Origin: Bacillota bacterium
Lineage (GTDB): Bacteria; Bacillota; Clostridia; Lachnospirales; Lachnospiraceae
Direction of reading: 5' to 3'
DNA length: 10,085 nucleotides
NCBI GenBank assembly: GCA_023398855.1
Contig: JAEWRS010000492.1
Location: 1 to 10,085 of the forward strand
In this document: piece by piece, positions 1 to 10,085 of the stretch
Layout: every line of letters starts with the position of its first letter
How positions within the stretch are numbered: position 1 is the stretch's first letter
The notes under the pieces: generated by a model
Databases searched by the model: none
What the model saw: only the letters and a program-made list of their open reading frames with translations
Told to the model about the DNA's origin: nothing
Program-made: the position numbers and the translations under genes

Positions 1-1127
1 GTCCTGCCTTGTCGGGAGAAGCCCTGGCAGGCTTTATCAGGGGCGGAGTGGATGCAGATCATACCCAGCAGACCAGGTTGTCTGTTCTGGAAAAGACGGA
101 CATGGGTATGTTTTTAGAGCTGCAGGCAAAATCCCTGACACCTGATGTGGTGGAAACAGTTGTGTCCCATGCACTATATGAAAATGTGGCCCTTGTAACG
201 GATGACACGATGCCAGACCATCTGGCTAAGGGGCATTTAAACCAGATCCTGCGGTTGGCAGTGAAGCAGGGAATGCCCGTAGAAAAGGCTATTTACTGTG
301 CCACCCTGACCCCTGCTAAGAGAATGGATCTTGATGACAGGGGGATGATTGCTCCTGGTAAGCTGGCAGATTTTGTTGTACTTGAGGATCTGGAGAGCTT
401 TTGTCCCTCCGCTGTATATAAAAACGGAAAAAAGCATATTAAATATGCGAATTCCGGAAAAGTTGTTTTTCCGGATCATTTTTATCAGTCAGTAAAATGC
501 CGTCTTGCCCTTGCCTCTGACTTTGATTTAGACCGCTGCGATATACGGGAAGGGCTGGCAACTGTTAATGTTATGGAGATCCAGGAGTCCGGAACAAGAG
601 TCCGGCATGTAAAACGGGACATTCCTATCCGCGACAAAAGAATTTGCTGGCAGGAGGCTGGTCTTTGCCTTGCGGTGGTATTTGAACGTTATGGAAAAAC
701 AGGAGCAGTGTCTTATGGTCTTGTGGAACATGCCCTGCAGTCGCCTGGAGCCGTAGCCACTACCTGGAGTCACGACAGCCATAATCTGCTGGTTCTGGGA
801 AACTCTGTAAGGGACATGGTTCTGGCACAAAACAGAGTAGTCCATATGCAGGGAGGCTACGTTACAGCCAGGGAAGGGGAAATTACAGCCTCTGCACCAC
901 TTCCCGTAGGAGGAATTTTATACGACGGAAGCCTTTCAAAGCTCTCGGAGGAACTGGCAGAGGTGAGATCAGAAATAGAAGCAATGGGGTATGTGAACAG
1001 CAATGTCATCATGTCTGTTTCCACCCTGACGCTCTTGGTTTCGCCGGAGCTGAAAATAAGCGATAAGGGTCTGTTAGATGTAATGACCAGGAAAAAGGTT
1101 CCATTGGTGGAGAAAACAACAAGATAA
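1..1127 (+). CDS. ade: Adenine deaminase, 3' part (5' end outside window)
   Basis: Adenine deaminase (adenine + water to hypoxanthine + ammonia), a cytosolic purine-salvage enzyme of the amidohydrolase superfamily. The reading frame is open from base 3, so the gene begins upstream. About 374 codons are visible, against roughly 570-600 for the family, so the N-terminal domain with the HxH metal site is missing. The visible part opens inside the catalytic barrel (LSGEALAGF, then DADHTQQ, where the family has an LSG...SDHE segment). It continues with the VTDDT segment carrying the conserved Asp, the GHLNQILRLAVKQG helix, ATLTPAKRM, and the APGKLADFVVLEDL strand typical of these enzymes. The last ~170 residues fit the adenine deaminase C-terminal domain: ERYGKTG, GAVATTWSHDSHN, GGYVTAREGE, and SPELKISDKGLLDV. 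No frameshift is seen. It ends in TAA at 1125-1127, 12 bases before the next gene's likely start. The family assignment is secure; enzyme activity is inferred from the family. Confidence 0.9.
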   Translation, partial: PALSGEALAGFIRGGVDADHTQQTRLSVLEKTDMGMFLELQAKSLTPDVVETVVSHALYENVALVTDDTMPDHLAKGHLNQILRLAVKQGMPVEKAIYCATLTPAKRMDLDDRGMIAPGKLADFVVLEDLESFCPSAVYKNGKKHIKYANSGKVVFPDHFYQSVKCRLALASDFDLDRCDIREGLATVNVMEIQESGTRVRHVKRDIPIRDKRICWQEAGLCLAVVFERYGKTGAVSYGLVEHALQSPGAVATTWSHDSHNLLVLGNSVRDMVLAQNRVVHMQGGYVTAREGEITASAPLPVGGILYDGSLSKLSEELAEVRSEIEAMGYVNSNVIMSVSTLTLLVSPELKISDKGLLDVMTRKKVPLVEKTTR

Positions 1128-1130
1128 AGG
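1126..1130 (+). promoter_or_regulatory. Ribosome binding site that decides the amidohydrolase start
   Basis: The sequence AAAGG overlaps the TAA stop of the adenine deaminase gene. It sits directly against the TTG at 1131, which is too close for initiation, but 9 bases before the GTG at 1140. This favours GTG 1140 as the start. The overlap with the upstream stop suggests translational coupling. Confidence 0.5.
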
Positions 1131-1139
1131 TTGATAAGT

Positions 1140-2456
1140 GTGAAAACGATAATTATAAATGTAACTGTGTTAACAATGAATGAGCACCGGGAAGTCCATG
1201 ATCCCGGTTTTGTGATGTTTGAAAATGACCTTATCACTGCAGTGGGAGATATGAAGGATTTGCCGGAAGACACAGAACCTTGGAATGTCAAAACAGTGGA
1301 TGGAAGGAATGGCATTGTGATGCCTGGAATGGTGAACCTTCATACTCATATGGGAATGATTCCTTTCAGAGGGCTTGGGGATGATTGTAAGGACAGGCTC
1401 CGGGTTTTTTTGCTTCCCATGGAGCAAAAGGCAATGGATGAGGAGCTTGTTTATTTGTCTACACGCTATGGGGCCGGGGAGATGCTTCTTGGTGGAGTGA
1501 CAACGGCCCTTGATATGTATTACCTTGAGGCAGAGGCCGCCAGGGCCATGGATGAGATGGGAATGAGAGGGATTGCAGGGCAGACCCTGATGGAAGCAGG
1601 TGCCTGTGATTTTACCGATCCTTTTAAAGCACTGGCTTATGGGGAAGAGCTGATTAAAAAATATCAGTCCCATCCCCGGATTTCCGCTTGTATTGCTCCC
1701 CATGGGACCAGCACCTGCGGGAAAGAGCTGCTTAAAGAGGCTTACCGCCTTGATAATACCTTCCGGGTTCCCTATACTCTTCATACGGCTGAGATGGATT
1801 ATGAAACAGACTATTTCCGGAAGGAATATGATATGTCTCCGGTTCAGTATTTAGATAGTATCAACGTATTGGGAGAAGAGACCCTGGCAGCTCACTGCAT
1901 CCATATGACGGAAGAAGATCTGCGGCTTTTTAAAGAAAGAGGCGCAAAAGTGGCTCATTGTATCGGATCCAATACAAAGGCAGCAAAGGGAGTTGCTCCC
2001 GTAAGTGCTATGCTTGGCCTGGGAATTCCCGTAGGCCTTGGGACAGATGGACCTGCCAGCGGGAATACCCTGGATATTATGACTCAAATGAAGCTTTGTG
2101 CAGATTTTCATAAAAATGAGACAAAAGACCGGAGCGCATTTCCGGCGGAAACCATTGTGGCCATGGCCACGGTCCTGGGAGCAAGAGCACTTGGCCTTCA
2201 TAATCTCACAGGCTCCCTGGAGCCGGGAAAACAGGCAGACCTGGTTTTGGTTGAAACACGTTCCGTTAATATGTTTCCGGTTTATAATCCCTATTCAGCC
2301 CTGGTTTACAGTGCAAATGCCTCTAATGTGGAAGCAGTGTACGTAGCAGGAGAATGTCTGGTGAAAGACAAGATTCTGGTGAAAACAGACATGTGGGCAA
2401 TCAGGAATGCTATTTCCATAAAAATGAAAAAAACGGATTTTAGAATTTATATGTAA
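1140..2456 (+). CDS. Amidohydrolase, MTA/SAH deaminase (ATZ/TRZ) type
   Basis: Metal-dependent amidohydrolase of 438 residues, closest in character to 5-methylthioadenosine/S-adenosylhomocysteine deaminases and the ATZ/TRZ group. The cytosolic deaminase active site is complete. HTH at residues 68-70 gives two metal His, H215 (in HTAE, with E218) the third, H252 (in AHCIH) the catalytic or ligand His, and D303 (in GLGTDG) the metal Asp. The PGMVNLHTH entry motif, the PHGTSTC segment around H188, and SGNTLDIM after the Asp also fit. The C-terminal GSLEPGKQADLVLV and the strand-rich ends form the usual composite beta domain. Start GTG 1140 is chosen over TTG 1131 on Shine-Dalgarno spacing. PHGTSTC differs from the more usual HAPYTCS of true MTA/SAH deaminases, so the substrate is uncertain and may be another aminated purine or heterocycle. 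Following adenine deaminase, it probably belongs to a purine or aminoheterocycle salvage operon. Confidence 0.8.
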   Translation: MKTIIINVTVLTMNEHREVHDPGFVMFENDLITAVGDMKDLPEDTEPWNVKTVDGRNGIVMPGMVNLHTHMGMIPFRGLGDDCKDRLRVFLLPMEQKAMDEELVYLSTRYGAGEMLLGGVTTALDMYYLEAEAARAMDEMGMRGIAGQTLMEAGACDFTDPFKALAYGEELIKKYQSHPRISACIAPHGTSTCGKELLKEAYRLDNTFRVPYTLHTAEMDYETDYFRKEYDMSPVQYLDSINVLGEETLAAHCIHMTEEDLRLFKERGAKVAHCIGSNTKAAKGVAPVSAMLGLGIPVGLGTDGPASGNTLDIMTQMKLCADFHKNETKDRSAFPAETIVAMATVLGARALGLHNLTGSLEPGKQADLVLVETRSVNMFPVYNPYSALVYSANASNVEAVYVAGECLVKDKILVKTDMWAIRNAISIKMKKTDFRIYM

Positions 2457-2483
2457 AAGAATCAATGAGTGAGTGTTGCAGCT

Positions 2484-2522
2484 GGGCCAGTGAAAATGGT
2501 GTACCGCCATTTTGACTGGCCC
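2484..2522. repeat. Long near-perfect inverted repeat (hairpin), possible terminator
   Basis: GGGCCAGT (2484-2491) and AAAATGG (2493-2499) pair with CCATTTT (2507-2513) and ACTGGCCC (2515-2522). The only interruption is a G/G mismatch (2492 with 2514), and the loop is 7 bases. With 15 paired positions it should be very stable. It lies 28 bases after the amidohydrolase stop, where a terminator is expected, but no U-tract follows on either strand. It may be a non-canonical terminator, an mRNA 3'-end stabiliser, or a dispersed intergenic palindrome. Confidence 0.6.
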
Positions 2523-2558
2523 GTACTGCTATGGACTGAATCAGGTGGGAAATACTTA

Positions 2559-2587
2559 TTGCGCAAAGGGTAATTGGGTGATATTAT
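2559..2587 (+). promoter_or_regulatory. Candidate sigma-A promoter for the polysaccharide operon
   Basis: TTGCGC (2559-2564) and TATTAT (2582-2587) are separated by 17 bases. The -35 matches 4 of 6 and the -10 matches 5 of 6 consensus positions. Transcription would start near 2594, giving a leader of about 90 bases before the dehydrogenase ATG at 2686. No other comparably good pair was noticed in the gap. Confidence 0.45.
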
Positions 2588-2685
2588 ACAACTATCAGAG
2601 ATTTTTCTAGAAATGTTATTTATTTACTTATGATCTGCTTCTGTGCAGCTTACTGCAAGGTGCCATATTGTGAAGGGGAGGAAGT

Positions 2686-3999
2686 ATGACGCTATACGAT
2701 AAAATTATTAATAAAAAAGAAACCATAGCAGTTATTGGGCTGGGGTATGTGGGACTTCCCATTGCCGCAGCATTTTCCAAAAAGGTTAATACCATTGGCT
2801 TTGATATCAACGCAAAAAAGATAAAAGCTTATTCCCTGGGTATTGATGCTACAAATGAGGTAGGGGAAGACCTTAAGAATCTGGACATTGAATTTACTTC
2901 GGATGAAAAAAGGCTGAAGACAGCTAAATTTCTTGTGGTGGCTGTTCCTACTCCCATTCACAAGGATAAGACCCCGGATTTAGAACCATTAACCAGTGCC
3001 TGCCAGATTGTAGGGCGAAATTTGTCAAAGGGAAGTATCGTAGTATTTGAATCCACTGTTTACCCAGGGGTAACAGAGGATATTTGTGTTCCTATATTAG
3101 AGGAGCTGTCAGGGCTGACCTGCGGAAGGGATTTCAAGGTGGGATACTCTCCGGAACGAATTAACCCTGGAGATAAAGTACATATATTAAGCAATATTGT
3201 AAAAATTGTATCAGGAATAGATGATAACACTTTGGAAGAGATTGCCAGGATTTACGAACTGATTATTGAAGCGGGTGTTTACCGTGCAGGAAGTATTAAG
3301 GTTGCGGAGGCAGCCAAATTAGTGGAAAATGCACAGAGAGATATTAATATCGCTTTTATGAATGAATTGGCCGTTGTTTTTGATAAGATGGAGATCAGCA
3401 CAAAGGAAGTGCTGGAGGCTATGAACACGAAATGGAACGCCTTAGGATTTACACCGGGATTAGTTGGCGGCCACTGCATCGGAATCGACCCATATTATTT
3501 TATCTATCAGGCTGAGAGTCTGGGGTATCACTCACAGATTATTTTATCCGGCAGAAAGATTAACGACAGCATGGGGGAATACATAGCTGATATGACGGTT
3601 AAACAGCTGATCAAGGCAAATAAGCTGGTAAAGAATGCGTCTGTTTATATCTTTGGATTTACATTTAAGGAAAACTGTCCGGATATCAGGAATTCTAAGG
3701 TTCTGGATATTGTGGAAAGGCTGAAATCCTATGAGATCTCAGTAAAGGTAGTGGATCCTTATCTTGGAGAACAGGTGGAGAAAGATTACGGGATACAGGT
3801 TGTCAGGGTGGATGAAGTAAGGGGAGCAGATGGGATTATATTTGCTGTTTCTCATAAAGAGTTTTTAGAATTTAATACAGAGCAATTAGGTGGTTTTTTT
3901 GGAGATTTTCCTGATTCGGGAAAAGTTGTTATTGATGTGAAAAACATCTTAAATGGAAAGCAACTGAGGGAATCAGGCTATTTTTATTGGAGTCTTTAA
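2686..3999 (+). CDS. UDP-HexNAc 6-dehydrogenase (TviB/WbpA-type nucleotide sugar dehydrogenase)
   Basis: NAD-dependent nucleotide-sugar 6-dehydrogenase, 437 residues, a normal length for the family. It oxidises C6 of a UDP-sugar to a carboxylate in two steps, supplying an activated uronic acid to a cytosolic polymer synthase. The N-terminal Rossmann fold shows VIGLGYVGLP with the acidic end of strand two in FDIN. Next come the AVPTPI and ESTVYPG segments, the YSPERINPGDK segment, and the central KVAEAAKLVENAQRDINIA helix. The catalytic Cys264 lies in GGHCIGIDPYY. The C-terminal UDP-binding domain has FGFTFKENCPDIRNSK. ERINPGDK, QRDINIA and the CPDIRNS form resemble TviB/WbpA-type UDP-GlcNAc (or GalNAc) dehydrogenases more than UDP-glucose dehydrogenases, but the sugar is inferred. 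The Shine-Dalgarno GGGGAGG (2675-2681) is 4 bases from the ATG. It is probably the first gene of the operon; the next gene follows after 51 bases with no terminator. Confidence 0.88.
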   Translation: MTLYDKIINKKETIAVIGLGYVGLPIAAAFSKKVNTIGFDINAKKIKAYSLGIDATNEVGEDLKNLDIEFTSDEKRLKTAKFLVVAVPTPIHKDKTPDLEPLTSACQIVGRNLSKGSIVVFESTVYPGVTEDICVPILEELSGLTCGRDFKVGYSPERINPGDKVHILSNIVKIVSGIDDNTLEEIARIYELIIEAGVYRAGSIKVAEAAKLVENAQRDINIAFMNELAVVFDKMEISTKEVLEAMNTKWNALGFTPGLVGGHCIGIDPYYFIYQAESLGYHSQIILSGRKINDSMGEYIADMTVKQLIKANKLVKNASVYIFGFTFKENCPDIRNSKVLDIVERLKSYEISVKVVDPYLGEQVEKDYGIQVVRVDEVRGADGIIFAVSHKEFLEFNTEQLGGFFGDFPDSGKVVIDVKNILNGKQLRESGYFYWSL

Positions 4000-4035
4000 A
4001 AAGGAATTATATTGTGATATGGGATAAAATGAAGT

Positions 4036-4042
4036 GAGGTGA
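4036..4042 (+). promoter_or_regulatory. Ribosome binding site that decides the deacetylase-fusion start
   Basis: GAGGTGA matches the 16S anti-Shine-Dalgarno region and lies 8 bases before the ATG at 4051. The alternative GTG at 4039 falls inside this site and has no ribosome binding site of its own, so ATG 4051 is preferred. Confidence 0.7.
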
Positions 4043-4050
4043 CCGAAAGG

Positions 4051-4840
4051 ATGAAAGCTGTTGATGTTCAGTTCAAGATGACAGAGCGCAAAAAGGAAAT
4101 GTTGGAGAAGTCTTGGGCTAAGGATTTTGCGGAGCGATTGTTTCCGATCATTGACGAACGTATATTCTCACCACTTTACGGCAAAAAGGCATCCAGTCCC
4201 AATGAATCTGTAAAAGTTATGGTTGGCGCTTTGGTTTTGAAAGAGCTTCTTGGCATGGCAGATGCAGAATTGCTTGAGTCTGCGATGCTTGACCTTCGCT
4301 TTTCCTATGCCCTTCATGCGGCGGATATTGAGGAATATCTGCTGAATGAAAAGGAATTGTCCAGCTTCCGTTTACGCTGTCACACCCATGAGATCATGAC
4401 CGGCAAAGACTTAATCCGGGAATGCGTCATGGAACTGTCGAAGGAAATGGAAAACCTGACCAAAAAGTATTCCAAAATGATTCCTTTGGAGGCACCGAAG
4501 GTTGCTTCCAATATAAAAAATCTCAGCAGGCTGGAATTCCTATATACTTGTGTTTCAAATCTAGTAGCATGGATCCGCAGTCATGGAGGTGAAGTGCTCC
4601 TTTCCGGCTATGAACGTTATTTTGACAGTGCCGGTTATCATGAATTTATATATCATACCCATAGTGATGAAATTGACTTGATAAGGGAAGAAGTGCTCAA
4701 GGATGCAGAAAACTTAACCATACTCTGCGACAATGGCGATTACGATATGGTAAGTGAATATCAACTTCTGATCCGCGTACTCCTGGAAGAAGCAGTCCCT
4801 GCTGAAAAGGCACCTGTTTCCCCAAAAAACAAGGAGCATA
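4051..4840 (+). mobile_element. IS1182-family transposase N-terminal segment, fused into the deacetylase gene
   Basis: The segment is recognised from the order of conserved stretches: FKMTERKKEMLEKSWA at the start, VGALVLKELLG, LRFSYALH, a degraded SFRLRC segment, VASNIKNLSRLEFLYTCVSN, and SEYQLLIRVL. In the Lachnospiraceae transposases I recall, these occur in the same order before the catalytic core. The GKQH/GKDH-GY core and downstream acidic residues are absent; the frame instead runs into a low-complexity linker. The MDSxM position expected to carry the first catalytic Asp reads LEAPK (E147), so catalysis is unlikely. Arginine codons here are mostly CGN (10 of 12, five CGC), unlike the rest of the gene. 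No inverted repeats or target duplication could be identified. The right boundary is approximate (residues ~250-265). Confidence 0.75.
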
Positions 4841-7800
4841 GGGAACATTCACAAGTAATCAAAGAAGACAAAGTCAGTTCTATTACAAAAGAATTAATGG
4901 ATATGCTATCTCTTGAGGAAGAATCACTGGCCACTCCAGCAGAATCTATTAATACCCCCACGAAAATAAACGGTTTAGGACGGTATGGCGGATATCTGAA
5001 GATAACAGCAGTTTTGCTCACCTTTACTTCTGCCATAGCCATTGCCGCGGCAAAGCTAAAGCCAATGGAAGCAGGCAGTTTTCCTTCTGGACAGATTCTG
5101 TATGATGCTTCCCATGATATAAAGGGCGCGTTTGACCAATTAAAAAACAAAGATCAGAAAGCCCAGATTGCTACGGACGTGGATACCATGAAAAAGGTGG
5201 TCGCCATTAATTTTTTAGGTTCCAGCAATAGTAAAACCAATGATACAGCCCTAAAGCTACTGTCGGAAAACGGTCAGAAGGCTACCTTTATGGTATCCGG
5301 AATGACCGCTGCCGAGGACACTGACTTTATCCTGAAAATAAAAGAACAGGGGAACGAGATCGGCAGCAGCGGATTAAAAGGGGAGAAAGAGTTAGAAAAT
5401 CTGTCCCAAGAGAAATTAATTGAAAATCTTGCAAAGGCAAACCGCATTTTGTATCAGATTACAGGAGAGACGCCAAAGCTTCTTCAGGGGACCCTTCCCC
5501 ATAGCTCCAAGGAGCTTTTAGAAGCGGCCTCTGCATGTGGGTTTGAATATGTGGTGGAGAGCAGGAAATATCTGAATTACCAGAGTTTTACCAGCTATGA
5601 ACAGGCGTTGGATTACGTAAAGGGGCTGAAGTGGGGGAGCATTGTTACGATTAAGATGTCAGGAATACTCAACGAGGCAGAGTATGGGAAACAGGTAGAG
5701 GAAATCTCCACGCAGGAAGATGGGGACAATCCCATCCATGAGGAGGCGGAAAAGGAGAAAGGCAATAAATCAGAAGAAGAGCATCTGATTCAGGTAATAG
5801 GCTGGCTTTCAAAGGCTTTGAAAGAAACAGGGTTTCAAACTGCATTTGCCCAGGAGATCCCTAAATATCAGGATCAGGACTTTGCCATGGATTTTTCTGC
5901 GTTAAGAGAGAAAAACCAGGGGAAGCTTTCCCCAATTTATTCCTCGGGCAGCATAAACGGAGACATTGGCCTGACTTTCAGAGGAATAGGAAGCAAGGAA
6001 AATCTGGATAAAATTTTACTGCTTTTAAAAGAAAACAATCGGAAGGCTACATTCTTTATCACGGGTAAGGAACTGGAAGAATGTGAAGACAGTGTAAAGG
6101 AAATCATAGCCCAGGGCCATGAGATCGGCAATGGAGGTCTGACCGGAAAAGATCTGTCTGATATGGATTTTTCCAGTATCTGTTTTGAAATATATAAAAA
6201 CGACAAATTATTGAAGGAGAAATACGGAGTTGTTACAAAGCTCTTTATGCCTGTTTACGCAAAGTATAATGATTTGGTGCGGGAGGCGGCGTCAGCTCTT
6301 TCTTATGATGTTGTCACTTATACGAAAAATCCAATGGCAGCAGAGAGATCCCCGGAGGAAATAAAAGCATATTTTAAGAAAGGAATCCGTAAGGGAGAGA
6401 TTGTCCACTTCAGGCTGGATGTCAGTGATGATGTGGAAGAGGCGGTGGAATATGTGCTGGGGTATCTGGGTAACAAAAATTACAAGGTTTCTTTTCTCCA
6501 GGAAATGATAAACAATATGCACGATACATCCCGTATACTTCCACCTGCATCTGCATCGTCCAGAGAAGCGGCCGGCAGTGCCATTGATTTTAATCAGGTC
6601 AGGGTTAACAATCAAGGCAGGAAAGCCGAAACAGTTTATACCGTACATAGCACCAGCCAGGAGCTTTCTTTTACTTTTTCAGGGATCAGCCGGACAGAGG
6701 TTTTGTATGATGTGCTGGAAAAGATGGACCAGATTCAGGGAAAAGGCACATTTTTTGTGACAGAGGAAGAGATTGCTCAGAATAAGGAAGAGATCAGACA
6801 GATATTGAACCGGGGGCATGAAATCGGGCTCTGCCTTACGGGTAAAAGTGGTGATAGCTTTAAATCTGTATACCAGAGTCTGATTAACATGCAGGAAAAG
6901 CTAAACAAGGAATTTGGGGTACAGCCTGTACTGGTCAGATACCCTTATGATGCACAGATTACCAGTGAGATGTCAGAAGCCATTGCCAGTGCAGGCTGTA
7001 CGGTGGTATGGCAGGATCTTTCTATGGCAAACTCCAAAGTAGGATCAGACGGAACTCTGGAAGCTGTTTTGTCCAGTTCCTTTCATGCAGGAAATATATC
7101 TGCAAGGAGAGGTTACATTGTCTATTTCCGGATGGATTATTACAATGACAAAAGCCTGATCGGTAATCTGCTTCTGGATGTTTATAAGAACCGGGTTCAG
7201 ACCATTTCCTTTGAAGATGGGGTAGAGAACAACGGATCACAGTACCGTATAGTCAGCGTAGGACAATTGAGGAACAGTCCGGGTATTTATCAGTATCCGG
7301 TAAAAGAAGCTGATTATAAGACAGGGGTAGGCGATATTACTCCAGGGCATATGGCCTGGTTTTCGGAAGCGGAAAAGTTTGAGATCATGAAGAAGCGGTA
7401 TGTGGGAAACCCCGATTACAGCGACGAGAATGTGCTTCCCGGATTTTCCCAGGGAGAATTGAAGCTGATTGATATAACCGGAAGGTTTACTAACGAAAAA
7501 GTGTTATTTTTGACGATTGATGACTGGGGATCCGATAAGCCCATCAACCAGATCTTATATGTACTGAGAAAATATGGGGTCAAGGCAAGCTTTCACGTAA
7601 GGACCAACCGTATTGAGGAGAATCCAAACCTCTTAAGATCCATTGCAGAAGAAGGCCACGATATCGGAACTCACACAGATGGACATCTTCCCTATGCTAT
7701 TTATGATGAGATCAAATCCAGACGGGAAAAGAGGCCGTTTTACAATTCTTTAACCAGCCAGGTTGAGGCAGAAAGAATGGCTGATTTAGCCCTGTCTTAT

Positions 7801-8307
7801 AAAAAACTCTGTTCCGTTGTGGGAGACGTGTCAGCAAACGGAAAGCCTGTGCTGACAAAGATATTCCGTCCCCCGACTCTGGCTATGAGTAAGAACGGCA
7901 TGGAATCTATCTTTGATATGGGATTTGAATACATTGTAAGCGGCGATTTCAGCAGTCATGATTATGAAGCAAAGACGCCCAGGCAACTGGCTGATGAGCT
8001 GTTAAAGGGAATAAAGAGAGGTGACGGATCCAGATATTCTTTGCGTAATGGAAGCGTTATGGTTCTGCATATGTCTGATGATTCCAATGTGCCTTCTGCA
8101 GATCCGGATATTACAGCGAAAGCGTTGGACCTTGTTATCCCCGAATTAATCAATCAGGGTTACCGGTTTGATAAAGTAAGCAACTATTTAACGAAACCAT
8201 TGGAGAAAAGAGCTACACCTGCAGAGGCGGCTGTGGCAGAAACTAAAATAGCAACTGCCAGCGAGCTGAATAGGGATGATAAACAAGATGAATCTTCGTC
8301 GCAATAA
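4051..8307 (+). CDS. Membrane-anchored four-domain polysaccharide deacetylase with transposase-derived N-terminus
   Basis: Chimeric protein of 1418 residues. Residues 1 to ~260 match the N-terminal region of IS1182-family transposases. A linker follows, then one membrane segment at 316-334 (Leu/Ala/Ile-rich, Lys317 before it), so the rest should lie outside the membrane. Four NodB folds follow: D1 ~383-545, an acidic linker, D2 ~639-820, D3 ~871-1058, and D4 ~1150-1375. Only D4 has a full deacetylase site: TIDDW (D1157, D1158), THTDGH (H1208, H1212), FRPP (R1273) and VLHMSD (H1340). In D1-D3 the Asp pair is replaced (NFLGS, TFRGI, TFSGI), as are the His ligands (SSGLKG, GGLTGK, CLTGKS), so they are probably non-catalytic scaffold or sugar-binding modules. 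The likely role is N-deacetylation of the exopolysaccharide made by the flanking dehydrogenase and synthase. The C-terminal ~40 residues are an Ala/Glu-rich tail. It overlaps the next gene by 20 bases. Confidence 0.85.
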   Translation: MKAVDVQFKMTERKKEMLEKSWAKDFAERLFPIIDERIFSPLYGKKASSPNESVKVMVGALVLKELLGMADAELLESAMLDLRFSYALHAADIEEYLLNEKELSSFRLRCHTHEIMTGKDLIRECVMELSKEMENLTKKYSKMIPLEAPKVASNIKNLSRLEFLYTCVSNLVAWIRSHGGEVLLSGYERYFDSAGYHEFIYHTHSDEIDLIREEVLKDAENLTILCDNGDYDMVSEYQLLIRVLLEEAVPAEKAPVSPKNKEHREHSQVIKEDKVSSITKELMDMLSLEEESLATPAESINTPTKINGLGRYGGYLKITAVLLTFTSAIAIAAAKLKPMEAGSFPSGQILYDASHDIKGAFDQLKNKDQKAQIATDVDTMKKVVAINFLGSSNSKTNDTALKLLSENGQKATFMVSGMTAAEDTDFILKIKEQGNEIGSSGLKGEKELENLSQEKLIENLAKANRILYQITGETPKLLQGTLPHSSKELLEAASACGFEYVVESRKYLNYQSFTSYEQALDYVKGLKWGSIVTIKMSGILNEAEYGKQVEEISTQEDGDNPIHEEAEKEKGNKSEEEHLIQVIGWLSKALKETGFQTAFAQEIPKYQDQDFAMDFSALREKNQGKLSPIYSSGSINGDIGLTFRGIGSKENLDKILLLLKENNRKATFFITGKELEECEDSVKEIIAQGHEIGNGGLTGKDLSDMDFSSICFEIYKNDKLLKEKYGVVTKLFMPVYAKYNDLVREAASALSYDVVTYTKNPMAAERSPEEIKAYFKKGIRKGEIVHFRLDVSDDVEEAVEYVLGYLGNKNYKVSFLQEMINNMHDTSRILPPASASSREAAGSAIDFNQVRVNNQGRKAETVYTVHSTSQELSFTFSGISRTEVLYDVLEKMDQIQGKGTFFVTEEEIAQNKEEIRQILNRGHEIGLCLTGKSGDSFKSVYQSLINMQEKLNKEFGVQPVLVRYPYDAQITSEMSEAIASAGCTVVWQDLSMANSKVGSDGTLEAVLSSSFHAGNISARRGYIVYFRMDYYNDKSLIGNLLLDVYKNRVQTISFEDGVENNGSQYRIVSVGQLRNSPGIYQYPVKEADYKTGVGDITPGHMAWFSEAEKFEIMKKRYVGNPDYSDENVLPGFSQGELKLIDITGRFTNEKVLFLTIDDWGSDKPINQILYVLRKYGVKASFHVRTNRIEENPNLLRSIAEEGHDIGTHTDGHLPYAIYDEIKSRREKRPFYNSLTSQVEAERMADLALSYKKLCSVVGDVSANGKPVLTKIFRPPTLAMSKNGMESIFDMGFEYIVSGDFSSHDYEAKTPRQLADELLKGIKRGDGSRYSLRNGSVMVLHMSDDSNVPSADPDITAKALDLVIPELINQGYRFDKVSNYLTKPLEKRATPAEAAVAETKIATASELNRDDKQDESSSQ

Positions 8308-10085
8308 AAAAGGAAAAGGACAGGTTTCAGAGGACGTTCTACTGAAATTAAAAGATGACAGAAGGATGCTGTCCAATGTTCCGGATAAGACCAATGTTAG
8401 GACTAATGTTGACAGGAGGGGGAAAAATTACGGCAGCAGCAATATTAATGAGTATATTGCACAGAAACAGGCAGGATTAAGATACAAGATTGATTATGAT
8501 GTGGAAGTGATATGCACTTTAGGAAAGACGAAGAAAAGCATGGTCTGCAAAGGTGTGGACATTTCCATGACAGGAATTTTATTAATGGTACCTACCAGGG
8601 AAGCGATGGAAACGCTGAAGAAAGCAGATAAAGTCCTGCTCAAATTTGAGATCCTGCCAGGGACCTTGCCTGAAGGGCTGGAAATGAAGGTTAAAACCGA
8701 TGCTTCCATTGCCAGGGTCCAGCTGCTGGAGGATTCCACTTTTCACTGTGGATTTCTTTTTGGCATGCCCCTGTCCCTTTATTCCTCAAAGAAAAAGGGC
8801 AGGTATATGTTGATGATATCAAGCATGCTGTTGTTTTTTATCAGTATTTTTGTAATTCTCATGCGTGCTGAAAGCGTAATTTATTTCAGATTTAATAAAA
8901 TACTGTATTTGTACAGTATTATGGCTGCCGTGTTTTTACTTAGCCGTTATTTGTTTGGGGCATTGTACAGGGAAATTCCCCTTGATGTTGATTTTACACC
9001 GGGAGTGACGGTGCTGATTCCCTGTTTTAATGAGGAGGAATGGATACAAAGGACCATTCTTAGCTGTATTAATCAGGATTATCCTGCGGATAAGCTGGAA
9101 GTTATTATCATTGATGACTGCTCCAGCGATAAGTCTGTGGAAAAAATAGATGAAATTGTCCAAAGGCTTTACCGGGAGGGGGAGCAGTTTGAAACCAGAT
9201 CCAGGCTGAAATATATCGTGTTAGAGAAGAACTCAGGAAAGAGGGAAGCTCTGGCGGCGGGCGCTGTGGAGGCAAAGCATGAGCTTTTGGTATTCGTGGA
9301 TTCAGACAGTTTCTTAGACCCTTTTGCCATCAGGAACCTGGTACAGCCATTTAAGGATCCCAAAATGGGAGGGGTGTCCGGGAGGACGGATGTAGCCAAT
9401 ACCTATACCAACGGCCTGACAAAGATGCAGTCAGTCAGGTATTACATCGCCTTTCGGATTTTGAAAGCTGCGGAAGCTTATTTTGACGTAGTTACCTGCT
9501 TGTCAGGTCCTCTGGCCTGCTATAAAAAGCAGATTGTCATGGACAATCTGGATCGCTGGCTGAATCAAAGCTTTTTAGGCCAGAAGGCAACCTTTGGGGA
9601 TGACCGGGCTATGACCAACTTTGTTTTAAAACACCACAGGACATCGTATCAGGACAGTGCAGTCTGCCAGACCATAGTTCCTAATAAATATAAGGTGTTT
9701 TTAAAACAGCAGATGAGATGGAAACGTTCCTGGCTGAGAGAATCATTAATTGCAGGAAGCTATATGTTTAGAAAGGAACCATTTGCAGCGGTCCTCTTTT
9801 ATATCGGTCTGCTTGTGCCTGTTTTGGCCCCGCTTGTTGTTTTGTATAATCTGGTTTATGTTCCGATCACCCGCCATGTGTTCCCAACCACATTTCTGGT
9901 AGGTCTTCTGCTGATGGCATTTCTGATGAGTATGGCCCAGATGCTGCTGCGAAGAAGCACCACCTGGATTTTTGGCCTGGTCTTTTGTCTGTACTATGAA
10001 GCGGTTTTGCTTTGGCAGATGCCGGTTGCGTGGGTCACTTTCTGGAAATCCACCTGGGGGACCAGAATGACTCAAAGTGATGTAG
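8288..10085 (+). CDS. PilZ-like/family 2 processive glycosyltransferase, hyaluronan-synthase-like (3' truncated)
   Basis: Membrane polysaccharide synthase; 599 codons are visible and the frame is open at the window edge. Residues ~60-165 resemble a PilZ (c-di-GMP) domain: R65 before a YKIDYDVEV strand, then DISMTG (91-96, the D/NxSxxG motif) and CGFLFG. Membrane segments lie at ~174-192 and ~205-226, then the GT2 domain: IPCFNEEE (244-251), IIDDCS (D276, D277), VDSDS (D338, D340), CLSGPL (404-409), GDDR (437-440, candidate catalytic Asp) and QQMRW (474-478, the QxxRW motif). Further membrane segments are at ~500-525, 533-553 and 560-580, then WGTR (590-593) as near the end of hyaluronan synthases and NodC. 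It would polymerise UDP-sugars and extrude the chain. ATG 8288 is chosen with AGGGA 11-12 bases upstream (weak); ATG 8276, in frame, is an alternative. It overlaps the deacetylase gene by 20 bases, implying co-translation. Exact polymer unknown. Confidence 0.87.
   Translation, partial: MNLRRNKKGKGQVSEDVLLKLKDDRRMLSNVPDKTNVRTNVDRRGKNYGSSNINEYIAQKQAGLRYKIDYDVEVICTLGKTKKSMVCKGVDISMTGILLMVPTREAMETLKKADKVLLKFEILPGTLPEGLEMKVKTDASIARVQLLEDSTFHCGFLFGMPLSLYSSKKKGRYMLMISSMLLFFISIFVILMRAESVIYFRFNKILYLYSIMAAVFLLSRYLFGALYREIPLDVDFTPGVTVLIPCFNEEEWIQRTILSCINQDYPADKLEVIIIDDCSSDKSVEKIDEIVQRLYREGEQFETRSRLKYIVLEKNSGKREALAAGAVEAKHELLVFVDSDSFLDPFAIRNLVQPFKDPKMGGVSGRTDVANTYTNGLTKMQSVRYYIAFRILKAAEAYFDVVTCLSGPLACYKKQIVMDNLDRWLNQSFLGQKATFGDDRAMTNFVLKHHRTSYQDSAVCQTIVPNKYKVFLKQQMRWKRSWLRESLIAGSYMFRKEPFAAVLFYIGLLVPVLAPLVVLYNLVYVPITRHVFPTTFLVGLLLMAFLMSMAQMLLRRSTTWIFGLVFCLYYEAVLLWQMPVAWVTFWKSTWGTRMTQSDV

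Follow-up and report, generated by a model that had tools for sequence, protein, structure and literature searches.

A conserved in-frame fusion of an IS1182-type transposase N-terminal region to a membrane-anchored NodB-like deacetylase

Background

Nuclease-dead TnpB repressors and Cas1 are domesticated bacterial transposon proteins, and they resemble the case described here in that a mobile-element protein has been taken over by the host. To our knowledge these proteins belong to other families, and none is the N-terminal domain of a DDE transposase fused to a metabolic or surface enzyme. Host-transposase fusions have been described in eukaryotes; according to the summaries of the papers concerned, CSB-PGBD3 (PMC3459987), SETMAR (PMC9062482) and F-box genes with a Tc1/Mariner HTH (PMC12062965) each carry a transposase domain that was captured onto a host protein and retained. 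The present case is similar in this respect but, as far as those summaries go, differs in being bacterial, in resulting from a genomic join and not from splicing, in involving an IS1182 domain, and in having carbohydrate enzymes as hosts instead of nuclear proteins. A literature search, a weak one confined to titles and the first part of abstracts of open-licence papers, returned no bacterial enzyme with a DUF772 or IS1182 domain and no report of a deacetylase or GH2 fusion of this kind; the transposase-domain captures it turned up were eukaryotic only.

The closest described relatives of the gene reported here are the IS1182-family transposases and the unfused CE4/NodB deacetylases of clostridial exopolysaccharide operons. 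The former contain the PF05598/DUF772 region with the same order of conserved blocks, whereas in our protein the transposase part ends short of the second Asp and the Glu of the triad and belongs to a host enzyme. The latter (P0005, P0006) share the NodB-like repeats, the anchor and the operon neighbours, but start at the anchor, without a transposase domain. DUF772 is associated with DDE domains (PMC12804078), and according to a further study programmed frameshifting can split genes of the IS1182 family that contain DUF772, at up to 24% in tests (PMC3711429). The front part of such transposases may therefore also be made as a separate product, which would fit a separable domain.

Organization of the locus

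The window, which is the whole stretch of DNA analysed, is 10,085 bp in length and comes from a Bacillota bacterium of the Lachnospiraceae (contig JAEWRS010000492.1). Its genes are those for an adenine deaminase (end only), an amidohydrolase, a nucleotide-sugar dehydrogenase, the fusion protein and a PilZ-GT2 protein, and all features given below are on the forward strand. The dehydrogenase gene (bp 2686 to 3999), which precedes the fusion, was identified by its Pfam UDPG_MGDP_dh domains and by NCBIfam TIGR03026 (378 bits, cut-off 189.8). The PilZ-GT2 glycosyltransferase gene (bp 8276 to 10084), likely encoding a synthase, overlaps the 3' end of the fusion gene and is cut off where the window stops; its GT2 families scored above cut-off and its PilZ match was weak (19 bits, cut-off 22.5). 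The sequence beyond the window's end was read in genome G008, which is colinear with the window (87% DNA identity over bp 2532 to 9975), and encodes a protein with weak deacetylase similarity (17.7 bits, cut-off 23.1) and one with weak GH18 similarity (27.1, cut-off 29.6).

Downstream of the deacetylase, relatives of the PilZ-GT2 gene and of the gene next after it in G008 (605 aa) were present at all 30 loci examined, and relatives of a 373-aa gene at 25 of the 30. The dehydrogenase preceded the deacetylase at 13 of these loci, many contigs ending there. Relatives of the deacetylase, PilZ-GT2 and weakly deacetylase-like genes were found together at 30/30 loci, with the GH18-like gene at 25/30. 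Judged by its gene content, this grouping is a widespread exopolysaccharide-type operon, and the window locus looks like a c-di-GMP-responsive one, its PilZ match being below the cut-off of that family.

The fusion gene is open from an ATG at bp 4051 to a stop at bp 8307 and encodes 1418 amino acids; a GTG at bp 4039 is in frame with the ATG. A likely ribosome binding site, GAGGTGA (bp 4036 to 4042), was read 8 bases before the ATG, and the same sequence lies 7-8 bases ahead of the aligned ATG in G008 and in Lacrimispora celerecrescens 152B (G001). In the protein, the transposase sequence is joined by a linker to a membrane helix, after which come four NodB domains. Residues 1-140 (bp 4051 to 4470) were assigned by homology to an IS1182-type transposase N-domain (DUF772 region). 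Alignments place the position of the first catalytic Asp (here E147) and the transposase helical insert in residues 141-265 (bp 4471 to 4845), recognisable transposase homology stopping at about residue 265-270. The next 43 residues, 266-308 (bp 4846 to 4974), form a fast-evolving linker, as seen in pairwise identities of 54-77% for residues 251-308 across the three pairs compared. Residues 309-336 (bp 4975 to 5058) hold the deacetylase's membrane helix and its original start, the point at which unfused orthologues begin; the structure model has a helix at 315-335, with pLDDT under 50. The four NodB-like domains (bp 5059 to 8304) were matched by PF01522 in four stretches, well above the Pfam cut-off (206 bits against 23.1; E 1.4e-61). 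A motif scan located TIDD (residues 1155-1158) and HTDGH (residues 1208-1212) solely in the fourth domain, TxDD and HTxxH motifs being absent from the first three (bp 5059 to 7450). The other three fused proteins likewise have TxDD and HTxxH once each, in the fourth NodB domain. We take TxDD and H(S/T)xxH to be the CE4 metal-binding motifs.

Transposase homology of the N-terminal part

At E <= 1e-3, 33 of 1006 candidate proteins matched residues 1-252. The best match was P0086, a 534-aa IS1182-type transposase (E 1.6e-70, 52% identity, 98% coverage of residues 1-252), and the conserved blocks occur in the order found in IS1182-type transposases. A DDE transposase domain (PF13751 and/or PF01609) was present in 27 of the 33 matches, 25 of which also had PF05598. 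Library models scored weakly on the N-terminal part: 19 bits for the DUF772 HMM (cut-off 23.1), and 18.8 and 19.1 bits for the curated IS1182 and IS5 models (cut-offs 270 and 275). An earlier note, made from the sequence alone, had described a transposase N-terminal region fused in frame to a deacetylase, and when the N-terminal part was searched separately the similarity was overwhelming. That note had also considered the catalytic core absent. This holds for the second-Asp and Glu parts, which are gone in the fused proteins so that no complete DDE triad is found, but not for the first-Asp strand segment, which survives with E at position 147 in the window and D in the other three fused proteins.

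The fused proteins lack the first 10 or so transposase residues. Conservation was scored against 31 transposase sequences, of which 26 have 500 aa or more and 5 are shorter. Among the positions conserved in 90% or more of these and lost in all four fused proteins are R49, P53, N55, Q96, P97 and R105; R49 (30/31 transposases) is replaced by S or G, and R105 (31/31) by S or C. W22, F26, F31, P32 and D81 are retained. The calculated pI of residues 8-140 is 5.0-5.7 in the fused proteins, and the transposases are acidic too. The structure model, which is of modest confidence overall (mean pLDDT 63.6), is helical over residues 12-140, where block pLDDT is mostly 60-92. In the P0086 model, matches to integrase-like cores begin at P0086 residue 149, and the fusion model has a helix where that model has the first core strand. 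The fusion model gave no match to solved structures.

Origin and distribution of the fusion

Residues 312-1418 were similar to 85 proteins, and the N-termini of 35 of these (4 fused, 31 unfused) were inspected. The 31 unfused orthologues begin at or beside the membrane helix, level with window residue ~309; P0028 has its start inside the helix, and P0033, though inspected, was not part of the alignment. This agrees with the native start that the earlier note had proposed near the membrane segment. The unfused orthologues occupy the same operon slot as the fusion. At the six unfused loci printed the deacetylase apparently starts 15-24 bases past the dehydrogenase stop, compared with a gap of 51 bases before ATG 4051 in the window, and from this gap and the start position the extension sits at the old deacetylase start.

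When residues 1-300 were compared with proteins of comparable length, four matches were obtained at E <= 0.01 among 2559 candidates: the window's own cluster and clusters of 19, 67 and 3 members. All four align end to end, P0002-P0004 keeping the whole fusion at 77-86% overall. A tree was computed by a quick method for 40 orthologues over 1000 aa, with the N-terminal part left out, and in it the four fused proteins formed one clade (SH-aLRT 100), sister to the unfused P0005/P0006. In an N-domain tree of 70 rows, rooted at the midpoint, they again formed one clade (100/100), within the transposases and branching internally in the same order; the branch that encloses them together with 19 transposases was starred, and P0086 and P0097 were less certain as their exact neighbours (86/85). 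The fused N-domains are set off by a long branch (0.87), with little change afterwards. As in an exapted host-transposase fusion, then, the transposase part is in frame in several genomes and of common origin (four clusters, one clade in both trees), which supports a single capture in the ancestor of a Lacrimispora-like lineage.

Among the 30 loci examined, of 80 kept in the genome scan, that of L. celerecrescens 152B was the only one with the N-terminal part. Within the genus of this species the N-terminal part matched 3 of 25 genomes (G001, G008 and G019), the match in G019 being weak (33%) and containing internal stop codons. Strong matches to the NodB part were obtained solely in G001 and G008, where the gene is fused; those in the other 23 genomes were no better than 1.5e-11, and we take them to be other deacetylases. 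In G008 a 1422-aa frame is intact on a contig of 6,383,701 bases. In 152B (L001/L140, bp 14113 to 18323) a frame change beyond codon 521 or so breaks the gene into two overlapping frames (525 and 911 aa), due either to a sequencing error or to a real break. That split is the one observation in keeping with an assembly join or pseudogene debris. The same junction, however, recurs in four protein clusters and is intact on the 6.38-Mb contig of G008, and the open frame is under strong purifying selection; given these conserved orthologues, an artefact or debris was rejected for the window's lineage, its probability being negligible. The sequence comparisons confirm the fusion as real, conserved and old.

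Selection on the fused gene

Pairwise dN/dS values were obtained by the Nei-Gojobori method from few pairs, which share members and are not independent. Between the window and G008, dN/dS was 0.042 for residues 1-140 (dS 0.51), 0.20 for 141-250, 0.22 for 251-308, 0.16 for 309-336 and 0.098 for the ectodomain, against 0.064 for the neighbouring dehydrogenase and 0.107 for the GT2. Between the window and G001 the values were 0.036 for 1-140, 0.22 for 141-250, 0.44 for 251-308, 0.09 for 309-336 and 0.105-0.141 for NodB2-4, NodB1 being excluded since the G001 gene is split. Between G008 and G001 they were 0.059 for 1-140, 0.14 for 141-250 and 0.050 for 309-336. Residues 1-140 were therefore under purifying selection in 3/3 pairs (0.036-0.059) and were the most constrained part measured in both window comparisons, whereas in the G008-G001 pair residues 309-336 were lower still. 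Residues 141-250 were less constrained throughout (0.14-0.22). A low dN/dS is a sign of constraint, not of its cause; it gives indirect support, from sequence, to the earlier suggestion that the gene is expressed and not debris.

A GH2 beta-galactosidase fusion

The family search also led, through one match, to a 1283-aa frame in which a transposase N-domain is followed by a LacZ-type enzyme. In its G777 orthologue DUF772 exceeds the Pfam cut-off (28.7 bits; cut-off 23.1), and so do five GH2/LacZ families. Of 61 genomes of another genus in the family, taken from a larger group, 26 carried the fusion frame (L142 in G292, L163-L186 and L200; L169 and L200 run into contig ends). Several unfused GH2 genes (e.g. 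L187-L189) start just before a block like FDxxIVxDP, which also follows the linker in the fusions. G774 has one fused and one unfused GH2 gene, so some unfused GH2 genes are paralogues. A branch in the N-domain tree (100/94) separates the 26 GH2-fusion N-domains from both the transposases and the deacetylase fusions. The GH2 fusion is apparently a second, independent capture, the tree needing two captures if transposases are ancestral. In all 10 pairs more than 75% identical, dN/dS was lower for residues 1-145 (0.015-0.142) than for the GH2 part (0.072-0.236), although the pairs share members and one differs by only 0.003. The two captures may work differently, since R105, P53 and N55 are mostly kept in the GH2 fusions and lost in the deacetylase fusions.

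Possible role of the captured domain

Homology, synteny and trees support a capture in which an IS1182-type N-terminal part of ~265 residues took the place of the original beginning of a membrane-anchored deacetylase within an exopolysaccharide operon. The deacetylase would have kept its anchor helix, which unfused orthologues carry at their start, so the 308 added residues should face the cytoplasm, with the NodB domains outside. Purifying selection suggests that the captured domain is a working part of the host enzyme. Transposition would have been lost, and probably recognition of IS ends as well. Several polar conserved positions are lost, but many others, mostly hydrophobic or structural in appearance, are kept, and for this reason a helical module for self-association or docking is preferred, which would place the deacetylase at the synthase complex; the argument for docking to the synthase, the preferred mechanism, is one of operon logic. 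As a whole, a single capture whose product now serves an exopolysaccharide deacetylase as a cytoplasmic module for self-association or docking seems to us about an even bet.

The N-terminal part of a transposase commonly binds the ends of its element, and the captured domain might still bind DNA, as a membrane-tethered regulator or, in the beta-galactosidase fusions, as part of a gene-regulating enzyme. The same domain was apparently captured twice, and the GH2 fusions keep R105 in 25/26 and P53 and N55 in 26/26; R49, on the other hand, is kept in just 13/26 of them, and R49, P53, N55, Q96, P97 and R105 are all replaced in the window's lineage. A contact of R49 and R105 with DNA is a guess, and charge does not decide, the acidic pI being common to fused proteins and transposases. 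We consider DNA binding unlikely on balance. A broader version, equally doubtful in our estimation, makes the IS1182 N-domain a portable bacterial module, captured at least twice by hosts in making new enzymes, that has kept its recognition of DNA or of a conserved partner and thereby links a carbohydrate enzyme to gene control; the fusions would then be bacterial counterparts of eukaryotic transposase capture. Nor do we favour the idea, improbable to a similar degree, that the extension is a passive passenger which once supplied a start and now need only fold for production and insertion. Folding by itself imposes constraint, and residues 141-308 do evolve faster, but residues 1-140 are more constrained than the enzyme in both window comparisons, as are residues 1-145 in 10/10 GH2 pairs (one by only 0.003), and the many orthologues without the extension indicate that the enzyme as such does not need it. 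It is most improbable that the domain was kept as a trans-acting inhibitor poisoning multimerisation or end binding of incoming IS1182 elements: in the genus search neither fusion-bearing genome had a second N-region match at E <= 1e-3, but 22 of the 23 other genomes were also without a match, so this absence is uninformative, and before it settled the fused domain had moved far from the transposases in sequence.

In the deacetylase fusions a bacterial DDE transposase has been stripped of most of its catalytic core, and its N-domain is now the best-preserved part of a surface-polysaccharide enzyme (in both window comparisons), while a beta-galactosidase carries a domain of this kind in the other genus. 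The fusions offer a tractable bacterial system in which to ask why a transposase N-domain is kept on a metabolic enzyme, and they show that a truncated IS gene need not be debris.

IS1182-type elements in other genomes

In G307 and G257 (L197 and L198) an IS1182-type transposase is present in several frames, with the same neighbours in both genomes and a shared first piece of 131 aa; either decay or programmed frameshifting (compare PMC3711429) may account for this arrangement. In genome G1034 the IS1182-type N-domain has ten matches of equal score, each within a frame of 570 aa, and the element is apparently active there.
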